The notes under the pieces: generated by a model
Seen by the model: the letters and a program-made list of their open reading frames with translations, nothing else
The model's database searches: none
Told to the model about the DNA's origin: nothing
Shown: positions 1 through 64,000 of the stretch, piece by piece
How positions within the stretch are numbered: position 1 is the first letter of the stretch
How the letters are laid out: each line of letters starts with the position of its first letter
Position numbers and translations under genes: made by a program
DNA from: Aminobacterium colombiense DSM 12261
Lineage (GTDB): Bacteria; Synergistota; Synergistia; Synergistales; Aminobacteriaceae
Direction: 5' to 3'
Length of the DNA stretch: 64,000 nt
NCBI RefSeq assembly: GCF_000025885.1
Contig: NC_014011.1
Span: forward strand, 620,001-684,000

Positions 1-186
1 AAAGATGATAGCATCATCCTTGAAATTGCTGACGGCGTAAAGGTGCGCATTCTTAAGTCTTCAATTGTCAACAAGAGATCATCTGTGGCTGAGCAAGGGA
101 AAGAAAAAGTTACTGAAGAACCTAAAGAAGTTTCTGAGGAACACAAAATAGAAGAAAAGACAACCGAAGAAAACGAGAAAAAATAA
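1..186 (+). CDS. yajC: YajC, Sec translocon accessory subunit (3' end only)
   Basis: The reading frame is open from base 1 to a TAA at 184-186, giving the last 61 residues. The first part, with the pattern ILEIADGVKVRILKSSI, matches the conserved C-terminal half of YajC, where a short beta-rich domain follows the single membrane helix (which lies outside the window). The tail is a Lys/Glu-rich extension with no recognisable fold. YajC associates with SecD and SecF at the inner membrane, and those genes follow directly, which supports the call. The start is off the left edge. A hairpin at 208-246 separates it from secD. Confidence 0.85.
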   Translation, partial: KDDSIILEIADGVKVRILKSSIVNKRSSVAEQGKEKVTEEPKEVSEEHKIEEKTTEENEKK

Positions 187-207
187 GGTAACAAAATAAA
201 TTTATTT

Positions 208-255
208 GCAAATGGAGAGGGCATTCGTAGTGTCCACTCCATTTGCTTTGGTTTT
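208..255 (+). terminator. Terminator-like hairpin between yajC and secD
   Basis: A perfect 10-bp inverted repeat (208-217 with 237-246, arm gcaaatggag) encloses a 19-base loop and is followed by the T-rich run tttggtttta. It lies between the yajC stop and the secD ribosome-binding site. It could end or attenuate transcription so that secDF is made at a different level from yajC. The interrupted T tract makes it weaker than the terminator after secF. No clear promoter is visible between it and secD. Confidence 0.55.
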
Positions 256-303
256 ATCAATTGTGAAAAAACGCGGAACTTGAGGTTTAGGGAGGGTAAA
301 GTC

Positions 304-1698
304 ATGTTGAAAAAAGACCGCTGGCGGCTTGCTATAGTTATTGTTGTTGTTGTGGCCGCCCTTTTATCAGTCTTTCCTCTTGATGGGAAGATAAATTTAG
401 GTCTTGATTTGAAAGGTGGAGCTCATATTGTTCTCCAGGCGAAGCCTACTTCTGGAAGTGCGCTGACAGATGATAGCATAGAGCGTCTTCTCGCAGTTCT
501 AAGGAATCGTATTGATCAATATGGAGTAGCGGAGCCCGTTATTCAAAGGGAAGGACGCGATCGTGTCATTGTAGACTTGCCAGGGGTGGAAGATCCGGAG
601 GCGGCCCTTGAGTTAATAGGCAAGACCGCGTTGCTTGAGTTTAGGAAAGTGCTTGGTGCGACTCCAGCAATGCCTCCTGGTCCAGAGCGCCAGAATTATG
701 CCAGTGATGATGAATTTCAGGCTGCTCAGAAGCGGTGGAATGATGCAAAAGTTGAAATAGAAACATATAAAAGTGAGCTAGAGAAGCAGGTGGGGATTGC
801 AGGTGGCGATATTGTTGCCAAGGATGAAGAAGGCCGATACTTTTTGCTGGGCCCATCTCTTGTAAGCGGTAAACACCTTGTAGATGCCAAAACACAATTT
901 GACAATCTTGGCCGTGCTGTTGTTACCCTTGAATTTAACTCTGAGGGGGCAAAACTCTTCGAACAGGCCACTGCGGAAAATGTAGGGAAACAGATCTCTA
1001 TCGTACTTGATGGGAATGTGGTTTCAGCCCCAGTAGTTCAAGAGCGGATAAGTGGTGGAAATGCACAGATCTCAGGACGTTTTTCTACTGCAGAAGCTCA
1101 GAGACTGGCTATAATGCTTCGTGCAGGTGCACTGCCCGTACCTGTAGACGTTCTTGAGAATAGATCAGTTGGCCCAAGTCTGGGGGCCGACTCTATCAAC
1201 GCTGGGCTTAAGGCTGGTCTTATCGGGACCCTGTTGGTTCTGGGCTTTATGTTGCTTTATTACAGAACTCTTGGCATAGCCGCCGATGTAGCCCTTACTG
1301 TCTGTCTCTTGCTGGTTTTTGCTGGCCTTATCAGCTTAAAGGCAACTCTGACCCTACCTGGTATTGCTGGTATCATTTTAACTATAGGTATGGCTGTTGA
1401 TGGGAATATATTAATTTACGAGCGGATAATCGAAGAAGCAAAATTGGGGAAAACACCCACTGCTGCGATTGATGCGGGATTCAAAAAAGCCTTAACCACC
1501 ATTCTTGATGCCAATATTACTACGCTAATAGCAGCCGGAGTGCTTTACTACTTTGGAAGCGGGCCAATACGGGGTTTTGCTGTAACGTTAAGCATTGGTA
1601 TTTTGGCGAGTGTTTTCAGTGCAATTGTTGTTACGCGTGTACTTCTGCAGGTTCTTATGGGCGGTTCTAAGTCCCCATTTTTAGTGAACCGTTCATAG
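304..1698 (+). CDS. secD: Protein translocase subunit SecD
   Basis: Inner-membrane RND-family subunit that works with SecF to finish export of Sec substrates using the proton gradient. The 464-residue protein has a first membrane helix at about residues 8-25, the SecD signature LGLDLKGG at 32-39, a large periplasmic P1 region to about 290, and a cluster of five predicted membrane helices in the last 170 residues. Start choice: ATG at 304 sits 7 bases after GGAGGG (291-296). An in-frame TTG at 280 would lie upstream of that ribosome-binding site and is less likely. secF follows after 18 bases, so the two are translated from one message. Length is normal for the stand-alone SecD form. Confidence 0.96.
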   Translation: MLKKDRWRLAIVIVVVVAALLSVFPLDGKINLGLDLKGGAHIVLQAKPTSGSALTDDSIERLLAVLRNRIDQYGVAEPVIQREGRDRVIVDLPGVEDPEAALELIGKTALLEFRKVLGATPAMPPGPERQNYASDDEFQAAQKRWNDAKVEIETYKSELEKQVGIAGGDIVAKDEEGRYFLLGPSLVSGKHLVDAKTQFDNLGRAVVTLEFNSEGAKLFEQATAENVGKQISIVLDGNVVSAPVVQERISGGNAQISGRFSTAEAQRLAIMLRAGALPVPVDVLENRSVGPSLGADSINAGLKAGLIGTLLVLGFMLLYYRTLGIAADVALTVCLLLVFAGLISLKATLTLPGIAGIILTIGMAVDGNILIYERIIEEAKLGKTPTAAIDAGFKKALTTILDANITTLIAAGVLYYFGSGPIRGFAVTLSIGILASVFSAIVVTRVLLQVLMGGSKSPFLVNRS

Positions 1699-1716
1699 GC
1701 GAGGGAGGTTTGCGAC

Positions 1717-2595
1717 ATGTTCAGAAGAGATTTCTCATTTAAATTTATGAAACATCGAAGACAAGCGATCCTTCTAAGCCTGGGTCTTATTGTAGTGAGT
1801 CTAGTGCTTCTTTTTACCAAGGGGCTTAACCTCGGTATTGATTTCACAGGGGGGAATCTTATTCAGGTAGAGTTTGCCTCACAAGTTCCTGTTGGCGACG
1901 TCAGGGATGTTTTGGCGGAAATTGGCCAGAAACAGGCTGTCATTCAGGGATATAGCGATAATGGCGTCATTATCCGAGTGAATGTAGACACTGAGGAATC
2001 ACGCAAAGAAGTGATTCAAACATTGAAAGATAAGTATCCAGGCATGGAAGTACTGCGATTTGAAAAGGTAGGCCCTGTAGTAGGCGAAAAATTACGAAGA
2101 GAAGCCTTTCTGGCTGTAAGTTTAGCTCTTCTTGGAATATTGGCTTATATCACGGTCCGCTTTAAATTTCGCTTTGCGGTTGTCAGTGTTATTGCCCTTA
2201 TGCATGACACTATTATAACCTTAGGGATCTTCAGCTTGCTGGGACGCGAGATATCATTGCCCTTCATAGCTGCCATTTTAACTATTGTGGGTTACTCTCT
2301 TAATGATACAATAGTAGTGTTCGACAGAGTGAGGGAAAATTGGAAGTATCTGAGGCAAGAGGGACTTCTTGAAGTACTAGACATGTCAATAAACCAGACA
2401 CTCTCTAGAACTATCAATACGTCCTTAACAACCTTTTTTCCAGTTTTAGCCCTTTTCATATGGGGTGGCGCTGTAATAGCCAACTTCTCCTTCGCTCTTC
2501 TTTTAGGCATTCTGGTTGGAACGTATAGTTCAGTCTGTATTGCGAGTTCCCTTCTGGCTGAATGGTATTTGAGATATCCCGAGAGTAAGAAGTAG
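1717..2595 (+). CDS. secF: Protein translocase subunit SecF
   Basis: Partner of SecD in the SecDF-YajC complex of the inner membrane. The 292-residue protein has an N-terminal helix (about 17-34), the SecF motif LGIDFTGG at 39-46, a short periplasmic domain, and five C-terminal helices that include the conserved stretch VGYSLNDTIVVFDRVREN. ATG at 1717 follows a GAGGGAGG ribosome-binding site. The gene is last in this unit: a strong hairpin terminator starts 32 bases after the stop. Nothing appears truncated or altered. Confidence 0.96.
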   Translation: MFRRDFSFKFMKHRRQAILLSLGLIVVSLVLLFTKGLNLGIDFTGGNLIQVEFASQVPVGDVRDVLAEIGQKQAVIQGYSDNGVIIRVNVDTEESRKEVIQTLKDKYPGMEVLRFEKVGPVVGEKLRREAFLAVSLALLGILAYITVRFKFRFAVVSVIALMHDTIITLGIFSLLGREISLPFIAAILTIVGYSLNDTIVVFDRVRENWKYLRQEGLLEVLDMSINQTLSRTINTSLTTFFPVLALFIWGGAVIANFSFALLLGILVGTYSSVCIASSLLAEWYLRYPESKK

Positions 2596-2626
2596 CAGTG
2601 ACGATCCAACTTTTTATGGTGTGACA

Positions 2627-2660
2627 ACAAGGGGGCTTTTAGGGCCCCCTTGTTTCTTAT
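2627..2660 (+). terminator. Intrinsic terminator after secF
   Basis: A perfect 10-bp GC-rich stem (2627-2636 acaagggggc pairs with 2644-2653 gcccccttgt), a 7-base loop and a following ttcttat tract. It sits just downstream of the secF stop and marks the end of the yajC-secD-secF unit. The next 110 bases, up to the radical SAM gene, are AT-rich. They hold no gene, and I see no convincing promoter hexamer pair there. Confidence 0.85.
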
Positions 2661-2779
2661 AAAGTGAACAGGCTTTAGCGTTGCTTTACTAAATATAAAT
2701 ACTCCATTAAAATGAATAAAATCTACCTTTTTGCAAAGTAAATGGTCAAAATTAAAATCACTTAAAGGAGATGATGAAA

Positions 2780-4231
2780 GTGGCCATTACTATGATTGAT
2801 AGAGCAAAGGGAATTCTTTCTCAAAAAGCTATTGAAAAGGCAGCCTCAATGCTCAAAAAAGGAGATGAGAAAAACTTAACAACTCTTTTTAGGGGAATAG
2901 CCGGCATCGCGCCGGCACGTTATCATAGAGAAACATTTAAACAGCTCGCTGACATGGTAGAAAAGAATGATCCTTTTGTAGGTTTCGTTAAAAGAATTGC
3001 TCTGGAACTTAACCCCCATTGCCTTTCCAAGTTCATTCACAACCTAGTTGTTAACTTTATGGTTCTTGGTCGGGGTATCAGGGATCAAAAAGAGAAAGAA
3101 TATAACGTTCACCTTCCTAATTTTATGGTGATCAGCCCCACGATGAAATGCAATCTTCACTGCAAGGGCTGCTATGCTGCAGAGTATGATACGAGCAGGG
3201 AGCTCACCTTTTATGAGCTGGACAATCTCTTAAAAGATGCTAAGGATCTCGGGATGTATTTTTTCACTTTTTCGGGGGGAGAGGCCTTCTTCCGCAACGA
3301 TCTTTTAGACTTATGGGAAAAACATAATGATTGTTATTTCCAGGTATACACAAACGGAACCCTTCTTGATGACAAAATGGTGGATCGACTTGTTAAACTT
3401 GGCAACGTAATGCCTATGATCTCAGTTGAAGGGAGTCGAGAACAAACGGATTTTCGTCGTGGTGCCGGCGTTTATGATAAAGTGATAGCTGCTTATCAAA
3501 GATTAAACGAGGCAGGGGTCATGTTTGGTTTCAGTGCCACTTACACTCGTTCTGCCGCAGATTATATGGCCAGTGATGAGTTTATTCAGACCATGATTCA
3601 GCGGGGCTGTAAAGTTGGCTGGTTTTTCCAATATGTTCCTGTAGGTGAAAATCCAGATTTAAGTTATATGGCAACGCCCCATCAAAGGGCAAGACTTCAC
3701 GAAAAAGTAGAGGAATGGCGCCATAGAGATGATTGTCCTATTTTTATCGGTGATTTTTGGAACGATGGTCCCTATGTTGACGGATGTATGGCGGCAGGAG
3801 AGCGATATTGGCATATAATTTCAGATGGAAGCGTAGAACCATGTGTTTTTGTGCCTTTTGCCGTGGATAATATTCGCCAAAAATCCCTTGTTGACATTGC
3901 ACGAAGTCCTTTCTTCACGTATATTCGTAATCAGCTCCCCTACGACGGAGAAGATAATCTTCTTCGTCCATGTATGATTCTGGATCATCCAGATGTACTT
4001 AGGGAAGTGGTAACTAAATTTGGAGCTAGACCATGTCACGGGGGTTTGGGCAATCTTCTCTCAGGAGAGATTCCCCGTGCCCTTGATGAATATGCGCAAG
4101 AGATAAAGCAAATTTACGATCCCTTATGGGAAAAAAGGGAAAAGGGAAAATATCTGAAGAGCCTTGAGAAAGAAGATAAGAAAGAATGGCTTGAAAGGAT
4201 GACTTTACCCACTGGTTCTGAAGAAAAATAA
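2780..4231 (+). CDS. Radical SAM enzyme with SPASM-like cysteine-rich C-terminus, substrate unknown
   Basis: The protein has about 483 residues. Its radical SAM core carries the cluster motif CNLHCKGC, with cysteines at 124, 128 and 131, preceded by the sequence VISPTMK and followed by the FSGGEAFF glycine-rich motif that contacts SAM. After the barrel, scattered cysteines (in DGCMAAGE, EPCVF, RPCMI and RPCHGG) resemble the auxiliary iron-sulfur site of SPASM or twitch proteins. About 120 residues precede the core and match no domain I recognise. Start: GTG at 2780 lies 9 bases after AAAGGAG; the ATGs at 2771 and 2774 are too close to it. No small precursor-peptide gene is visible beside it, so a peptide-modifying role is not supported. 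It may be co-transcribed with lapA, 28 bases downstream. Exact function unknown. Confidence 0.8.
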   Translation: MAITMIDRAKGILSQKAIEKAASMLKKGDEKNLTTLFRGIAGIAPARYHRETFKQLADMVEKNDPFVGFVKRIALELNPHCLSKFIHNLVVNFMVLGRGIRDQKEKEYNVHLPNFMVISPTMKCNLHCKGCYAAEYDTSRELTFYELDNLLKDAKDLGMYFFTFSGGEAFFRNDLLDLWEKHNDCYFQVYTNGTLLDDKMVDRLVKLGNVMPMISVEGSREQTDFRRGAGVYDKVIAAYQRLNEAGVMFGFSATYTRSAADYMASDEFIQTMIQRGCKVGWFFQYVPVGENPDLSYMATPHQRARLHEKVEEWRHRDDCPIFIGDFWNDGPYVDGCMAAGERYWHIISDGSVEPCVFVPFAVDNIRQKSLVDIARSPFFTYIRNQLPYDGEDNLLRPCMILDHPDVLREVVTKFGARPCHGGLGNLLSGEIPRALDEYAQEIKQIYDPLWEKREKGKYLKSLEKEDKKEWLERMTLPTGSEEK

Positions 4232-4259
4232 TATGGCTGGATCCTTAGGAGGGAGTCAC

Positions 4260-4688
4260 ATGAGAAGTTATGCTTTGGCAGTAGGACTTGCTATGCTCAT
4301 ATCGGCTGTATTCGCCTTTCAAAATACAGGAGAAATTACTGTCAATTTTTTAATTTGGACACGGCAGGTTCCTCAAGGTATCTGGGAAGTGGCTGTTTTT
4401 GCAGGAGGCTGCGTTCTCATGTGGTTGGTTTCCATGTCAGCAGCCCTTGAATCTCGTGGGAAGTATAAGAAACAGATTCGAGAGCTCGATGGTAAAATGA
4501 AAAAACTGGAAGAAGAACGCACTTCTTTGCTGAATGCTTTAAATGCCACATCAAATGTAACTTCCCATAATGCAACTTCCTGTGTTGAGGAAGGCAAAGA
4601 GAATTGTATTGTTCTTCCTTCGGAGCCTTTGGAAACAGTGAAAGAAGAGTTTGAAACTACACCAAGAGAGGAAAATGAACAACAGTGA
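4260..4688 (+). CDS. LapA-domain (DUF1049) small membrane protein
   Basis: The protein has 142 residues. The first 65 contain two predicted membrane helices (about 4-22 and 40-60) joined by the typical LapA pattern FAFQNTGEITVNFLIW. A charged, probably coiled-coil segment follows (about 70-100), then a Ser/Thr/Glu-rich tail. In E. coli, LapA works with LapB in control of lipopolysaccharide synthesis. That role is not established in this lineage and is not implied by the neighbours. ATG at 4260 follows AGGAGGG (4247-4253); an upstream in-frame ATG at 4233 lacks a ribosome-binding site. The stop overlaps the recJ GTG (GTGA), so the two are translationally coupled. Confidence 0.75.
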   Translation: MRSYALAVGLAMLISAVFAFQNTGEITVNFLIWTRQVPQGIWEVAVFAGGCVLMWLVSMSAALESRGKYKKQIRELDGKMKKLEEERTSLLNALNATSNVTSHNATSCVEEGKENCIVLPSEPLETVKEEFETTPREENEQQ

Positions 4689-6349
4689 CATCTTTTTGTT
4701 TGCGATCTAAATTAAATGTGACCACTCTTGAGGATTCTTGCCACAGAATTGCTAGAGAATTAAGCTGTCCACCCTTTGTAGCAGCTATATTAGAAATGCA
4801 GGGAAGAGTTTCTCTCCATGATATCGATAAGGCTCGGGCCTGGCTTAGTCCGAGCCTTGATTTCTTTGCAGCCTCATGTTTTCTTGGAGAAGGCGCAAGA
4901 GCGGTGGCCGAGAGATGGCAGAGGCTATCATCCCTTGGGAATGTAGTTGTTTATGGAGATTACGATGTTGACGGCGTTTCATCTACCACTCTCGCTATGG
5001 AATTATGTAAAGAGAGGGCAGCAGGGGTACGCTACTATATTCCTCATCGACATATGGAAGGATATGGGCTCCATCGCCAGGTTGTACAACAACTTCTTGT
5101 CGCAGGTTGTGATACATTGATCATCGTGGACTGTGGCACAAAGGATGGGGATATTTTAAAGGAAGCGCAACAGACTGGAATGAATGTCTTTGTTTTTGAT
5201 CACCACCTCCCGGAGAAAGGGGAGTTGCCAGCCTCTTTCATAGTTAATCCGCAGATAGACGGTGATAAGGAAGGGAAGCTTCTTTGTGCTACCGCGGTTC
5301 TTTGGCTGTGGGCCTATCAATTTAAAATAATGCCTATGGAATGGCTTGCAGAACATCTCGACCTGGTGGCCCTTGCGACTATTGCTGATTGCATGACATT
5401 AGGCAGCCTTAATAGAGCGTTGGTTAAGGAAGGACTTGAAAGAATTCGTTATACCGCCCGACCTGGGCTGGAACTACTTATAAAACGCCTTGGTCTGTTT
5501 CATCGTTTTGTAAATGAAGAACAACTTGCTATGAAGGTCATTCCTTGCTTAAACGCAGCAGGCCGTCTTGCCTTTGCGGACCTTGCAGTAAAAGTGCTGA
5601 CAGGGGAAGAGCCAGTTGAAAACCATGTGGAAGAGCTTATTTCCTTAAACAGGAAGAGGCAAAACCTTTCAACCCGTATCACTAAAGAGGCGGTAAAGGT
5701 GGTAGAGGAACGATCTAAGCACGTTCTCTTCGAGGAATCGTGGCCAGTAGGAGTTCTAAGCGGAGTGGCGAGCCGTCTTTGTTCTGAAAAGAATGCCCCT
5801 GTAGTTTTAGCTGCCCCTGTTCAGGATTGGATTAGAGGAACATTGCGTATGCCCGAAGGAGGCAATGCCGTACAGGTTCTTGATCACCTTTCAGATCAAC
5901 TTGAAGCTTGGGGAGGGCACAAGCAGGCAGCGGGATTTTCTGTGTCAAAAGATAATTGGGAAAAGCTCAGAGGTGATTTAGAACACATCCTTGCCAGTGT
6001 GGAATATGAGGATCCGGAAATTTCAGCCCTGGCTCTCCATCCGTCTCAAATTACCTTGCAGGACTGGAAGTCAGCTCTGGATCTCGGTCCTTTTGGTATG
6101 GGAAATCCTTGTCCCTTATTGTATTGCGAAAGTTATGGAAATGAGCAGTTCTTACCCCTTGGGAAAACGGGGCTTCATTTAAAGATACAATTGGGTTCAG
6201 AATATCTGGTGGCTTTCAATAGTGTCGAAATTCTGAAAACCCTTTCCTCGTCGCACATTACAGGCTGGGTATACCACCCTCGAGTTGATTTTTGGCGTGG
6301 TCAGCCCCGTCTTCAATTTATGCTCGATTATATAGTGTTAGATTCTTGA
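4685..6349 (+). CDS. recJ: Single-stranded-DNA-specific exonuclease RecJ
   Basis: 5'-3' exonuclease of the DHH phosphoesterase family, acting in recombination, mismatch and base-excision repair in the cytoplasm. The 554-residue protein shows motif I YGDYDVDG at 90-97, motif II IIVDCGT, motif III DHH at 172-174, motif IV ATIADCMTL, and the DHHA1 motif GGHKQAAG at 410-417, followed by an OB-like C-terminal part. The metal-binding aspartates and histidines are all present. Length is usual for RecJ. GTG at 4685 overlaps the lapA stop by 4 bases. A 9-bp inverted repeat at 4829-4858 lies inside the coding region. Confidence 0.95.
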   Translation: MTSFCLRSKLNVTTLEDSCHRIARELSCPPFVAAILEMQGRVSLHDIDKARAWLSPSLDFFAASCFLGEGARAVAERWQRLSSLGNVVVYGDYDVDGVSSTTLAMELCKERAAGVRYYIPHRHMEGYGLHRQVVQQLLVAGCDTLIIVDCGTKDGDILKEAQQTGMNVFVFDHHLPEKGELPASFIVNPQIDGDKEGKLLCATAVLWLWAYQFKIMPMEWLAEHLDLVALATIADCMTLGSLNRALVKEGLERIRYTARPGLELLIKRLGLFHRFVNEEQLAMKVIPCLNAAGRLAFADLAVKVLTGEEPVENHVEELISLNRKRQNLSTRITKEAVKVVEERSKHVLFEESWPVGVLSGVASRLCSEKNAPVVLAAPVQDWIRGTLRMPEGGNAVQVLDHLSDQLEAWGGHKQAAGFSVSKDNWEKLRGDLEHILASVEYEDPEISALALHPSQITLQDWKSALDLGPFGMGNPCPLLYCESYGNEQFLPLGKTGLHLKIQLGSEYLVAFNSVEILKTLSSSHITGWVYHPRVDFWRGQPRLQFMLDYIVLDS

Positions 6350-6368
6350 TTTAAAGGGTGATCGAGCC

Positions 6369-8684
6369 ATGGTAGAAATTCACACAGATTCCCTAGAATA
6401 TGAAATAGACCCAATAGATCCAAGAGAGCAGGAGCGCCACCTTAAAAGTCTTGGGCTCGATAAGAAGTCTCTGGGGAAGTTGCGAGATAGCTATATTGGA
6501 CGGATACCAGAGACAGAACGAACTATTTCTGTTAAGTTCGCTTGGCATGAGCTATGGTCGAAAGTGACATATTATTTGACCAAAGAAGAACTGAAGAAAC
6601 TTGGCGAAGCCTTTGTTATGGCAGCGGATGCTCATGGTGAACAAAAACGCTCAAGTGGAGACCCATATGTTGTACACAGCATAAATGTAGCCTCAATACT
6701 TGCAGACATGCAACTCGATTTAGTTACTCTTATAGCGGCTCTCCTTCACGATGTTTTAGAGGATACCGCCCTTTCCGCAGAGAAGGTCAAATCAGCATTT
6801 GGCGATGATGTTATTACTCTTGTAGATGGCGTAACGAAATTAGGCAAGCTTCCCTTTAAATCTTTCGAAGACTATCAGGCAGAAAATCTTCGTAAAATGT
6901 TTGTTGTCATGGCTAAGGATATCCGCGTTGTTCTTATTAAGTTGGCAGACAGACTTCATAATATGAGAACCCTAGGAGCTCTTCGCAGGGATAAGCAACT
7001 GCGCATTGCTAAAGAAACGCTGGAAATATACGCACCCCTCGCTCACCGACTTGGAATCTACCAGGTAAAGAGAGGATTAGAGGACCTCGCATTTAAATAC
7101 TCCGACCCCGATATGTATTACGAGATACGGCGCAGAGTGCGAAAGAAATTGCCTGAGCGGGAAGCTATCATTAAAAAAGCTATAGAAATCCTTCAAGATC
7201 GTTTAAAACAGGAATCCATTCATTTTAAAGTGAAAGGGCGGGCCAAACATTTTTATAGCATCTATGAAAAGATGAATCGCAAAAAACTTCCCGTAGAGCA
7301 ACTTTATGATCTCCTAGCCTTGCGCGTTGTAGTGGATGATGTGGCTGCCTGTTACACTGTTTTGGGTATCGTCCATACTATTTGGAAACCTATCCCTGGT
7401 CAATTTGATGACTACATAGCTAATCCAAAGACAAATATGTACCAATCGCTTCATACCACTGTCGTTGGTCCTACGGGAGAACCCCTGGAAGTTCAAATAC
7501 GATCTGCTGAAATGAACCGTCTTGCGGAATATGGGATCGCCGCCCACTGGAGATATAAAGAGGGTGGCAATGTCCTCGATGATCTGGATGCCCGCCTTAC
7601 ATGGATTCGCCAGGCCCTCGAAGGAGATCATGAAGGGGGACCAACAGAGTTCCTTGAACGCCTAAAAGAAGATGTTCTCACATCTGATGTCTTCGTATTT
7701 ACCCCCCAGGGGAAAGTGGTGTCTTTGCCCAAGGGGTCGACACCTATAGACTTTGCCTATGCCATTCATACCCAGGTTGGAAACCGCTGTGTGGGAGCTA
7801 TGGTCAACAACCGGATTGTGTCTCTGACCTATGAAGTAAAAAATGGCGATATTGTTAAAATTATTACTTCACCTCAAGGGACCCCCTCCCGGGACTGGCT
7901 TAAGATGGCCCGCAGCAGCAAGGCTAAAGGCAAGATTCGCTCCTTCTTTCGACAGCAGGAAAAAGCAGAAAGGCAAGAAAAGATCGAGCGCGGGCATGAA
8001 CTTCTTGAAAGGGAAATTAAAAGAAGGGACATAGAAGATCTCAGTGCCGAATATGAAGACCTGATCCCCCTTCTCAACAGGATAGCCCGGGATATAGGAC
8101 ATGCCAATGGTGAGGATATTTTGGTCGCCATAGGCAACAACACTTTAAGCCCATCGACGCTTATACAAAAACTTATTGGTAGAACGCAAGTTCCCGCTTT
8201 ACCAGAGATTCCGGAAGAGATACCTCCCGCTGGCATAAAGAAGACAGATTCCGATATTATAGTAGAAGGGGCCGAAGGCGTTCAGGTGGTTATCGCAAAT
8301 TGCTGTCTTCCTGTTCCAGGGGATGAGATCGTAGGATATTCGACTCGTAGCCGCGGGATAACTGTTCATAGATCAGGTTGTCCGAATGTGGAAGAGGCAG
8401 GAGAAACAAGGCTTATACAGATTTCATGGGGGCCAGGGACACGGGGGAACAGATATACTACGAGGCTGAAGCTTGAAGCAATGGATAGGTCTGGTCTTTT
8501 TACAGACGTGGCTCAAGCTATAATGGCAAGTGATGGAAACATTGTGGGTATAAAGGCGAACGTAGTTGGCGGCACACTTGCCCGGATGAAAATAGAGATC
8601 AGAGTACGGGATATAGAACATCTATATGCTATTGTTGCAAAACTTAATGCGGTTAAGAACGTTATAGAAGTAACCCGGGGGTGA
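6369..8684 (+). CDS. rel: Bifunctional (p)ppGpp synthetase/hydrolase, Rel/SpoT family
   Basis: Makes and degrades the stringent-response alarmone ppGpp. The 771-residue protein has an N-terminal HD hydrolase domain with HDVLEDT (catalytic HD at 127-128) and RLHNM, a nucleotidyltransferase domain with YQSLHTTV (from 358) and AEYGIAAHW, a TGS domain from about 440 (VFTPQGKVVSLPKGSTPIDFAY to about 500), a zinc-finger-like Cys stretch (NCCLPVPGDEIVGY) and a C-terminal ACT domain (about 695-771). Both catalytic halves look intact, so it is probably the main or only long Rel. About 30 extra N-terminal residues precede the usual start region. The ATG at 6369 follows AAAGGGTGATC. recJ and dtd flank it, as rel and dtd often do in Firmicutes. 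Confidence 0.95.
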   Translation: MVEIHTDSLEYEIDPIDPREQERHLKSLGLDKKSLGKLRDSYIGRIPETERTISVKFAWHELWSKVTYYLTKEELKKLGEAFVMAADAHGEQKRSSGDPYVVHSINVASILADMQLDLVTLIAALLHDVLEDTALSAEKVKSAFGDDVITLVDGVTKLGKLPFKSFEDYQAENLRKMFVVMAKDIRVVLIKLADRLHNMRTLGALRRDKQLRIAKETLEIYAPLAHRLGIYQVKRGLEDLAFKYSDPDMYYEIRRRVRKKLPEREAIIKKAIEILQDRLKQESIHFKVKGRAKHFYSIYEKMNRKKLPVEQLYDLLALRVVVDDVAACYTVLGIVHTIWKPIPGQFDDYIANPKTNMYQSLHTTVVGPTGEPLEVQIRSAEMNRLAEYGIAAHWRYKEGGNVLDDLDARLTWIRQALEGDHEGGPTEFLERLKEDVLTSDVFVFTPQGKVVSLPKGSTPIDFAYAIHTQVGNRCVGAMVNNRIVSLTYEVKNGDIVKIITSPQGTPSRDWLKMARSSKAKGKIRSFFRQQEKAERQEKIERGHELLEREIKRRDIEDLSAEYEDLIPLLNRIARDIGHANGEDILVAIGNNTLSPSTLIQKLIGRTQVPALPEIPEEIPPAGIKKTDSDIIVEGAEGVQVVIANCCLPVPGDEIVGYSTRSRGITVHRSGCPNVEEAGETRLIQISWGPGTRGNRYTTRLKLEAMDRSGLFTDVAQAIMASDGNIVGIKANVVGGTLARMKIEIRVRDIEHLYAIVAKLNAVKNVIEVTRG

Positions 8685-8690
8685 AGATGT

Positions 8691-9140
8691 ATGCGAGCTG
8701 TTGTACAAAGAGTTTCATCTGCTTCTGTTTGTGTAGAAGGAGAAAGAGTAGGTTCCATAGATCAGGGTCTTCTTGTTTTGTTGGGGGTTTCAGGAAAAGA
8801 TACAGCGGCAGATGCAGAATGGCTTGTGGAAAAAATAGTAAACTTGAGAGTGTTTGAAGACGAGGAAAGGAAGCTAAACCGCTCTCTTTTAGATGTGGGA
8901 GGGAAGTTGCTTGTGGTTTCTCAGTTTACTTTGTATGGCAACTGTCGAAAGGGGCGGCGTCCTTCTTTTGTTGAGGCAGCGCCACCAGAAGTAGCCGACG
9001 CCCTTTATAACGTTTTTGTAACAAAGGCAAAAGAACGGAATATACCAGTTCAAACAGGGGTTTTCCAGGCGCATATGATGGTTGAGCTTGTTAACGATGG
9101 GCCGGTCACCCTTATTATTGATACGCCGGAGGGAGCCTAA
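8691..9140 (+). CDS. dtd: D-aminoacyl-tRNA deacylase
   Basis: Removes D-amino acids and glycine wrongly attached to tRNA. At 149 residues it is a full-length DTD. It begins [13 protein letters not shown] and carries the two active-site motifs SQFTLYG (about 82-88) and NDGPVT (about 136-141, the Gly-cisPro element). ATG at 8691 follows GGGGGTGA at the end of rel, and the stop overlaps the next gene by one base (TAATG). The rel-dtd-hydrolase order is common. Confidence 0.95.
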
Positions 9141-9787
9141 TGGATTATAAACGTTTCCCCCTGGGGGCTTTGTGGACAAATGGATACCTCTTTTGGGATA
9201 GTCACAAGAGGGGTTTTTTTGTTGATCCAGGCGGAGAGGCCAGCGATGTCATCGCTTTCTTAGAGGAACAGAAGATTCATCTTGAATGGATTCTTTTAAC
9301 CCATGGGCATATTGACCATATTGGGGGAATTCCCATGCTTGCTCCTTATGCATCTAAAGGAGTTGCTGTTGCGACAGAAGATGAAAAGCTACTGAACAAT
9401 CCAAATCTGAATCTTTCCCAGTGGATAGGGCTGGATTTTGAAGGCTGGAATGCTTCTTTGTTGCTTGCGGATTCAGACCAGATCCAGATAGGTGAATATA
9501 CGATTTCTGTCATAGCTACCCCAGGGCACACCCCTGGCAGCATTTGCTATGTGGTGAAAAGGCATAATGAATCTCTTCTTTTATCGGGAGATACTCTTTT
9601 TGCCAGAAGTGTGGGAAGGACGGATCTACCAGGCGGAGATAGTAAAATCCTCGCTCTTTCCCTTCGCAAATTAACAGTTTTGCCTGATACGATGGCAGTG
9701 CTCCCCGGTCACGGCCCTGAAACCACAATAGGCCAAGAGAGAGAATGGAATCCTTTTTGGCCTGACAGGGAGTCACAAGTGAAGTGA
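9140..9787 (+). CDS. Metallo-beta-lactamase-fold hydrolase, glyoxalase II-like
   Basis: A 215-residue soluble hydrolase of the MBL fold. Metal ligands are visible in THGHIDHIGG (HxHxDH at 55-60), ATPGHTPGS, SGDTLFARSVGRTD and LPGHGPET, the full set of a binuclear zinc or iron site. Its size and motifs match the short YcbL/GloB-like hydrolases placed after dtd in many genomes. These hydrolyse thioesters such as S-lactoylglutathione in some cases; the true substrate here is unknown. The start overlaps the dtd stop, and its own stop overlaps the radC GTG (GTGA), which indicates coupled translation. Confidence 0.88.
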   Translation: MDYKRFPLGALWTNGYLFWDSHKRGFFVDPGGEASDVIAFLEEQKIHLEWILLTHGHIDHIGGIPMLAPYASKGVAVATEDEKLLNNPNLNLSQWIGLDFEGWNASLLLADSDQIQIGEYTISVIATPGHTPGSICYVVKRHNESLLLSGDTLFARSVGRTDLPGGDSKILALSLRKLTVLPDTMAVLPGHGPETTIGQEREWNPFWPDRESQVK

Positions 9788-10458
9788 AATTGAAACAACT
9801 GCCTCTTTCAGAACGACCGCGGGAAAGGCTTTTCAGGGAAGGGGCGACGGCGCTTTCTCTTGCGGAGCTTATTGCTATCCTTCTTCGAACGGGTAGCGAA
9901 AACAAGGATGTTCTAGGATTGTCCGGGGAGTTGCTCCATCTTTTCGGGGGGTTGAAGGGCATCTCAAAGGCTTCAATTTCAGAGATACTTCAGGTGAAAG
10001 GGATGGGGAAGGCTAAAGTGGCAGTGCTGGTTGCGGCTCTTGAACTAGGCAAAAGATTGATGGCATGTGATACAAATATAGAAAGTGAAAGAGACGAATG
10101 GAGGAAAACTTTAAGCTATCTGTGTCGACTCCTTTCAGAAGAAGAGCGAGAAATCATAGTTTCTCTTTTCCTTGACGGAAAAGGAGGCGTGATTTCGAAG
10201 GAAAGAGTATCATATGGAGGTATTGAAGGAGCATTCCTTGATGTAAAATATTTATTTCGAAAGGCCGTACGTCTTGATGCTAGAGGAATGGTCTTGATCC
10301 ACAACCATCCCAACGGCACATTAAGACCAAGCCGGGAAGATATAATGCTAACCGAGTTTGTTGAGCGCAGTCTTAGCGTGCTTGACATAAGTTTTGTCGG
10401 GCACTTTATTGCAGCTAGGGGGGAATGGGTGCAAATTCCTCCAGGATATACCGCATGA
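9784..10458 (+). CDS. radC: RadC-family JAB/MPN-domain protein
   Basis: The 224-residue protein has a helix-hairpin-helix N-terminal part (about 30-85, around ILQVKGMGKAKVAVL) and a C-terminal JAMM metalloprotease-like domain with IHNHPNGTLRPSRED, giving zinc ligands H173, H175 and the downstream Asp. The family was once linked to DNA repair, but its biochemical role remains unsettled. Placement next to mreB is a common arrangement. GTG at 9784 overlaps the preceding stop by four bases. The C-terminus is complete and ends 17 bases before the chosen mreB start. Confidence 0.92.
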   Translation: MKLKQLPLSERPRERLFREGATALSLAELIAILLRTGSENKDVLGLSGELLHLFGGLKGISKASISEILQVKGMGKAKVAVLVAALELGKRLMACDTNIESERDEWRKTLSYLCRLLSEEEREIIVSLFLDGKGGVISKERVSYGGIEGAFLDVKYLFRKAVRLDARGMVLIHNHPNGTLRPSREDIMLTEFVERSLSVLDISFVGHFIAARGEWVQIPPGYTA

Positions 10459-10475
10459 AGGTGGGGAGTGTACAA

Positions 10476-11534
10476 GTGTTCAGATTTATTTCTGGGATGT
10501 TCGGTACTGACGTAGGGATTGACTTGGGGACGGCTAATATAGTGGTATACATTAAGGGGAAAGGGATAGTTTTTAACGAGCCTTCTGCTGTAGCCATCCG
10601 TAAAAAAATAAAAGGCGGCGGCAAAATAGAAGTTATAGCTGTCGGAAATGAAGCAAAGGCTATGGCGGGCAAAACCCCTACGGGAGTTTATACTATTTGG
10701 CCGCTGCAGGATGGCGTTATAGCCAATTACGATATGACAGAAGAATTAATTCGATATTGTCTTAAAAGAGCTGCGGGGGGAAGTACTGTACTTGCCCATC
10801 CCCGAGTAGTCATATCAGTGCCTGCCGAGGTTACAGAGGTAGAAAGAAAAGCAGTTGTAGATGCCACTTTGGGCGCAGGAGCAAGAGAAGCCTATGTAGT
10901 GGAAGAGCCAATTGCCGCTGCCATTGGAGTAGGTCTTCCAATAAAAGAGCCTCGGGGAAGTATGATACTTGATATTGGCGGCGGGACAAGCGAGGTCGCA
11001 GTCCTTTCTCTGGGTGGCATTGTTGTTACGAACTCCCTTCGTACGGCAGGCAAGGATATGGACGAGGCTATTATTGCTATGCTCCGTCAAAAGTATGCTC
11101 TCCTTATTGGTGACACCACCGCAGAAGAAGTAAAAATGCAGATAGGAACGGCTCTCCCTATGGAAGATGAGCTGGAAATGGTCGTAAAGGGGCGAGATCT
11201 GGCAGATGGGTTGCCAAAGGCAGACATGGTGACCTCGTACGAGGTTAGAGAAGCCCTTGAGCCTATAATCCGCCGAATTGAAGATATGGTAAAAGTCGCC
11301 CTGGAGCAGACCCCACCTGAACTTGCAAAAGATATAGTAGATCAGGGAATAATTCTTTCGGGCGGGGTTTCTCAGCTAAGAGGATTATCTGAGCGGTTTT
11401 CTCGCGCTTTGAGCACCCCTGTAATAGTGGCGGAGGACCCTCTCTTTTCTGTAGCACAAGGGGTAGGGAAAATACTTGAGAATCTTGACGACATGAAAAA
11501 AGTTCTTCTCTCTGTGGAGAAAGGCGCTCAGTAA
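10476..11534 (+). CDS. mreB: Rod-shape-determining protein MreB
   Basis: Actin homologue that polymerises on the inner membrane and directs lateral wall synthesis by the elongasome. The protein has 352 residues. Nucleotide-binding motifs are visible: phosphate 1 DLGTAN at 16-21, phosphate 2 LDIGGGTSEVAVLS, and the adenosine motif LSGGVSQLRGL. Start choice: GTG at 10476 lies 7 bases after GGGGAG (10463-10468) and gives the family N-terminus MFRFISGMFGTDVGID. An ATG at 10455 overlaps the radC stop but precedes the ribosome-binding site. mreC, mreD and mrdA follow. A second mreB-type gene begins at 63784. Confidence 0.96.
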   Translation: MFRFISGMFGTDVGIDLGTANIVVYIKGKGIVFNEPSAVAIRKKIKGGGKIEVIAVGNEAKAMAGKTPTGVYTIWPLQDGVIANYDMTEELIRYCLKRAAGGSTVLAHPRVVISVPAEVTEVERKAVVDATLGAGAREAYVVEEPIAAAIGVGLPIKEPRGSMILDIGGGTSEVAVLSLGGIVVTNSLRTAGKDMDEAIIAMLRQKYALLIGDTTAEEVKMQIGTALPMEDELEMVVKGRDLADGLPKADMVTSYEVREALEPIIRRIEDMVKVALEQTPPELAKDIVDQGIILSGGVSQLRGLSERFSRALSTPVIVAEDPLFSVAQGVGKILENLDDMKKVLLSVEKGAQ

Positions 11535-11551
11535 TGTTCGGGAGATAGGGG

Positions 11552-12346
11552 ATGCGTAAACCAGATTCCGGTGATTTCAATAAAGAAGTCATCCATGGGC
11601 TTGTGGCTCTTGCCGCTAGCTTCATGTTGCTTGCTCTCGCCCCTCAAATTCTTCTTTTTCGAACTCCCTCTGACTGGGTAGGGAAAGTTTTGTTTTATCC
11701 TGAGGTCCCAGCGGTGTTATTAAACAATACTCTTCGCAAGGCTTCGTTTTGGTTCAGAGAACGATCCGCTCTCATTGCAGAGAACCAAAAGCTGTCTCAG
11801 GAAAACTGGATATTGAAAGTTGCCATAAGCCAAGAAAAGGTCGAAAGTTATATGGAACGAATGAATCAAATTACAAAACACGCTCGAATAACCTTGCGCT
11901 CCCCCCACGATTGGTGGACAGAGATAAGAATAAATCAAGGGGAAGAAAATAATTTAAAACCTGGATTCCCTGTTTTACAAAAAGGGTCTTTAGTGGGACG
12001 TATTACCCGAGTAGAAGCTGGATATTCATGGGCGGAACTTATTACTTCCTCATCTCTCCTTATACCTGTGGTTGTGGATCAGACCCGGGATCTTGGTGTG
12101 GTGACAGGTGATGGGCAGGGACAGATCTGGCTGCAGTATATTTCGGAAGGCAGATCCATAGAGAAAGGAATGACTGTAAGCACTGCGCTGGTTAGTGAAA
12201 GTTTGCCCCCGGGGCTTCCAGTTGGCTCTGTAACTGGAGAGCTTCGCCATTCTTCTGGAGGGTTTGTTGCTTATAGGATAGAACCCGGGGCAGATTTTAT
12301 CCGCCTTTATCAGGTAGAGGTATTAACAGAGGGAACAAAACCATGA
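11552..12346 (+). CDS. mreC: Rod-shape-determining protein MreC
   Basis: Membrane-anchored elongasome protein that links MreB filaments to PBP2 and activates it. The 264-residue protein has one membrane helix (about 15-35), a coiled-coil stretch (about 65-100, rich in Glu, Lys and Gln) and the periplasmic beta domain with the typical pieces PVLQKGSLVGRITRVE, GVVTGDGQGQIWLQY and LPPGLPVGSVTGE. ATG at 11552 follows a GGGAGATAGGGG stretch. The last bases overlap the mreD ATG (ATGA), so the two are coupled. Confidence 0.93.
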   Translation: MRKPDSGDFNKEVIHGLVALAASFMLLALAPQILLFRTPSDWVGKVLFYPEVPAVLLNNTLRKASFWFRERSALIAENQKLSQENWILKVAISQEKVESYMERMNQITKHARITLRSPHDWWTEIRINQGEENNLKPGFPVLQKGSLVGRITRVEAGYSWAELITSSSLLIPVVVDQTRDLGVVTGDGQGQIWLQYISEGRSIEKGMTVSTALVSESLPPGLPVGSVTGELRHSSGGFVAYRIEPGADFIRLYQVEVLTEGTKP

Positions 12347-12804
12347 CATCTTTTGTCATAGCATGGTATGCCCAAGATCTTCTTCGTGTTTTTTCCTCAG
12401 GTCACTTTTTAGTGCCTGAAATTTTTCTCCTTGTTTTGCTTTACATGGCTCTGAAGCATGAGGATGAAGGTGCTTATATTCTTTGGAGCGGTTTTCTTGG
12501 CGGTATTCTGTGGGATTTAAGGTGGCCAGGGTTGGTTGGTGTTTCTTCAGCTCTTTACGTGGCGTCCATTCTCTTTGTCCGTTGGATTTGGCTTTCCCTC
12601 CCTTCTTCAGCACGAAGTGTCCCGGCCTTTGGCCTTTTAATCTGGAGTGCCCATTTGGTTTTAACTTTTATCAGGCTTCTTATGTGGGGAATAAGAGAAC
12701 AGACCCTTCTAAAAGTTTTTTTAGTGCAGCAGGGGGTTCTTTTGCCAATGGTTTTTGGAGCTTGCCTTCTTTATGCCTGGAGTGTGGGACAAGACGATGC
12801 CTAG
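12343..12804 (+). CDS. mreD: Rod-shape-determining protein MreD
   Basis: A 153-residue hydrophobic protein with about five predicted membrane helices, the size and place expected for MreD. Sequence identity with MreD proteins is usually weak; the call rests on topology, on the loop YILWSGFLGGILWDLRWPGLVGVSS, and on position between mreC and mrdA. It is thought to be part of the MreBCD complex that guides wall elongation. It overlaps mreC by 4 bases and mrdA by 8, which suggests the three are made in fixed proportion. Confidence 0.85.
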   Translation: MTSFVIAWYAQDLLRVFSSGHFLVPEIFLLVLLYMALKHEDEGAYILWSGFLGGILWDLRWPGLVGVSSALYVASILFVRWIWLSLPSSARSVPAFGLLIWSAHLVLTFIRLLMWGIREQTLLKVFLVQQGVLLPMVFGACLLYAWSVGQDDA

Positions 12805-14533
12805 CGACCGAAGCGATATCGATAGACGTCTCAGAACATGGAGAATTGTGATGTTATGCTCCATGGGACTTCTTATAGGGGCTCTTTATTACTTTCAGAT
12901 CATTCATGGGGATAGCTATATAAAACTTGCGACAGGAAATCGCCTTCGTTTTGTTCGATTCGCCCCCTCTCGGGGGAATATTTATGATCGAAATGGCGCT
13001 CCACTGGCCACCAACATTCGTACTTTTGATATTATGGGATATCCTCTCGATCTGGAGAAAGAACAGCTTGTATCTAAAACATCTGAAATATTGAATAAAC
13101 ATGGAATTCCGTTGACATCGGAGGAGATAAAGAATACGGTCAAGCGGCAATACTGGGCTCCCTACAGAGTTGTTCGCGTGGTGTCAAATCTTACTCTAAC
13201 CCAAATGGTTGATCTTATAGCTGACCCGGAGTTTCCGCCTCAGCTTTTTCCAGTACCAGTCTGGCGCCGCACCTACCCATCTGGAGCTTTAACGGCAAAT
13301 GTAACGGGATATGTGGCTGAGATTAGCGAAGATGAGTTGAAGTCGAAAAGAGAAGGGGACTATGTGGGGGGAGACCTTATTGGCAAAGCTGGCATAGAAT
13401 TTTCCTATGAATCCCTATTGCGGGGCATGCCCGGAGAAGAATCTATAGAGGTAGACGCCAGAGGGAGACGAGTGCAGGAAATAGACTTTAAATCTCCAGT
13501 TAAGGGGAAGGATATCTATCTCACTCTTGACCTTGGCGCTCAAAGATTGTCAGCTGACCTAATGAAAGAGAACAGAGGATCTGTTGTAGTATTGGATGTG
13601 GAGACTGGTGCTGTGCTTGTTCTTTATACGGCTCCCTCCTATGACAATAACCCTTTGGCGTGGGGTGTGTCTGCCAGGGAGTGGAAATCTCTCTTAAAGG
13701 ATCCAGAACGTCCAATGCTTGATCGCAGCATTGCAGGGGTGTATCCGCCAGCTTCTACTTTTAAGCCTCTGGTAGCTCTCTCTGCTCTTGAGGAAGGAGC
13801 AATTACACCCAAAACGACGTACTTCTGTGGGGGATCCTTCCAATTGGGGGGAAGGGCTTTTCGCTGCTGGAAGCGCGGTGGGCATGGAACAATCGGATTG
13901 AAAGAAGCTTTAAGTCAATCTTGTGATGTATACTTCTACCAAACAGGAATTAAAGTTGGCATTGACAGATTGACTCGCTGGGGGCAGAAATTAGGGGTGG
14001 GAAATTTAACAGGTATAGATATACCGGGGGAACTTTCAGGCAATAGAGCGGGCCGAGAATGGAAAGAAAAAGTTGTCAAAGAGGTATGGTACCAGGGAGA
14101 TACGGTAAACTATTCTATAGGCCAGGGTTTCTTGCTCATGACCCCTATACAGATAGCCAGAATGTACGCCGTTTTCGCTAATGGGGGGAATCTCATAACC
14201 CCTCATCTTTATAGGGGAGAGATGGTTCCTCCTCAGAAGTTGAACCTTTCTAAAAATCACATAAAAACAATACATGAAGGGCTCGTGAACGTAATTAAAA
14301 GAGGAACCGGGTGGAGAGCCGGGACCTTTGGTGTCACAGTGGCAGGAAAGACAGGAACCGCTCAAAATGCCCATGGACCTGATCACGCTCTTTTTGCAGG
14401 GTACGCTCCTGCTGATAAACCTCGTTATGTAGCTGTTGCTGTGATAGAGGCTGGAGAGCACGGAAGTTCCGCAGCGGCCCCAATTGTAGGAGAAGTGCTT
14501 GCTTACCTTGTGGGCCATGATTCGCTAAAATAG
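12797..14533 (+). CDS. mrdA: Penicillin-binding protein 2, elongation transpeptidase
   Basis: Class B penicillin-binding protein that cross-links peptidoglycan in the side wall with RodA. The 578-residue protein has an N-terminal membrane anchor (about 15-35), a dimerisation/pedestal domain with FAPSRGNIYDRNG, and the transpeptidase domain. Active-site motifs are STFK (Ser320), SCD at 375-377 in place of SxN (as is usual in the PBP2 subfamily) and KTGT at 518-521. The start is uncertain. ATG 12797 is chosen because it gives a normal cytoplasmic tail and overlaps mreD by 8 bases; its upstream GGAG element is about 12 bases away. In-frame ATG 12773 or TTG 12755 would add 8-14 residues. Confidence 0.94.
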   Translation: MPSDRSDIDRRLRTWRIVMLCSMGLLIGALYYFQIIHGDSYIKLATGNRLRFVRFAPSRGNIYDRNGAPLATNIRTFDIMGYPLDLEKEQLVSKTSEILNKHGIPLTSEEIKNTVKRQYWAPYRVVRVVSNLTLTQMVDLIADPEFPPQLFPVPVWRRTYPSGALTANVTGYVAEISEDELKSKREGDYVGGDLIGKAGIEFSYESLLRGMPGEESIEVDARGRRVQEIDFKSPVKGKDIYLTLDLGAQRLSADLMKENRGSVVVLDVETGAVLVLYTAPSYDNNPLAWGVSAREWKSLLKDPERPMLDRSIAGVYPPASTFKPLVALSALEEGAITPKTTYFCGGSFQLGGRAFRCWKRGGHGTIGLKEALSQSCDVYFYQTGIKVGIDRLTRWGQKLGVGNLTGIDIPGELSGNRAGREWKEKVVKEVWYQGDTVNYSIGQGFLLMTPIQIARMYAVFANGGNLITPHLYRGEMVPPQKLNLSKNHIKTIHEGLVNVIKRGTGWRAGTFGVTVAGKTGTAQNAHGPDHALFAGYAPADKPRYVAVAVIEAGEHGSSAAAPIVGEVLAYLVGHDSLK

Positions 14534-14561
14534 GTTCTTTAAACCTCAGGGAGGAAGGAGA

Positions 14562-15239
14562 ATGGAGTCTATGGAAACGTTTCAAACTCCAGTTCTACTA
14601 AAGGGAACAGGAGGGGGGCTGCGTCTTATCGTCCCTGAAGAATTGAAAGAAAAAGAAGTTTTTATGGAGCTTGAACGTGTTTCATCTCAAGCAAAAGCAT
14701 TGTTAGAGATGAAAGTGATACTTGATTTTCAAGGACGGATATTAAGCAAAGACTTTATCATAGGTATTCTTAAGGATTTTATATGGTCTAAAGGTGTTTT
14801 TGTATCATCGTGGGTCACTTATGATGCAGAGAGTCAGCACTTGCTTCAGGCATTTGGCGCAAAAACAGGGGAGCCAGCGCGGGAAAAGCCCCATGGTAAG
14901 GGCAAAAACTATGACACGCTTTTTCTCATGCGATCCCTTCGCTCTGGGCAGCGCATAGAGCATGGCGGCGACGTTGTTATCATCGGTCATGTCAATGATG
15001 GCGCAGAAGTGATAGCTTCTGGAAATATTTGTATTTGGGGCCGCTTAAAAGGACTGGCCCATGCTGGTTCAGACGGGAATACTGAACAGAGCATAGTGGT
15101 GGGGGATTTTCAGGCAAAACAAGTTCGTCTTGGCAGTAAGGTGGGAAGTTACCTGGATAGCTCTATGGAGTGGTGGGCACACTCAGTCCTTATTACTCTT
15201 GAGCATGATTCTCTTTTTGTTCGCGAACTAAAAATATAA
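14562..15239 (+). CDS. minC: Septum site-determining protein MinC
   Basis: Inhibitor of FtsZ polymerisation that MinD brings to the membrane to block division at the poles. The 225-residue protein has an N-terminal FtsZ-inhibiting domain (about 1-100) and a C-terminal right-handed beta-helix domain with the strong signature RSGQRIEHGGDVVIIGHVND followed by GAEVIASGNICIWGRLKG. ATG at 14562 follows CAGGGAGGAAGGAG. It opens the minCDE set, directly after the wall-elongation genes. Confidence 0.94.
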   Translation: MESMETFQTPVLLKGTGGGLRLIVPEELKEKEVFMELERVSSQAKALLEMKVILDFQGRILSKDFIIGILKDFIWSKGVFVSSWVTYDAESQHLLQAFGAKTGEPAREKPHGKGKNYDTLFLMRSLRSGQRIEHGGDVVIIGHVNDGAEVIASGNICIWGRLKGLAHAGSDGNTEQSIVVGDFQAKQVRLGSKVGSYLDSSMEWWAHSVLITLEHDSLFVRELKI

Positions 15240-15265
15240 CAGAGATTGGGAATGGAGGGATTTTC

Positions 15266-16069
15266 GTGGAGCCTCGAGTCATAGTTGTAACGTCCGGGAA
15301 GGGCGGAGTTGGAAAAACGACCACTACGGCCAACGTTTCTTTTGCTTTGGCAAAGGCTGGCTATAAAGTGGTTGCAATTGACGCTGATATTGGCCTTAGG
15401 AACCTTGATGTGGTAATGGGCCTGGAAAATCGCGTCGTGTACAATTTTATCGATGTAATTGAAGGGACTTGTCGCCTTCCCCAGGCTCTTATTCGGGATA
15501 AACGGGTCGACAATCTTTTTCTGCTTCCAGCAGCCCAGACTCGCACCAAGGATGCCGTAAGTCCAGACCAGATGGTGGAACTCTGCGAAATGCTGAAAAA
15601 AGAAGGTTTTGATTTTATTCTTCTTGATAGCCCTGCAGGTATTGAGGGTGGCTTTAAGAACGCAGCGGCGGGGGCGACTGAGGCTCTCGTTGTGACAACT
15701 CCAGAAATTCCTTCAGTTCGAGATGCAGACCGCATTATTGGCCTTTTGGAATCAATGGAAAAAAAACCAATTCGTCTCGTAATTAATCGGGTTAAACCCA
15801 GTATGGTCAAAGAAGGGGAAATGCTTGACGTACAGGATGTACTCGATGTGCTGGCCATTGAGCTTATTGGAATTGTTCCCGATGATGACAGTGTTGTCAA
15901 ATCAGCAAATAGAGGGGAGCCTCTTACCAGTGGCGATACGTCCCTTGCATCTATGGCCTTCTCAAACATAGCGGACAGACTGCTTGGGAAAGAAGTTGCC
16001 TTTTTAAATCTCGATAGCCAGAGAGGCTCAGGGTTTTTCTCTGGTATCAAGAAGCTGCTGGGTTTTTAG
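15266..16069 (+). CDS. minD: Septum site-determining ATPase MinD
   Basis: ParA/MinD-type ATPase that binds the membrane as a dimer and activates MinC. The 267-residue protein has the deviant Walker A box GKGGVGKT at 11-18, the switch I region ADIGLRNLDVVMGLENR, Walker B LLDSPAGIE, and a C-terminal amphipathic membrane-targeting helix (GFFSGIKKLLGF). GTG at 15266 sits after GGAGGG. All parts needed for membrane cycling are present. minE follows after 21 bases. Confidence 0.96.
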   Translation: MEPRVIVVTSGKGGVGKTTTTANVSFALAKAGYKVVAIDADIGLRNLDVVMGLENRVVYNFIDVIEGTCRLPQALIRDKRVDNLFLLPAAQTRTKDAVSPDQMVELCEMLKKEGFDFILLDSPAGIEGGFKNAAAGATEALVVTTPEIPSVRDADRIIGLLESMEKKPIRLVINRVKPSMVKEGEMLDVQDVLDVLAIELIGIVPDDDSVVKSANRGEPLTSGDTSLASMAFSNIADRLLGKEVAFLNLDSQRGSGFFSGIKKLLGF

Positions 16070-16090
16070 AAACCGGGAGGAGAGGACATT

Positions 16091-16363
16091 ATGCTAGGAA
16101 TACTACAAAAACTTTTTGGACGGGAAGGCACAAAAAAAACAGCAAAAGAAAGACTTCAGATTGTTTTGATACACGATCGTTCTGATATCTCTCCTGGCCT
16201 TATGGAAGAACTTAGAAAAGATATGATTGAAGTTCTTTCTAAATATATGGAGATCGATACGGACAATATTGAGATGGAGCTTGACAAGGCTAATAAGTCT
16301 GTGGCTTTTGTAGCGAATATCCCGGTCGTTAGAATTAAGAGAAAATCACAGAGTGAGCAATGA
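16091..16363 (+). CDS. minE: Cell division topological specificity factor MinE
   Basis: A 90-residue MinD-ATPase activator that drives pole-to-pole oscillation or keeps MinCD off mid-cell. The N-terminal amphipathic segment (MLGILQKLFGRE) and the anti-MinCD region with ERLQIVLIHDRSDISPGLMEELRKDM are clear; the C-terminal dimer domain ends with a basic tail. ATG at 16091 follows GGGAGGAGAGGAC. Having MinE rather than DivIVA as the topology factor fits a Gram-negative-type Min system. Confidence 0.95.
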   Translation: MLGILQKLFGREGTKKTAKERLQIVLIHDRSDISPGLMEELRKDMIEVLSKYMEIDTDNIEMELDKANKSVAFVANIPVVRIKRKSQSEQ

Positions 16364-16375
16364 ACTTGAATTAGG

Positions 16376-17488
16376 ATGGGCGAAAAAAGATTCTCTATTA
16401 AAGAAATTTTTGCATATGGAGATAAGGTACTGATCATATCGGTACTCGCTCTTTTTGTTTTGGGAGTATTATCTATATATAGCGCGGAAATGGGAGTGGG
16501 CCGCAAAGCTAGTGGATTTGCCATGAGGCAGCTTGTTTGGGGTCTTATTTCACTCGTTGTTTTTTTCGTGGTTATTAAGGTAGGGTACCGTCGACTGATC
16601 AATTGGGCGTACTTTATCTACTGGGTTTTTTCTGTCGGCTCGCTTTTAATTGTGCTTCTTACGGGATTGACTGTGAAAGGGGCCCAGAGTTGGTTAAATT
16701 TGGGACTACTTCGCTTCCAGCCGTCAGAGGCAGGCAAAATAGGCCTAGCCTTGGTAATGGCTAAACATTTCTGTAGATACCCGCCAGAAAATCTTTCTCG
16801 TTTTATTGGTGGATTGATCCTTGCTGGGATTTCGACTCTTTTAGTTTTTATCCAACCAGACCTGGGCAGCTCTATAGTTTATGGTCTCATGATATTAATA
16901 GCACTTGTTGTCGCGGGAGCCCCAAAACGATATGTGTTAACCTTGACAGGTCTGGCATTCGTGCTTTTACCTGTTGGGTGGCAATTTTTAAAGGAGTATC
17001 AGAAAAAAAGACTCCTTGTTTTCATTAATCCTGCCCTAGATCCCTTAGGAGCAGGATATAACGTTATACAATCAAGAATCGCAGTCGGATCAGGGGGATT
17101 GTTGGGAAAAGGATTTTTACATGGATTGCAAAGTAAACTTCGTTTCTTACCTGAACCCCATACTGATTTTATCTTTAGTGTTTATGCAGAAGAGTTCGGT
17201 TTTTTGGGATCGCTTATAGTTCTAGTGCTTTTTTGTGTTGTTTTTTGGAGAATAATCAATGCGGGCCTTCGATGCAAAGATAAAAGAGGGAAAGTTTTAG
17301 TGGCTTCTTTGGCAGCATGGATATGGTTTCAGGTTGTAGAATCTATCGGAATGAGTATGGGGCTTCTTCCTATCACAGGACTCCCCTTGCCCTTTTTAAG
17401 TTATGGAGGCAGTTCTCTTTTAGCCGTGTCCGTTGCAATTGCCCTTGTTATGAGTGTGTATCTTTCAACGATGAAAGATTATGAATAG
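16376..17488 (+). CDS. rodA: RodA/FtsW-family peptidoglycan glycosyltransferase, probably RodA
   Basis: SEDS-family glycan polymerase with about ten predicted membrane helices over 370 residues. Diagnostic segments are FQPSEAGKIGLALVMAKHF, QPDLGSSIVYGL, EPHTDFIFSVYAEEFGF (with the essential Asp of the large external loop) and LPFLSYGGSSLL. RodA rather than FtsW is preferred because the window holds its partner PBP2 and MreBCD and no ftsI or mur genes. The ATG at 16376 has only a weak upstream TTAGG, 13 bases after the minE stop, so translation may depend on coupling with minE. Confidence 0.9.
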   Translation: MGEKRFSIKEIFAYGDKVLIISVLALFVLGVLSIYSAEMGVGRKASGFAMRQLVWGLISLVVFFVVIKVGYRRLINWAYFIYWVFSVGSLLIVLLTGLTVKGAQSWLNLGLLRFQPSEAGKIGLALVMAKHFCRYPPENLSRFIGGLILAGISTLLVFIQPDLGSSIVYGLMILIALVVAGAPKRYVLTLTGLAFVLLPVGWQFLKEYQKKRLLVFINPALDPLGAGYNVIQSRIAVGSGGLLGKGFLHGLQSKLRFLPEPHTDFIFSVYAEEFGFLGSLIVLVLFCVVFWRIINAGLRCKDKRGKVLVASLAAWIWFQVVESIGMSMGLLPITGLPLPFLSYGGSSLLAVSVAIALVMSVYLSTMKDYE

Positions 17489-17509
17489 ATCTTAGTAGGG
17501 AGGATTTGT

Positions 17510-19345
17510 ATGGAGATCCCGGATTTTGATGATGGCTTGTGGCCGTTATTAGCCCAAGTTGCCCACCCGTCGCGCTATGCGGGGTGTGAATGGGGGCCTG
17601 TGAAGCCTAAAGAATCAGGTCAATCCCTGGTTAGGTTTTGTTTGGCTTTTCCCGATGTATATGAAATAGGCATGAGTTATGTTGGTTTTCAGATTTTGTA
17701 TAATCTTCTTAAGCGTCTACCAAAATCCGATGTTGAGCGGGCCTATTGTCCATGGATAGACATGGAGGAGTTGCTGAGGAAAAACGAACTCTATCTTGGT
17801 TCCATTGAAACAGGGCGCCCCCTCTCTTCTTTTGATGGGGTCGGGTTTACCCTTCAATATGAATTGAGTTTTACCAATATACTCACCATGCTTGATCTAG
17901 GCGGGATTCCCTTATATGGAGAAGAAAGGATTGAGAGTGACCCCATTGTCTTTGCTGGAGGGCCAGGGGCGCTAACGCCAGAGCCTGTAGCCCCATTTAT
18001 TGATGTTTTCTGTCTTGGAGAAGGTGAAGTCTTACTTCCTCAGATTGTTGACATTCTGTATGAAACAAAAGGTTTATCAAGAAAAGAACGTCTCAATTCC
18101 CTTGCTGGAATTGAAGGAATATATATCCCCTCCCTCGTAGATGTGAAATATGGAGAGGGGGGAGCTGTGTTCTTTTCCAGCTCAAGATTGCCTGTGCGTC
18201 GACAGCTAGTGCAGGATTTCAAAGATGCTTTTTATCCGGACAACCTTATTGTGCCGTCTGCTGGTGTAGTTCACGACAGAGTCCCAGTTGAAATTTTCAG
18301 GGGCTGTACGCGAGGGTGCCGTTTTTGCCAGGCAGGCATAATATATCGTCCTGTACGAGAACGTGGACTTGAGGAAACAAGTAAAATAGTGCGGGAATTA
18401 GTCCTCTCGTCTGGATGGGAAGAAGTGGGGCTGGTCTCTTTGGCTTCATGCGATTATTCAGGTCTAACACCGTTGCTGAATGATCTAACTCCCTTTCTTG
18501 ATGAAAAAGGAGTCAAGTTAAGTCTGCCAAGTTTAAGGATGGATTCTTTTTCTATAGATTTAGCAGCAAGCCTCCAAGCCATGCGTAGAGGAGGTTTGAC
18601 CTTTGCCCCCGAAGCGGGAACGCAACGGCTCAGAAATGTAATTAATAAAGGAGTAACAGAGGAAGACATAAAAATTTCACTGGAAACCGCTTTTAAACAT
18701 GGATGGGATCGTGTGAAGCTCTATTTTATGATGGGTCTCCCTACTGAAACTGAGGAAGATCTTCAGGGCATAATCGATATAGCCCTTCAAACATTGACCC
18801 TCGGCAAAGCCTATAAGCGTAAGGTCAACGTTGCTGTTTCCGTTGCTGGTTTTGTTCCTAAAGGCCATACCCCCTTTCAATGGGAACCTCAAAATACCGT
18901 GGAAGAACTTCGTGAAAAGGGACAGTTCCTTAAAAGGCAGATATATAACCGCAGGATTTCTTTAAAGTATCATGATCCGGAGCAAACTTTCCTTGAAGGT
19001 ATTTTTGCTCGTGGCGACCGGCGTCTGGCTAAAGCCATTGAGAGTGCCTGGAGAAAGGGAGCCCGATTCGATGGATGGAGTGAAACCTTTTCTTTGCAAC
19101 GCTGGCTTGATGCTTTTGATGAGACCGGTATAGATCCGCTTTTTTATACATCTCGAAGTAGATCAAAAGAAGAAGGCTTCCCATGGGATCATATTGATAC
19201 AGGAGTTTCTCGTGCTTTCTTGTGGAAGGAAAAGGAGAAGGCATTTAAAGGGGAACTAACACCAGATTGTCGATGGAACAGTTGTCATGGTTGCGGTTGG
19301 CAGAATAGTGGTTGTCAATGGTCAAAGGGGGAATGCTCATTATGA
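17510..19345 (+). CDS. TIGR03960-type radical SAM protein with B12-binding-like N-terminus
   Basis: The 611-residue protein has a radical SAM motif FRGCTRGCRFCQAG, with cysteines 266, 270 and 273 binding the 4Fe-4S cluster. The N-terminal 200 residues (CLAFPDVYEIGMSYVGFQIL and GLGEVLLPQ-like pieces, here CLGEGEVLLPQIV) resemble the cobalamin-binding domain of B12-dependent radical SAM enzymes. The C-terminal part is Cys/Trp-rich (CHGCGWQNSGCQWSKGECSL). This family occurs as a pair with the DUF2344 gene that follows, normally next to rng and often rplU. Its substrate is not established. ATG at 17510 follows GGGAGG. The stop overlaps the next start (ATGA). Confidence 0.9.
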   Translation: MEIPDFDDGLWPLLAQVAHPSRYAGCEWGPVKPKESGQSLVRFCLAFPDVYEIGMSYVGFQILYNLLKRLPKSDVERAYCPWIDMEELLRKNELYLGSIETGRPLSSFDGVGFTLQYELSFTNILTMLDLGGIPLYGEERIESDPIVFAGGPGALTPEPVAPFIDVFCLGEGEVLLPQIVDILYETKGLSRKERLNSLAGIEGIYIPSLVDVKYGEGGAVFFSSSRLPVRRQLVQDFKDAFYPDNLIVPSAGVVHDRVPVEIFRGCTRGCRFCQAGIIYRPVRERGLEETSKIVRELVLSSGWEEVGLVSLASCDYSGLTPLLNDLTPFLDEKGVKLSLPSLRMDSFSIDLAASLQAMRRGGLTFAPEAGTQRLRNVINKGVTEEDIKISLETAFKHGWDRVKLYFMMGLPTETEEDLQGIIDIALQTLTLGKAYKRKVNVAVSVAGFVPKGHTPFQWEPQNTVEELREKGQFLKRQIYNRRISLKYHDPEQTFLEGIFARGDRRLAKAIESAWRKGARFDGWSETFSLQRWLDAFDETGIDPLFYTSRSRSKEEGFPWDHIDTGVSRAFLWKEKEKAFKGELTPDCRWNSCHGCGWQNSGCQWSKGECSL

Positions 19346-20001
19346 TCCGCGTAAGGATAACCTATTCAAAGCGCGGACGTGGATGCTTTATTCCCCACGT
19401 CGTGATTCCTCAGCTTATTTACAGATCTGGACGAAGAGCGGGTCTTGTCTTTGCTTTGTCTGAGGGCTTCACGCCCCGGCCTCGAGTCAGCTTAGGACCG
19501 GAACTTCCAGTTGGAGTCGTCGCTTTTGCGGAACCGGCTGATATCTGGATCGAAAAATGGGATGAAGGGACTTTAGATCGATGGAACAACGTAATTCCAG
19601 AAGCTTTTACTATTACAGGTGGGGAAGTGTATGAAGGCCCTTCTCTCAGTAAAAGCTGTGATGCGTCTGGCTATTTACTAGGGTTTCGTTCCCCCATATA
19701 TTTCGAAAAACTGGCCCATGACCTGGAACAGGGGATTTTCTTGCAGGAGAAACATGTCTTTAGCGCAGTAGAAGGCACTTTTATTAAGCTGATTCTCAAA
19801 ACGCCTTTTGCCTTCGGCCCGGGAACTTTAGTGAAAAAATTAGTAGAAGCTGGGTACACCAAGGGATGGTCTGATGTGAAAATTGTTAGAACATCGGTAG
19901 GATGCTGGAACGGATCAGAAGTGGAACCAGTAGTTACACAGCGGGTACTTCCCCGTTTGCCTCGGAATTTTAAAACTGAGGGGATGTTACGCCATGACTG
20001 A
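19342..20001 (+). CDS. TIGR03936 family (DUF2344) protein, partner of the preceding radical SAM protein
   Basis: A 219-residue soluble protein. It opens with MIRVRITYSKRG and contains IPHVVIPQLIYRSGRRAGL and FALSEGFTPRPRVSLGPELPVGV, both typical of this family. In some genomes it is fused to the radical SAM protein encoded just upstream; here they are separate genes overlapping by four bases. The function is unknown, but the fixed pairing suggests a shared RNA- or protein-modifying step. ATG 19342 lies 10 bases after AAGGGGG. Earlier in-frame starts (19333, 19312) lack spacing. It overlaps rng by 8 bases. Confidence 0.87.
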   Translation: MIRVRITYSKRGRGCFIPHVVIPQLIYRSGRRAGLVFALSEGFTPRPRVSLGPELPVGVVAFAEPADIWIEKWDEGTLDRWNNVIPEAFTITGGEVYEGPSLSKSCDASGYLLGFRSPIYFEKLAHDLEQGIFLQEKHVFSAVEGTFIKLILKTPFAFGPGTLVKKLVEAGYTKGWSDVKIVRTSVGCWNGSEVEPVVTQRVLPRLPRNFKTEGMLRHD

Positions 20002-21493
20002 TCGTAAAATCATAGCCAACACTTTAGATCCTGAAGAGATGCGAGTTGCAATATTGGAAAAAGGAAAACTTGTAGATATCTTTGTTGAGCGAATGTGGGA
20101 GCGTCAAAAGACAGGAGAAATCTATAAAGCCAGGGTGGATAGTGTTTTGCCTGGCATCCACGCCGCTTTTGTAAATTTGGGGGACGGCAGGAATGCCTTT
20201 TTATATTTAAATGATGCGAAGGGTATAAACCTGAAGCCGAACGTGGAAGTGGTAGTGCAGGTTGTGAAGGCAGCCAGAAAAAATAAAGGCGCCAGAGTAA
20301 CTTCGAGAATTTCTTTGCCGGGGCGCTACCTAGTTCTTGTCCCTGATGGACAGGAAACAGGTGTTTCTAAAAGAATAATAGACGAGGAAGAACGTAAGCG
20401 ACTCCGTTTCCTGGCTAAAAAACTGCGTGATGAAGGGGAGGGTTACGGTGTGATCATTCGCACCGCTGCTGAAGGGGTTGACGAAGAAACCCTTACCCAT
20501 GATCTTCACACTCTTGTAGACCTATGGAGAGAGATACGCCATGATGCCCAGATACAGGCAGCTCCATGCCTCATTTATAGGGATATTGGGCTTGTAGGAA
20601 GGGTTCTCAGGGACGAGCTCACTGGCGATGTAAGTGAAATAGTTATAGACAGCGAAGAAGAGTGTCATAAAGTCAAGGATTATCTTAATCGCATACTTGA
20701 GGGGCAGGAACCTGAAGTGAGCTTATATGAAGGAAGCTCGCCCATCTTTGATTTTTATGGCATAGAGAGGGAGCTTGAAACTGCCCTTGATCGCAAGGTA
20801 TGGCTGCGTTCAGGAGCCTATCTTATTATTGATCATACAGAGGCCCTTACTGTTATTGATGTGAATACAGGTAAGTATGTGGGAGATACGGATCTGCGCC
20901 ATACTGTCCTTGACACTAATCTCGAGGCAGCGGATGAAATAGCACGTCAACTAAGGCTGAGGGCTATTGGCGGAATTGTCGTCATTGACTTTATCGACAT
21001 GGAGTATGAAGAAGACAGACAAAAACTTCTTCAACGCCTGGATGAAGTGTTTCAAAAAGATCGGTATCGTGCAAGGATATTTGGCGTTTCCCAATTAGGT
21101 CTAGTTGAGATTACAAGAAAAAGGGCGAGACCTGATGTACGTTCGGTCATGACCCGTGGATGTCCATTTTGCGGGGGCTATGGATGGGTTTTGAAGGAAG
21201 ATAGCGTGGCCATGCATATTAAGCGTTTTTTGAGAAAAGTTTCTCTTTCTAACAAAGCAGATGCCATGCTCCTTGAAACCCACTCTGTTATTGCTCAATA
21301 TATAGCGGACACTTACCTTGCCGTTTGGGAAGAAGAGTTGCAAAGACGAATCTTTATAGCGGCAGCGCCTGAATTTGCGTGGAATAAGTACCGTCTCGAT
21401 ATGCAGGGGCCCATCGACGTAGTAGAACGTCGTATTGAGCAAATGGAGCAATGGGAGGCACAGATTCGTGTTTATCGAACGGCTTCGTCTTAA
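19994..21493 (+). CDS. rng: Ribonuclease E/G family endoribonuclease
   Basis: Single-strand-specific endoribonuclease for rRNA maturation and mRNA decay. The 499-residue protein has an S1 RNA-binding domain (about 35-120), the catalytic DNase-I-like domain with metal-binding Asp289 (VIDVNTGKYVG) and Asp332 (VVIDFIDME), 43 residues apart as in E. coli RNase E, and the zinc-link CPFC at 390-393. There is no long scaffold tail, so it is RNase G-sized and would not build a degradosome the way E. coli RNase E does. ATG 19994 follows GAGGGG at 19979-19984. It overlaps smc by 26 bases. Confidence 0.94.
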   Translation: MTDRKIIANTLDPEEMRVAILEKGKLVDIFVERMWERQKTGEIYKARVDSVLPGIHAAFVNLGDGRNAFLYLNDAKGINLKPNVEVVVQVVKAARKNKGARVTSRISLPGRYLVLVPDGQETGVSKRIIDEEERKRLRFLAKKLRDEGEGYGVIIRTAAEGVDEETLTHDLHTLVDLWREIRHDAQIQAAPCLIYRDIGLVGRVLRDELTGDVSEIVIDSEEECHKVKDYLNRILEGQEPEVSLYEGSSPIFDFYGIERELETALDRKVWLRSGAYLIIDHTEALTVIDVNTGKYVGDTDLRHTVLDTNLEAADEIARQLRLRAIGGIVVIDFIDMEYEEDRQKLLQRLDEVFQKDRYRARIFGVSQLGLVEITRKRARPDVRSVMTRGCPFCGGYGWVLKEDSVAMHIKRFLRKVSLSNKADAMLLETHSVIAQYIADTYLAVWEEELQRRIFIAAAPEFAWNKYRLDMQGPIDVVERRIEQMEQWEAQIRVYRTASS

Positions 21494-24400
21494 AGGATTT
21501 AAAAGTTTCGGCGGAAGCCACGAACTGACCTTTTCTCCCGGCTTTACAGCGATAGTAGGGCCTAACGGCAGTGGGAAAAGCAACATCCTTGATGGATTGC
21601 GCTGGGTACTCGGAGAAGGGAGCCCAAACTGTCTGAGAATAACGAGGCAGAGTGATCTTCTGTTTCAGGGAAGCATCAGTCTCCCTACTGCTACTGAAAC
21701 GGAAGTATCCCTTTGCATCCGGGAAGACCCCAAGATATGCACTATAAAAAGAGAGTTTTCTCCTGAAACAGGAACATCTCTTTTTGTAGATGGGATGAGG
21801 ATCCGTCTGCAGGATTTAGATGACGTAAAGCGGCAATGGCATATGGAAGGTGAGCAGTTTGCTTTCATAGGCCAGGGAGAAGTGGCAGAAGCCATCCATC
21901 ATCGTCCTCAACAGCGAAGGTCTATCCTCGAGGCTCTTTTTGGCATAGACCAATACAGAAAAAAGAGAGAGGATGCGAACCAGAAACTTAAGTTTGCATC
22001 GGAAGAGCTTGCACGCCTGGAAACGCTTGTTTCGGAATTGACATCCCGTCGTGATGAAATAGCTGCCATGGTTACCATTGCTGAAAAGGCTCGCCGTTTA
22101 CTCGATGAACTTGACGAGAAGAGGCGAGGCTACTATTTTTCACGCAGAGCTTTTTTAGAAAGGGAGCTTTATTCTTTTCAGAGTCGCATTCATGCTCTGG
22201 AAAGGCGAAAAAATAGGGCGGCAGAGTGGGAAACCATTTGGAAAGAAGGACTTTCTTTTTATCAGTCTCTTTTTAATTCCTATGAACAGCAGAAAAAAGT
22301 GCACGAAGAAAGAACAGAGAGTCTTGGATTCCAAAGAGAAACATTGAGACGTCAGTGTTTTGCCACTGCCCTTACTGTAAAATCTGCTCGCGAACGGCTC
22401 ATTGCTCAGAAAGAGGAAAAAAGGCATGTGGAAGAAGTTTTGTCCAAAGTTGATGAAGAAGCGACTTTGGCAAGGGGGACGAGCTATTCTTTGACTCAGA
22501 ATCTTCATAAGAAAAAAGAAGAAGTATCTGCCCTATGGCAAAAACTTTCTAACCTTCGCTCTTCCCTTCGAGCAGAGCGGCAGCGGCGACAGGAATACGG
22601 CAATGAATATGCTCGCGTAGAGGGTGAGTGCGTCAAAATCCTTTCTCGCTTACAGGCTCGTAGCGAGGCCCTTGATAAAAACGAAAAAGAACTGGAAGAA
22701 GCAAAAAACAAAGTGTTTGTTGCGGAGAAAGAGACAGAAACTTATAAAAAGGAATTTGAGTATACCCATCTAAGTTATAAAAAAATAATAGAGCGTCATG
22801 GAGAAATCTATGTCCAATGTCAGCGGTTAGCAACATCTCTTTCTCAGTTAAAAAAGAATGTGGATGTTTTGGAAAACCAGCTTGAAACGGTTCTTGAAAA
22901 TACGGAACAGCGTCTTTATCCAGAACCTGTACGGGTTATTCTGGCGGCACAAAAATTAGGGAAGTTGCCTATCCAGATCAAGCTTGCTGCAGAAGCTTTT
23001 AAATGTGAGGAAAAGCTTGCAGCCCCACTGGAAGCTTACCTCGGAGGGCGGCAGTTCTGGCTTTTCGTTAAATCCCTTGAAGAGGCTCAGCTAGGGATAG
23101 AGCTTGTTAAACAGAAGAGGGCAGGCCGTATAACATTTCTTCCCCTGGAGCAATGTCATCCAAGGAATCCTGACTATGGTTTCCCCTTGCCGTGTCAGGG
23201 GACAGTAGGGTGGGCTACAGACCTTATTGCTTCAGAACAGCTATGGAGTCCAGCAGTGAACCACCTGCTGGGAGATCTTCTCATTGTTGAAGAGTATGAT
23301 GTAGGAATGAACCTTGCCAGAGCAGGTGCTTCATTCCCAATCGTTACACTCCAGGGCGATGTGTTTACAGTAGGTGGCAGCGTCAGCGGAGGAAAATTTA
23401 GAAAAACGGGTGGTGCTATAGAAAGACGCCTTCAGATAGAAGATCTTGAAAAAAATCTCAAAGATAAGAGAGGAAGCCTTGAAAGAGTTGTCTCGCTATT
23501 ACAAGAAGCTGAGGAGCTAGAGTGTGTTATAGCGAAAGAAAGAGCTTTTTGGAAAGAGAAGGAACAAGAGGCGGAAAAAAAACTTTTATCTCATTCCATA
23601 CGTTTTGAGCGGCAGCGAGAAGAGATAGTGCGACTGGAAAAAGAACGATCCTTTTTCCTTAATGATGTTGAAGACAGCGGAAAGTTGCTGAAAAGAACTC
23701 AGCATAGTTTAAAAGAGCTGGAGGAAGCAATAGCCTCTTTTGGGGATTTCCCAGACGAGACAGAACTTGAGCGAGAACTGGCCTCTGCAAAGGGAGAAGA
23801 AGCTGTGCTTTGTGAAAAAGTAAAATCTGGAGAGGTGTTGATCAACCGAATCGAGTCAGAGGCAGCTCAACTCACAGAAAGACTGCGCAGTCTTTCTGGG
23901 GAGCTGGAAAATACGGAATTGAGCCTGGATGAAGGGCTTGACCGACTTAGAGAGCTGGGAGTCCAGTCCTATGAATTGTGGGAAAATATAAAAGAAATTG
24001 ATTCAGAGAGGGCAAGGCTGAGTGCTGAGACAGAGAGTCTTGTTGAAAGAACATCCCTTCTTCGTGAGCGTTGTGCAGAAGCCCATGAAAGGGTACAGAT
24101 AGAGGAAGAAAAGGTTAAAGATAGTCAACGCCAGGTCGATTCCGCCCGTCTGGAACTCAATCAGATCATTTCTCTTTGGGAAGATGCCTATCATTATCCA
24201 GGAACGGAAAATATTTCCCTGGAAGAATATGAGGAAGAAAGTTTGGCCCATGTACGACGCCTTGAGAAAAAAGTTAGGGAACTTGGGGATTATGATCTGG
24301 GGGTTCTTTCGGAAAATGAATCTTTGAAAAATCGCCTTGCCTTTCTGACAGTCCAGATAGAGGACGTCCATGGGGGCATAGGTGAACTTCAGTCACTGAT

Positions 24401-24887
24401 ACAGAGCACGGATGAGAGAGTAGGCTTATTATTTGGAGAAGCCTTAAAAAATACAGATGAAAGGTTCAATTCTCTCTTTCAGAGGCTTTTTGGTGGTGGT
24501 GAAGCACACCTAGAACTTGAAGAGGGACTTTCTCTCTGGGAGGCAGGGGTGGACATCTTTGCGAGGCCACCAGGGAAACGTCTGCAAAATCTTGCTCAGC
24601 TGTCGGGAGGGGAGCAATCTCTCACCGCTATTGCGTTACTTTTTGCAACTATGGAGGTAGCCGAAGTTCCTCTCGCTATTCTTGATGAAGTAGATGCTTC
24701 TCTTGATGAATATAACCTTTTGCGTTTTATCGACCTTGTAAGCGACTATGCTATGCATATGCAAATATTAGCTATGACCCATAGACGGAGCACCATGGAG
24801 CGGGCAGACGTTTTATATGGTGTAACAATGGACGAACCCGGATTGTCAAAAGTAATAGGAGTACATCTGGACGAATGGACGGAATAA
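21468..24887 (+). CDS. smc: Chromosome segregation protein SMC, divergent
   Basis: A condensin-type ATPase that folds and separates the chromosome. The 1139-residue protein has Walker A GPNGSGKS at 31-38, a first long coiled coil (about 165-490), a hinge (about 495-640, with AYLGGRQFWLF and TLQGDVFTVGGSVSGG), a second coiled coil and a C-terminal head with signature LSGGEQSLTAIALLFA (from 1045) and Walker B AILDEVDASLDE (D1073, E1074). The N-terminal head is unusual: the common FEEAAGI region reads LEALFGI and the usual RSGESEY-like strand is replaced. GTG 21468 lies 9 bases after GGGAGG (21453-21458). No scpA or scpB is in the window. Confidence 0.93.
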   Translation: MFIERLRLKGFKSFGGSHELTFSPGFTAIVGPNGSGKSNILDGLRWVLGEGSPNCLRITRQSDLLFQGSISLPTATETEVSLCIREDPKICTIKREFSPETGTSLFVDGMRIRLQDLDDVKRQWHMEGEQFAFIGQGEVAEAIHHRPQQRRSILEALFGIDQYRKKREDANQKLKFASEELARLETLVSELTSRRDEIAAMVTIAEKARRLLDELDEKRRGYYFSRRAFLERELYSFQSRIHALERRKNRAAEWETIWKEGLSFYQSLFNSYEQQKKVHEERTESLGFQRETLRRQCFATALTVKSARERLIAQKEEKRHVEEVLSKVDEEATLARGTSYSLTQNLHKKKEEVSALWQKLSNLRSSLRAERQRRQEYGNEYARVEGECVKILSRLQARSEALDKNEKELEEAKNKVFVAEKETETYKKEFEYTHLSYKKIIERHGEIYVQCQRLATSLSQLKKNVDVLENQLETVLENTEQRLYPEPVRVILAAQKLGKLPIQIKLAAEAFKCEEKLAAPLEAYLGGRQFWLFVKSLEEAQLGIELVKQKRAGRITFLPLEQCHPRNPDYGFPLPCQGTVGWATDLIASEQLWSPAVNHLLGDLLIVEEYDVGMNLARAGASFPIVTLQGDVFTVGGSVSGGKFRKTGGAIERRLQIEDLEKNLKDKRGSLERVVSLLQEAEELECVIAKERAFWKEKEQEAEKKLLSHSIRFERQREEIVRLEKERSFFLNDVEDSGKLLKRTQHSLKELEEAIASFGDFPDETELERELASAKGEEAVLCEKVKSGEVLINRIESEAAQLTERLRSLSGELENTELSLDEGLDRLRELGVQSYELWENIKEIDSERARLSAETESLVERTSLLRERCAEAHERVQIEEEKVKDSQRQVDSARLELNQIISLWEDAYHYPGTENISLEEYEEESLAHVRRLEKKVRELGDYDLGVLSENESLKNRLAFLTVQIEDVHGGIGELQSLIQSTDERVGLLFGEALKNTDERFNSLFQRLFGGGEAHLELEEGLSLWEAGVDIFARPPGKRLQNLAQLSGGEQSLTAIALLFATMEVAEVPLAILDEVDASLDEYNLLRFIDLVSDYAMHMQILAMTHRRSTMERADVLYGVTMDEPGLSKVIGVHLDEWTE

Positions 24888-25615
24888 AAGTTACGAAAGA
24901 CAATGTCCTATATGGAGCGTTAACGGCCTGGCAACCGGTTGATGGGCCTCGCGTAACCGTGGATACTATCCTTCTGGCATCCTTTGTTAAGGCTCGTGGG
25001 AAGGATCGGATACTTGAGCTTGGCTGCGCTACTGGAGTCATATCTCTTTTGCTGGCTTTGCGTTTGCCGGAAGCGACAAAAATAGAAGGGATTGACATAC
25101 AGGAAGATCTCGTCAACCTTGCAAAACGTAACGCCCAAGAAAATGGTCTTGATGCCAGGGTGTCTTTTTTTCTTAGCGATCTTCGCAATATAAAAGACCG
25201 ATACGCCTCTCAATCTTTTGATGTAGTGGTTACCAATCCTCCCTACGACGAACCCCATCGAAGCAGGTGGACGGATTCTTTCAGTGACGCAACGGCCAGA
25301 CAGGGGCTTTACTGTTCGTTAAAAGACGTAGTGAAGGCTGCTCACTTTGTTTTGAAGAATAAAGGACACCTTTTTATGATTTTCCGCGCACAAAGGGGAG
25401 CGGAACTTGTTGCTGCCCTTGTCAATGAGAATCTTGAGCCCAAGAGACTGCAAATGGTTCACCCCTATCCCGGGAAAAAAGCAACAGTGATCCTTGTTGA
25501 GGCTGTACGGTCTGCAGGAAAGGGAGTGGTCATAGAGTCTCCTCTTTATATCTATGATGGGGAAGGGAACTTTACTCCTGAGCTTCTTGCGGCCTACGAC
25601 CTGTCGAAGGAGTGA
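24875..25615 (+). CDS. SAM-dependent methyltransferase, TrmN6/YfiC-like
   Basis: A 246-residue Rossmann-fold methyltransferase. Motif I is ILELGCATGVISLLLALR (about 46-63), the acidic loop is IEGIDIQEDLVNLAKRN, and motif IV is the adenine-N6-type NPPYDEP, preceded by VVVT. This combination, along with RVTVDTILLASFV near the N-terminus, matches proteins related to E. coli TrmN6, which methylates A37 of tRNA-Val. The exact target here is inferred, not shown. ATG 24875 overlaps the smc end by 13 bases; AGGAG at 24857-24861 is rather distant. rsmI follows after 4 bases. Confidence 0.87.
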   Translation: MDGIKVTKDNVLYGALTAWQPVDGPRVTVDTILLASFVKARGKDRILELGCATGVISLLLALRLPEATKIEGIDIQEDLVNLAKRNAQENGLDARVSFFLSDLRNIKDRYASQSFDVVVTNPPYDEPHRSRWTDSFSDATARQGLYCSLKDVVKAAHFVLKNKGHLFMIFRAQRGAELVAALVNENLEPKRLQMVHPYPGKKATVILVEAVRSAGKGVVIESPLYIYDGEGNFTPELLAAYDLSKE

Positions 25616-25619
25616 CATT

Positions 25620-26450
25620 ATGCCTCTTTTTGTAGTTCCTACGCCAATAGGAAATTTGGAAGATATAACGTTGAGAGCTATTAATGTGCTGAGAAAAGTC
25701 GACGTAATCGCTTGTGAAGATACTCGTAAGACAGCGATTCTTCTTCAGCGCTATCATATCCATGTCCCTACTGTCTCCTACTATGCCCATAACGAGCAAA
25801 GGCGTACAGAGCAACTTATTGAACGGCTGAGAAGGGGAGAAAAAGTTGCCCTAGTCTCTGACGCTGGGACACCGGGGATTTCTGATCCTGGGAGTGTACT
25901 TATCCAGGCGGCTATTTCTGAGGGCTTTGAAATTGATATTCTGCCAGGCGCTACGGCATTTGTTCCCGCTTTAATCCATTCTGGATTTGAAACTCATCCC
26001 TTTACCTTTTACGGCTTTCTTCCTGACAAGAAGGGGGAACGTAGGGAGATTCTTCAGAGTTTGCAATTTCACCCTTTCCCGCTGATATTTTATCTGTCCC
26101 CCCATAAAGCTCAAAAACATATGGCTGATATGCTTGATATTTTAGGAAATAGACGTGCAGCTCTGGTGAGAGAGATCAGTAAAATATACCAGGAAGCCAG
26201 GCGGGCTAACCTTGATGCCATTTTATCTCAGGCAGAAGCAGAGGGAGTACGTGGGGAACTCGTACTTGTTGTGGATAAACCACTTCAACAAGTACTTGAT
26301 GATGGTCAATGGAAAAAAGAAGCAGAACAGATGGTAACCAATGGCATTAGTCAAAAAGAAGTTGTAAAATTTATAATTCAACGTTATCCTGTAGCGAAAA
26401 ATGCAGTCAAGGATTGGCTGATTCAGGTGAGACAGAAAATAGATCGATAA
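25620..26450 (+). CDS. rsmI: 16S rRNA (cytidine1402-2'-O)-methyltransferase
   Basis: Tetrapyrrole-methylase-fold enzyme that 2'-O-methylates C1402 in the ribosomal decoding centre. The 276-residue protein shows VPTPIGNLEDITLRA at the N-terminus, CEDTRKT, ALVSDAGTPGISDPG (the SAM site), and the later motif ALVREISKIYQEARR. ATG 25620 is preceded by GAAGGAG. A longer in-frame ATG at 25554 lies inside the upstream gene and would add residues unlike the family. metG follows after 12 bases, as in many Firmicutes. Confidence 0.94.
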   Translation: MPLFVVPTPIGNLEDITLRAINVLRKVDVIACEDTRKTAILLQRYHIHVPTVSYYAHNEQRRTEQLIERLRRGEKVALVSDAGTPGISDPGSVLIQAAISEGFEIDILPGATAFVPALIHSGFETHPFTFYGFLPDKKGERREILQSLQFHPFPLIFYLSPHKAQKHMADMLDILGNRRAALVREISKIYQEARRANLDAILSQAEAEGVRGELVLVVDKPLQQVLDDGQWKKEAEQMVTNGISQKEVVKFIIQRYPVAKNAVKDWLIQVRQKIDR

Positions 26451-26462
26451 GGAGGAACAATG

Positions 26463-28394
26463 ATGTCTGAAAAAAGTTTTTATATTACAACGCCTATTTA
26501 TTATGTCAATGACATCCCTCATATAGGACACGCCTACACGACAATAGCTGCAGACGTAATGGCTCGTTACCGTCGCATGATGGGTGATAGGGTTTTCTTT
26601 TGTACAGGAACTGATGAGCATGGGCAAAAGATACAGCAAAGCGCGGATGCGAAAGGAATGACAGCTAAAGAACTGGCAGATAGGACTATGGAAAATTTTC
26701 GTAGATTATGGGAAGTCCTGAACATCTCAAATGACGATTTTATCCGAACAACAGAAGAACGCCATGAAAAGGTAGTTCAGGGAATATTCAAAAAACTCAT
26801 GGATCAGGGAGATATTTATAAAGGTACTTATGAAGGTTGGTACTGTATCCCTTGTGAAACTTACGTTCCTGAAAGCAGTATGAAAGAAGATAAGACTTGT
26901 CCTGACTGTGGACGGCCCCTTCAAAAGATGGAAGAAGAAAGCTATTTTTTCCGGGCTTCCAAATATAGTGACCAACTTCTTGACTATTACGAAAAAAATC
27001 TAAAGGCCATTATGCCCAGGAGCCGATATAATGAAATTGTGAGTTTTGTCCGTAGCGGACTGAGAGATCAGTCAGTATCACGAACAAGCATCAAATGGGG
27101 GATTCCAGTCCCTGGAGATGAAAAACACGTAGTGTACGTCTGGTTTGACGCATTGATTAACTATCTTACCGCCTGCGGCTACATGTCTGATTCAGAAAAA
27201 CTCAACATATTCTGGCCAAGTGTCCATCATTTGGTAGGTAAGGATATTATCCGGTTTCACTGTGTGATTTGGCCCATAATGCTCATTGCCCTTGGGCTTA
27301 ACCCGCCAGTGACAGTTTTTGCCCATGGGTGGTGGACTGTAGAAGGAGAAAAAATGTCAAAGTCAAAGGGTAACGTCGTTGATCCTTTTGAGATGGCGGA
27401 TGTATATGGCGTTGACCCTTTTCGATACTTTGTGCTTAGGGAGGTACCCTTCGGACTGGATGGAGATTTTTCAGAGCAGGCTATGGTTTTGCGAATCAAC
27501 TCTGATTTGGCCAACGATCTGGGGAACTTGCTCAACAGAACCCTTCAGATGGTGAAAAACTTCAGGGATGGCATTGTTCCCGCCCCGACAAACTTTGAAA
27601 GCCTGGACAAGGAGATTGAAACCCTTCTACAATCCACTTTCTCGCAGGTTGAAGAGAGCATGTCGTGTTTCGCTTACGAAGAAGCGTTGAAAGCCATTTG
27701 GGCCCTTATTCGGAGGGGAAACAAATATATTGATGAAACCATGCCCTGGAAACTGGGAAAAGAAGGACCTCAGGAGCGTCTTGACACAGTCCTCTTTGTC
27801 TTAGCTGAAATGCTCCGTGGAACAGGACTTCTTATCGCTCCCTTCATGCCATTGACAGCGGAAAAGCTCTGGGGGCAACTAGGGCTTCCTGGAACGCCTG
27901 AAAAACATGGGATACCGGCCTTCTCTTTTGGCGGTTTCCCTGCAGGAACACAAACAATTAAAGGGGATGTCCTTTTTCCCCGCATCGATGTTGAGAACTG
28001 GAAGAAAGAAAGAGCTGAACGAGAGGCGCGAAAAGGGTCGGTGCCTGACCCTGGAAATCACGAAGAACAAATAATGATTGAGGATTTTGCCAAAGTGGAG
28101 CTTAGGGTTGGACAAATTATTGCAGTTGAAGAAATTCCAAAGGCAAAAAAACTCTATAAGTTGCACGTGGATCTTGGATACGAAAAGCGAACGATAGTTT
28201 CTGGGATAAAAGAGCATTTTTCTGTAGAGGAACTTCTAGGAAAGAGAATAGTTGTCGTCGTTAATCTCAAGCCGGTAAAACTTTGTGGCGTTGAAAGCAG
28301 AGGGATGCTTCTGGCCTCTGGACCAGCTGATAAATCGACACTTGCCCTTCTTACCCCAGATAAAGATATTCCTTTGGGATCTCGGGTGAGTTAG
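26463..28394 (+). CDS. metG: Methionyl-tRNA synthetase
   Basis: Charges initiator and elongator tRNA-Met. The 643-residue protein has the class I HIGH box (HIGH, 20-23), a four-cysteine zinc knuckle (C128, C131, C146, C149), KMSKS at 297-301, an anticodon-binding helical domain (about 370-510), and a C-terminal tRNA-binding (EMAP/Trbp111-like) domain from about 541 with DFAKVELRVGQII, used for dimerisation. ATG 26463 is 7 bases after GGAGG; the ATG at 26460 is only 4 away. A strong terminator follows the stop. Confidence 0.97.
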   Translation: MSEKSFYITTPIYYVNDIPHIGHAYTTIAADVMARYRRMMGDRVFFCTGTDEHGQKIQQSADAKGMTAKELADRTMENFRRLWEVLNISNDDFIRTTEERHEKVVQGIFKKLMDQGDIYKGTYEGWYCIPCETYVPESSMKEDKTCPDCGRPLQKMEEESYFFRASKYSDQLLDYYEKNLKAIMPRSRYNEIVSFVRSGLRDQSVSRTSIKWGIPVPGDEKHVVYVWFDALINYLTACGYMSDSEKLNIFWPSVHHLVGKDIIRFHCVIWPIMLIALGLNPPVTVFAHGWWTVEGEKMSKSKGNVVDPFEMADVYGVDPFRYFVLREVPFGLDGDFSEQAMVLRINSDLANDLGNLLNRTLQMVKNFRDGIVPAPTNFESLDKEIETLLQSTFSQVEESMSCFAYEEALKAIWALIRRGNKYIDETMPWKLGKEGPQERLDTVLFVLAEMLRGTGLLIAPFMPLTAEKLWGQLGLPGTPEKHGIPAFSFGGFPAGTQTIKGDVLFPRIDVENWKKERAEREARKGSVPDPGNHEEQIMIEDFAKVELRVGQIIAVEEIPKAKKLYKLHVDLGYEKRTIVSGIKEHFSVEELLGKRIVVVVNLKPVKLCGVESRGMLLASGPADKSTLALLTPDKDIPLGSRVS

Positions 28395-28415
28395 GAAAAG
28401 AAGCAGGGGATATTA

Positions 28416-28451
28416 ATCGGGTTTCTCCTGGCTGGGAAACCCGATTTTTTT
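28416..28451 (+). terminator. Intrinsic terminator after metG
   Basis: A 10-bp perfect stem (28416-28425 atcgggtttc with 28436-28445 gaaacccgat), extendable by two further pairs, is followed directly by seven T residues. It is a textbook Rho-independent terminator. It falls only 22 bases before the tatD start, with no clear promoter between, so tatD-tgt-tsaC must rely on partial read-through or on a promoter inside metG that I cannot identify. Confidence 0.9.
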
Positions 28452-28473
28452 ATAAAGAGGCAAGGTGTTTAAA

Positions 28474-31356
<2,883 letters not shown>

Positions 31357-31363
31357 AAAGAAC

Positions 31364-31392
31364 TTGCCAAAGCGTTCAGGCCTTGCTACAAT
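31364..31392 (+). promoter_or_regulatory. Sigma70-type promoter for tRNA-Leu
   Basis: TTGCCA at 31364-31369 and TACAAT at 31387-31392 with an ideal 17-base spacer. The expected start is near 31399, about 13 bases before the mature tRNA 5' end. It lies just past the tsaC stop, so the tRNA can be transcribed independently. Confidence 0.8.
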
Positions 31393-31411
31393 TACCGTCG
31401 TGATAAGAAAA

Positions 31412-31498
31412 GCCGGGGTGGCGGAATTGGTAGACGCGCTAGATTCAGGTTCTAGTGGGCGATAGCCTGTCGGGGTTCGAGTCCCCGCCTCGGCACCA
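31412..31498 (+). tRNA. tRNA-Leu (anticodon CAG)
   Basis: An 87-base class II tRNA. The acceptor stem is gccgggg (31412-31418) with cctcggc (31488-31494), including one G-T pair. The discriminator A at 31495 is followed by an encoded CCA (31496-31498). The anticodon stem ctaga/tctag encloses the loop ttcaggt with CAG at 31446-31448, which decodes CUG. The long variable arm (tgggcgatagcctgtc region) and T loop ttcgagt mark it as leucine-type. Its own promoter lies upstream, and a terminator hairpin lies 46 bases downstream. Confidence 0.97.
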
Positions 31499-31510
31499 TA
31501 CAATTTATGC

Positions 31511-31540
31511 TTGCAAAATGTGCCTTATACAAAGTATAAT
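31511..31540 (+). promoter_or_regulatory. Likely rpoB promoter
   Basis: TTGCAA at 31511-31516 and a perfect TATAAT at 31535-31540 with an 18-base spacer. The predicted start (about 31546-31549) falls inside the left arm of the terminator hairpin that begins at 31544. It gives rpoBC its own promoter about 100 bases upstream of the rpoB ATG. Confidence 0.72.
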
Positions 31541-31543
31541 AAG

Positions 31544-31580
31544 GGGCTGCGTTGTGTTGTTGACATAACGCGCCCTTTTT
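31544..31580 (+). terminator. Terminator between tRNA-Leu and rpoB
   Basis: Stem of twelve pairs with one bulged T: 31544-31556 with 31564-31575, loop ttgttga, followed by five T residues at 31576-31580. For RNA reading through from tRNA-Leu, this is a complete intrinsic terminator. For RNA starting at the promoter just upstream, the first three or more bases of the left arm would be missing. Confidence 0.75.
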
Positions 31581-31644
31581 GTTATCTTTATTCTTCGTCA
31601 ATAATCATTTCCCCCATATCTTTTACAGGGAGGTCATAACGCGC

Positions 31645-34600
31645 ATGGCCGAGTTTGTTCCCGTGGGCAGAAAGCGGCAGAGGTTGACTTTCGGACGTGC
31701 CAGGGATCTTGTAGAAATTCCTGACATGATAGAAGTCCAGCGTAATTCCTATGATTGGTTCTATCAGAAGGATTGCGACCCGGACTCAAGGAAGTTGCAA
31801 GGGCTGGAAGAACTTCTTCATGAAGTTTTTCCTATAGAGAGTTATGATGGGGCGTTCGCCCTCGAGTTTGTCCATTTTTTTGTGGATAATCCCTCGGGGG
31901 ACGAAGAGGAAGCCCGACAGAGGGACCTTACATGGTCTCAACCTATACGTGCTACCATTCGACTTGTCAATAGAAAAACCAAAGAAATCAAAGAAGAAGA
32001 AATTTTTCTTGGCGATTTTCCTATTATGACAGATAGGGGCACTTTTATTATCAACGGAACGGAACGAGTTGTGGTGAATCAACTTGCCCGTTCAGCCGGT
32101 GTGTATTTTCACAAGGAAGAGCAGATCCCTGGTCAGGAAGCCTATTCTGCAAAAATTATTCCTGACCGTGGAGCTTGGCTGGAGTTTAGCCTAAGCCCTG
32201 GAGATGTGCTTTCTGTAAATATCGATAACAGAAAAAAGCTTCCAGCAACAATTTTATTGAAGGCATTTGGCGTGTCAAGCAACGAAGAAATCCTTGACAT
32301 GTTTGGGGCCAAACCTATCGAAATTGATTTGACAGAAGAAGAAGTAAGGGGTCGCCTTGTGGCAGAATCTGTTGTTGACGATGAAGGCAACGAAATAGTT
32401 TCAAGAAACGGCAGGTTGACCAAAGATAATCTTGAAATTTTGTGGAGTAAGGGGCGGACGAAACTACATGTGTGGGATGTTGACCCAGCTATTGCGGCCA
32501 CTTTAGAGAGAGACAACACAAAGGGCAGTGATGATGCTGTCCTTGAAATGTTCCGACGTCTTCGCCCCAATGAGCCTGCGCGGGTAGAAAATGCCAGAGA
32601 GTATGTTTATAGCCTTTTCTTTGATACCCGACGATACAATTTAGGGCGCGTGGGCCGCTATAAAATGAACAGACGCCTTGGTATTCCTGTTCCAGAGAAT
32701 ATTACAGAACACAACAGGCTGCTTACTCTCGAAGATATTTGCAAGATTATCCAGGGAGTAATTGACCTTAGAAATCCGGAATCTGAAGGTGACGATATAG
32801 ATCATCTGGGAAACCGTCGTGTCCGTTCTGTAGGAGAACTTCTACAGAACCAGATTCGTATTGGCTTGCTTCGAATGGAGCGAATAGCGAAAGAACGGAT
32901 GACAACCATTCCGGACCTTGAGGCAGCTATGGCGAGGGACCTTATCAATGTCCGTCCTATCGCTGCGGCTATTCGAGAGTTTTTTGGTTCCGGACAGCTC
33001 TCTCAATTTATGGATCAGACGAACCCCCTGGCGGAAGTAACGCACCGTCGGCGCCTCTCAGCTTTGGGTCCTGGAGGTCTCAGCCGTGAACGTGCGGGTT
33101 TTGAAGCCCGTGACGTCCATCATACCCACTATGGCCGTATTTGTCCTATTGAAACTCCGGAGGGGCCAAATATCGGGTTGGTCACGTCTCTTGCCACCTA
33201 TTCAAGGGTAAATGAATATGGCTTCCTGATGACTCCTCGCCGTAAAGTAGAAAAGGGAAGAGTTCTTAACGAAATTGTCTACCTTTCAGCAGATGAGGAA
33301 GACGATCTTTATATAGCCAGAGCTAATACCCCTATTGATGAGAATGGCTACCTGGAAAAAGAGTGCCATACAAGATATCGTGGTGACATAGAGTATATTC
33401 CCCGCGAAGAAGTGGATTATCTTGACGTTTCCCCTAAGCAGATAGTTTCTGTTTCTACTGCTTTGATCCCGTTCCTTGAGCACGATGACGCTAACCGTGC
33501 TCTTATGGGTTCAAACATGCAGCGTCAGGCCGTTCCTCTTATTCAGCCTGCGGCTCCTGTAGTCGGGACAGGAATTGAATATAGGATAGCGAAAGACTCC
33601 GGTTCATGTGTGGTTGCTACGGATGATGGAGAAGTCGTTTATGTTGATGCGGACCGCATAGAGATCAGGTCGAAGCGTGGTGTTCGCGCTTATCCTCTCG
33701 TGAAATTTCGCCGTTCGAACCAGGGGACGATTATTCACCAGCGCCCCTCTGTTGAAAAAGGCGAATTAATTAAAAAGGGAGACATAATTGCTGATGGGCA
33801 GTCTGTAGATAACGGGGAACTTGCTCTTGGACGAAATGTTCTCGTAGCTTTTCTTCCCTGGGAAGGTTTTAATTACGAAGATGCGATCTTGCTTAGCGAA
33901 CGTCTTGTAAAAGAAGATTTTTACACCTCTATACATATAGAAGAATATGAAATTGAAGCACGGGACACGAAGCTTGGGCCAGAAGAGATTACCCGTGATA
34001 TTCCCAATGTCGGTGAAGACATGCTTAAAAACCTCGACGAGGATGGCATTGTTAGGGTGGGAGCCGAGGTCAATGCCGGTGACATCCTGGTAGGAAAGGT
34101 TACTCCTAAGGGAGAGTCTGATCAGTCTCCTGAGGAAAAATTGCTACGAGCCATATTCGGAGAAAAAGCGAGAGAAGTCAGGGACACATCCTTGAAGGTT
34201 CCTCATGGTGCCCGTGGAAAGATCGTGGCAGTAAAACGCATGACGCGGGAGAACAACCCCGATGCCCTGAGCCCTGGCGTAAATGAAGTTGTGAAGATTT
34301 ACGTGGCTCAGCTGAGAAAAATAACGGTAGGAGACAAGATGGCAGGACGCCATGGCAATAAGGGTGTTGTTTCGAAGATCCTCCCGGTGGAGGATATGCC
34401 TTATCTGCCAGATGGCACTCCCTGCGATATAGTACTTAACCCATTAGGTGTGCCGAGCCGTATGAACCTTGGACAGGTGCTCGAAACAATCATGGGCTTT
34501 GTAGCTGTTCATAATGGTTGGAAGGTTGCCACGCCAGTCTTTGAAGGCGCTCAGGAAAAAGAAATCTTTGAGAATCTTGCAGAACTGCGAAAAGGAAATT

Positions 34601-35265
34601 ACCCTGATTTGACCGCAGATGGCATGATAACTCTTTTCGATGGCAGAACAGGGGAGCCCATGGAGAAAAAGGTCACAGTGGGATATATGTATATGCTTAA
34701 ATTAATTCACCTTGTAGATGACAAGATCCATGCCCGCTCTATTGGCCCCTACAGCTTGATTACACAGCAGCCTCTTGGCGGGAAAGCACAGTTCGGAGGC
34801 CAGCGATTTGGAGAAATGGAAGTCTGGGCCCTTGAAGGATATGGTGCGGCTCACATTCTTCAGGAGATGCTGACAGTGAAGTCTGATGATATCAGAGGAC
34901 GCTTAAAGACCTATGAAAAAATAGTAAAAGGACAAAACCTTGCTAAGCCTGGCGTACCTGAAAGTTTCCGAGTTCTTGTAAAAGAACTGCAGGGATTGGT
35001 ACTCGACGTTGAAATCAAATATAGCGACGGTACGGTAGGAGAACTCGTTATGGACGAAGAAGATGAGGAAGGCGCAAGTCGGCGTAAGACTACGGAAGGC
35101 CTAGGCGTAAAAGAGAAGGAACAAGAGCAAAAAATAGAAGAAACAAAAGAAGTTCCAGAAGAAATGGAAATTGTTGTCGATGAAAAGGAGTTGGCAGCCG
35201 AGAACATGCTTTTTGAAGACGTGTTTGAGGAACGTAAAGATGACCCGGAGGGGGCTGAAGAATAG
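31645..35265 (+). CDS. rpoB: DNA-directed RNA polymerase subunit beta
   Basis: Catalytic beta subunit of RNA polymerase. The 1206-residue protein carries the rifampicin-binding region [20 protein letters not shown] and [11 protein letters not shown] (around residues 447-480), where the Gln, Asp, His and Ser positions tied to resistance are the sensitive-type residues. Other landmarks are [44 protein letters not shown] and [15 protein letters not shown]. The last 65 residues form an acidic, Glu/Lys-rich tail beyond the conserved end. ATG 31645 follows GGGAGGT with a 10-base gap. rplJL does not precede it; tRNA-Leu does. The rpoC ATG immediately follows the stop. Confidence 0.97.
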
Positions 35266-38200
35266 ATGAGCCAGAGAGAAATAGTCGGAGTACGCATTAA
35301 GCTGGCCAGCCCGGAACGGATCAGGGAACTGTCCAGCGGTGAAGTTAAGAAGCCTGAAACCATAAATTACCGAACCCTTCGTCCAGAAAAAGACGGGCTT
35401 TTCTGTGAACGTATCTTTGGCCCAACAAAGAGTTACGAATGTGCCTGTGGCAAGTACAAGCGGAGCGGTCCGAAATTCAAAGGGATCATTTGTGATCGTT
35501 GCGGTGTAGAGGTTACGGACAATCGTGTTCGTAGAGAACGGATGGGGCACATCGAGCTGGCAGCGCCAGTGGTGCATATTTGGTACCTTAGGGGTATCCC
35601 CAGTCGTTTGAGCCTTCTTCTCGGAACAAGCACAAAAGATCTTGAAAAGGTAGTGTATTTTGCGCCTACGCGAAAGCGAGAAGCAGCGTTCAAGGTTGTC
35701 ATGGAAGGGCGCCGTCCAGATCTGGCACGACGTGGTGATGTTATAGCCGAGAGCGAAGTGCGAATCCACTCTCATTATGACTCGAAGATCAAAACTGAAG
35801 AAGCTTACAGGATCATCAGCGTAGACGAGATTCCCGTTAGCGAGGGTGATATCCTTACTGCCCAACAGGTCTCTCGATATAAGACAGAGTATGGTGATAG
35901 CCTCTTCAAGGTGGAACCGGCTTTTGAGTTTGTTTCAGATCCTGAAAATCTTGATTATAAATCTGGAGACGTTATTTCGGTATCGGAAGTGGAGCGCTTG
36001 CAAAAGCTGGATCTCCAGTTTGATGTCAAGCGAGCCATAGTCAATAATCAGGAAGCTTTCATTGTTACCGCGGCGGCGAAGCTGCCCTTTACTAAGGGGG
36101 ATGTTGTTTCCAAAACGGAATTTCAGATGTTTTATGAGAAATATCCTGGGAGATTTATGGCCCAACCGGAAACCATAACCATAGAGGATCCTTGCTATAT
36201 TGTCATAGAAAAAGGCGCCTCTCCCTTTAACTCCTCAGACATTATTATGGAGAGGGAACAGTATCTGTGCGCCGCCTATGATAAAAAATTCAGTGCGGGC
36301 ATTGGAGCAGAGGGAGTACGGACCCTCTTGGAAAAAATGGATATGGATCTTCTTTGCGCAGGTCTTCGTGAGGAAGTATCGGAGAGTACCGGTCAAAAGA
36401 AGAGAAAACTCATTAAACGGCTTCAGGTGGCGGAGGACTTCAGAAGAAGCTTCTCCAGCGTAGAGTCTATGGTTCTTGAAGTGCTGCCGGTAATTCCACC
36501 GGATTTGCGGCCCATGGTTCAGCTTGATGGAGGACGTTTTGCCACGTCAGATCTGAACGACCTGTACCGACGTGTTATCAACCGTAACAACCGGCTCCGC
36601 AAACTGCAGGAGCTAAGGGCTCCCGAGATCATTATCCGCAATGAGAAGCGGATGTTGCAGGAGTCAGTAGACGCCCTCATAGATAACGGACGTATGGGCA
36701 AGGCTGTCCTTGGTGCGGGGAATCGTCCCTTGAAGAGCTTAACGGACCTGCTGAGAGGAAAAAAGGGACGGTTCCGTCAGAACCTGCTGGGCAAGCGTGT
36801 TGACTATTCCGGCCGTTCCGTTATCGTTATCGGTCCTCAACTGAAGATATATCAGTGTGGTTTGCCGAAGCAGATGGCTCTTGAACTTTTCAAACCCTTT
36901 GTTATTCGGCAGCTCGTGGAGCGGGGGCTGGCTCCTAACGTGAAGAGCGCTAAGCGTCTTATAGAGCGTGGACGGGAAGAGATCTGGGGCATTCTGGAAG
37001 AGATCATCAAAGATCATCCAGTTCTTCTGAACCGGGCTCCCACATTGCATAGATTAGGAATCCAGGCCTTTGAGCCTGTCCTAATGGAAGGAAAGGCCAT
37101 CCGTCTCCACCCCCTCGTCTGCACTGCTTTCAATGCGGACTTTGACGGAGACCAAATGGCAGTTCACGTGCCACTGTCCCTTGAAGCCCAGGCAGAGGCC
37201 AGACTTCTCATGCTCTCTGCGAACAACCTGCTTTCTCCTGCAAGTGGAAGACCTATAGTGACACCAACGCAGGATATCATCCTTGGCGTCTATTATCTGA
37301 CGGATGTGCGGGATGGATTGATGGGCGAAGGCAATTATTTCTCAGGTATCGAGGATGTGCTTATAGCCCTTGATCATAAGGTTGTCCATTTAAACGCCAG
37401 TATCCGGCTAAAGAAGCAGCCGGAATGGAATATAGAAAGTGATGATGAGAAGTGGTTCGAAACATCTCCCGGCAGAGTTCTCTTCAATAGCATCCTTCCT
37501 GAGAAACTGCGGTTTATCAATAAGCAGTTTGGGAAAAAAGCCATTGGTAAGCTCATTGATGATGCTTATGATGTTATCAGCCGAAGCGAGATCGTTCGGA
37601 TTCTCGATGATATTAAAACTCTGGGGTATCATTGGTCCACAGTCAGTGGCATTAGTTTTGGAGTCCAATCGATCATTATTCCACCGGAGAAAGATGAGAT
37701 AACGGCGGAAACGATTGATGAAGATGAAGATCTGAAGTCAGAGTACGAAATGGGCATTTTGACCCAGGATGAATATCTTTACAGAAAAGAAATGCTCTGG
37801 TCTGAGGCTTCACGCAAGATTTCTGAGAATATCCTTGTCCATATGGAGCGCGATAACCCCATCCGAATGATGGTTGATTCAGGAGCGCGAGGAAGCAAGA
37901 GCCAGATGGGGCAGATGGCTGGTATCCGCGGATTGATGTCAGATCCGTCGGGCCGCATCATTGACTATCCCATTACAGCCAACTTCCGTGAAGGAATGAA
38001 CATGTTGGAGTACTTCATTTCAACCCACGGAGCGCGAAAGGGTCTTGCGGACACAGCTCTTCGTACGGCGAAATCAGGATACCTCACAAGACGTCTTGTG
38101 GACGTGGCGCAGGATATTATTGTCACCCATCACGACTGTGGTACTGATAGGGGAGTAGAGATTCGGCCGCTTCTTCAGGATGGCAAGGTCATGATCTCTC

Positions 38201-40293
38201 TCGCCGAGCGCATTGCGGGGAGAACGGTGTTGTACGATCTCTACCATCCTGAAACTGGAGAGCTGCTCCTGGAATCGGGAGAGCTGATAACGACGAGACT
38301 TGCCGAAACAATAGACAAGCTCGGGTTCTCTTCTGTCTGGGTTCGCAGTCCTTTGACCTGTACGCTAAAACAGGGTGTTTGCCAAAAGTGCTATGGCATG
38401 GACCTTGCTACTCGAACTGAGGTTGCTATTGGCGAATCAGTGGGCGTTGTAGCCGCCCAATCCATAGGAGAACCGGGAACCCAGCTTACCATGCGGACAT
38501 TCCACACTGGTGGAGTTCGTATGACAGGAGAGGACATTACTCAGGGTCTTCCCAGAATCGAGCAGCTTTTCGAGGTTCGCCGTCCTAAGAAGGTTTCCTA
38601 CCTTGCCGGGATAGACGGACGAGTTATTGAAATACGGGAAATGGAAGGTAAACGAAAGGTTATCATTGCCTCTGATGAACCGGGAAAAGAAGAAAAAGTC
38701 AACTACAGCATCCCTTCATCTCAGCACTTGCTTGTGGAAGAGGGACAGCAGGTTGCCAAAAGTGACCGCCTTACGGAAGGTAATGTGGATCCCCAGCAGC
38801 TTCTTGAAGTGGAAGGCATAGAAGCGGTCCAGCGCAGCCTGGTTGACGAAATTCAGGGAGTCTATAGGTCTCAGGGCGTTTCTATCAATAATAAACATAT
38901 AGAGGTTATCCTTCGAAAGGTGGCCCCTGTGAACAGGATTCGTGTCGTGGAAGAGGGGGATACTTCCTTTGTTGCAGGCGATCTGGTCTGGACAGATGAA
39001 ATAGAGGATGAGAATGAGGCCATTCGGAGGGAAAATGAGAAGAACATCATGGAGGCCACTCGAATCTTCTCTGGCCGTGTCGTTAAGAGTATAGCGGCGA
39101 GCCGTTTGACAGATACCATATTACAGTACCAGAATATGCCATTGACGGAAGAGGCTATCCGCACCCTTCTGCGTCCAGGCTACCTTATCTCCCAGATGGT
39201 GTTGGAGGGGGATGAAGGTTCAGATCTCATTCTTGTCATTGGCGAAGCTGCTTTTAGAAAGAGAATGGAAGGTCTTGAGCTCATTGAGACCTTTAAGTCA
39301 GAAGATGGCAAGGAAATAGCAGCTGGGACTATTCTTACGCCAGGGCAGCTTGGGATTGTTACATCTGGCGATCCAGTTTCCATTTGTGTGAGGGATCATG
39401 AAACCATAGAAAAACTTGTGGACAGTTCATACCTAGCAGAGGATATCGTAGTTGATAATGAAGTTATGGCGGAGAAGGATCACATCTTCACCCAGGCCAT
39501 GGCAGCTATTTGTTTTGAACATAACATACAAGCAGTTAAGATCTGGCACTCGGTGGAGCGAATTTCCGTGCTCGATGCTCTTCAGGAACGCCTCATGAAC
39601 AATATTTGGGGCCGTCACCTTACACAGGCTGTGGATAGCGAAGGCAATGGGCTTACAGATGTTTCTCAGATGGTGGATGCCCGTATTATACGAGGTCTGG
39701 TAGACGATGAGATTTCAGCAGTGGATCTTGAAGGGGAAATTCTGACGCGTGAGAAAGCTTTGATTGAGTTGTTAAATACTCTTATCTATGGCAAAGTTCT
39801 TCTCGAACCTGTCGTTGACGAAAAGGGACAAATACTTGTAGACAGCGGGCAGGAGATCAATAGAGCAATGATCGATCTGCTTGTTCGTTCCCAAGCTGGA
39901 GAATTTGTTGTTCGTCCTCTTTCAGCCCGCCACGATGAGAAAACGCTGATCTGGGATGTTACTTTCGTGCGGAAACTTCGCGAGGGTCCAAAATGCAGGC
40001 CATTTGTCCATGGGATTACCAAGGCTGCCCTTGCAACAGAGAGCTTCTTGAGTGCGGCATCTTTCCAGCAGACGGCTCAAGTTCTTGCTGGAGCGGCAGT
40101 AAAAGGTGAAATGGACCCGCTGCAGGGGTTGAAAGAAAATGTTATAATAGGACACTTAATTCCTGCTGGGACTGGAGTAGAATGGTTTAAGGATGTAGAA
40201 GTTCTTCGTGCTGGTAGAAGTGACAAGAGTGAAACGACTTCTTCTGAAGAAGCGAATCAGCCAGATACTGAAGAAACAACGGAAAAACAGTAG
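35266..40293 (+). CDS. rpoC: DNA-directed RNA polymerase subunit beta-prime, with N-terminal insertion
   Basis: The 1675-residue beta-prime subunit is longer than the 1407 of E. coli. Landmarks are the N-terminal zinc site (C59, C61, C76, C79), the catalytic magnesium motif NADFDGD at 623-629, and the second zinc site (C958, C1032, C1039, C1042). NADFDGD sits about 165 residues later than in E. coli, mostly because of an insertion at about 179-308 that appears as repeated copies of a native element (separate entry). The region after residue 1130 is also extended. The ATG directly abuts the rpoB stop, with GGAGGGGG 11 bases upstream, so translation is probably coupled. The C-terminus ends in a Ser/Thr/Glu-rich tail. 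Confidence 0.97.
35800..36315 (+). repeat. Four degenerate tandem protein repeats in RpoC (about 41-46 residues each)
   Basis: Starting at residues 179, 220, 263 and 309 of RpoC, the protein repeats a pattern of aromatic-rich strand, then (P/Y)xxxGD(I/V)(I/L/V)(S/T/M), then a helix with Tyr or Leu, then a Phe. Examples are [59 protein letters not shown] and [20 protein letters not shown]. The fourth copy continues into the GAEGVRTLL segment and corresponds to the single copy in ordinary beta-prime (ending QYLDALEEFGDEF and MGAEAI in E. coli). DNA-level repetition is not obvious, so the duplication is old. Confidence 0.7.
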
Positions 40294-40341
40294 GACTTCT
40301 GTTTTTACTTGGTCAATAAAACATTTTCTTTGGAGTAAAGA

Positions 40342-40392
40342 AGGGCCCGGTAATGTTTTTTCTTGACATGACTCCGGGCTCTTTGTTATTAT
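40342..40392 (+). terminator. Terminator-like hairpin after rpoC, overlapping the str promoter
   Basis: A 9-bp stem (40342-40350 agggcccgg with 40374-40382 ccgggctct, one G-T pair) encloses a 23-base loop and is followed by ttgttatt. The loop contains tttttt and the -35 hexamer of the next promoter. The weak T tract makes it a poorer terminator than those after secF and metG, but it is the only candidate end signal for rpoBC. Confidence 0.5.
40363..40392 (+). promoter_or_regulatory. Promoter for the str-S10-spc ribosomal gene run
   Basis: A perfect TTGACA at 40363-40368 and TATTAT at 40387-40392 with an 18-base spacer, ending 32 bases before the L7Ae-like ATG. No other promoter of this quality is visible until the end of infA, so it may drive most of the ribosomal genes up to there. 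Confidence 0.72.
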
Positions 40393-40424
40393 TCCTTGGT
40401 GCTTTCTGCACTGGAGGGTTTATT

Positions 40425-40703
40425 ATGCCTTTAAATGAGCTAGCCTCTCCGTTGCGTGTTGTTGGAGAAAGGGAGGTTCGGAGGGCTCTCCGAGCGAAGC
40501 GGTTGAAAAAATTGTTTGTAGCACGGGATGGGGAACTTGAAAGAATAAAAGATGTGATGTCAGAAGCTGAAAAACAGGGTATTTCTGTTGAATGGGCAGA
40601 CGACAAGGTCAGATTAGGACGAGCCTGTGCTATTAGTAGAAGCGCTTTAGTTGCTGGAATTACTGATGCCACATCCTTTTCGGAGGGTGTCAGTAGTAAA
40701 TAA
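40425..40703 (+). CDS. L7Ae-family ribosomal/K-turn RNA-binding protein (YbxF-like)
   Basis: A small protein of 92 residues placed between rpoC and rpsL, where many Firmicutes have the YbxF/RplGB protein. It has the L7Ae core: a basic helix REVRRALRAKRLKKLFVARD, then EAEKQGISVEWADDKVRLGRACAI and the closing LVAGIT. Homologues bind kink-turn RNA and associate with the ribosome. A role in sensing a kink-turn here is only possible, not shown. ATG 40425 follows GGAGGG by 6 bases; an earlier in-frame ATG at 40353 lies in the promoter region and is unlikely. rpsL starts 22 bases after the stop. Confidence 0.85.
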   Translation: MPLNELASPLRVVGEREVRRALRAKRLKKLFVARDGELERIKDVMSEAEKQGISVEWADDKVRLGRACAISRSALVAGITDATSFSEGVSSK

Positions 40704-40724
40704 AATCTGGAAGGAGGGAGTTTC

Positions 40725-41096
40725 GTGCCAACTATAAATCAGCTTGTTCGTCTTGGACGTAAAGATAAAAGACAGAACAGCGACTCGCCAGCTCTGCAGG
40801 GTAATCCAGCGAGACGGGGAGTTTGTACCCGCGTATATACAGTAACGCCTAAGAAACCGAACTCTGCTTTGAGAAAGGTTGCTCGTGTGCGCCTTACGAA
40901 TGGGATAGAGGTAACATCCTATATTCCGGGCATTGGGCATAACCTTCAGGAGCACTCCGTAGTTCTCGTTCGCGGAGGCCGAGTAAAGGACTTGCCAGGT
41001 GTACGATATCATATCGTCCGAGGGACCCTTGACTGTGGTGGCGTTGAAAATCGAAAGAGAGGGCGCTCTAAGTACGGAGCAAGAAAGCCCAAGTAA
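40725..41096 (+). CDS. rpsL: 30S ribosomal protein S12
   Basis: Decoding-site protein. The 123-residue protein contains [17 protein letters not shown] and [17 protein letters not shown]. The two lysines where streptomycin-resistance changes occur (in PKKPNS and GGRVKD) are the sensitive-type residues. It uses a GTG start at 40725, 7 bases after a GAAGGAGGGAG ribosome-binding site. It is the classic first gene of the str operon; rpsG, fusA and tuf follow in order. Confidence 0.98.
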
Positions 41097-41125
41097 GAAG
41101 TAATACGTGAGGAGGGATTGTCACC

Positions 41126-41596
41126 ATGCCGCGAAAGGGGCATGTTAAAAAGCGTCAGGGGTTGCCTGACAGCCGGTTTGGAAGCGTTGCGGTTTCAAAG
41201 TTTGTAAGCAGCCTAATGAAGGGCGGAAAAAGAAGTGTCGCGGAAAATGCCTTTTATCAGGCTCTCGAGATCGCTGGGGAGCGTTTGAATGCAGAGCCCT
41301 TCGAAGTGTTTCAAAAGGCAATGGAAAACGTAAAGCCACTAGTTGAGGTTCGCCCTCGTCGTGTAGGTGGTGCTACGTATCAGGTGCCAGTGGAGGTTCC
41401 TGCGGAGCGCGCTCAAGTTCTGGCTATCCGTTGGATTATTTCGTATGCCAGATCTAAAAAGGGGATGCCCATTGCAGAGCGTCTAGCAAGAGAGCTTGCT
41501 GATGCTTATAAGGGTGAAGGTAGTTCCATTAAGAAACGTGAAGACACTCATAAAATGGCTGAAGCCAACCGTGCCTTTGCTCACTATCGTTGGTAA
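41126..41596 (+). CDS. rpsG: 30S ribosomal protein S7
   Basis: Primary binder of the 3' major domain of 16S rRNA in the small-subunit head. At 156 residues it is standard, beginning MPRKGHVKKRQGLPDSRFGS and containing RPRRVGGATYQVPVEV. ATG 41126 follows GAGGAGGG. In E. coli, S7 represses its own operon. The 52 bases before fusA hold no obvious structure of that kind. Confidence 0.98.
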   Translation: MPRKGHVKKRQGLPDSRFGSVAVSKFVSSLMKGGKRSVAENAFYQALEIAGERLNAEPFEVFQKAMENVKPLVEVRPRRVGGATYQVPVEVPAERAQVLAIRWIISYARSKKGMPIAERLARELADAYKGEGSSIKKREDTHKMAEANRAFAHYRW

Positions 41597-41648
41597 TGGG
41601 TTACGTCCCTGTTTTATTTAATTTATAACTTGCTTGGTGGTGAAATAC

Positions 41649-43712
41649 GTGCACAATATTGAAATGAAAAAGATAAGAAATATAGGTATTGCCGCCCATA
41701 TAGATGCAGGCAAGACCACGACCACTGAGCGTATCCTGTTCTACACTGGACGTAACTACAAGATGGGCGAGACTCATGAGGGTTCTGCCACAATGGACTG
41801 GATGGAGCAGGAGCGTGAACGGGGGATAACTATTTCCTCCGCTGCTACTACGTGTATATGGCGTGATTGTTTTGTCAACATCATTGATACGCCCGGCCAC
41901 GTGGACTTTACTGTCGAAGTTGAGCGCTCCATGCGTGTCCTCGATGGTGCAGTAGCTGTTTTTTGCGCCGTGGGGGGAGTGGAACCCCAGTCTGAAACAG
42001 TGTGGCGACAAGCCGATAAGTACCATGTCCCACGTATCGCCTTTGTTAATAAAATGGATCGTGTTGGCGCTGATTTTTATCAGGTTGTTAATGGGATTCG
42101 AACACGTCTTGGTGCCAGATCTGTACCTCTTCAGTTGCCTATCGGATCTGAAGATAGATTTTCAGGGATTGTTGATCTTATTCAGATGAAGGCAGTTTTC
42201 TTTCAAGACGATTTGGGGACAGCTCCCGTTGTTGGTGAAATACCTGGTGAGCTTATGGCTGATGTAAAGAAAGCTCGCGATCTGTTGATTGAGAACTTGG
42301 CTGATTTTGACGAATCCGTCATGGAAAGTTATCTCGAAGGGCAGGATGTGCCGGAAGAAACTCTTCGCAGGGCTATTCGTGAAAATACGATTCAGCAGCG
42401 CATAGTTCCCGTGTTATGTGGCAGTGCCTTTAAGAATAAGGGTATCCAGTTGCTGCTTGACGCTGTTGTCGATTATTTACCGAGCCCCTTGGATCTTCCC
42501 CCCATTATAGGTGTGGATCCAAAGACCGAAGAAACAGTGGAGCGTCATAGCGATATGAACGAACCCTTGACCGCTTTGGGATTCAAGATCATGGTCGATC
42601 CTTTTGTAGGACGTCTTGTTTATACGAGGATCTACTCTGGGAAGCTCGTTAAGGGATCTACAGTTTATAATCCAGTGACGAATACGCGAGAGCGGGTTGG
42701 TCGAATTCTTCGCATGCATGCTAACAAGAGAGAGGAACTTGATGAGGCAGGAGCTGGTATGATCGTAGCGTTACCAGGGTTGAAAGCTACGAGAACAGGG
42801 GACACATTATGTGATGAGTCCCATCCTGTTGTTCTCGAGTCATTGCAATTTCCTGACCCTGTTATTTCTCTTGCTGTAGAGCCTGCAACGAAGAATGACA
42901 AAATAAAGCTGACAAAGGGTCTTGTGGCCTTAGCTGAAGAGGATCCAACCTTTAAGGTAAGAACTGATGAAGAAACAGCCCAAACCATCATCTCTGGTAT
43001 GGGTGAACTTCATTTAGAGATTATAGTTGACCGCCTTAAGAGAGAGTTTGGCGTTGATGTAAAAGTAGGACGTCCTCAGGTGTCTTATCGTGAGACTATC
43101 CGTAAATCGTCAAGAGCTGAGGGTCGTTTTGTCAGACAGTCAGGCGGACGTGGCCAGTATGGACACGTTGTTTTTGAAATGGCGCCCCTTGAAGATGGGA
43201 AAGGGTTTGCTTTTGAAGATAAAATTGTTGGCGGAGTGGTACCTAAAGAGTATATTGCAGCAGTTCAAAAAGGACTTGATGAAGCTGTCAACAATGGTAT
43301 ACTTGGCGGGTTCCCGGTGATAGGAGTAAAGGTTGCCCTTGTGGACGGCAGCTATCATGAAGTTGATAGCTCGGAAATGGCCTTTAAAATAGCTGCTTCT
43401 ATGGGATTTAAAGAAGCAATGAAAAAGGCGGATCCTGTTCTTATGGAACCTATTATGTCTGTGGAGGTCGTAACGCCCGAAGACTACGTAGGCGATGTTA
43501 TAGGGGATATTTCCTCTCGTCGTGGGCGGATCGAAGGTATGGAAACGAAAACTAATACTCGGGTCATACGTTCCTTTGTTCCTCTTTCAGAAATGTTTGG
43601 TTACGCTACAGATTTGAGGAGTAAGACATCAGGGCGTGCAACCTACTCAATGCAATTCGATCATTACGAACAGGTTCCGGCAGAAATAGCAGAAAAGATA
43701 TTAAAGAGTTAA
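41649..43712 (+). CDS. fusA: Elongation factor G
   Basis: Translocase GTPase of translation. The 687-residue protein has the G1 box [10 protein letters not shown], the G2-G3 region [12 protein letters not shown] and [10 protein letters not shown]4 NKMD, and domains II-V complete to [19 protein letters not shown]. The start is the least certain in the str block. GTG 41649 is 5 bases after GGTGGTGA and gives [20 protein letters not shown] 41664 gives a shorter end with no ribosome-binding site, and 41634-41640 (TTG, GTG, GTG) fall within the purine tract. No sign of the spdEFG-type paralogue. Confidence 0.96.
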
Positions 43713-43743
43713 TAAAGAGCCTTTCAGGGAGGGAGACTTAAAA

Positions 43744-44946
43744 ATGGCAAAAGAGAAATTTGAAAGAGCGAAGCCCCATCTTAACGTGGGCACCATAGGA
43801 CACATTGACCACGGTAAGACGACACTTACAGCAGCGATCACGAAGTGTTTGTCGACGAAGGGTTGGTCGAATTTTGAGGCGTACGACATGATCGACAAGG
43901 CGCCAGAAGAGCGTGAGAGAGGCATTACGATCAACATTTCTCACGTAGAGTATCAGACAGAGAACCGTCACTATGCCCATATAGACTGCCCAGGTCACGC
44001 AGACTACATTAAGAACATGATTACAGGTGCCGCGCAGATGGACGGGGCTATTCTTGTTGTATCCGCGGCAGACGGTCCCATGCCCCAGACCCGCGAGCAC
44101 GTTCTTTTGGCCCGGCAGGTCAACGTGCCGGCCGTAGTCGTTTTTATGAACAAGACAGACCAGGTAGACGATGATGAGCTTCTTGATCTTGTAGAGATGG
44201 AGATCCGCGAGCTTCTGAGCAAATACGATTTCCCCGGAGACGATGTCCCCATCATTCGCGGTTCAGCTTTGAAGGTATTGGAAGAGGGAACAGGAGAAGA
44301 GAACGACCCTGTGAGCAAATGCATCTGGGAGCTCATGGCCGCCTGTGACAGCTATATTCCAGCGCCTCAGCGGGAAACAGACAAGCCTTTCCTTATGCCT
44401 ATCGAAGACGTGTTCACCATCACAGGCCGTGGCACAGTTGTAACGGGGCGAGTAGAGCGGGGCATGATCAAGTCAGGAGAAGAAGTGGAGATCGTGGGCA
44501 TGAAGGCGGATACGACCAAGACAGTGGCCACATCCCTTGAGATGTTCAGGAAGATTCTTGACGAAGCCATTGCCGGCGACAACGTGGGCATTCTTCTTCG
44601 CGGCATAGACAAAGAGGATGTAGAGCGCGGCCAGGTATTGGCTAAGCCGGGTTCCATAACGCCTCACACGAAGTTCAAGGCAGAGGTATACGTACTGAAG
44701 AAAGAGGAAGGCGGCCGACACACCCCGTTCTTTGCGGGCTACAAGCCTCAGTTCTACTTCCGTACCACAGACGTAACAGGAGGCATCAAGCTTCCGGAAG
44801 GTGTAGAAATGGTTATGCCGGGAGACAACGCGACCTTTGAGGTTGACCTTATTGTACCTATCGCCATGGAAGCGGGACTTCGTTTCGCAGTCCGTGAAGG
44901 TGGTCACACAGTGGGTGCTGGCGTTGTCACCGAGATTCTTGCATAA
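43744..44946 (+). CDS. tuf: Elongation factor Tu
   Basis: Carries aminoacyl-tRNA to the ribosome. The 400-residue protein contains [34 protein letters not shown], a G4 box NKTD (commonly NKCD in other bacteria, still functional as NKxD) and [16 protein letters not shown] 43744 follows AGGGAGGGAG. Codon choice is more biased than in its neighbours, with AAG, GTA, GAG and ATC favoured, as expected for a very highly expressed gene. A second tuf copy, if present, is outside the window. Confidence 0.98.
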
Positions 44947-44963
44947 CCCCAAAAAAGGGGGTT
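44945..44963 (+). promoter_or_regulatory. Small hairpin covering the rpsJ ribosome-binding site
   Basis: aacccc (44945-44950) pairs with ggggtt (44958-44963) across a 7-base A-rich loop, starting at the tuf stop codon. The right arm contains the AAGGGGG ribosome-binding site of rpsJ. Ribosomes finishing tuf would melt it, so it could couple rpsJ translation to tuf. It is short and could be chance. Confidence 0.35.
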
Positions 44964-44971
44964 GTTGAATT

Positions 44972-45277
44972 TTGGCTAAAAAGATACGTATTCGTCTGAA
45001 GGCCTTTGATCATAGGGTATTGGACAGTTCGGCCTCTCAGATTGCTGAGACAGCAGAGCGGAGTGGGGCTAAGGTTTCTGGTCCTATTCCCTTGCCGACT
45101 GAAATCAATAAATATACAATCTTGAAATCCCCGCACAAAGACAAAGATGCGAGGGAGCAGTTTGAAATGAGAACTCATAAGCGCCTTATAGACATCGTCA
45201 ATCCGACACAAAAGACAATGGATGCGCTTATGCAGCTGAACCTTCCTTCTGGGGTGGACATCCAGATCAAACTGTAG
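44972..45277 (+). CDS. rpsJ: 30S ribosomal protein S10
   Basis: Small-subunit head protein and NusB partner in antitermination. At 101 residues it is normal, with [17 protein letters not shown] and the conserved [19 protein letters not shown] loop. It starts at TTG 44972, 10 bases after AAGGGGG. It opens the S10 set; because tuf precedes it by only 25 bases without a promoter, the str and S10 operons are merged. Confidence 0.97.
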
Positions 45278-45307
45278 GAAGCTCTGAGCTGAAAGGAGTG
45301 GAAGTGG

Positions 45308-45934
45308 ATGAGCATTGGAATACTGGGGCGTAAATTAGGGATGACTCAGATATATAACGAGGCTGGACAAGCTGTGCCTGTAACTGTTATACAAGCGGGT
45401 CCTTGCCCTGTGGTCTCTCTGAAGACTCCCGAAAAGAATGGCTATTCGGCCGTACAGCTTGGTTTCGGCGAAATAAAGCCCCACAAGCTCACGAAGCCCG
45501 TAAAAGGGCAATTTGACAAGGCCAGCGTAGAGCCTCAGCGTTACTTAAGGGAATTTCGCTTAGACAACGTGAAGGGCTATGAAGTAGGCCAGGCTATCAC
45601 TGTTTCTCTTTTTGAGGAAGGCGAGAAAATCAATGTGGTAGGTATGAGTAAGGGGAAGGGTTTTGCCGGTGTTATGAAACGGTTTAACTTTGGTGGTACT
45701 TTTGCGACCCATGGAGTTTCTAAGACTCACCGTCACGGTGGTTCGAGTGGAGCCAGCAGCTATCCCGGAAAGATTTTTAAAGGGAAAGCTATGCCTGGCA
45801 GGATGGGCGGCGAGCGTGTCACTGTTAAGAACCTTACTGTAGTGGCAGTCGATACGGATAACAATCTCCTGCTTGTAAAAGGGGCCGTTCCCGGTGCTAA
45901 AAATGACATCGTTACGGTCTTTAAGCAGGATTAG
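45308..45934 (+). CDS. rplC: 50S ribosomal protein L3
   Basis: Large-subunit protein near the peptidyl transferase centre. The 208-residue protein starts MSIGILGRKLGMTQIY and has the long central extension region GMSKGKGFAGVMKRFNFGG and HRHGGSSGASSYPGKIFKGK. ATG 45308 follows AAAGGAGTGGAAG. Standard second gene of the S10 set. Confidence 0.98.
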   Translation: MSIGILGRKLGMTQIYNEAGQAVPVTVIQAGPCPVVSLKTPEKNGYSAVQLGFGEIKPHKLTKPVKGQFDKASVEPQRYLREFRLDNVKGYEVGQAITVSLFEEGEKINVVGMSKGKGFAGVMKRFNFGGTFATHGVSKTHRHGGSSGASSYPGKIFKGKAMPGRMGGERVTVKNLTVVAVDTDNNLLLVKGAVPGAKNDIVTVFKQD

Positions 45935-45963
45935 GTCGGGAACAGAAGGAGGGCAGAACGATT

Positions 45964-46587
45964 ATGCCTACCGTAAAGCTTGTTAGTTTTCAGGGTGAAC
46001 AGGTAAGTGACCTCCAGCTTTCCGACTCTGTGTTTGCTGCGCCGATCCACGTACCGGCCATGCACCAGGTTGTTGTAGCTCAGCTGGCGAATCTTCGCCA
46101 GGGAACCCATAGCTGCAAAGGAAGAGGAGAGGTAAGAGGCGGTGGAAGAAAGCCTTGGCGCCAGAAACATACTGGTCGTGCTCGTCACGGCAGTACGAGA
46201 TCACCGATCTGGGTTGGTGGAGGAGTAGCTCACGGGCCTAGCCCTCGAGACTATAGCCAGAAGGTTAATAAAAAGGTTCGCCGTCTTGCGTTGAGAAGTG
46301 CCCTGTCTCTTAAAGTCAGAGACAATCTTTTGACCGTGGTTGATCACATTGATCTTGATACTCCATCTACAAAAGAGATGCTTGGTTTTATCGACAAGAT
46401 GGGTGTAAAGAAGCCATTGATCGTTCTTCACGAGCCTAATGACGCAGTTTCAAAGTCTGTGAGAAACATTCCAGACGCAAGGGCCATCAATGTGGGCAAT
46501 ATCAATGTATATGATCTTTTGAACTATCAGAACCTAATTTTGACGCAGGAAGCAGTAGCCCGGATCGAGGAGGTGTACTCCATATGA
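45964..46587 (+). CDS. rplD: 50S ribosomal protein L4
   Basis: Exit-tunnel protein. The 207-residue protein has the tunnel loop with [20 protein letters not shown] and [16 protein letters not shown], unbroken, and the C-terminal [17 protein letters not shown]. In E. coli, L4 represses the S10 operon at both transcription and translation; no matching leader can be seen before rpsJ here. ATG 45964 follows GAAGGAGGG. It overlaps rplW by 4 bases (ATGA). Confidence 0.98.
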
Positions 46588-46880
46588 AACTCCTTGCTCA
46601 TGACATCATAATAAGACCAATTATTACTGAGAAGAGCAGCCGGATGATGGAGCATAATAAATATACTTTTGAAGTACATCAGGGTGCCAACAAGATCCAG
46701 GTGAGAGAGGCTATAGAAGAAATCTTTAAGGTTAAAGTTACGAACGTACATGTTATGAAGGTAAACGCTAAGCCCAAAAGAATGGGAGTATTTCTTGGAA
46801 AAACTCGTTCTTGGAAGAAAGCGATCGTAAGCCTTGCAGAAGGCGAACGTATCGAGTTCTTTGAGGGCGCGAGCATTTAG
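46584..46880 (+). CDS. rplW: 50S ribosomal protein L23
   Basis: Protein at the tunnel exit that forms the docking site for trigger factor and SRP. The 98-residue protein contains [35 protein letters not shown] and the loop [20 protein letters not shown]. The ATG overlaps the rplD stop. The ribosome-binding site GGAGG lies within the end of rplD. Confidence 0.97.
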
Positions 46881-46899
46881 TGGGGGGGAGACGAGAAGA

Positions 46900-47727
46900 A
46901 TGTCTATAAAAGAGTTCAAACCCTATACGCCAGGCCGCCGCGCCATGTCAAGCCAATCTTTTGATGAAGTTACAAAAAGCGAGCCTGAGCGCGCCCTGAC
47001 TACAGCATTAAAAAAAGCTGGCGGACGGAACAACCTCGGTCGTATAACCATGCGCCATCGTGGCGGTGGAATGAAGCGACTCTATCGAATTATCGACTTC
47101 AAGCGCGACAAGATTGGAGTTCCGGGAAAAGTTGCGGCCATTGAATATGACCCTAACCGCTCTGCCCGTATTGCGCTTATTCACTATTTAGATGGTGAGA
47201 AACGCTATATACTGGCGCCTGCTGACCTTAGTGTTGGAGATATGGTTGTCGCAGGGCCAGAGTCTGACATTAAACCAGGCAACGCATTGAAACTTAAAGA
47301 TATGCCGGTTGGTACAGTTGTTCATAATATTGAGCTAGAGCCAGGTTGCGGTGGAAAGGCCGTACGATCTGCCGGAACTTCAGCGCAGCTTATGGCGAAA
47401 GAGGGCAAGTATGCCTATATTAGAATGCCGAGCGGAGAACTTCGTCTTGTGTTGAATGAATGTATGGCAACAGTAGGACAGGTTGGCAATGTGGAACATG
47501 AGAATATCTCTCTCGGTAAAGCGGGCAAAACTCGCCTGTTAGGCAGAAGGCCTAAAGTTCGCGGTGTAGTTATGAACCCAGTTGATCACCCCCTCGGCGG
47601 TGGAGAAGGACGGAGTAAATCTCACAAGCATCCTGTTTCTCCGTGGGGAACACTGGCAAAAGGTTATCGTACCCGGAAGAACAAGCCTTCTGATAGGCTC
47701 ATTGTTCGCCGCCGGTATGCGAAGTAG
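46900..47727 (+). CDS. rplB: 50S ribosomal protein L2
   Basis: Conserved rRNA-binding protein needed for subunit joining and peptidyl transfer. The 275-residue protein has [16 protein letters not shown], the catalytic-region segment [20 protein letters not shown], and the C-terminal [19 protein letters not shown] 46900 follows GGGGGGGAG; an in-frame upstream start at 46834 lies inside rplW and is not credible. Full length. Confidence 0.98.
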
Positions 47728-47744
47728 CGTTAGGAGGGACTGAT

Positions 47745-48026
47745 ATGGCTCGTTCAACAAAGAAAGGGCCCTATGTTGACCTTAAACTTCTTCGCAGGAT
47801 AGAGGAAATGAACGTTTCAGGGAATAAGAAGGTATTGAAAACTTGGTCTCGACGTTCAACGATCGTTCCGGCGATGATTGGTCACACTATAGCGGTACAT
47901 AATGGTAGAATTCATGTTCCCATTTATGTAAGTGAGAACATGGTAGGACATAAGCTTGGAGAGTTTGCTCCCACTCGCAAGTCAGCGCGACATGCGGGTC
48001 AGGAACGCTCTTCGAGGATAAGGTAA
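47745..48026 (+). CDS. rpsS: 30S ribosomal protein S19
   Basis: Head protein of the small subunit, contacting the A-site finger. The 93-residue protein has [20 protein letters not shown] and [21 protein letters not shown] 47745 follows TTAGGAGGGA. Standard S10-set position between rplB and rplV. Confidence 0.98.
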
Positions 48027-48041
48027 GGGGGAGTGTCGGTT

Positions 48042-48374
48042 ATGGAAGCAAGAGCCCTTGCCAAACAGGTGCGGATTTCACCTTATAAAGTGAGACGCAT
48101 TCTTCCTCTTATTAGAGGTAAAAAGGTAGACGAGGCGATGATGATCCTCAAGTACAGCCCTCAGAAGGCTGCAGGGATTGTCAGCAAGGTTCTGCAGAGT
48201 GCAGTAGCTAACGCCGAGCACAATTACGGCATGGATACTGACAAGCTGCGGGTGGTTAAAGCTACGGCAGATCAGGGACCAAGAATGAAACGTTTCCGCC
48301 CCGTATCAATGGGGAGGGCCCATCCCTATCAGCACCGTACCAGCCACGTAACGATCATCGTTGCGGAACGTTAA
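48042..48374 (+). CDS. rplV: 50S ribosomal protein L22
   Basis: Lines the exit tunnel with L4. The 110-residue protein has VRISPYKVRRILPLIRGK, the tunnel hairpin RVVKATADQGPRMKRFRPVS and RAHPYQHRTSHVTIIV. ATG 48042 lies 8 bases after GGGGGAG; the in-frame GTG at 48033 overlaps that site, so it is not chosen. Confidence 0.97.
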   Translation: MEARALAKQVRISPYKVRRILPLIRGKKVDEAMMILKYSPQKAAGIVSKVLQSAVANAEHNYGMDTDKLRVVKATADQGPRMKRFRPVSMGRAHPYQHRTSHVTIIVAER

Positions 48375-48387
48375 GGAGGGGGAACTC

Positions 48388-49053
48388 GTGGGACAGAAAG
48401 TTCACCCAGTAGGTTATAGATTAGGTGTAGTAACAGAGTGGGAATCCAAGTGGTATGCCAATGGCAAGGATTATGCCAAGAAACTTCATGAGGATCTCAA
48501 GCTTAGAAAATGGATCATGGATAGATGGGCTCATGCCGGTATATCCAGGGTTGACATTGAGCGCGTTGGTAATGTTATTCGCTTTTCAATTTGGACCTCC
48601 CGGCCTGGTGTAGTAATCGGTCGAGGCGGATCTGAGATACAGGTAGTAAAAGACGAGCTTCAGAAGCAGACCGGATCGAAGATAATGATAAATGTTCAGG
48701 AAATAAAGAATCCTGACTTGGTGGCTCAGCTTGTTTCAGAGAGCGTTAGCTCGGCGCTGGAGCGTAGAGTCAGCTTTAGAAGGGCAATGAAGCAGGCCAT
48801 TTTCCGTGCCATGAAAGCTGGGGCAAAAGGTATTAAGGTTCAGTGTGCTGGTCGGCTTGGCGGTGCGGAGATTGCTCGGACAGAATGGTACAACGAAGGG
48901 CAGCTTCCCCTTTCCACCATTCGAGCTGATATTGATTATGGTTTCTATGAAGCCAAGACCATGTACGGCATAATTGGTGTGAAGGTCTGGATTTTCAGAG
49001 ACAAAGAAAATGAAAGACCTGCGCAGCCAAGACCATCCAGGAAGAGGGGGTAA
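48388..49053 (+). CDS. rpsC: 30S ribosomal protein S3
   Basis: Forms the mRNA entry gate with S4 and S5. The 221-residue protein starts MGQKVHPVGYRLGVV and has the KH domain (VVIGRGGSEIQVVKDEL) and the C-terminal GCIGVKVWIF-like segment (here GIIGVKVWIF) with a basic tail. GTG 48388 follows AAGGAGGGGG. An earlier TTG at 48361 lies inside rplV and is rejected. Confidence 0.98.
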   Translation: MGQKVHPVGYRLGVVTEWESKWYANGKDYAKKLHEDLKLRKWIMDRWAHAGISRVDIERVGNVIRFSIWTSRPGVVIGRGGSEIQVVKDELQKQTGSKIMINVQEIKNPDLVAQLVSESVSSALERRVSFRRAMKQAIFRAMKAGAKGIKVQCAGRLGGAEIARTEWYNEGQLPLSTIRADIDYGFYEAKTMYGIIGVKVWIFRDKENERPAQPRPSRKRG

Positions 49054-49059
49054 TCCGAA

Positions 49060-49482
49060 ATGCTTATGCCAAAACGAGTTAAATACCGGAAACCCTTTCG
49101 AAGACCTCTTCGTGGAATGGCCAAGGGCGGGGCAACTGTAGCCTTTGGAGACTATGGACTTCAGGCACAGGATTGCGCTTGGATCACAGCTCGCCAGATA
49201 GAGGCTACTCGAGTTGCAATTTCGAGAAAGATGAAAAAAGGTGGAAAAATCTGGATTCGCATTTTTCCAGATCATCCTTTTACCAAAAAACCTCTTGAAA
49301 CCCGTATGGGTAAAGGAAAGGGAACTCCTGAGTTCTGGGTAGCCCCTGTCAAACGCGGGCGGATTCTCTTTGAAGTGGCGGGGGTGTCGCGGGAAGTCGT
49401 GGAAGAAGCATTCAGAACGGCATCTCATAAGCTCCCTGTCAAAGTCAAAATTGTTGCCCGCGAAGGTCTGGGTGGTGAATAG
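49060..49482 (+). CDS. rplP: 50S ribosomal protein L16
   Basis: Binds near the A-site tRNA elbow. The 140-residue protein begins [19 protein letters not shown] and contains [38 protein letters not shown] and [15 protein letters not shown]. The start is set by the family N-terminus and the GAGGGGG at the end of rpsC, 6 bases before the ATG. Confidence 0.98.
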
Positions 49483-49484
49483 AT

Positions 49485-49697
49485 ATGGATGCGAAGAGTT
49501 TGCGAGATTTAACCCTAGAAGAGCTTCAAGAGAAACATCGTCAGTACAAAGAAGAGCTATTCAATCTTCGTTTTCAGAATGCAATAGGGCAGCTTCAGAA
49601 TACTAGCCGGATTCTGGCTGTTAAGAAAACCATTGCTAGAGTACTGACGGTAGTGCGAGAGAAACAGCAGGCAGAAAGCGCTGCTGGAAGGAGGTAA
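49485..49697 (+). CDS. rpmC: 50S ribosomal protein L29
   Basis: Two-helix protein near the tunnel exit. The 70-residue protein has LRDLTLEELQEKHRQYKEEL and LFNLRFQNAIGQLQNTSRI. ATG 49485 is two bases past the rplP stop, so its translation is probably coupled. The Ala/Glu-rich tail is slightly longer than the shortest homologues. Confidence 0.96.
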   Translation: MDAKSLRDLTLEELQEKHRQYKEELFNLRFQNAIGQLQNTSRILAVKKTIARVLTVVREKQQAESAAGRR

Positions 49698-49703
49698 CGA
49701 CTG

Positions 49704-50003
49704 ATGGAGGCACGTACTCCCCATCGTAAAAGACGGGTCGGCACCGTTGTCAGCGAAAAGATGGACAAGACTATTGTTGTCCGTGTAATTCGCCATGACA
49801 TTCATCCTCTTTATGGGAAAAGAATAGTCAAGGCTACAAAATATATGGCTCATGACCCAGAAAACACATGCCGTATTGGGGATTTAGTGAGTATCGCTGA
49901 AACTCGACCTGTGAGTCGCAGAAAGTGCTGGATTCTTGAGAAGGTAATTCAAAGAGCTCCAGTATTTGATAGAGCCGCTGACGAATTGGCCGAGGAGGAA
50001 TAG
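49704..50003 (+). CDS. rpsQ: 30S ribosomal protein S17
   Basis: Early-assembly OB-fold protein. At 99 residues it is about ten longer than usual at the C-terminus (FDRAADELAEEE). It contains RRVGTVVSEKMDKTIVVRV, HPLYGKRIVKATKYMAHD and IAETRPVSRRKCW. ATG 49704 follows AAGGAGGT, a near-perfect ribosome-binding site. Confidence 0.97.
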   Translation: MEARTPHRKRRVGTVVSEKMDKTIVVRVIRHDIHPLYGKRIVKATKYMAHDPENTCRIGDLVSIAETRPVSRRKCWILEKVIQRAPVFDRAADELAEEE

Positions 50004-50006
50004 GTC

Positions 50007-50375
50007 ATGATTCAGCTTAGAACAGTTCTTAATGTAGCAGATAACTCTGGTGCGAAAAGCCTGATGTGTATTCAGGTTCTAGGCGGAAGCGGACGGCGCT
50101 ATGGAACCATCGGAGACGTTATTGTTGCTTCCGTCAAAGAAGCTATCCCAAATAGCAATATCGCCAAGGGTTCTGTTGTGAAAGCTGTCATTGTCCGTAC
50201 TAAGAAGGAGTTGCGCCGTTCTGACGGTTCTTATGTCCGTTTTGACGATAACGCAGCTGTAATAATTGACAACAATGGAGATCCTAAAGGGACGCGTATC
50301 TTTGGCCCTGTTGGAAGAGAGCTCCGAGCCAAGAAGTATATGAGAATACTGTCTCTGGCTCCTGAAGTTGTCTAA
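50007..50375 (+). CDS. rplN: 50S ribosomal protein L14
   Basis: Subunit-interface protein and docking site for RsfS. The 122-residue protein has [40 protein letters not shown] and [23 protein letters not shown] 50007 follows GAGGAGGAATAG. First gene of the spc set, joined here without a break to the S10 set. Confidence 0.98.
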
Positions 50376-50390
50376 GGGGGCAGTGCCATA

Positions 50391-50717
50391 ATGAGCAAGA
50401 TAAGAGTGAAAAAAGGAGACTTTGTAAAAGTCATTTCCGGCAAAGACAAGGGAAAGGAAGGGAAGGTCCTTCGTAATATTCCTAAAGAAGGGAAAGTTGT
50501 TGTAGAAGGAGTTAATATGGTTACTCGCCATGTAAAACCTTCTCAAAAGAATCCCCAGGCTGGAATTGTGAAACAGGAAGCTCCTCTTTACGCCGCAAAG
50601 GTTATGCTTGTTTGCCCAGCCTGTGGAAAAGCTACGCGTGTTGGCCGTGCCTACTTGGAAAGCGGGCAGAAGGTAAGAGTTTGTAAAGAATGCGGCGAAA
50701 TTGTGGATAAGGTATAA
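50391..50717 (+). CDS. rplX: 50S ribosomal protein L24
   Basis: KOW-domain protein that starts large-subunit assembly. The 108-residue protein has the KOW core [17 protein letters not shown], then a C-terminal CxxC pair ([11 protein letters not shown] and [11 protein letters not shown]) that could bind zinc, as in many Firmicutes-type L24 proteins. ATG 50391 follows AAGGGGGCAG. Confidence 0.97.
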
Positions 50718-50729
50718 GGAGGCACGACG

Positions 50730-51275
50730 ATGAATCCTCGTTTTATTGATAAATATAAGAACGAAGTGGTGCCTCATTTGAAGGAGGAGTTTAGTTACTC
50801 CAATGTGATGGAGGTTCCACGTATAGTCAAAGTTGTAGTCAATGTAGGTGTTGGCGAAGCTAAGACCGACACGAAGTATATGGACTCCGCAATAGCTGAA
50901 CTTCGTGCAATAACTGGCCAGCAGCCCCTTATGAAAAGGGCGAAGAAGTCCATTGCTGGATTTAAACTTCGACAGGGTATGCCAGTAGGATGTAAGGTAA
51001 CACTCCGGGGAGCCCGGATGTGGGAGTTTTTAGATCGCCTTATCTCATTGGCATTGCCGACCATTAAGGACTTTCAGGGTGTTTCTCGTAAAGGTTTTGA
51101 TGGACGAGGCAATTACAACCTCGGGTTGAGGGAACAGCTTATCTTCCCGGAAGTTGACTACGACGATGTTATTCGAACTCGCGGAATGAATGTGTCTATC
51201 GTAACAACCGCGAAAACGGATGAAGAGGCGTTTGCCCTGCTGAAAGAGCTCGGCATGCCTTTCAGCAGCCGTTAA
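50730..51275 (+). CDS. rplE: 50S ribosomal protein L5
   Basis: Binds 5S rRNA and contacts P-site tRNA. At 181 residues it is standard, with [39 protein letters not shown] and [20 protein letters not shown] 50730 follows TAAGGAGG. No unusual feature. Confidence 0.98.
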
Positions 51276-51294
51276 AGATAAGGGGGAAAGAGAA

Positions 51295-51480
51295 ATGGCT
51301 CGTAAAGCAATGGAATACAAAGCTAAACAGCCCCCAAAGTTTAAGGTGCGGAAGTATAACAGATGCCCGCTTTGCGGACGTGTTCACTCTTATATGCGTG
51401 CGTTCGATATGTGCCGCTGCTGCTTCCGCAAACTGGCACGGGAGGGGAAGATCCCCGGTGTCGTTAAGTCTAGCTGGTAG
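51295..51480 (+). CDS. rpsZ: 30S ribosomal protein S14, zinc-binding type (S14Z)
   Basis: Short 61-residue form of S14 with four cysteines in [20 protein letters not shown], that is, the zinc-dependent C+ type. It ends [10 protein letters not shown], the universal S14 C-terminus. The spc position between rplE and rpsH is standard. ATG 51295 follows AAGGGGGAAAGAGA. Confidence 0.97.
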
Positions 51481-51509
51481 GCGAGAGTGAACATAAGGGG
51501 GTCACAGGA

Positions 51510-51914
51510 ATGTACGTAACCGATCCAATAGCTGATATGCTGACAAGGATACGGAACGCCAACGTGGTTTACCACGAAAGCGTAGATGTCCCTCACAGCA
51601 ATGTAAAGCTTAGCATTGCTAAAATTCTTAAAGAAGAGGGATATATCCGAAATTATAAGGTAATCAACGATCCTAAAAAGCCTTACGCTGTAGTGCGTGT
51701 TTTCTTGAACTACGGTCCCAATAAGGAGCGGGTTATTCAGGGACTTCGCAGAATCAGCAAACCGGGGCGAAGGATCTATGTTGGCAAAGATAATCTCCCG
51801 AAAGTCATGGGTGGACTTGGAATAGCAGTTATTTCCACTTCCCAGGGCTTAAAGACCGACACTGAGGCTTCTCAGCTAGGTCTTGGCGGCGAGGTTGTTT
51901 GCTACGTTTGGTAA
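51510..51914 (+). CDS. rpsH: 30S ribosomal protein S8
   Basis: Central-domain 16S binder. In E. coli it is also the spc operon repressor. The 134-residue protein has [37 protein letters not shown] and [12 protein letters not shown] 51510 follows AAGGGGGTCACAGG. I see no copy of the E. coli S8 target at the rplX-rplE junction. Confidence 0.98.
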
Positions 51915-51932
51915 GCGAGGGAGGGAGATTTT

Positions 51933-52472
51933 ATGTCACGCATAGGACGTAAACCAATTCCCCTCGCCAAGGGAGCTACGGTCACAATAAAAGACGACAA
52001 GGTTATTGTGAAGGGGCCAAAAGGCGAGCTGTGTTCGGATCTTGTGCCAGGTATCACTGTTTCTGTTGAAGATAGTGGTATCGTAGTTGAACGAGAAAAT
52101 GACGAGAAACAGACGAGGGCCTTTCATGGAATGGTGCGAGCCCTTATTGCCAATATGGTAACAGGTGTTACCGAGGGCTTTGTAAAAAACCTTGAAATCG
52201 TTGGAGTTGGTTACCGTGCTCAAATGCAGGGGAGCAAGCTAATTCTTAATGTCGGGTATTCAAACCCTATCGAATATGAGCCACCGAAAGGTGTAGAAAT
52301 TGCGACTGAAAGTCCGATAAAGATTTCAGTTAAGGGTATCGATCGACAGCTTGTAGGTCAGGTAGCGGCGATCATTCGTGAGTTCAGAAGCCCAGAGCCC
52401 TATAAAGGGAAAGGTATCCGCTATGCTGGTGAATATATTATCCGTAAGGCCGGCAAAGCCAGTGCCAAGTAA
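51933..52472 (+). CDS. rplF: 50S ribosomal protein L6
   Basis: Large-subunit protein near the factor-binding site. The 179-residue protein has the N-terminal MSRIGRKPIPLAKGATVTI and the C-terminal SPEPYKGKGIRYAGEYIIRK. ATG 51933 follows GAGGGAGGGAG. Confidence 0.98.
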   Translation: MSRIGRKPIPLAKGATVTIKDDKVIVKGPKGELCSDLVPGITVSVEDSGIVVERENDEKQTRAFHGMVRALIANMVTGVTEGFVKNLEIVGVGYRAQMQGSKLILNVGYSNPIEYEPPKGVEIATESPIKISVKGIDRQLVGQVAAIIREFRSPEPYKGKGIRYAGEYIIRKAGKASAK

Positions 52473-52487
52473 CCTGAGGTGACGTTG

Positions 52488-52856
52488 ATGAAAACGAAAA
52501 GCAGAAATGATATGCGTATCATCCGGCACCGGAGACTCAGGAAAAATGTTTCCGGAACACCGGAGCGTCCAAGAATGGCCGTTTATCACAGTCTAAGCCA
52601 TATTTACGTTCAGATTGTTGATGATATGGCAGGGCATACCCTTGTCTCGGCTTCTACTCTCGACAAAAGCCTCAGGGACACCCTTTCGGCAGGAACCTGC
52701 AATATCGGAGCGGCTGTAGCCGTAGGCAAGCTTGTTGCGGAACGCGCCCTTGAAAAAGGGATTTCGACAGTGGTATTTGACCGTGGGGGACATATGTACC
52801 ACGGAAAGGTCAAAGCCCTTGCAGATGCGGCCCGTGAAGCAGGCCTGAAGTTTTAA
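52488..52856 (+). CDS. rplR: 50S ribosomal protein L18
   Basis: 5S rRNA-binding protein. The 122-residue protein has [32 protein letters not shown] and [23 protein letters not shown] 52488 lies 6 bases after GAGGTG; GTG 52479 overlaps that site and is not chosen. Confidence 0.97.
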
Positions 52857-52871
52857 AAGGGAGGACCGAGG

Positions 52872-53384
52872 ATGACCATGAAACGTGTTGACGCTAAAGG
52901 CTTAGAGCTCAGCGAACGCGTAGTTGCCATCAACAGAGTAAGCAAGGTCGTAAAGGGCGGAAAACGCTTTAAATTCAGTGTACTTGTTGTTGTAGGTGAC
53001 GGCGAACAGTATGTTGGCGTTGGGATGGGCAAAGCGAAGGAAATTTCTGAAGCCGTTAGGAAAGGCATAGATAAAGCGACAAAAAATCTTCAGGAATTAA
53101 AAAAAGTTGGAACAACGATCCCTCATCCGATTGATGGGCACTTTGGTGCGGCTCATGTTCTTTTAAAGCCGGCTGCTCCCGGTACGGGAGTTATCGCAGG
53201 CGGAGTTGTCCGGGCAATTATGGAGCTCGGCGGCGTGAAAGATGTGCTGACCAAAGTTATTGGGAGAACTGCCAATCCTGTCAATATTGCGTGGGCAACG
53301 CTTGAAGCTTTGCGCGAGATGAGGACGCCCGACGAAATTATGCGTCTGAGAGGGCTAGAAACCGCTCAGATAGAGGCAGAATAA
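52872..53384 (+). CDS. rpsE: 30S ribosomal protein S5
   Basis: Fidelity protein with S4 and S12. The 170-residue protein starts with the RNA-binding segment VVAINRVSKVVKGGKRFKFS and has GVGMGKAKEISEAVRKGID and GTGVIAGGVVRAIMELGGV. ATG 52872 is 7 bases after GGGAGG; the ATG at 52878 is also possible. Confidence 0.98.
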   Translation: MTMKRVDAKGLELSERVVAINRVSKVVKGGKRFKFSVLVVVGDGEQYVGVGMGKAKEISEAVRKGIDKATKNLQELKKVGTTIPHPIDGHFGAAHVLLKPAAPGTGVIAGGVVRAIMELGGVKDVLTKVIGRTANPVNIAWATLEALREMRTPDEIMRLRGLETAQIEAE

Positions 53385-53399
53385 GGAGGGGTCGGTTCT

Positions 53400-53585
53400 A
53401 TGGCTAAACTTCGCATAACATGGGTTAGAAGTGCGATTGGACAGCAGGCTCGTCACAAGAAGACTATTAAAGCTCTCGGACTCAGAAAACTGCACCAGAC
53501 AGTAGAGTACGAGGATGTCCCCCAAATTCGCGGTATGATTAACCAAGTCCACCACCTTGTAGAGTGGACTGTTGTTGAAGACTAG
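53400..53585 (+). CDS. rpmD: 50S ribosomal protein L30
   Basis: A 61-residue protein of the L30/L7e fold. It has LRITWVRSAIGQQARHKKTI, KALGLRKLHQTVEYED and IRGMINQVHHLVEW. ATG 53400 follows AAGGAGGGGTCGG. L30 is absent from some phyla, so its presence is a useful marker. Confidence 0.97.
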   Translation: MAKLRITWVRSAIGQQARHKKTIKALGLRKLHQTVEYEDVPQIRGMINQVHHLVEWTVVED

Positions 53586-53597
53586 GAGGGGCACACC

Positions 53598-54044
53598 ATG
53601 AATTTACATGATCTTCGACCTGCAAGTGGTTCACGGCGTAAAGCAAAGCGCTTGGGACAGGGGCATGGCAGCGGCACTGGCAAAACAGCTGGAAAAGGAA
53701 ATAAAGGCCAGAAGTCAAGAGCCGGAGGCGGAGTACGCCCTGGTTTCGAAGGCGGTCAGATGCCCATTACACGTCGAGTTCCTAAGCGTGGATTTAATAA
53801 TGCACGGTTTGCTAAAAACTATCAGATAATCAATCTTGAGGAGATAGCTGATCGTTTTGAAAATGGCTCAGTTGTGGGAGTTGAGGAGTTCTACAAGGCG
53901 GGTCTTATTCAAAACTTGACGACTCCTGTAAAAATTCTCGCGAGAGGAGAAATTTCCCAGGGCCTGACGATTAAAGCCCAGGCCTTCAGTGCCCAAGCAG
54001 CTGAAAAAATTGTAGCTGCGGGGGGGAAGGCTGAGGTGATATAA
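53598..54044 (+). CDS. rplO: 50S ribosomal protein L15
   Basis: The 148-residue protein has the Gly/Lys-rich N-terminus RLGQGHGSGTGKTAGKGNKG and RAGGGVRPGFEGGQMP, and the C-terminal globular part ending AAGGKAEVI. ATG 53598 follows AGGAGGGGC. The secY GTG immediately follows its stop, so the two are likely coupled. Confidence 0.98.
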   Translation: MNLHDLRPASGSRRKAKRLGQGHGSGTGKTAGKGNKGQKSRAGGGVRPGFEGGQMPITRRVPKRGFNNARFAKNYQIINLEEIADRFENGSVVGVEEFYKAGLIQNLTTPVKILARGEISQGLTIKAQAFSAQAAEKIVAAGGKAEVI

Positions 54045-55343
54045 GTGCTTGATTCTTTCAGGGATGCCTTTAAGCTGCCAGATCTAAAAAGACGGATACT
54101 ATTTACGCTTGGAGTTCTTTTTATTTTCCGTCTCGGCGCCCATATTCCCACGCCGGGTATTGATACTGCTGCAATGGCGCGATTATTTGAGCAGGGCGCT
54201 GGTGTGCTCGGGTTCCTTGATATATTTGCAGGTGGTGCGCTGAGGCGATTTGGCATTTTCGCCCTCGGCGTTACCCCCTACATTAACTCGAGCATCGTTT
54301 TTCAGCTTCTTGTAGTTGTTTTCCCTGCACTTGAAAAGATGCAGAAAGAAAGCGAAGATGGACGAAAGAAGATAATACAGTTTACTCGTTGGGGTACAAT
54401 TCTTTTTGCCGGCATTCAGGCGGTTGGCATGACTTTTTGGCTAGGACGACTTGGTATTTTCAGTGGCGGCCTTTTTGCCGGATTGATCGTTGTTTTAACA
54501 GTAACTGCTGGTGCTGTTACTGTTATGTGGTTGGGTGAAGAAATTACGGATCATGGAATAGGCAACGGCATTTCTTTGCTTATTTTTGCAGGTATAGTTG
54601 CTCGTATTCCAGAGGCTATTCTCAGAAGCTGGCAGATGCTGCGTCTTGGCGAAATGAATATTCTTGTACTCATCCTTGCTATAGGACTCATGTTTGTTGT
54701 TATTGCAGGATGTATTTTGCTTCAGGAAGGTCAGCGACGACTGCCAGTGCAGTATGCAAAGCGTGTTGTCGGGAACAAGGTCTACGGGGGGCAGAGCACC
54801 TTTATTCCTTTAAAGGTGAATCAGGCTGGCGTTATGCCAATAATTTTCGCATCGTCAGTTCTTCTTTTCCCTTATTCCATTGCCCGTTTCTTTACTGGCA
54901 ATATTGCGACAATGGTACAAAAAATGTTTGAACCGGGCAGTGTCGTATACATAGTTCTTTACATTTCGCTTATAATTTTCTTTGCATACTTTTACACGGC
55001 AGTAGTTTTTAATCCTGCTGACATCGCCAATAATATGAAGAAGTACGGCGGATTCATTTTGGGGATACGTCCTGGACGTCCTACGTCGGAATTTATTGAG
55101 AAGGTTATGTCAAGAATTACGCTGGGCGGAGCAGTATTTCTCGCCATTATCGCTCTTCTTCCCACATTAATGACAAATCTCATGGGGATTACGAGCTTTT
55201 ACTTTGGAGGGACTGCTGTTCTTATCGTTGTAGGTGTAGCATTAGACACCGTACATCAGATCGAAGGTCAGCTTCTGATGCGGCACTATGAAGGTATTTT
55301 GAAACGCCGTGATTCCAAAGGCGGAGGCTTCCTCCGATTCTAA
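54045..55343 (+). CDS. secY: Protein translocase channel SecY
   Basis: Core channel of the Sec translocon, in the inner membrane. The 432-residue protein has ten predicted membrane helices. Familiar parts are FRLGAHIPTPGID, ALGVTPYINSSIVFQLL, EITDHGIGNGISLLIFAGI, RRLPVQYAKRVVG and KYGGFILGIRPGRPT. GTG 54045 directly abuts the rplO stop, with GAGGTGAT just upstream. secD and secF are at the other end of the window; secE and secG are not in it. Confidence 0.97.
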   Translation: MLDSFRDAFKLPDLKRRILFTLGVLFIFRLGAHIPTPGIDTAAMARLFEQGAGVLGFLDIFAGGALRRFGIFALGVTPYINSSIVFQLLVVVFPALEKMQKESEDGRKKIIQFTRWGTILFAGIQAVGMTFWLGRLGIFSGGLFAGLIVVLTVTAGAVTVMWLGEEITDHGIGNGISLLIFAGIVARIPEAILRSWQMLRLGEMNILVLILAIGLMFVVIAGCILLQEGQRRLPVQYAKRVVGNKVYGGQSTFIPLKVNQAGVMPIIFASSVLLFPYSIARFFTGNIATMVQKMFEPGSVVYIVLYISLIIFFAYFYTAVVFNPADIANNMKKYGGFILGIRPGRPTSEFIEKVMSRITLGGAVFLAIIALLPTLMTNLMGITSFYFGGTAVLIVVGVALDTVHQIEGQLLMRHYEGILKRRDSKGGGFLRF

Positions 55344-55359
55344 GGAGGGGGAAGAGAAA

Positions 55360-56016
55360 ATGCGAGTTATATTGTTAGGGCCACCTGGGGCGGGCAAAGG
55401 AACTCAGGCGGCAGAAATCAAAACAAAATACAAAGTTGCTCATATCTCTACTGGGGATATACTTCGTCAAAATGTCAAGGAAAAGACAAAGCTTGGTTGC
55501 CAGGCACAAGAATTCATGAATGGAGGAAAACTTGTGCCGGATGAGATTATCGTTGGAATGATGGGAGAGCGCTTGAAAGAGAAAGACTGTGAAAAGGGTT
55601 TTCTCCTTGATGGATTTCCGCGAACCGTCCCCCAGGCAGAAGCTCTAGATCAATTGCTTGCAACAATGAATCTCTCTCTTGATGCTGTTATATTACTTGA
55701 CGTGGATGACGAAGTGGTTGTAAAAAGGCTCTGTGGACGTCGTATGTGCCGCCAATGTGGAGAGATTTACCATGTTACATTTAAACCGTCTTCACAGGGG
55801 ATGCGCTGTGAGAAATGCGGAGGGGAACTTTTCCAGCGGGATGACGATAAAGAAACAGTTATTAGAAGTCGTCTCAAAGTTTATCATGACCAGACAGCTC
55901 CACTTATCTCTTATTACGACGAGAAGGGGCTTCTGAGAAAGGTGAATGCCGGAACGTCCAGCTCAAGTGTAATGGCAGAAATAGAAGCATTGGTTCAAGA
56001 GAAGGTAGCTGAATGA
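55360..56016 (+). CDS. adk: Adenylate kinase
   Basis: Interconverts ATP, ADP and AMP. The 218-residue long-form enzyme has the P-loop GPPGAGKGTQ, the AMP-binding STGDILR and LLDGFPRTVPQAEAL, and a LID domain with four zinc-type cysteines (C130, C133, C150, C153). ATG 55360 follows AAGGAGGGGG; an ATG at 55309 inside secY is not likely. It overlaps map by 4 bases. Confidence 0.97.
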   Translation: MRVILLGPPGAGKGTQAAEIKTKYKVAHISTGDILRQNVKEKTKLGCQAQEFMNGGKLVPDEIIVGMMGERLKEKDCEKGFLLDGFPRTVPQAEALDQLLATMNLSLDAVILLDVDDEVVVKRLCGRRMCRQCGEIYHVTFKPSSQGMRCEKCGGELFQRDDDKETVIRSRLKVYHDQTAPLISYYDEKGLLRKVNAGTSSSSVMAEIEALVQEKVAE

Positions 56017-56789
56017 TTACCTTGAAGAAGGAAAAGGATCTTCAATATATGCGAAAGGCTGGACAGATCGTAGCAGATGTACTTGACCTTATCGCAGAGA
56101 TAGTTAGGCCCGGCATTACGACGGCTTATATAGATAAAGCCGCTGAAGATCTTATTTCAAGGGAGGGTGCCACTCCGGCTTTCAAGGGATATCGCGTTCC
56201 AGGAATACCTATTGCTTTCCCTGGAGCTGTGTGCGCATCTATAAATAATGAGATAGTTCATGGCATTCCTTCTCAAGACCGTTATCTTGAAGAAGGAGAT
56301 ATTATCAGTATCGATGTAGGAACCTGTTATGGCGGATATTATGGCGATGCAGCCTGCACCTACCCGGTAGGTAGAATAAGCCGCGAGAGACAGAGGCTCA
56401 TCGATGTGACCCTTGAAAGCCTGAATAGAGCTATAGCAGAAGCAAAAGATGGTAATACCATTGGTGATATAGGACATGCTGTAGAGTCTTATGTTATCGG
56501 GAATGGATTTGGTCTGGTGCGGGATTATACGGGACATGGTTTAGGAATGCACTTGCACGAACCGCCGCAAGTGCCAAATTTTGGACATCCAGGCAGAGGA
56601 GTGACACTTAAGGCTGGTATGACTATAGCAATAGAGCCTATGGTAATGTCGGGAGCAGAAGATACAATTGTAGGTTCAGATCGATGGGTAGTTCTTACTG
56701 CCGATGGTTCTGACGCTGCTCATTTTGAAAGATCCGTTCTCATCACAAAAGATGGGGCTGAGGTACTTACTCCTTGGAAATGGGCCTGA
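56013..56789 (+). CDS. map: Methionine aminopeptidase, type I
   Basis: Removes the initiator methionine from new proteins. The 258-residue enzyme has all five metal ligands, D101, D112, H175, E208 and E239, each four positions after the E. coli enzyme, as well as the substrate-pocket GHGLGMHLHEPPQVPN. There is no N-terminal zinc-finger extension, so it is the plain type Ia form. ATG 56013 overlaps the adk stop. Confidence 0.97.
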   Translation: MITLKKEKDLQYMRKAGQIVADVLDLIAEIVRPGITTAYIDKAAEDLISREGATPAFKGYRVPGIPIAFPGAVCASINNEIVHGIPSQDRYLEEGDIISIDVGTCYGGYYGDAACTYPVGRISRERQRLIDVTLESLNRAIAEAKDGNTIGDIGHAVESYVIGNGFGLVRDYTGHGLGMHLHEPPQVPNFGHPGRGVTLKAGMTIAIEPMVMSGAEDTIVGSDRWVVLTADGSDAAHFERSVLITKDGAEVLTPWKWA

Positions 56790-57067
56790 TCGGAGGAAGT
56801 CTGTTTCAAATAGGTCAGGTAGTGCTATCAAGGAAAGGGAAAGATGCTGGGAAATGGTATGTGGTCGTAAAGATCCAACCTGAAGATAACAGAATATTTG
56901 TTTCAGATGGCGATAAATTTCCGGTGTCCAAACCGAAAGCCAAGAATCCTTTACACCTTCAAGGAACACGATGGGTTATTGAAGAAGTTGCACAGAGGAT
57001 CGCCCGAGGAGAAGAATTGGACAAAGGACGCTTACAGTATCTTTTATCCCATGTAAGGGAAAAATGA
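56780..57067 (+). CDS. KOW-domain RNA-binding protein (L14e/L27e-like)
   Basis: A short protein (about 88-95 residues) between map and infA, where Clostridia-type genomes carry a KOW-domain protein related to archaeal L14e. The core QIGQVVLSRKGKDAGKWYVVVKI is the KOW motif, and FVSDGDKFPVSKPKAKNPLHL fits the family. Its role is unknown; ribosome or RNA binding is inferred. The start is unclear: ATG 56780 has no ribosome-binding site and overlaps map, while GGAGGA at 56792-56797 is followed by CTG at 56801, which would give MFQIGQVVLSRKG. The 3' end is secure. Confidence 0.8.
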   Translation: MGLIGGSLFQIGQVVLSRKGKDAGKWYVVVKIQPEDNRIFVSDGDKFPVSKPKAKNPLHLQGTRWVIEEVAQRIARGEELDKGRLQYLLSHVREK

Positions 57068-57102
57068 ACAGTAGTCAGAAGCAGGGAGGTTGACAAAACC
57101 GT

Positions 57103-57324
57103 ATGGCGAATAAGGACGATGTCATTGAAGTTAGGGGAACAGTCATAGAACCGCTTCCGAATGCCATGTTTAGGGTGGAATTGGAAAATGGGCACAAGAT
57201 TTTAGCTCATGTTTCAGGAAAAATGAGGATGCACTTTATTCGAATTCTGCCAGGAGACAAAGTTCTCGTAGAAATTTCACCTTATGACTTGACACGAGGA
57301 CGAATAGTGTATAGATATAAATAA
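57103..57324 (+). CDS. infA: Translation initiation factor IF-1
   Basis: OB-fold factor that blocks the ribosomal A site during initiation. The 73-residue protein has [20 protein letters not shown] and [20 protein letters not shown] and ends [11 protein letters not shown] 57103 follows GCAGGGAGG. A perfect TTGACA lies in its last codons (57289-57294), so its 3' end may hold a promoter. Confidence 0.97.
57289..57317 (+). promoter_or_regulatory. Possible promoter at the end of infA
   Basis: TTGACA at 57289-57294 is followed 17 bases later by TAGATA (57312-57317) within the AT-rich run tatagatataaat; a better hexamer, TATAAA, begins at 57316 but with a 21-base spacer. The start would fall near the infA stop and feed the structured leader before rpmJ. 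The -10 is poor, so confidence is low. Confidence 0.4.
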
Positions 57325-57443
57325 CTTGTGTTCTGCCCTTATGCTTAACCGCGGCTGGTAAAAGCATTAAATAGATAGGTCGAGAGATACCCGGAACGTC
57401 GATAAAAATCGGGTAAAGGTTTTCTCGGAGGAGCGTGGAAGAA
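57325..57443 (+). promoter_or_regulatory. Structured leader upstream of rpmJ-rpsM-rpsK-rpsD-rpoA-rplQ
   Basis: A 119-base gap, much longer than other gaps in this ribosomal run. It folds into hairpin A (57341-57346 with 57362-57367, and an inner 48-50/57-59 step) and hairpin B (57388-57393 tacccg with 57410-57415 cgggta, enclosed by 57381-57385 cgaga with 57423-57427 tctcg). The outer helix ends at the GGAGGAG ribosome-binding site of rpmJ. In E. coli, the matching alpha operon has a leader bound by S4, whose gene is also here. Function is inferred from place and fold only. Confidence 0.5.
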
Positions 57444-57569
57444 ATGAAAGTCAAACCATCGGTTAAACCGATATGCGAGCATTGCCGTGTAATACGGCGA
57501 AAAGGAGTGGTCCGGATCATTTGCAGCAAAAATCCGCGCCACAAACAGAGACAGGGTGCAAGGAGGTAA
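57444..57569 (+). CDS. rpmJ: 50S ribosomal protein L36
   Basis: A 41-residue protein reading [20 protein letters not shown] and onwards to a TAA at 57567. Zinc ligands C11, C14, C27 and H33 are present, so it is the zinc-dependent C+ form. ATG 57444 follows GGAGGAG (57427-57433). Its last codons contain the GGAGG ribosome-binding site of rpsM. At 41 residues it is slightly longer than the common 37-38. Confidence 0.95.
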
Positions 57570-57576
57570 CGAGCAC

Positions 57577-57954
57577 ATGGCCCGAATTGCTGGTGTAGAT
57601 CTACCGCGCGAAAAGCGGGTTGAAATAGCGCTTACATATATTTATGGAATTGGACTTCCTACATCTCATTTGATTCTGGCTGCTACGGGTATTAATCCTG
57701 ATACGCGAGTAAAGGATCTCACAGAAGAAGAAGCTCAGAGAATACGTAAAGAAATACAGGAGCATTACAAGGTAGAGGGAGACCTGCGCCGCGAAGTAAC
57801 CATGAATATTAAGCGGTTAATGGATATTGGTTGCTACAGAGGACTTCGTCATAGGCTGGGGCTTCCTGTTCGTGGTCAAAAGACCAAAACGAACGCTCGT
57901 ACACGGAAAGGGCCACGCCGTACCGTAGCTGGGAAGAAACAGGCCGGGAAGTAA
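57577..57954 (+). CDS. rpsM: 30S ribosomal protein S13
   Basis: Head protein that contacts P-site tRNA and L5. The 125-residue protein has [39 protein letters not shown] and [23 protein letters not shown] 57577 follows GGAGG (57562-57566); an in-frame GTG at 57556 lies inside rpmJ and is not chosen. First alpha-operon gene in E. coli order. Confidence 0.98.
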
Positions 57955-57989
57955 GAAGCAAAGATTGAACATCAAGGAGGCTGACGGAC

Positions 57990-58382
57990 GTGGCCAAACG
58001 TACACAGCGTAGAGGAAAAAAAAGAGAAAAAAAGAATGTAAACTATGGGGTCGCTCACATTTTTTCTACCTTTAATAACACTATTGTGAGCATCACAGAT
58101 AAAGGCGGAAACATTCTATCCTGGGCTTCTGGCGGTAATGTAGGTTTTAAAGGCACTAGAAAATCTACACCCTTCGCAGCGCAAATTGCGGCTCAGCAGG
58201 CAGCCAAGACTGCACAGGACCACGGGGTGAAGGAGATCGACGTAATTGTTAAAGGGCCCGGACCTGGCCGCGAATCTGCTATTCGTTCACTGCAGGCAGC
58301 GGGACTCCAGGTAAACATGATCAAAGATGCGACGCCTATTCCGCACAACGGCTGCAGGCCGCCGAAGCGTCGCAGAGTTTAA
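57990..58382 (+). CDS. rpsK: 30S ribosomal protein S11
   Basis: Platform protein near the mRNA exit. The 130-residue protein has [40 protein letters not shown] and the ending [18 protein letters not shown]. It starts at GTG 57990, 9 bases after AAGGAGG. Confidence 0.98.
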
Positions 58383-58414
58383 TTTCACCCCTATAAGGAG
58401 GCGAAAAACACCTA

Positions 58415-59044
58415 ATGAGCAGATATACAGGACCCGTATGCCGTCTCTGTAAGGCTGAAGGAGTAAAACTCTTTTTAAAAGGAGATCGTTGCTTTACAGA
58501 AAAATGCGCGATAACACGGGGAGAAACTAAGAATAAACAGAGGAGAGGCAGACCTCGCGCTAAAATGAGCGAGTATGGCCTTCGACTTCGTGAAAAACAG
58601 AAATTGCGCCGTTTTTATGGTATGAATGAAGGCCAGTTCCGACGCATGTTTGGCGAAGCTTCCAGAATGTCTGGAGTAACAGGACATAATTTTCTTCAGT
58701 TGCTTGAGCGTCGCCTTGACAACATTGTTTACCGTATGGGGCTGGCTACAAGCAGAAGCCAGGCTAGGCAGTTGGTGCTTCATGGCCATTTCACAGTAGA
58801 CGGGCGTAAAGTGGACGTGCCAAGCTACTTAATTCGTGCCGGTGCGGTTGTAGCTGTTGCTGAAAATAGCAAGGAAGTCGCCATAATTCGCGAAAATGCA
58901 GAAGTAGCGGCATCGAGAATGATTCCGGAATGGCTGGAGGTTAATAGCGAGCGGATGGAAGCGAAAGTGCTTTCCATACCAATGCGCGAACAGATAGATG
59001 TTCCCGTCAACGAGCAGCTCGTTGTTGAGTTCTATGCCAGATAG
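58415..59044 (+). CDS. rpsD: 30S ribosomal protein S4
   Basis: Primary assembly protein of the 5' domain of 16S rRNA and, in E. coli, repressor of the alpha operon. The 209-residue protein has an N-terminal zinc-type cluster (CRLCKAEG then CFTEKC, the C+ form) and an S4 RNA-binding domain (RRLDNIVYRMGLATSRSQAR). ATG 58415 follows AAGGAGG. A folded leader lies upstream of the set at 57325-57443. Confidence 0.98.
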   Translation: MSRYTGPVCRLCKAEGVKLFLKGDRCFTEKCAITRGETKNKQRRGRPRAKMSEYGLRLREKQKLRRFYGMNEGQFRRMFGEASRMSGVTGHNFLQLLERRLDNIVYRMGLATSRSQARQLVLHGHFTVDGRKVDVPSYLIRAGAVVAVAENSKEVAIIRENAEVAASRMIPEWLEVNSERMEAKVLSIPMREQIDVPVNEQLVVEFYAR

Positions 59045-59056
59045 TAGGCGTGAAAG

Positions 59057-60076
59057 GTGTTGGACAAAGTGGAACTAATGCGGCCTGAGATCCGAATTGA
59101 GGAGTGTAGCTCGACCTTTGGGAAAGTTATTGTAGAGCCCCTTGAAAGAGGATATGGTGTAACGCTGGGTAACGCTCTCCGTCGCGTGTTGCTTTCCTCT
59201 GTGAAGGGGGCAGCCATTACTTCAGTCCGTGTTGATGGCGTTCTACATGAGTTCAGTACTATTCCCGGTGTGCGTGAGGACGTAATCGAACTGATGCTGA
59301 ATCTTAAACACATCCCAGTGCATTCATACAGCAAGGATGTTAAAGTGTTGCACTTGGAAGCGGAAGGACCCAAACAGGTTGTTGCGGCAGATATTCAGCC
59401 CGATAGCGAAATTGAGTTTATTGATCCTGACGCGCCAGTATGCGTACTGGAAGATGGAGCACAATTATCGATGGACCTTTATATAGAACAGGGAGTTGGG
59501 TATGCCACTATTGATCGACCGCGACCTGCTTACCTTCCCGCGGATGCCCTTTTGATCGATGCGATTTACTCTCCAGTGCTGAAAGTGCATTACGACGTAG
59601 AAGCTGCCAGAGTAGGACAGCGTACTGACTATGAACGACTCGTTTTAGATGTAACTACAAATGGCGTTATTGCGCCGGATGTTGCTGTAGGAGAAGCGGC
59701 GAAGATTATCCGCTCATACTTCGGGTTTATCGTAGAGGATGTCGATAAGTTACACCCTCTTGAGGGGATTGATGAAGAAGAGGCAGCTCTTTCAGCGGAT
59801 GAGGCTGCGGCAGAGGCTGCAGAAGCTGCCAAAGAAGAAGATGACCTTCTTTCTCGGCCTGTGAGGGAGCTTGAGCTTTCCATACGGAGTGAGAACTGTC
59901 TTCTTCGCGGAGGTATACACACTATCGGTGATCTTCTAACGCGTACACGGGACGACCTGCTTAAAATCCGTAACCTCGGAAAGATATCTCTCCGTGAGAT
60001 AGAGGAAAGACTTGAGAAGCAGGGACTTCGCCTCAGCACAGAGAAAAGCGAAGAGAAAGCAGTAAAGGAGGACTAG
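59057..60076 (+). CDS. rpoA: DNA-directed RNA polymerase subunit alpha
   Basis: Assembly platform of RNA polymerase. The 339-residue protein has the N-terminal dimer domain (VEPLERGYGVTLGNALRRVL) and the C-terminal DNA-binding domain (SIRSENCLLRGGIHTIGDLL and RNLGKISLREIEERLEKQGL, with the Arg, Gly, Lys and Ser used for UP-element contact). Between them is an Ala/Glu/Asp-rich linker (about 238-268) longer than in E. coli. The start is uncertain: GTG 59057 is preceded by a distant AGG, and GTG 59069 lies 9 bases after AAAGGTG and would shorten it by four residues. Confidence 0.97.
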   Translation: MLDKVELMRPEIRIEECSSTFGKVIVEPLERGYGVTLGNALRRVLLSSVKGAAITSVRVDGVLHEFSTIPGVREDVIELMLNLKHIPVHSYSKDVKVLHLEAEGPKQVVAADIQPDSEIEFIDPDAPVCVLEDGAQLSMDLYIEQGVGYATIDRPRPAYLPADALLIDAIYSPVLKVHYDVEAARVGQRTDYERLVLDVTTNGVIAPDVAVGEAAKIIRSYFGFIVEDVDKLHPLEGIDEEEAALSADEAAAEAAEAAKEEDDLLSRPVRELELSIRSENCLLRGGIHTIGDLLTRTRDDLLKIRNLGKISLREIEERLEKQGLRLSTEKSEEKAVKED

Positions 60077-60080
60077 TTCC

Positions 60081-60434
60081 ATGAGACACCGTATGGATCA
60101 TAGAAGGCTTGGCCGTTATGGAAGTCATCGCAGAGCGATGCTCTCAAATTTGGCAGCGAGTCTTTTTATAGAAGGAAGCCTTACCACAACGGTGACCCGG
60201 GCGAAGGAACTTCGCCGTGTAGCCGAAAAATTTATTACAAGGGCCAAGGGCGGCTCAGTTCACGACCGTCGTATTATACGTGCTCGTCTTGGGCATAAGG
60301 AAGCTTCTATAAAACTATTTGAAGATTTGGCAAAACGATATGCCAATCGCCCAGGTGGTTACACGAGAATAATTAAGACCGGCCCCCGCCTCGGCGATGG
60401 CTCGCCTATGGCAATTATAGAGCTGGTTGAATAG
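60081..60434 (+). CDS. rplQ: 50S ribosomal protein L17
   Basis: Large-subunit protein near the tunnel exit. The 117-residue protein has MRHRMDHRRLGRYGSHRRAM, RRVAEKFITRAKGG and GGYTRIIKTGPRLGDGSPMA. ATG 60081 follows AAAGGAGG at the rpoA end. It closes the alpha set; the ECF genes follow after only 2 bases. Confidence 0.98.
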   Translation: MRHRMDHRRLGRYGSHRRAMLSNLAASLFIEGSLTTTVTRAKELRRVAEKFITRAKGGSVHDRRIIRARLGHKEASIKLFEDLAKRYANRPGGYTRIIKTGPRLGDGSPMAIIELVE

Positions 60435-60436
60435 CA

Positions 60437-61270
60437 ATGACCCCAAAGATAGTCTGTACGCTTCAGGGTGTAGGTTTTTCCTACCCTGAAGCGGACAGTT
60501 CTGCACTTGACCAGGTGAGCTTTCAGGTCAGGGAAGGGGAATGGCTGGCACTATTGGGCAGCAATGGTTCAGGTAAATCAACGCTTGCCAAACATTTGAA
60601 CGCCCTGCTGCTTCCTTCGCAGGGCGCTTGTTTTGTTTATGGCATGGATACTCGTGAAGAGAAAAATCTATGGGCGATTCGAAGCCACGTGGCCATGGTT
60701 TTTCAAAATCCCGACAATCAGATAGTAGGGACTGTCGTGGAGGACGATACTGCCTTTGGACCAGAAAACATAGGACTTTCTCCTCTCGAAATTCGACAGC
60801 GTGTGGACTGGGCTCTTTCTGTGACAGGGCTGTCCCATAAGATGCAAAATCCAACGTATTCTCTTTCTGGCGGTGAAAAACAGCGATTGGCTGTGGCGGG
60901 GGCATTAGCCTTAGACCCTCCGTGCCTTGTGCTTGATGAACCTACAGCCATGCTTGATCCACAAGGGCGTCGAGACCTGCTTGACGTGTTAAAAACACTT
61001 CATGCTCAGGGTAGAACGATAATTTACATTACTCATCGCCTTGAAGAAACAGTTCATTGTGATAGAGCGCTTGTTTTAAAAAGTGGGAAAGTTCAATGGG
61101 ATGGCACCATTTCAGAACTTTTTCGCCACACAGAAAAACTCAATGAATGGGGTTTGGAATGTCCGCCTTTTATTGAATTATGGCAAATGCTGGTTGCAGA
61201 GCGGCTGATCTCTGAAAAAACGCCTGCAACAGTGGATGGAGTACAAAAGGCTTTATGTCAATTATTATAA
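60437..61270 (+). CDS. ecfA1: ECF transporter ATPase EcfA1
   Basis: One of two ATPases of an energy-coupling-factor transporter for vitamins or metal ions. The 277-residue protein has Walker A GSNGSGKS at 41-48, the Q-loop MVFQNPDNQIVGTVVEDD (ECF-type), signature LSGGEKQRLAVAGALALDP, Walker B CLVLDEPTAMLDP, and the H-loop ITHRLEE. ATG 60437 is 2 bases after rplQ. With EcfA2 and EcfT it forms the shared module; no substrate-binding S gene is present, so this is the group II kind that serves S proteins encoded elsewhere. Confidence 0.94.
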   Translation: MTPKIVCTLQGVGFSYPEADSSALDQVSFQVREGEWLALLGSNGSGKSTLAKHLNALLLPSQGACFVYGMDTREEKNLWAIRSHVAMVFQNPDNQIVGTVVEDDTAFGPENIGLSPLEIRQRVDWALSVTGLSHKMQNPTYSLSGGEKQRLAVAGALALDPPCLVLDEPTAMLDPQGRRDLLDVLKTLHAQGRTIIYITHRLEETVHCDRALVLKSGKVQWDGTISELFRHTEKLNEWGLECPPFIELWQMLVAERLISEKTPATVDGVQKALCQLL

Positions 61271-62100
61271 AAAATCTCACCCATACATATCACCCTTCTA
61301 CGCCGCTTGAAACAGTGGCCTTAGAAGGGATTAACCTAACAACAGAAAAGGGGCAATGGCTCTCCATAGTTGGCCATACCGGTAGTGGAAAATCTACTTT
61401 GGCACAACACCTTAACGCTTTGATCGTTCCTGAAAAAGGCGAGGTTATCGTGGAAGGCTTCGTTTCTCGCCCCAAAAGCCAGGATTTGCGGAAGATCAGA
61501 CGACTTGTGGGCCTTGTCTTTCAATACCCGGAACAGCAGCTATTTGCTGAAACTGTTTTTGACGAAGTAGCTTTTGCTCCAAGAAATTGGGGTGTCTCAG
61601 AAGAAGATTTGGAAAAAGTAGTTAATGAAACCTTATTAGAGGTAGGTATCCCATTAGATTTTCTTGACAGGAATCCATTTCAACTATCAGGAGGAGAAAA
61701 ACGACGAATTGCGCTGGCTTCTGTTCTTGCCGCTGAACCTGCTTACCTGGTTCTTGATGAGCCGACAGCCGGTCTTGATGCGACTGGCCGTAAGGACCTT
61801 ATTAAATTACTGTCAAAACAGAAGAAGAAGGGGAGAGGCATTATCTTTGTAACTCACGATCTTGAAACAGCGCTTATGTCCAGCGACTCCATTTTGGTGC
61901 TTGAAGGAGGGCGGGAAGTAGTGCAAGGTGCTCCAGGCAAAATAATAGAGGAATTGAGCCGTGGGGCAATAAGGGGCCTTCGTATGCCAGAAGTCCTTGA
62001 ACTAGCTATGTGTCTTGAGCAAAAGGGCTGGGCAGTTCCCTTGACATGGAGTCATTACGACCTTTTTGAGTCTTTGAAAAAGCAGGTGAGATTGTCATGA
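61255..62100 (+). CDS. ecfA2: ECF transporter ATPase EcfA2
   Basis: Second ATPase of the ECF module. The 281-residue protein has Walker A GHTGSGKS at 40-47, the Q-loop LVFQYPEQQLFAETVFDEV, signature LSGGEKRRIALASVLAAEP, Walker B YLVLDEPTAGLDATG and the H-loop VTHDLE. ATG 61255 overlaps EcfA1 by 16 bases, with AAAAGG just upstream, so the two are coupled. Its stop overlaps the ecfT ATG (ATGA). Confidence 0.94.
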   Translation: MSIIIKNLTHTYHPSTPLETVALEGINLTTEKGQWLSIVGHTGSGKSTLAQHLNALIVPEKGEVIVEGFVSRPKSQDLRKIRRLVGLVFQYPEQQLFAETVFDEVAFAPRNWGVSEEDLEKVVNETLLEVGIPLDFLDRNPFQLSGGEKRRIALASVLAAEPAYLVLDEPTAGLDATGRKDLIKLLSKQKKKGRGIIFVTHDLETALMSSDSILVLEGGREVVQGAPGKIIEELSRGAIRGLRMPEVLELAMCLEQKGWAVPLTWSHYDLFESLKKQVRLS

Positions 62101-62909
62101 AGTTTATGAATCACCTCACCTTTGGACAATACGTTCCAGCTCAATCTATTATCCATGCTATTGACCCTCGATGCAAAATTATAGGAACTATATTTCTTTT
62201 GACAGGGATTTTCCTTGTAAAACACCCTCTAGCCTTCGGTGTTTGGGGGCTTTTGCTTCTGCTCATCAATTATTTATCCAGGCTGCCTCTTTCTCTTGTT
62301 CTTCGTTCTGCGCGGCCTGTGGTGATACTTGTCGTTTTTACAGCAGTGATTCATCTTTTTTTTACCAAGGGGACACCCATTTTTCAATGGGGCATTATTA
62401 CTGTTACAAAAGAGGGTTTTCGAATGGGTGTCTACATGGGCCTCCGACTGTTGTTTCTTGTCCTCTTTGCTAGTTTTCTAACTCTAACAACAAGCCCAAT
62501 GGAGTTGGCCGATGGGTTAGAAAAACTATTTTCACCTTTGGCCCCTATGGGTTTTCCTGCCCACGAACTGGCAATGATGATGACCATAGCCCTTCGTTTT
62601 ATTCCCACTCTTCTTGATGAAACAGATCGTATAATGAAGGCACAGTTAGCCCGTGGAGCAAACCTTGATAAAGGAAATCTCTGGCAGCGTTTACGCGCTA
62701 TGCTCCCCGTTCTTGTTCCTCTTTTTGTTATAGTTTTTCAAAGGGCGGAGGATCTTGCCACGGCCATGGAGGCCAGGTGCTACAGAGGTGGTAATGGGCG
62801 TACTCGTCTAAATCCGCTTCTCTGGAAAAGGCGCGATACTGTAGCTTTGCTTCTTCTCGTTTTCTCTTTATCCCTTCTTATCTATGTTGATCGTATGGTA
62901 ATTCTCTAA
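62097..62909 (+). CDS. ecfT: ECF transporter transmembrane protein EcfT
   Basis: Membrane coupling subunit that joins the two ATPases to an S component. The 270-residue protein has about five to six predicted helices and the two Ala-Arg-Gly coupling motifs AQLARGANLDKG and AMEARCYRGG, which contact the ATPases. The first cytoplasmic part begins YVPAQSIIHAIDPRCKI, the usual EcfT start. The truA ATG overlaps its stop by one base. Confidence 0.94.
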   Translation: MKFMNHLTFGQYVPAQSIIHAIDPRCKIIGTIFLLTGIFLVKHPLAFGVWGLLLLLINYLSRLPLSLVLRSARPVVILVVFTAVIHLFFTKGTPIFQWGIITVTKEGFRMGVYMGLRLLFLVLFASFLTLTTSPMELADGLEKLFSPLAPMGFPAHELAMMMTIALRFIPTLLDETDRIMKAQLARGANLDKGNLWQRLRAMLPVLVPLFVIVFQRAEDLATAMEARCYRGGNGRTRLNPLLWKRRDTVALLLLVFSLSLLIYVDRMVIL

Positions 62910-63724
62910 TGCGTTATGCAGCAGTTGTATCCTACGATGGGACAGCTTTTTGCGGGTGGCAGAGGCAACTAGGAGTAGCCAGTGTCCAACAAAGCCTGGA
63001 AGAAGCCTTGTCCAAACTTTGCGCAACTTCTATCCCCATTGTCGCAGCTGGCAGAACTGATGGGGGAGTCCATTCAAGAGGGCAAGTTATTTCTTTCTCT
63101 CTACCTTCCTTTTGGGAACCAAGAAGACTCGTCCTCGCCATTAATTTCTATTTGCCTGAAACTGTGCGTATAATGGGAGTTTTCCCAGTAGAAGAGAGTT
63201 TTAGCGCGAGGTTCTGTGCCTTGTGGCGGGAATACCGCTATTATATTTGGCATGGTCCAGCTTTCCCCCCCTACCTGGCACAAAGAGCGTGGTGGAATCG
63301 TTGGCAATGGGACAAAACTGCAGTAAAGAAGGCGTGCGAATACTTAGAGGGAACCCATAATTTTAAAGCATTCTGTCCGATCAAGGAGTGCCCTGAAGAT
63401 ACAGTTCGCACAATTTTACGCATAAAATATCTAAGGAGCGGACATCTTTCTGTAATTACAGTGAGAGGCAATTCTTTTCTTATGAATATGGTACGATCAA
63501 TAGTTGGAAGTCTTGATCTTGTTGGTAAAGGGAAAAATGATCCGGAGTGGATAAAGGAACTTCTTGATGACGAAAAAAAGGATCGCACTTATGCAGGAAT
63601 GACGGCTCCAGCCCATGGGCTTTATTTTTGGAAGGTCTGCTATAATGCCCATTGCTTTCTTACTATTCCGGAAATACGAGAAAGGGAGATAACAGACGTA
63701 TTAATCCCTTCTGATTTTGCGTAG
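62909..63724 (+). CDS. truA: tRNA pseudouridine(38-40) synthase
   Basis: Makes pseudouridine in the anticodon stem-loop. The 271-residue protein has YDGTAFCGWQRQ, the catalytic Asp51 in AAGRTDGGVHSRGQVI, NSFLMNMVRSIVG and PAHGLYFWKV. ATG 62909 overlaps ecfT (TAATG). The ecfA1-ecfA2-ecfT-truA order is common in Firmicutes, where rplM-rpsI usually comes next. Here an mreB-type gene follows instead. Confidence 0.96.
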   Translation: MRYAAVVSYDGTAFCGWQRQLGVASVQQSLEEALSKLCATSIPIVAAGRTDGGVHSRGQVISFSLPSFWEPRRLVLAINFYLPETVRIMGVFPVEESFSARFCALWREYRYYIWHGPAFPPYLAQRAWWNRWQWDKTAVKKACEYLEGTHNFKAFCPIKECPEDTVRTILRIKYLRSGHLSVITVRGNSFLMNMVRSIVGSLDLVGKGKNDPEWIKELLDDEKKDRTYAGMTAPAHGLYFWKVCYNAHCFLTIPEIREREITDVLIPSDFA

Positions 63725-63731
63725 AAACACA

Positions 63732-63737
63732 TATAAT
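63732..63737 (+). promoter_or_regulatory. Possible -10 element for the second mreB
   Basis: A perfect TATAAT lies 46 bases before the second mreB start, but the expected -35 position (63709-63714, ttctga) is a poor match. It would allow separate expression from truA. It is weak evidence only. Confidence 0.3.
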
Positions 63738-63747
63738 ATTTTCCTGA

Positions 63748-64000
<253 letters not shown>

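Follow-up and report, generated by a model that had tools for sequence, protein, structure and literature searches.

A covarying hairpin between infA and rpmJ marks a candidate ribosomal protein leader in Aminobacterium colombiense

Is the unusually long spacer between infA and rpmJ in Aminobacterium colombiense a regulatory leader for the alpha-operon genes that follow it? The genome of this member of the phylum Synergistota is a single contig of 1,980,592 bases, and we analyzed a 64,000-base stretch of it (positions 620001-684000; hereafter the window, to which all coordinates refer). A sequence-only reading of the window had drawn attention to a 119-base gap at 57325-57443 as a folded leader, and the gap is exactly as long as claimed, with infA ending at 57324 and rpmJ starting at 57444. 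According to the list of open reading frames, the order at the locus is infA, rpmJ, rpsM, rpsK, rpsD, rpoA, and rplQ. In Bacillus, rpsD is not inside the alpha operon, whereas in A. colombiense it is; the start of rpsD was also found downstream of the gap in three relatives (L012, L018, and L041). The genes and the gap are as follows.

57103-57324, plus strand: infA (IF-1), from the reading-frame list; its 3' end holds a promoter-like module, and its C-terminal motif was seen in 128 loci
57325-57443, plus strand: leader, the probable 5' UTR of an rpmJ-rpsM-rpsK-rpsD-rpoA-rplQ transcript, in which conserved 5' and 3' blocks flank a neutrally evolving middle
57444-57569, plus strand: rpmJ (L36), the first gene past the leader (PF00444, E 1.7e-20)
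57577-57954, plus strand: rpsM (S13), from the reading-frame list, with the ATG at 57577 taken from the sequence
57990-58382, plus strand: rpsK (S11), from the reading-frame list
58415-59044, plus strand: rpsD (S4), from the reading-frame list, opening MSRYTGPVCRLCK
59057-60076, plus strand: rpoA, from the reading-frame list
60081-60434, plus strand: rplQ (L17), from the reading-frame list

A small reading frame between map and infA (56774-57067, beginning MEMGLIGGSLFQIGQVVLSRKGKDAGKWYVVVKI) looks like a KOW-type RNA-binding protein.

The gap is real and functional on comparative grounds, not by folding energy. Positions 57325-57443 were no more stable than their shuffles (z -0.22), nor were they when the flanks were added (z +0.19), and a search of the plus strand from 56700 to 58100 found no intrinsic terminator. 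When the three full Aminobacterium leaders were folded jointly, the consensus was a mixture that held no useful covariation and lost the first hairpin described below. For the comparison, rpmJ was located in 188 Synergistota genomes and the infA-rpmJ gap was read in about 127 loci, where its length ranged from 0 to 184 bases. Among the 80 leaders of at least 50 bases across the phylum, the mean folding z was -0.18, indicating no overall excess stability, and the mean pairing of the ribosome-binding site was 0.54, versus 0.56 in shuffled sequences. Many genera have gaps of 10 to 50 bases that contain no hairpin (just 10-41 bases in genus g10), and thus the operon can function without the hairpin element. 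Comparison of A. colombiense with its sister G030 showed that the fourfold sites of infA are near saturation (21 of 30 differ), and that the leader differs at 1 of 52 sites in 57325-57376, at 22 of 34 in 57377-57410, which is the neutral rate, and at 0 of 16 in the segment before the ribosome-binding site (57411-57426); the boundaries of these three parts were set after the alignment had been seen. A leader peptide was considered and rejected, as the short ATG frame of the window (MLNRGW) is disrupted in the sister species and missing from most of the copies in other families.

The sequence-only reading had drawn two hairpins in the gap. These and the elements around them are listed here.

57335-57340, plus strand: GCCCUU, a possible anti-Shine-Dalgarno strand that pairs with GGAGG(A)GC at 57427-57434
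57341-57367, plus strand: hairpin 1, AUGCUU-A-ACC-GCGGCU-GGU-AA-AAGCAU, with covariation and a covariance model specific to the infA-rpmJ spacer
57348-57359, plus strand: motif core ACCGCGGCTGGT, of which CCGCGGCUGGU is invariant in all 10 hairpin-bearing genomes
57381-57427, plus strand: hairpin 2 of the earlier reading, not conserved as drawn
57411-57426, plus strand: U-rich block containing GTAAAGGTTTTCTC, identical to that of G030
57427-57433, plus strand: rpmJ ribosome-binding site GGAGGAG, from the sequence

Hairpin 1 was borne out. Its ACC/GGU closing pairs had base-pair probabilities of 0.91-0.97 in the window, and the stem covaries among relatives. The hairpin is present in the infA-rpmJ spacer of 10 of the 188 genomes, distributed over four genera and three families: all three genomes of the genus Aminobacterium, four of g26 (family f5), one of g24, and two of g23 (both in family f4). 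The element is thus directly upstream of the ribosomal protein operon in every carrier, and in the three Aminobacterium genomes the 12-base core ACCGCGGCUGGU (57348-57359) occurs once per genome, in this gap. Eight distinct hairpin sequences from the four genera were aligned on an 11-pair stem that we paired by hand. Both sides change in six of the 11 pairs, and standard pairs fill 79% of the cells versus 31-45% in slid controls, a comparison biased toward the hairpin, given a small alignment whose pairing was our own. The covariation score was 0.429 compared with 0.224 +/- 0.041 in shuffles, none of 500 of which reached the observed value. The loop GCGGCU and the innermost pairs (ACC or, in the g23 copies, GCC with GGU) are nearly or fully invariant, and the outer pairs change freely with compensation. 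This pattern of compensated stem and fixed loop makes a DNA-binding palindrome unlikely. Hairpin 1 is the only structure in the leader for which covariation was found.

A covariance model of hairpin 1 found ten places at 36-43 bits, every one of them in an infA-rpmJ gap, and its best match elsewhere in the 188 genomes scored 24 bits; most of the ten were training sequences, so the separation of 36 from 24 bits speaks for specificity and not for independent discovery. When 84,980 species genomes were scanned for the core followed by a ribosome-binding site and an MKV start, 14 matches were obtained. Five of these precede a genuine rpmJ, and all five are Synergistota; the remaining nine lie ahead of unrelated reading frames and were set aside as chance. 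No viral contig searched contained the long form of the motif. Covarying pairs and conserved sequence in relatives, whose joint absence the sequence-only reading had named among the grounds for giving up the idea of a leader, are both present, as hairpin 1 covaries and the leader is constrained. In a tree built from three short proteins (InfA, S13, and S11), the CCGCGGCUGGU hairpin is found on three deep branches of the order that are separate from one another. This distribution fits an ancestral element that was lost or replaced elsewhere, and it may also have arisen by convergence or transfer. Two further observations concern weaker resemblances. In genus g27, 37-base weak matches to the hairpin model with identical scores occur at three places in G108 and four in G113, and probably represent a repeated or mobile element. 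The gap of L044 (genus g57, family f10) contains CCUUCCAGCCGGUGAAAGG, resembling the Aminobacterium hairpin, with GGUGAAAG on the 3' side; it is possibly a degenerate relative.

Hairpin 2, which had been described as a set of nested helices ending on the rpmJ ribosome-binding site, fared less well. It does fold in the sequence of the window, but it is not a conserved element: its outer pairs have probabilities of 0.01 or less in the two sister species and its middle diverges at the neutral rate. The U-rich stretch before the ribosome-binding site is present in other genera too. An alternative partner for this site is GCCCUU at 57335-57340, whose pairing with GGAGG(A)GC had a probability of about 0.4-0.9 in the three Aminobacterium species; the helix is invariant and for that reason lends itself to no support from covariation. 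Pairing of the ribosome-binding site in the f4 relatives was not above that in shuffles, and the site-masking helix is not favored there. Separately, many genera, including ones without a hairpin, have a conserved AGGAG(C/T)GTG(G/A) before rpmJ, a sequence that reaches well beyond the Shine-Dalgarno core.

The TTGACA that had been pointed out near the end of infA is present, and it belongs to a conserved module.

57289-57294, plus strand: TTGACA, candidate -35 element, coding for Leu-Thr of infA and co-occurring with the TATAGATATAAA tail
57310-57322, plus strand: TATAGATATAAAT, candidate -10 region, with TAGATA at 57312-57317 after a 17-base spacer; the exact hexamer is uncertain

The module reads TTGACA-N15-TATAGATATAAA in the last infA codons (57285-57324), where synonymous sites are frozen; within the genus, the final 42 bases of infA show almost no synonymous change. 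With one representative taken per genus, TTGACA and the tail occurred together in 11 genera, TTGACA only in one, the tail only in one, and neither in 43 (Fisher p 9.5e-10, a value that takes no account of relatedness). The genera with the module span six families (f1, f2, f3, f6, f8, and f10), which makes shared ancestry alone an unlikely cause. In loci with TTGACA, the penultimate Arg codon is AGA in 35 of 40 compared with 19% elsewhere in infA and rpmJ, and the Lys codon is AAA in 36 of 40 compared with 49%; the Tyr codon just upstream of TTGACA exhibits no such preference. The pattern occurs once per genome, at infA where checked, in nine of 41 relatives, and the f4 and f5 genera that carry the hairpin do not have it. 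A simple sigma-70 promoter scan reported nothing at the infA end, and at normal spacing the -10 element matches TATAAT poorly, so that this is not a clean sigma-70 promoter; the candidate rRNA promoters of A. colombiense have the form TTGACA-N16/17-TATCAT/TATTAT. The genome contains three 16S genes, as expected from the three rRNA operons published for strain ALA-1 (PMC3035294). The module is probably the operon promoter, for which the position of TAGATA predicts a start close to the first base of the leader, and it may instead have another function at the sequence level. The conserved and covarying hairpin, the constraint on the leader, and the frozen infA module are each established by comparison of genomes, and together they give good support to the earlier proposal that the structured leader is specific to a lineage and has a promoter of its own.

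A different leader, which we term type B, occupies the same gap in genera g2, g5, g8, and g18 (12 loci: L048, L050, L053, L054, L058, L063, L066, L067, L071, L072, L087, and L105). These genera belong to the same family as Aminobacterium and form one clade in the InfA-S13-S11 tree; they are without the infA module and have a TATAAT box within the gap, which suggests that in this group the operon is often expressed from the infA-rpmJ gap. Five bases after TATAAT, 11 of the 12 loci have a GCUUGG- or GCUUGA-type start. Most follow the form TATAAT-N5-GCUUGG(A/U)(G/A)AAAA and continue with a CAG..CUG hairpin, a U-rich block, and AGGAGCGUGG. Covariation gives this hairpin weak support (one pair), and, despite the null mean for the phylum, the majority of type-B leaders each exceed their own shuffles in stability. 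The two leaders are alike in their position, the operon that follows, the U-rich block, and the AGGAGCGUGG site, and the start GCUUGG(A/U)(G/A)AAAA of most type-B leaders resembles GCUGGURAAAA of the Aminobacterium hairpin; they differ in that type B has a TATAAT box in the gap, a different hairpin, and no CCGCGGCUGGU core. In several type-B leaders, CUCUG or UCUG has two possible partners, CAGA on its upstream side and CAGA(G) in the ribosome-binding site region, an alternative that could be a switch.

On balance, we somewhat favor an explanation in which the gap serves the rpmJ-rpsM-rpsK-rpsD-rpoA-rplQ operon as an autoregulatory 5' leader and the end of infA supplies the promoter. From the comparisons we infer promoter activity, a ligand, site masking, and feedback, arranged as follows. 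Transcription of the alpha operon would start from the promoter embedded in the last infA codons, and the hairpin at 57341-57367 would serve as the protein-recognition element, with the loop GCGGCU and the ACC/GGU pairs as its invariant part. A ribosomal protein of the operon, S4 by preference, would bind there and stabilize a closed form of the leader, with the rpmJ ribosome-binding site covered by GCCCUU (57335-57340); an excess of the protein would thereby lower translation of the operon. The case for S4 as the likeliest ligand is one of precedent only: the operon includes its gene, rpsD, and the known alpha-operon leaders have S4 as their ligand, whether confirmed or predicted. A more specific version, that this is an S4-responsive leader of a new structural class, ancestral to the Synergistales, replaced in one clade by a leader with its own promoter, and with the operon promoter in the infA codons, we put forward tentatively, as an account that has less than an even chance of holding in all its parts.

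The strongest competing explanation, which we consider rather unlikely, is that the hairpin is a conserved RNA element without a ribosomal protein ligand, acting in RNase processing or stability or as a translation enhancer. Constraint and covariation show an RNA function, not a ligand; the conserved U-rich block right before the ribosome-binding site would suit a translation enhancer, and since the f4 and f5 genera have the hairpin without the infA module, it may act there only in read-through mRNA. However, an invariant 11-base core between freely covarying flanks points to sequence-specific recognition more than to a processing stem, and precedent favors ribosomal protein leaders at such a position. 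It is less probable still that the hairpin has a ligand other than S4, be it S13, S11, L36, L17, or a trans-acting protein or RNA, although the first gene here is rpmJ and not rpsM. One form of this idea is a contact with rRNA or the 30S subunit, as ACCGCGGCUG is complementary to the universal 530 loop of 16S rRNA over 10 bases in the window and 12 in g26, and a 9-base antisense match arose in 2.0% of shuffled cores, a figure that is one among several comparisons made. But the bases beside the core vary with compensation, which fits a hairpin and not a conserved rRNA pairing, and CCGCGG is self-complementary, which inflates such matches; we regard the complementarity as a lead only. That the gap is leftover spacer conserved by recent common ancestry alone is highly improbable, for although its shuffle-like folding energy, the unconserved hairpin 2, and the absence of the motif from most genera would suit it, the idea is contradicted by a nearly unchanged 5' block beside near-saturated infA sites, by recurrence of the motif in separate deep branches, and by the covariation and the specificity of the covariance model.

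Returning to the autoregulatory leader, we conclude that the element is most likely a new candidate of a known kind, a ribosomal protein leader whose type has yet to be catalogued, in which a promoter is probably embedded and S4 is the candidate ligand. Such leaders have been reinvented lineage by lineage. The hairpin, its replaced counterpart in sister genera, and the probable infA promoter make the turnover of ribosomal feedback control testable within one phylum, and a compact hairpin with an invariant loop is an easy test object. If the promoter assignment is true, synonymous sites of infA would carry a promoter and a protein sequence at once in an essential gene.

How does the leader compare with known systems? 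None of the 4227 families of Rfam 15 matched it at gathering thresholds or at permissive thresholds up to E 10. The comparison with Alpha_RBS (RF00140) that the sequence-only reading had proposed gave no match in the leader up to E 10, and matches only in the relatives L054 and L066, at 19 bits versus a gathering threshold of 38, one of them aligning across the rpsM start. We found no report of a ribosomal protein leader in Synergistota in the open-licence literature. The Escherichia coli alpha operon leader represented by RF00140 nevertheless controls the same gene block, and its ligand is S4. Closer in arrangement are the S4 leaders predicted ahead of rpsM-rpsK-rpsD-rpoA-rplQ in Clostridia and Fusobacteriales (Eckert and Weinberg 2020, PMC7247131), a study whose text does not mention Synergistetes, infA, or rpmJ. 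These share with the Aminobacterium leader the restriction to one lineage and the genes downstream; they are set apart, by description, in that the Aminobacterium leader is a short GCGGCU-loop hairpin from another phylum and precedes rpmJ, after infA. The fusobacterial leader has in common with the Firmicutes S4 leader a conserved GUAA, which in the latter imitates rRNA (PMC7247131). The window hairpin ends in GGUAA, but the two sister species have GGUGA, and GUAA is kept neither there nor in g23 and g24. The Firmicutes S4 leader, as in Bacillus subtilis rpsD, adjoins rpsD and not rpmJ, and is likewise set apart by description; what it has in common with the leader proposed here would be ribosomal protein feedback on an mRNA that bears rpsD, which in A. 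colombiense is at 58415-59044 within the operon.
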